Assembly (NCBI GenBank): GCA_035288405.1
Contig: DATEAK010000170.1
Coordinates: 1-6,227, forward strand
Direction: 5' to 3'
DNA length: 6,227 bases
DNA from: JACPSX01 sp035288405 [NCBI: bacterium]
GTDB lineage: Bacteria; JACPSX01
The notes under the pieces were generated by a model. That model made no database searches, was not told where the DNA came from, and was given only the letters and a program-made list of their open reading frames with translations. Shown here piece after piece: positions 1 to 6,227 of this stretch. The first letter of the stretch is position 1; each line of letters starts with the position of its first letter. The position numbers were made by a program, and so were the translations under genes.

Positions 1-2
1 GC

Positions 3-737
3 GAAGCCCTCGATCCCAGCCGTCCCGGCTATCGGGGCGGTACACTCAAGCATCTGGTCCACCAGTGGGAAAGCTGGGGTGCATTGACGGAGTGCGTGCG
101 CACGGGAGGACCGGTAGGAATCCCCCGCAACCGCGAGGGAAAAACCGATTTTCTCCTGGCCATGCATCACCGGGCTGTTGACCGCGCCCGCGCCACGGTG
201 CGCTATCTGGATCTGGCCGGAGTGCACAGAATCCTCGATCTGGGCGGCGGACCCGGGACATACACGGCCGCTTTCCTCAAGGAAATTCCGCAAGCCCGGG
301 CCGTTCTTTTCGACCGCGAACAGAGCTTTCCTCTGGCTCGGGAAATCCTGGCCCGAGAGAATCTACTCTCCCGGGTCGATTTTCTCGGCGGGGATTTCCT
401 CTCGGATCCCATCGGAGCAAATTACGACCTGGTCTGGTGCTCGGCCATTCTCCACATTTACGGGCCTACCGAGAACCGGGCTTTGCTGGAGAAAATCTTT
501 GCCGCCTTAAGCCCGGGCGGCAGGGTTTGTATCAAGGACCACGTTCTCGATGAAACCGGAACGGCCCCCCGGGATGCCGCCCTGTTTGCCGTCAACATGC
601 TGGTGGCAACCGAGCAGGGAAGAACGTATCCCTTCTCGGAAACCAGACGCTGGCTTACAGCGGCCGGCTTTACAGATGCGGTCCTGATCAAGACAGAGGA
701 AAACGAGAGCGATCTCATCGTGGCCTGGAAGCCTTAG
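3..737 (+). CDS. SAM-dependent O-methyltransferase, 5'-truncated by the window edge
   Basis: This is the C-terminal 244 codons of a class I SAM-dependent methyltransferase that probably methylates a hydroxyl on a small molecule. The frame is open from the first complete codon at 3, and the upstream residues (YRGGTLKHLVHQWESWGALT) fit the linker between the winged-helix dimerisation domain and the catalytic domain of the Methyltransf_2 family. The real start is therefore outside the window, and the internal TTG at 84 is not a start. SAM motif I, ILDLGGGPGT, is encoded at 231-260. It is followed by an acidic strand end (VLFDRE), GGDFL, the motif IV-like YDLVWCSAILHIY, and ALSPGGRVCIKDHVLDE. The late segment (ALFAVNMLVATEQG, then WLTAAGF) is typical of bacterial acetylserotonin- or hydroxyneurosporene-methyltransferase-like proteins. 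The substrate cannot be read from the sequence. It converges on the minus-strand gene ending at 783, and no strong terminator hairpin is visible between them. Confidence 0.88.
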   Translation, partial: EALDPSRPGYRGGTLKHLVHQWESWGALTECVRTGGPVGIPRNREGKTDFLLAMHHRAVDRARATVRYLDLAGVHRILDLGGGPGTYTAAFLKEIPQARAVLFDREQSFPLAREILARENLLSRVDFLGGDFLSDPIGANYDLVWCSAILHIYGPTENRALLEKIFAALSPGGRVCIKDHVLDETGTAPRDAALFAVNMLVATEQGRTYPFSETRRWLTAAGFTDAVLIKTEENESDLIVAWKP

Positions 738-782
738 CGATCCGATTCCCTCCCGTGCAAACCTGCGTGCTGACGAATCCTC

Positions 783-1589
783 CTACTGCTCTCGACCTGC
801 CGGGGAGCCTAAAATGAAAATCTCGGTAGACGCAGGAAGCCGATTCCGCGTGAGGAGGACAAAGTCCTCCCGGTATCGGCGCACCGGGTATTTGCCGGCG
901 ATTGTCGAGACGAACCTTTCCACAACCTCGATGGAATCAAAGTGCATGGGAATTGCAACGGCCGGTCTTAGCTGCCCGATCACCTCCAGGATCCGGGCCA
1001 GCTCTACGGCCCAGGAAATGGGGATCAAAACAACGTGGATTTTTCCCATGCTGTTCATCATTTCGGGAGTCAACTTATGCCGCAGGTTTCCCAGGTGGGC
1101 AATACAAAGGCCGTTCCATTCAAATACGAAGACGGAGTTTTCTCCCAGAGACGGCTCCGCCCCCACATTGCTCTCCACGTTGAAGATTCTCAGATCCCGC
1201 AAGGTAACCTCCACGGGTTGCCAGCGCCCGTCTTTGACTCCCCAGAGTATGACGGGATTGCCCGGAACGGCGGCAACGTTGCTGTGGGTGGGGTGGCGGT
1301 TACTCACCGTCACCGCGGTGGGAGGAGACGACAACCTCCCCCTGCCGATGGGATCCATGACGACAGAAGTACCACCGGGGGTGGTCAGCAGGAAGCTTGA
1401 GTGTCCAAGCCAACGTAAACTCACCGCGACGTCCCGCTGAGTGAAAGAAACCGGAACGATCTCCGGGTTGCGATCGACCAGTCCCAGTGTGCAGGCGGCC
1501 TGAGAAAGCTGGGGCAGAGCGAGGAAGGAACAAACAGCCAGCATCTGGATCATTCTTCCGAGCATCCGCGGCAATGCCCGGATGCCCAA
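783..1589 (-). CDS. Exported metallo-beta-lactamase-fold protein with degenerate metal site
   Basis: A 268-residue protein of the Lactamase_B_3/UPF0173-like branch of the MBL superfamily. I start it at TTG 1589, because GAGGGGG at 1597-1603 sits 7 bases upstream and the upstream gene ends at 1625. The longer frame from 1718 would overlap that gene by 94 bases. The N-terminus has arginines, then a hydrophobic run (MIQMLAVCSFLALPQL) and an LSQA-A cleavage site, so export by a type I signal peptide is likely. Fold marks are WLGHSSFLL (about 60-68), VVMDP, a His-motif region at 96-102, FVFEWNGLCIAHLGN (154-168) and IPMHFDS (213-219). In relatives the metal motif reads S-H-x-H-x-D-H. Here it is SNRHPTH, so the first His is Asn97 and the Asp is Thr101. 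The bridging Asp of HLGD is Asn168, and the middle His (usually in a YHD-like motif) is missing from NVESNVG. Fold assignment is firm. Hydrolase activity is doubtful, and the function is unknown. It is probably co-transcribed with the lipoprotein gene. Confidence 0.8.
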   Translation of the reverse strand: MGIRALPRMLGRMIQMLAVCSFLALPQLSQAACTLGLVDRNPEIVPVSFTQRDVAVSLRWLGHSSFLLTTPGGTSVVMDPIGRGRLSSPPTAVTVSNRHPTHSNVAAVPGNPVILWGVKDGRWQPVEVTLRDLRIFNVESNVGAEPSLGENSVFVFEWNGLCIAHLGNLRHKLTPEMMNSMGKIHVVLIPISWAVELARILEVIGQLRPAVAIPMHFDSIEVVERFVSTIAGKYPVRRYREDFVLLTRNRLPASTEIFILGSPAGREQ

Positions 1590-1596
1590 GGTGCCG

Positions 1597-1603
1597 CCCC
1601 CTC
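1597..1603 (-). promoter_or_regulatory. Ribosome binding site that fixes the TTG start of the MBL-fold gene
   Basis: On the minus strand GAGGGGG ends 7 bases before TTG 1589. The ATG codons at 1565 and 1553 lie 31 or more bases from it and have no comparable site. The motif falls in the 35-base gap after the lipoprotein stop codon. Confidence 0.6.
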
Positions 1604-1624
1604 GGATCAGAATCTGCCGCGTCT

Positions 1625-2464
1625 CTAGCGTCGCAGACCGGCGATTTGCTGCTGGATTTCCTGAAGCAGGTCTTTGTTGAACTGTGCGTAGCGAGAATCC
1701 GAAAACTTCCCCCCCCATACTTGTACCTCCTTGAGCAACTGCTGAAGTTCTGCGGCCACTTCTTCTTTCTGTTGAGGTGCGCCACCGAAGAGAGCCTCTG
1801 TCACCTTCCCCCGCAGCGCGCGGAGCCGGGCCCGGTGGAGATAGTAGTCGCCGATCCCGTTATTCGAATTGAGATTCTTCAAATCCCGGGCACAAGAAGC
1901 CAGTTTACCGTCCAATGATCGAGCTTCGGAGCCCGAGCTTACGATCCCCCAGCGAGCGTAGATCTCACATAAATTTTCCAGGGCCAGAAACCGGTCCATC
2001 GGTTGCGATCTCTCATTGCCGGCCTGCCGGCTAAACTGCAGGCTTTTGAGCAGGTATCCCTCCGCATCGGCAAGCAAGAATGCCCTCTGGTCGGGACTCT
2101 TCAGATCGTCCGTTCCCCGCAGCGCGGCAATTCCTTTGATCTCATATGCCAGAGCCGTATCCTGAGGCCGGCGGTCTTTTTCGGGGAGGCGCAGTGCGCT
2201 GTCCGCATCGATGCTCGCTTGGCTGATGTGACCCAGTTGAAGGTGGGCATCTGCCAAGAGCAGATTGATCTGGGCACACTCGGGACGTTCTTCTTCGCAG
2301 TTCTCCTCGGATTCGACCATATCGGCAAACTTGCGCTGCCCATGCAGCTCCTTGAGGGAATTGAGCTGCCTGGAAAGAGTGGAACAGCCGTTCAAAAGAA
2401 ACAACGCCGAAAGTGCAATCGTGAGGGAGACGGAGACTCCCCGCAAACCTTCAGTCACTCTCAC
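1625..2464 (-). CDS. TPR-like outer-membrane lipoprotein, function unknown
   Basis: A 279-residue predicted lipoprotein. The start is GTG 2464, with GGAAGGGG 7 bases upstream. Residues 1-26 form a lipoprotein signal peptide: Arg residues, the hydrophobic stretch VSLTIALSALFLL, then the lipobox LNGC with Cys27 as the lipidated residue. Ser at +2 fits outer-membrane sorting in Gram-negative bacteria. The mature protein is mostly helical, with TPR-like helix pairs at about 64-93 (INLLLADAHLQLGHISQASIDADSALRL), 103-144 and 163-180 (FLALENLCEIYARWG), and an amphipathic Gln/Glu-rich C-terminal region. A TPR scaffold at the outer membrane would usually hold a partner protein. Besides Cys27 there are Cys56 and Cys63 close together and two later cysteines, so periplasmic disulfides are possible. 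It is first in a likely two-gene unit with the exported MBL-fold protein 35 bases downstream, which is the obvious candidate partner. I recognise no specific family. Confidence 0.85.
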   Translation of the reverse strand: MRVTEGLRGVSVSLTIALSALFLLNGCSTLSRQLNSLKELHGQRKFADMVESEENCEEERPECAQINLLLADAHLQLGHISQASIDADSALRLPEKDRRPQDTALAYEIKGIAALRGTDDLKSPDQRAFLLADAEGYLLKSLQFSRQAGNERSQPMDRFLALENLCEIYARWGIVSSGSEARSLDGKLASCARDLKNLNSNNGIGDYYLHRARLRALRGKVTEALFGGAPQQKEEVAAELQQLLKEVQVWGGKFSDSRYAQFNKDLLQEIQQQIAGLRR

Positions 2465-2499
2465 GGTTCAACCCCTTCCGATTGAAACGAACGATCCAT
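2461..2499 (-). other. Possible 12-codon upstream reading frame overlapping the lipoprotein start
   Basis: An ATG at 2499 opens a frame encoding MDRSFQSEGVEP. Its TGA stop (2463-2461) overlaps the GTG start of the lipoprotein gene as GTGA. AGAGG lies 4 bases before the ATG. The arrangement would allow translational coupling, but a frame this short occurs easily by chance and no conservation can be judged here. Confidence 0.2.
2472..2479 (-). promoter_or_regulatory. Ribosome binding site for the lipoprotein gene
   Basis: GGAAGGGG on the minus strand lies 7 bases before GTG 2464. It supports this non-ATG start over the GTG two codons later. It is also inside the small reading frame at 2461-2499. 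Confidence 0.6.
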
Positions 2500-2516
2500 G
2501 GTGCCTCTTTAGTCTC

Positions 2517-2522
2517 CTTATA
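2517..2522 (-). promoter_or_regulatory. Possible -10 element for the lipoprotein/MBL-fold unit
   Basis: TATAAG on the minus strand matches the sigma-70 -10 consensus TATAAT at 5 of 6 positions, within a locally AT-rich stretch. A start point near 2510 would give a leader of about 46 bases to GTG 2464. No good -35 box is seen 16-18 bases upstream, so the call is weak. Confidence 0.25.
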
Positions 2523-2581
2523 TTAGATCGAACGAAACTCGAAGGGAAGGTTGCAAACAAACAAAGTGGAGGCAAGGGGAC

Positions 2582-2610
2582 TAGACTTTTCCCTCTAATT
2601 CTCCTATGTT
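2582..2610 (+). promoter_or_regulatory. Possible sigma-70 promoter for the peptidoglycan-recycling operon
   Basis: TAGACT (2582-2587) and TATGTT (2605-2610) are 17 bases apart, and each matches consensus at 4 of 6 positions. It would start transcripts near 2617, giving a leader of about 95 bases that includes the G-rich repeat and the palindrome. This is a weak match in the right place and orientation. Confidence 0.25.
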
Positions 2611-2620
2611 AAGCGCGTTT

Positions 2621-2655
2621 GCACCCCGGGGGGAACTTCGTGCCCGGGGGGGAAC
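2621..2655. repeat. Imperfect G-rich direct repeat in the divergent control region
   Basis: Two 16-base copies begin at 2621 and 2640, a 19-base period, and match at 13 of 16 positions. Each consists of a C-run, a run of six or seven Gs and AAC. The second copy can form a short hairpin with the following CCCC (2655-2658). It lies just downstream of the possible promoter at 2582-2610 and is not part of a gene. Confidence 0.5.
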
Positions 2656-2671
2656 CCCGATCGGGTCAGAA

Positions 2672-2695
2672 GAATCATGACCATGGTCGTGATTC
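2672..2695. repeat. 24-base near-perfect palindrome upstream of the LD-carboxypeptidase gene
   Basis: The left half is GAATCATGACCA. Eleven of twelve base pairs are symmetric about the centre between 2683 and 2684, and the exception (T2678 against G2689) would be a wobble pair in RNA. There is no spacer or loop and no T-run, so it does not look like a terminator. It ends 5 bases before the ribosome binding site, where a dimeric repressor or an RNA fold could block initiation. The bound factor is unknown. A separate perfect 10-base palindrome, CCCGATCGGG, lies just upstream at 2656-2665. Confidence 0.55.
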
Positions 2696-2715
2696 GGATC
2701 GGAGTCAGATCATGA
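2677..2715 (+). other. Possible 12-codon upstream reading frame overlapping the ldcA start
   Basis: An ATG at 2677, inside the palindrome, opens a frame encoding MTMVVIRIGVRS. Its TGA (2713-2715) overlaps the ATG of the LD-carboxypeptidase gene as ATGA. Only a weak AGAAG-like sequence precedes it, so translation is uncertain. Confidence 0.15.
2701..2704 (+). promoter_or_regulatory. Ribosome binding site that fixes the ldcA start
   Basis: GGAG stands 7 bases before ATG 2712. The frame is open further upstream to a TTG at 2619, but that codon lacks a site and the extra residues are low in complexity and precede the conserved N-terminus. Confidence 0.6.
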
Positions 2716-3635
2716 GCCTGAAACCCCAGGCCTTGAAGCCGGGTGATATGGTGGGCATCGCAGCTCCGGCCGGCCCTTTCCAACCGAAAGAACTGGAACA
2801 GGGAATCCGCCGTCTGAATTCCCTGGGATTCAAGGTCAGGTTCGACGAGCGTGTCTTCTCCCAACACCGCTACCTGGCCGGGAAGGACCAGGACCGGGCC
2901 CAGGTCATCAACGATTTGTTCGCAGACGATGAAATCCGGGCCATTTTTTGCGCGCGGGGCGGATACGGATCGGTCCGGCTTCTGCCCTATCTCGATCTGG
3001 AGTCGATCCGCAAACATCCCAAGATTTTCATGGGCAGCAGCGACATTACCTCGCTGCTTCTGTACTTTCAGAGCCGCGTCCCCCTTGTGGTTTTCCATGG
3101 ACCCATGGTGGCCCGGGAACAAATCATCCTGATGACCGAACTAACCCGAACCTATCTGTTAAAAACCCTATGCTCCTCCTCTCCCGCGGGAATCTTGCAA
3201 GCGGACGGGATCCGATCCCTCCATCCGGGGAAAGCGGAGGGGATTCTCACAGGCGGCTGCCTATCACTCCTGGTACGGGCTCTGGGCACATCCGAAGACT
3301 TCGATACCCGGGGAAAAATTTTGTTCATTGAAGATGTGGACGAGAAACCCTACCGGATCGATCGCATGCTGACCCAGCTCCGGGAAGCGGGAAAGTTTGA
3401 GCAGGTTCGAGGAATCGTCTTTGGCACTATGGTGAATTGCCAAAGCGATCCCGATGTCGACTACAGCCTGACCGATGTGATCCTGGAGGTGATGGCCGGC
3501 ATCGAGATCCCCATGCTCTATAATTTCCCTTCCGGGCACGGCCTGGAAGCCATCACCCTCCCCTTTGGTATCCGGGCAGCCATCGATGCTGACAATGCCA
3601 GTTTGAGCATTCTCGAAGGAGCCGTAATCGAATGA
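2712..3635 (+). CDS. ldcA: LD-carboxypeptidase (peptidase family S66, LdcA/MccF-like)
   Basis: A 307-residue cytosolic serine peptidase of the usual length for family S66. Family members of the LdcA type remove the terminal D-Ala from L-Ala-D-Glu-mDAP-D-Ala tetrapeptides recovered from the wall. The N-terminus LKPGDMVGIAAPAGP, followed by ARGGYGSVRLLPYLD (81-95), is characteristic. The Ser-Glu-His triad can be placed: the nucleophile Ser110 in FMGSSDIT, Glu207 in LFIEDVDEKPYRIDRML, and His276 in FPSGHG followed by TLPFG. No signal peptide is present, as expected for a cytoplasmic recycling enzyme. An MccF-type microcin-immunity peptidase shares the fold, but the tight linkage to mpl favours LdcA. 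It is the first gene of a three-gene operon and overlaps the next gene by 4 bases. The upstream palindrome at 2672-2695 may control it. Confidence 0.92.
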   Translation: MSLKPQALKPGDMVGIAAPAGPFQPKELEQGIRRLNSLGFKVRFDERVFSQHRYLAGKDQDRAQVINDLFADDEIRAIFCARGGYGSVRLLPYLDLESIRKHPKIFMGSSDITSLLLYFQSRVPLVVFHGPMVAREQIILMTELTRTYLLKTLCSSSPAGILQADGIRSLHPGKAEGILTGGCLSLLVRALGTSEDFDTRGKILFIEDVDEKPYRIDRMLTQLREAGKFEQVRGIVFGTMVNCQSDPDVDYSLTDVILEVMAGIEIPMLYNFPSGHGLEAITLPFGIRAAIDADNASLSILEGAVIE

Positions 3636-4747
3636 ACTTTCGTGCGGTTGACGCGAGAATGGGGGAAGGCGTCAGCGAGGGGGTTTTCCCCGGCGCCGTA
3701 CTCATGCTGGTTGCCCGAGGCACCATTGCTTTTCAGGAAACTTACGGGCAGGCTGCGCTCCTGCCGGCTTCGCGCCCGATGTCCAGAGAAACACTCTTTG
3801 ACCTGTCTTCCCTAACCAAGCCTCTGGCCACCACGGCGGCCACTTTGCTGTTGATTCAGGAGAACCGAGTCTCCCTGGATACCAAGGTTTCCTCGCTCCT
3901 GCCGGCTTTTTCAGGCCGCGAGAAAAATTCGATTTCCTTGCGTCACCTCTTCTGCCACTGCTCCGGGCTTCCGGCTTGGGTCCCCTTTTATGAGCGCGTC
4001 GATTACAAGGAGATCTCCAGTCCGGGACTGCTGGGGACCGATGCCGCCAAAGCCTATGTTTACGAGGAAGCCGCCAAAGAACCTTTAGCGTACGAGGTCG
4101 GAACCGCCACCGCGTACAGCGATCTCGGCTTCATCTTGCTCGGGCAAATTGTCGAAACTCTGAGTGGGGATCCCCTGGACCGATTCTGTCGCTCGCGAAT
4201 CTTCGATCCCCTCGGGCTCCATCATACCTTTTTCATTCCCGTGAATTCTCCGGCTCCCGCCTCCGCCGGTGCGTTTGCCGCCACGGAAGCTTGCCCGTGG
4301 AGGCAGAAGGTCATGTGCGGGCAGGTTCACGACGAAAACGCTTACGCCATAGGAGGGACAGCGGGCCACGCCGGTCTCTTCTCCACAGCCGCGGAGACCC
4401 ACCGCCTGGTCGAGCAGTGGGTAAAAGCATGGCACGGACGGGAGACCCTGTTCCACCCGAAGCTCGTGCGCGAATTTTGCCGTATTCAGGAGATTGTTCC
4501 CGACTCCACCTGGGCTCTGGGCTGGGATACTCCATCGCCCGCAGGTTCTTCATCGGGTCACTATTTCCAGGACCCCTCCATGGGCCATCTGGGGTTTACA
4601 GGAACCTCGATCTGGATCGATCTGGAGAGGCGCAACTGGGTCATCCTGCTGACGAACCGGGTTCACCCGAGCCGCAGCAATGAGAAAATCAGAAAATTTC
4701 GCCCCGAAATTCACAACCTGGCCATGAAAGCATTGGGAGCTGCATGA
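3632..4747 (+). CDS. Cytosolic serine hydrolase, beta-lactamase/PBP-like family (class C, esterase-like)
   Basis: A 371-residue member of the Beta-lactamase (PF00144) superfamily, starting at the ATG that overlaps the preceding stop codon (ATGA), with AAGGAG 10 bases upstream. Three active-site motifs are intact: S60-L-T-K63 (nucleophile and general base), Y162-S-D, and the third strand GHLGFTGTSIWID (318-330), which replaces the KTG of true beta-lactamases with FTG. Other family marks are LFCHCSGLP (106-114) and LLTNRVHP near the end. The GFTGTS form is known in hydrolases linked or fused to peptidoglycan-recycling enzymes such as NagZ-type glucosaminidases. There is no signal peptide or membrane segment (N-terminus MNFRAVDARMGEGVSEG), so it should act in the cytoplasm. 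Its place between ldcA and mpl suggests a muropeptide amide or ester as substrate, but that is inference. Antibiotic resistance is not indicated. Confidence 0.88.
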   Translation: MNFRAVDARMGEGVSEGVFPGAVLMLVARGTIAFQETYGQAALLPASRPMSRETLFDLSSLTKPLATTAATLLLIQENRVSLDTKVSSLLPAFSGREKNSISLRHLFCHCSGLPAWVPFYERVDYKEISSPGLLGTDAAKAYVYEEAAKEPLAYEVGTATAYSDLGFILLGQIVETLSGDPLDRFCRSRIFDPLGLHHTFFIPVNSPAPASAGAFAATEACPWRQKVMCGQVHDENAYAIGGTAGHAGLFSTAAETHRLVEQWVKAWHGRETLFHPKLVREFCRIQEIVPDSTWALGWDTPSPAGSSSGHYFQDPSMGHLGFTGTSIWIDLERRNWVILLTNRVHPSRSNEKIRKFRPEIHNLAMKALGAA

Positions 4748-6171
4748 TGGACCTTCAGGGAATCCGGCGCATTCACTTCATGGGGATATGCGGCACCGGC
4801 ATGGGCGCCATGGCCGGAATGTTCAAGTCTTTGGGGTACGAGGTCACCGGCTCCGATGATCACGTTTACCCCCCCATGAGCACGCAGCTCGAGTCCCTGG
4901 GGATCACACTCATGCAGGGGTACCGGGCTGAAAACCTCGCCAATTCTCCCGACCTCGTGGTGGTTGGAAACGTGATCACCCGCAAGAATCCGGAGGCTCA
5001 GGCTTTGCTCGGCAGCCGGCTTCCCTACCTCTCTTTTCCACAAGCCTTGTCCCAGTTTTTCTTGACGGGGAAGCACTCGGTCGTGGTGGCGGGGACCCAC
5101 GGCAAGACTACGATCTCCTCTCTCATCGCCTGGATCCTGGAACGCGCCGGCTTTCATCCCGGGTTCATGATCGGCGGAATTCCTCTGAACTTCGGTCGCA
5201 ACTATCAGCTCGGCAACGGACCGTTCTTCGTGGTGGAAGGGGACGAGTACGATACGGCGTTTTTTGACAAGGGACCCAAGTTTCTCCATTACCAACCCCG
5301 CACCGCAGTGCTCACAAGCATCGAGTTCGATCACGGCGATATTTACCGGGATCTGGAGCACGTTCGCCAGGCCTTCCGGAAGTTCGTGGAGATCATCCCC
5401 TCCGGGGGAACCCTTCTGGTAGGGGACTGCGTGGAGCGGCTCTCCGAGGCGGTGAATGGATGTCCGGGGCGCTGCGAAACCTACGGCTTCTCGCCCGAGT
5501 CCCACTGGCAATTACGGCGAACGATCTTCCACGACACGGACTGTGAGTTTGAACTTTACGAGCAGGGTATTCCACTGGGATCTTTCCGAACCCCCTTGCT
5601 GGGCCGGCACAATTTACAGAATACGGTGGGTGCTATTGCCGCCGTTCTCCATCTGGGCCTGTCCCTGAGACAGATCCGCCGAGGTCTCGCTTCCTTCCGC
5701 GGGGTGCGGCGCCGCCAGGAGATTCGAGGAATCGTGGACGGCGTCACGGTGATCGATGATTTCGCTCATCATCCGACGGCCGTGCGCGAGACCTTGAGCG
5801 CGATCCGAGAGGCCCATCCGAACCACAGACTGTGGGCCGTTTTCGAGCCGCGCACCGCCACCAGCCGGCGCAACGTGTTTCAGTCCCAGTATGCGGGAGC
5901 TTTCCAGGCGGCCGACGAAACGATCATTGCAGCGACATTTAATCCCGATCCCATCGAACCCGAACAGCGCTTCTCTCCTGAAAAGCTGGTTGAGGACCTC
6001 GTGCGCAAGGGCCAGAAAGCCCGCCACATCCCTGCCGTCGAAGAGATCGTCGCATCCCTGGCAGAGGAAGCCCGCAGAGAGGATCTCGTGGTCATCATGT
6101 CCAATGGCGGGTTCGGGGGAATTCATGACAAGCTCCTGGAAGCACTGCAAAACAAAGTATCCGGAAGATGA
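4744..6171 (+). CDS. mpl: UDP-N-acetylmuramate:L-alanyl-gamma-D-glutamyl-meso-diaminopimelate ligase (Mpl)
   Basis: A 475-residue Mur-ligase family enzyme, close to the E. coli Mpl length. It joins recovered tripeptide L-Ala-D-Glu-mDAP to UDP-MurNAc with ATP, bypassing MurC, MurD and MurE. The N-terminal domain opens with IHFMGICGTGMGAMAGM (10-26) and ends its first fold in VTGSD. The ATP P-loop is GTHGKTT (117-123). The central VEGDEYDTAFFD (164-175), LTSIEFDHGDIY (190-201), DDFAHHPTA (338-346) and C-terminal SNGGFGGIHDKLL distinguish Mpl from MurC, which has EADESD and DDYGHHP-type motifs. The first ATG overlaps the preceding stop codon (ATGA). GGGAG at 4735-4739 lies 4 bases from it and 7 from the second ATG at 4747, so initiation could be at either, a difference of one Met. 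All key motifs are present and the gene looks functional. Confidence 0.95.
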   Translation: MMDLQGIRRIHFMGICGTGMGAMAGMFKSLGYEVTGSDDHVYPPMSTQLESLGITLMQGYRAENLANSPDLVVVGNVITRKNPEAQALLGSRLPYLSFPQALSQFFLTGKHSVVVAGTHGKTTISSLIAWILERAGFHPGFMIGGIPLNFGRNYQLGNGPFFVVEGDEYDTAFFDKGPKFLHYQPRTAVLTSIEFDHGDIYRDLEHVRQAFRKFVEIIPSGGTLLVGDCVERLSEAVNGCPGRCETYGFSPESHWQLRRTIFHDTDCEFELYEQGIPLGSFRTPLLGRHNLQNTVGAIAAVLHLGLSLRQIRRGLASFRGVRRRQEIRGIVDGVTVIDDFAHHPTAVRETLSAIREAHPNHRLWAVFEPRTATSRRNVFQSQYAGAFQAADETIIAATFNPDPIEPEQRFSPEKLVEDLVRKGQKARHIPAVEEIVASLAEEARREDLVVIMSNGGFGGIHDKLLEALQNKVSGR

Positions 6172-6195
6172 GAACCTCGCCCCCCACCGACACAG

Positions 6196-6227
6196 ATGCC
6201 TGACGAACTCGCTGGACGACGGCTCTC
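6196..6227 (+). CDS. Possible start of the next operon gene, truncated by the window edge
   Basis: An ATG 24 bases after the mpl stop opens a frame (MPDELAGRRL...) that runs off the window. The short gap would fit a fourth operon gene. Only ten codons are visible, there is no clear ribosome binding site, and no product can be named. The alternative ATG at 6168, overlapping the mpl stop codon, ends after 11 codons. Confidence 0.25.
   Translation, partial: MPDELAGRRL

Follow-up and report, generated by a model that had tools for sequence, protein, structure and literature searches.

What does a serine hydrolase without a leader peptide do in the cytosol, when its gene lies between the genes of two enzymes that handle murein stem peptides? 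The question is raised by a contig of JACPSX01 sp035288405 (DATEAK010000170.1, positions 1 to 6,227; the window below is this whole stretch of 6,227 nucleotides), where the genes for LD-carboxypeptidase (ldcA), the hydrolase (SH) and the ligase Mpl follow one another. Judged from sequence and gene context, SH is probably a cytosolic enzyme that cleaves between (anhydro)MurNAc and L-alanine. The operon has the following features, with motifs and overlaps read from the sequence:

2701-2704, + strand: GGAG, 7 bases upstream of the ldcA start
2712..3635, + strand: ldcA, LD-carboxypeptidase (peptidase S66), 307 aa, with PF02016 and PF17676
3618-3621, + strand: GGAG, 10 bases upstream of the SH start
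3632..3635, + strand: ATGA, 4-bp overlap of the ldcA stop and the SH start
3632..4747, + strand: SH, leaderless PF00144 serine hydrolase, candidate (anhydro)MurNAc-L-alanine amidase, 371 aa (based on PF00144 at 189 bits, the context of relatives and the lack of a leader peptide)
4736-4739, + strand: GGAG, 4 bases upstream of the mpl start
4744..4747, + strand: ATGA, 4-bp overlap of the SH stop and the mpl start
4744..6171, + strand: mpl, UDP-MurNAc:L-Ala-gamma-D-Glu-meso-DAP ligase, 475 aa, TIGR01081 at 448.2 bits

The original prediction of an LD-carboxypeptidase, a leaderless beta-lactamase-fold hydrolase and Mpl joined by 4-base overlaps is confirmed in coordinates, families and overlaps. 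An alternative in-frame TTG lies upstream of ldcA at 2619; the GGAG site belongs to the ATG at 2712. Overlapping genes by themselves are frequent in operons, and the element above chance is the agreement of the neighbours in function together with the context of SH relatives, not the overlaps.

The assignments of the two outer genes are supported by family models. LdcA scores 134.6 bits with PF02016 and 122.6 bits with PF17676, as expected of an S66 member, and its residues S110 (in GSSD), E207 and H276, which we take to be the Ser-Glu-His triad, match their counterparts in P. aeruginosa PA5198 in a phmmer alignment to 1zrs. By its sequence it is a clear S66 protein, despite scoring 149.6 bits against the cut-off of 378 bits of the E. 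coli-type LdcA equivalog NF008424. Mpl passes the TIGR01081 equivalog (448.2 bits, cut-off 388.7) and stays under the cut-off of the MurC model (322.1 bits, cut-off 335.1); its top solved relatives are 3hn7 and 3eag.

SH matches PF00144 with 189.1 bits, above the gathering score, and carries the SxxK, Y-x-[ND] and [HK]-x-G motifs of the family. Its N-terminus, MNFRAVDARMGEGVSEG, read by eye from the translation, lacks a hydrophobic leader. The motifs were compared among 52 SH rows and 22 control rows; the residue counts, like the SH tree, leave out two second paralogues (in loci L079 and L162):

3809..3820, + strand: SxxK motif S60-L-T-K63, the nucleophile S60 and the lysine K63 both unchanged in 52/52 SH rows
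4115..4123, + strand: YSD motif Y162-S163-D164, Y in 52/52 and D in 37/52 SH rows
4328..4339, + strand: H233-D234-E235-N236, core of the signature G-x-V-H-D-E-N-A, V in 49, H in 49 and D in 51 of 52 SH rows
4586..4594, + strand: H319-L320-G321, third motif of the active site (most relatives have HTG), H and G in 52/52 SH rows

The third place of the YSD motif is mostly N in the control rows (17/22), and V, H and D of the signature are not the common residues among them. The active site is intact, as had been claimed, but its third motif is not the FTG named in that claim: HLG occupies the HTG/KTG position, and FTG comes after it. Between the H and G of this motif, 43 of the 52 SH rows have T and 3 have L.

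Curated models leave SH without a named family. It stays below the cut-offs of the PBP4B equivalog NF002968 (163.4 versus 385 bits) and of the class C beta-lactamase model NF033085 (50.9 versus 415 bits), and SH gives no match to PF01510, the family of AmpD/Amidase_2 zinc amidases. An AlphaFold2 model of SH built from three sequences (mean pLDDT 58.4, pTM 0.66) is too poor for reading the active site. A scan of genome contigs returned two relatives of SH, one in Verrucomicrobiales and one in a Chloroflexi MAG, and no relatives were found in viral contigs.

The gene neighbourhoods of SH relatives, most of which carry an unspecific label like 'serine hydrolase domain-containing protein', couple the family to muropeptide genes, as ldcA and mpl do in the window itself. 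The order is nagA-SH-anmK in Thermomicrobium roseum, with murQ close by, anmK-SH-nagZ in Deinococcus, SH-anmK in Allorhizobium and murQ-SH in Enterococcus; in Halorussus a PGRP-type amidase adjoins SH. Fusions were observed as well: a single open frame encodes AnmK and SH in the best Chloroflexota match (L069), NamZ is fused to SH at 3/8 loci of Verrucomicrobiota, with the same fusion present in Burkholderia and Cupriavidus, and in Bacteroides a GH3 domain is fused to a domain recognised by the SH HMM. Among the best 60 PLSDB plasmid records, AnmK, MurQ or NamZ lies within 10 kb of SH in at least 41, the other 19 having no such link among the matches listed. In Chloroflexota, AnmK, MurQ, NagZ or NamZ is found within about 6 kb of SH at at least 11 of 28 loci; at 17 there is no link among the matches listed, and several of these contigs are short. 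The gene order of the window was absent from all 40 Verrucomicrobiota mpl loci inspected, with LdcA, SH and AmpD all lacking within about 5 kb, three of the stretches ending early at contig ends; these loci come from the 45 genomes with Mpl at E <1e-80, leaving out G035, G065, G113, G026 and G044.

Other PF00144 proteins of Chloroflexota do not share this context. At 20 loci found with an AmpH query (20 of the 46 listed places, one per genome, best first), none had a sugar-enzyme neighbour among the matches listed (p 0.001 versus SH). Since AnmK is present in only 3 of these 20 genomes, a second control was taken from ten AnmK-bearing genomes: none of 20 other PF00144 regions had such a neighbour, versus 11 of the 21 SH loci from genomes that also have AnmK (p 0.0002). 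For these neighbourhood statistics, as for the co-occurrence below, the genomes are related and not independent samples.

SH also co-occurs with AnmK, which is present in 21/28 Chloroflexota genomes with SH versus 10/173 without it (Fisher 2e-15); the seven SH genomes lacking AnmK are those with the seven lowest-scoring SH matches. A profile re-search of the ten AnmK-positive, SH-negative genomes and of ten negatives gained SH in G002 only (locus L002), therefore the initial search can miss members; after moving this genome the association stands at 22/29 versus 9/172. Verrucomicrobiota show no such association of SH with AnmK (1/8 SH genomes, 3/137 others), which counts against the proposed role, as does the lack of SH near mpl at the 40 loci of that phylum. 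LdcA gave three matches in the 21 Chloroflexota genomes that carry SH together with AnmK, each on a contig other than that of SH.

The relation to zinc amidases is less simple than an exchange. PF01510 proteins occur in 24/28 Chloroflexota SH genomes and in 83/201 genomes overall, and the picture of SH being found where PF01510 is missing fails on these counts. Because of this overlap, and of the PGRP-type amidase beside SH in Halorussus, the zinc enzyme was not simply swapped out. Four of the 21 genomes carrying SH as well as AnmK lack PF01510 (G147, G160, G181 and G317, drafts of 1.1 to 3.7 Mb), and an E. coli AmpD query matches 8 of the 21. Among nine AmpD-like loci translated, four have an evident leader (L163, L166, L167, L168) and three do not (L165, L169, L170); L164 is cut by a contig end, and the frame read at L171 is not the amidase.

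We consider it likely that ldcA, SH and mpl form a translationally coupled unit salvaging murein stem peptides in the cytosol, with SH as a serine amidase that has the penicillin-binding/beta-lactamase fold, splits (anhydro)MurNAc from L-alanine and may stand in for AmpD. We infer the following course of the reaction. S60 would attack the carbonyl of the lactyl amide linking L-alanine to (anhydro)MurNAc; a muramoyl-enzyme ester would form as the peptide leaves, and water would then release the sugar acid. LdcA would convert tetrapeptide to tripeptide, either ahead of this cut or following it, and Mpl would join the peptide to UDP-MurNAc. The cut between sugar and peptide is assigned to SH as probable because relatives lie next to, or form fusions with, enzymes acting on the released sugar: the peptide product would suit LdcA and Mpl in the window, and the sugar product the partners of the relatives. 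To our knowledge, and with the pathway as described in PMC5061867, cleavage of anhMurNAc-L-Ala is the only known step whose products feed both LdcA/Mpl and AnmK/MurQ. The release of the peptide from anhMurNAc by SH, first proposed from the window alone, is now well supported by the context in other lineages, namely neighbours or fusions with AnmK, MurQ, NagZ and NamZ and the co-occurrence with AnmK in Chloroflexota.

A non-zinc MurNAc-L-Ala amidase of the beta-lactamase family is already known. B. subtilis AmiE (YbbE), a PF00144 protein according to Table 1 of PMC10653849, has MurNAc-L-alanine amidase activity and is encoded in the neighbourhood murQ-murR-murP-amiE-nagZ (PMC5061867). By its description rather than by alignment, AmiE resembles SH in family and in muropeptide gene context, but it acts outside the cell (same source), whereas SH is leaderless and lies beside ldcA and mpl. 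Rhodothermus marinus RmNag3 (PMC6987092) and the Bacteroides GH3-beta-lactamase each join a PF00144-type domain to a NagZ-type glycosidase, and a signal peptide is present in RmNag3; SH of the window is neither fused nor provided with a leader. In the portion of that paper available, its authors tie the RmNag3 domain to peptidoglycan turnover via beta-lactamase induction and draw the parallel to AmiE, and do not call it an amidase. The SH proteins of T. roseum and Deinococcus sp. KNUC1210 are leaderless like that of the window (38% identity), but lie beside anmK, among neighbours that act on the sugar side, where the window has ldcA and mpl. AmpD (PF01510) is alike in the proposed reaction and in operon place, ampD lying 31 bp upstream of mpl in Magnetococcus massalia, the slot held by SH in the window. 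The fold and chemistry of AmpD are unrelated to those of SH.

The nearest curated family to SH is that of E. coli PBP4B (YfeW; NF002968), encoded after murQ-murP, which has 30% identity to SH and lies near it in the tree with weak support. It is annotated as a penicillin-binding protein and its N-terminus is leader-like, unlike that of SH. PBP4B coexists with AmpD in one E. coli cell, which speaks against SH as an AmpD stand-in, and a title cited by PMC5061867 calls it a DD-carboxypeptidase. SH could accordingly act in the cytosol as a DD-carboxypeptidase or endopeptidase and trim pentapeptides or cross-linked dimers, once imported, for LdcA and Mpl, with AmpD elsewhere making the sugar-peptide cut; such an activity would likewise suit the slot between the two genes, and the DD-peptidase AmpH is of the same superfamily. 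We nevertheless regard this as unlikely, given that it leaves the fusions and adjacency to AnmK, MurQ, NagZ and NamZ unexplained, that SH is far under the PBP4B cut-off and that the 20 AmpH-found loci have no sugar enzyme among the matches listed.

A still smaller probability goes to an esterase with an unrelated or wall-related substrate (for instance, an O-acetyl or lactone esterase) that is merely co-located in the operon. The best solved relatives of SH by profile are indeed carboxylesterases, 4ivi (3e-41) and 1ci8 (3e-38), and the class C fold houses many esterases. However, 4ivi has SEMFDPRV and GGQG where SH shows GQVHDENA and GHAG, and the coupling to muropeptide enzymes recurs across several phyla. 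Finally, SH may cut the same bond in MurNAc-peptide imported from other bacteria rather than in self-recycled anhMurNAc-peptide, as the NamZ and NagZ partners of many relatives and an SH cluster in a haloarchaeon would allow; haloarchaea have no murein of their own. The AnmK partners, which imply an anhydro sugar, and Mpl in the window, which implies re-use for the own wall, make this the most improbable of the readings.

For the candidate amidase, the leaderless ldcA-SH-mpl setting and the AnmK-SH fusion appear undescribed. A broader proposal, that a leaderless serine amidase family (G-x-V-H-D-E-N-A...GHAG...H-T-G-F-T-G-T) took over the branch-point step of cytosolic murein recycling from AmpD in several lineages, joined to ldcA and mpl here and to anmK or murQ, even by fusion to AnmK, elsewhere, is put forward tentatively, as a possibility we rate at somewhat under an even chance. 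Reconstructions of wall recycling seek ampD and score a gap if it is absent. Should the SH proteins be the amidase, the missing step could be filled in Chloroflexota, Deinococcus and further groups, and a function open to testing would be given to a large branch of the beta-lactamase superfamily that has none assigned. Beta-lactamase is induced by muropeptide signals that AmpD activity governs, and a serine counterpart would matter for the setting of such signals in bacteria without AmpD. Moreover, because SH has a penicillin-binding fold, the recycling step might then be vulnerable to any beta-lactams entering the cytosol.

The three overlapping genes of the original prediction (ldcA, a serine hydrolase gene and mpl) are confirmed by their coordinates, ATGA overlaps and family scores:

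2712-3635, plus strand: ldcA, with S66 domains
3632-4747, plus strand: the serine hydrolase SH, PF00144, 189 bits
4744-6171, plus strand: mpl, TIGR01081, 448 bits (cut-off 388.7)

In the window sequence, ATGA overlaps join ldcA to SH and SH to mpl, and each of the three starts is preceded by GGAG at 4 to 10 bases. The window SH lacks a leader peptide. Among curated models PBP4B comes closest, but SH falls far short of its cut-off (163.4 vs 385). The active-site assignment holds with one correction: the third motif is not FTG, as had been read, but H319-L320-G321, with FTG after it. Opposite the operon strand, the window also carries genes for an exported-looking metallo-beta-lactamase-fold protein (PF13483, 107.9 bits; 783-1571, minus strand) and a 279-aa lipoprotein-like protein with LNGC near its N-terminus (1625-2464, minus strand), for which Pfam and NCBIfam searches gave no match at E 0.001. 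A PF00891-type O-methyltransferase frame (3-737, plus strand) runs open at the window edge.

The ldcA-SH-mpl order is known from the window alone, and the pattern fails in Verrucomicrobiota. At E below 1e-80 an Mpl place was found in 45 of their genomes; in the 40 loci fetched, the roughly 5 kb around mpl never includes LdcA, SH or AmpD. Among 145 Verrucomicrobiota genomes SH occurs in eight and AnmK in four, both being present in one; three of the eight SH are fused to NamZ. The Verrucomicrobiales relative at locus L001 has a leader.

A link to the sugar-side muropeptide enzymes emerges in Chloroflexota, where a search of 201 genomes with the window SH (E 1e-35 or better) gave 28 genomes with SH. 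AnmK, MurQ, NagZ or NamZ lies within about 6 kb at 11 of these 28 loci, vs none of 20 loci that an E. coli AmpH query picked out of this genome set, where one locus has just NagA (Fisher p 0.0012). Since just three of the 20 control genomes have AnmK, a second control was drawn from ten AnmK-bearing genomes: 0 of 20 regions around other PF00144 places carry a marker, vs 11 of the 21 SH loci whose genomes have AnmK (p 0.0002). AnmK itself (PF03702 above cut-off) was found in 31 of the 201 genomes, in 21 of 28 with SH vs 10 of 173 without it (p 2e-15); all these p values overstate independence, because the genomes are related. The seven SH genomes lacking AnmK give the seven lowest-scoring SH matches, and one of the ten genomes with AnmK and no SH proved to have an SH overlooked in the first search (G002). 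Zinc amidases of PF01510 are present in 24 of the 28 SH genomes, which counts against a simple replacement of the zinc enzyme by SH. In the best-matching genome, a Chloroflexota draft (G251), AnmK and SH share a single stop-free frame of 920 codons (locus L069, 4300-7059), which probably encodes a bifunctional amidase-kinase. In a further Chloroflexota cluster with SH, AnmK and MurQ, a second PF00144 protein adjoins NamZ (L079, 8362-9792).

Relatives of SH were found by tblastn in 235 PLSDB records, the best at about 37% identity. With T. roseum AnmK, E. coli MurQ and a Paenibacillus NamZ/DUF1343 protein as queries, at least 41 of the 60 best records, near copies among them, have AnmK, MurQ or NamZ within 10 kb, a lower bound because marker matches come from 60 of 132 AnmK and 60 of 121 MurQ records. 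None of the three was found nearby in the other 19, one of which, from Bacteroides, is a GH3 fusion; the Haladaptatus pallidirubidus and Deinococcus deserti SH records are likewise without such a link. By annotation, the order is nagA-SH-anmK, with murQ farther along, in Thermomicrobium roseum, and anmK-SH-nagZ followed by an ABC transporter in Deinococcus. SH forms a single gene with NamZ in Burkholderia and Cupriavidus and with GH3 in Bacteroides. Like the window SH, the relatives from T. roseum and Deinococcus KNUC1210 have no leader at their N-terminus.

Archaea have no murein. A Halorussus aquaticus plasmid groups AnmK, a PGRP-type amidase, SH, NamZ/DUF1343, NagZ and GH18 (L037, 4630-13195), and this is a murein-catabolism cluster in an archaeon; AnmK, SH and NamZ matches also cluster on further Halorussus and Haladaptatus plasmids. 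Our literature search found no paper joining haloarchaea with anhydro-N-acetylmuramic acid kinase.

In a 74-row tree (quick method, SH-aLRT only), a branch with support 99 divides the 22 control rows from 52 SH rows including the window. The division is partly by construction, because resemblance to the window or gene context decided which SH rows were taken in. The muropeptide-gene link is present in 24 of the 52. The window falls in an unstarred 11-row group (support 92) and in no starred subset. Other members of this group are E. coli PBP4B, the AnmK-fused L069 protein, the GH3-fused Bacteroides protein and an Enterococcus protein linked to murQ. G230-x-V-H-D, A247-G248 and H319-x-G-F-T-G are kept in most or all SH rows and are absent as a block from controls.

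Mpl acts on the peptide branch of wall recycling. In Magnetococcus massalia, the position occupied by SH in the window is taken by ampD, 31 bp upstream of mpl; this ampD-mpl pair sits on a 40-kb plasmid (L187, 3418-5410). According to PMC5061867, once an amidase has split MurNAc from L-alanine, the peptide is the substrate of LdcA, while the sugar is processed by AnmK and MurQ. The window links SH with the peptide branch, its relatives' loci link it with the sugar branch, and the MurNAc-L-alanine cut is the sole known reaction common to both, which argues for an amidase role. The proposal that SH frees the peptide from anhydro-MurNAc is thus more probably right than wrong.

B. subtilis AmiE, of the same PF00144 family (Table 1 of PMC10653849), is a MurNAc-L-alanine amidase that, as a passage of PMC5061867 has it, works on muropeptides outside the cell, whereas SH is leaderless. 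Among the open-licence papers listed, titles and abstract openings name neither an ldcA-SH-mpl operon nor a serine counterpart of AmpD. Therefore the enzyme kind is known, and the setting (a leaderless protein between ldcA and mpl, with AnmK fusion in relatives) appears undescribed in the literature searched.

Overall, the ldcA-SH-mpl finding is real and coherent, and SH is a putative variant of a known enzyme kind. From its sequence and gene context, it is quite probably a cytosolic serine (anhydro)MurNAc-L-alanine amidase, which would make the branch-point cut between (anhydro)MurNAc and L-alanine in the cytosol and, judging from fold and motifs alone, would do so by a serine acyl-enzyme route.
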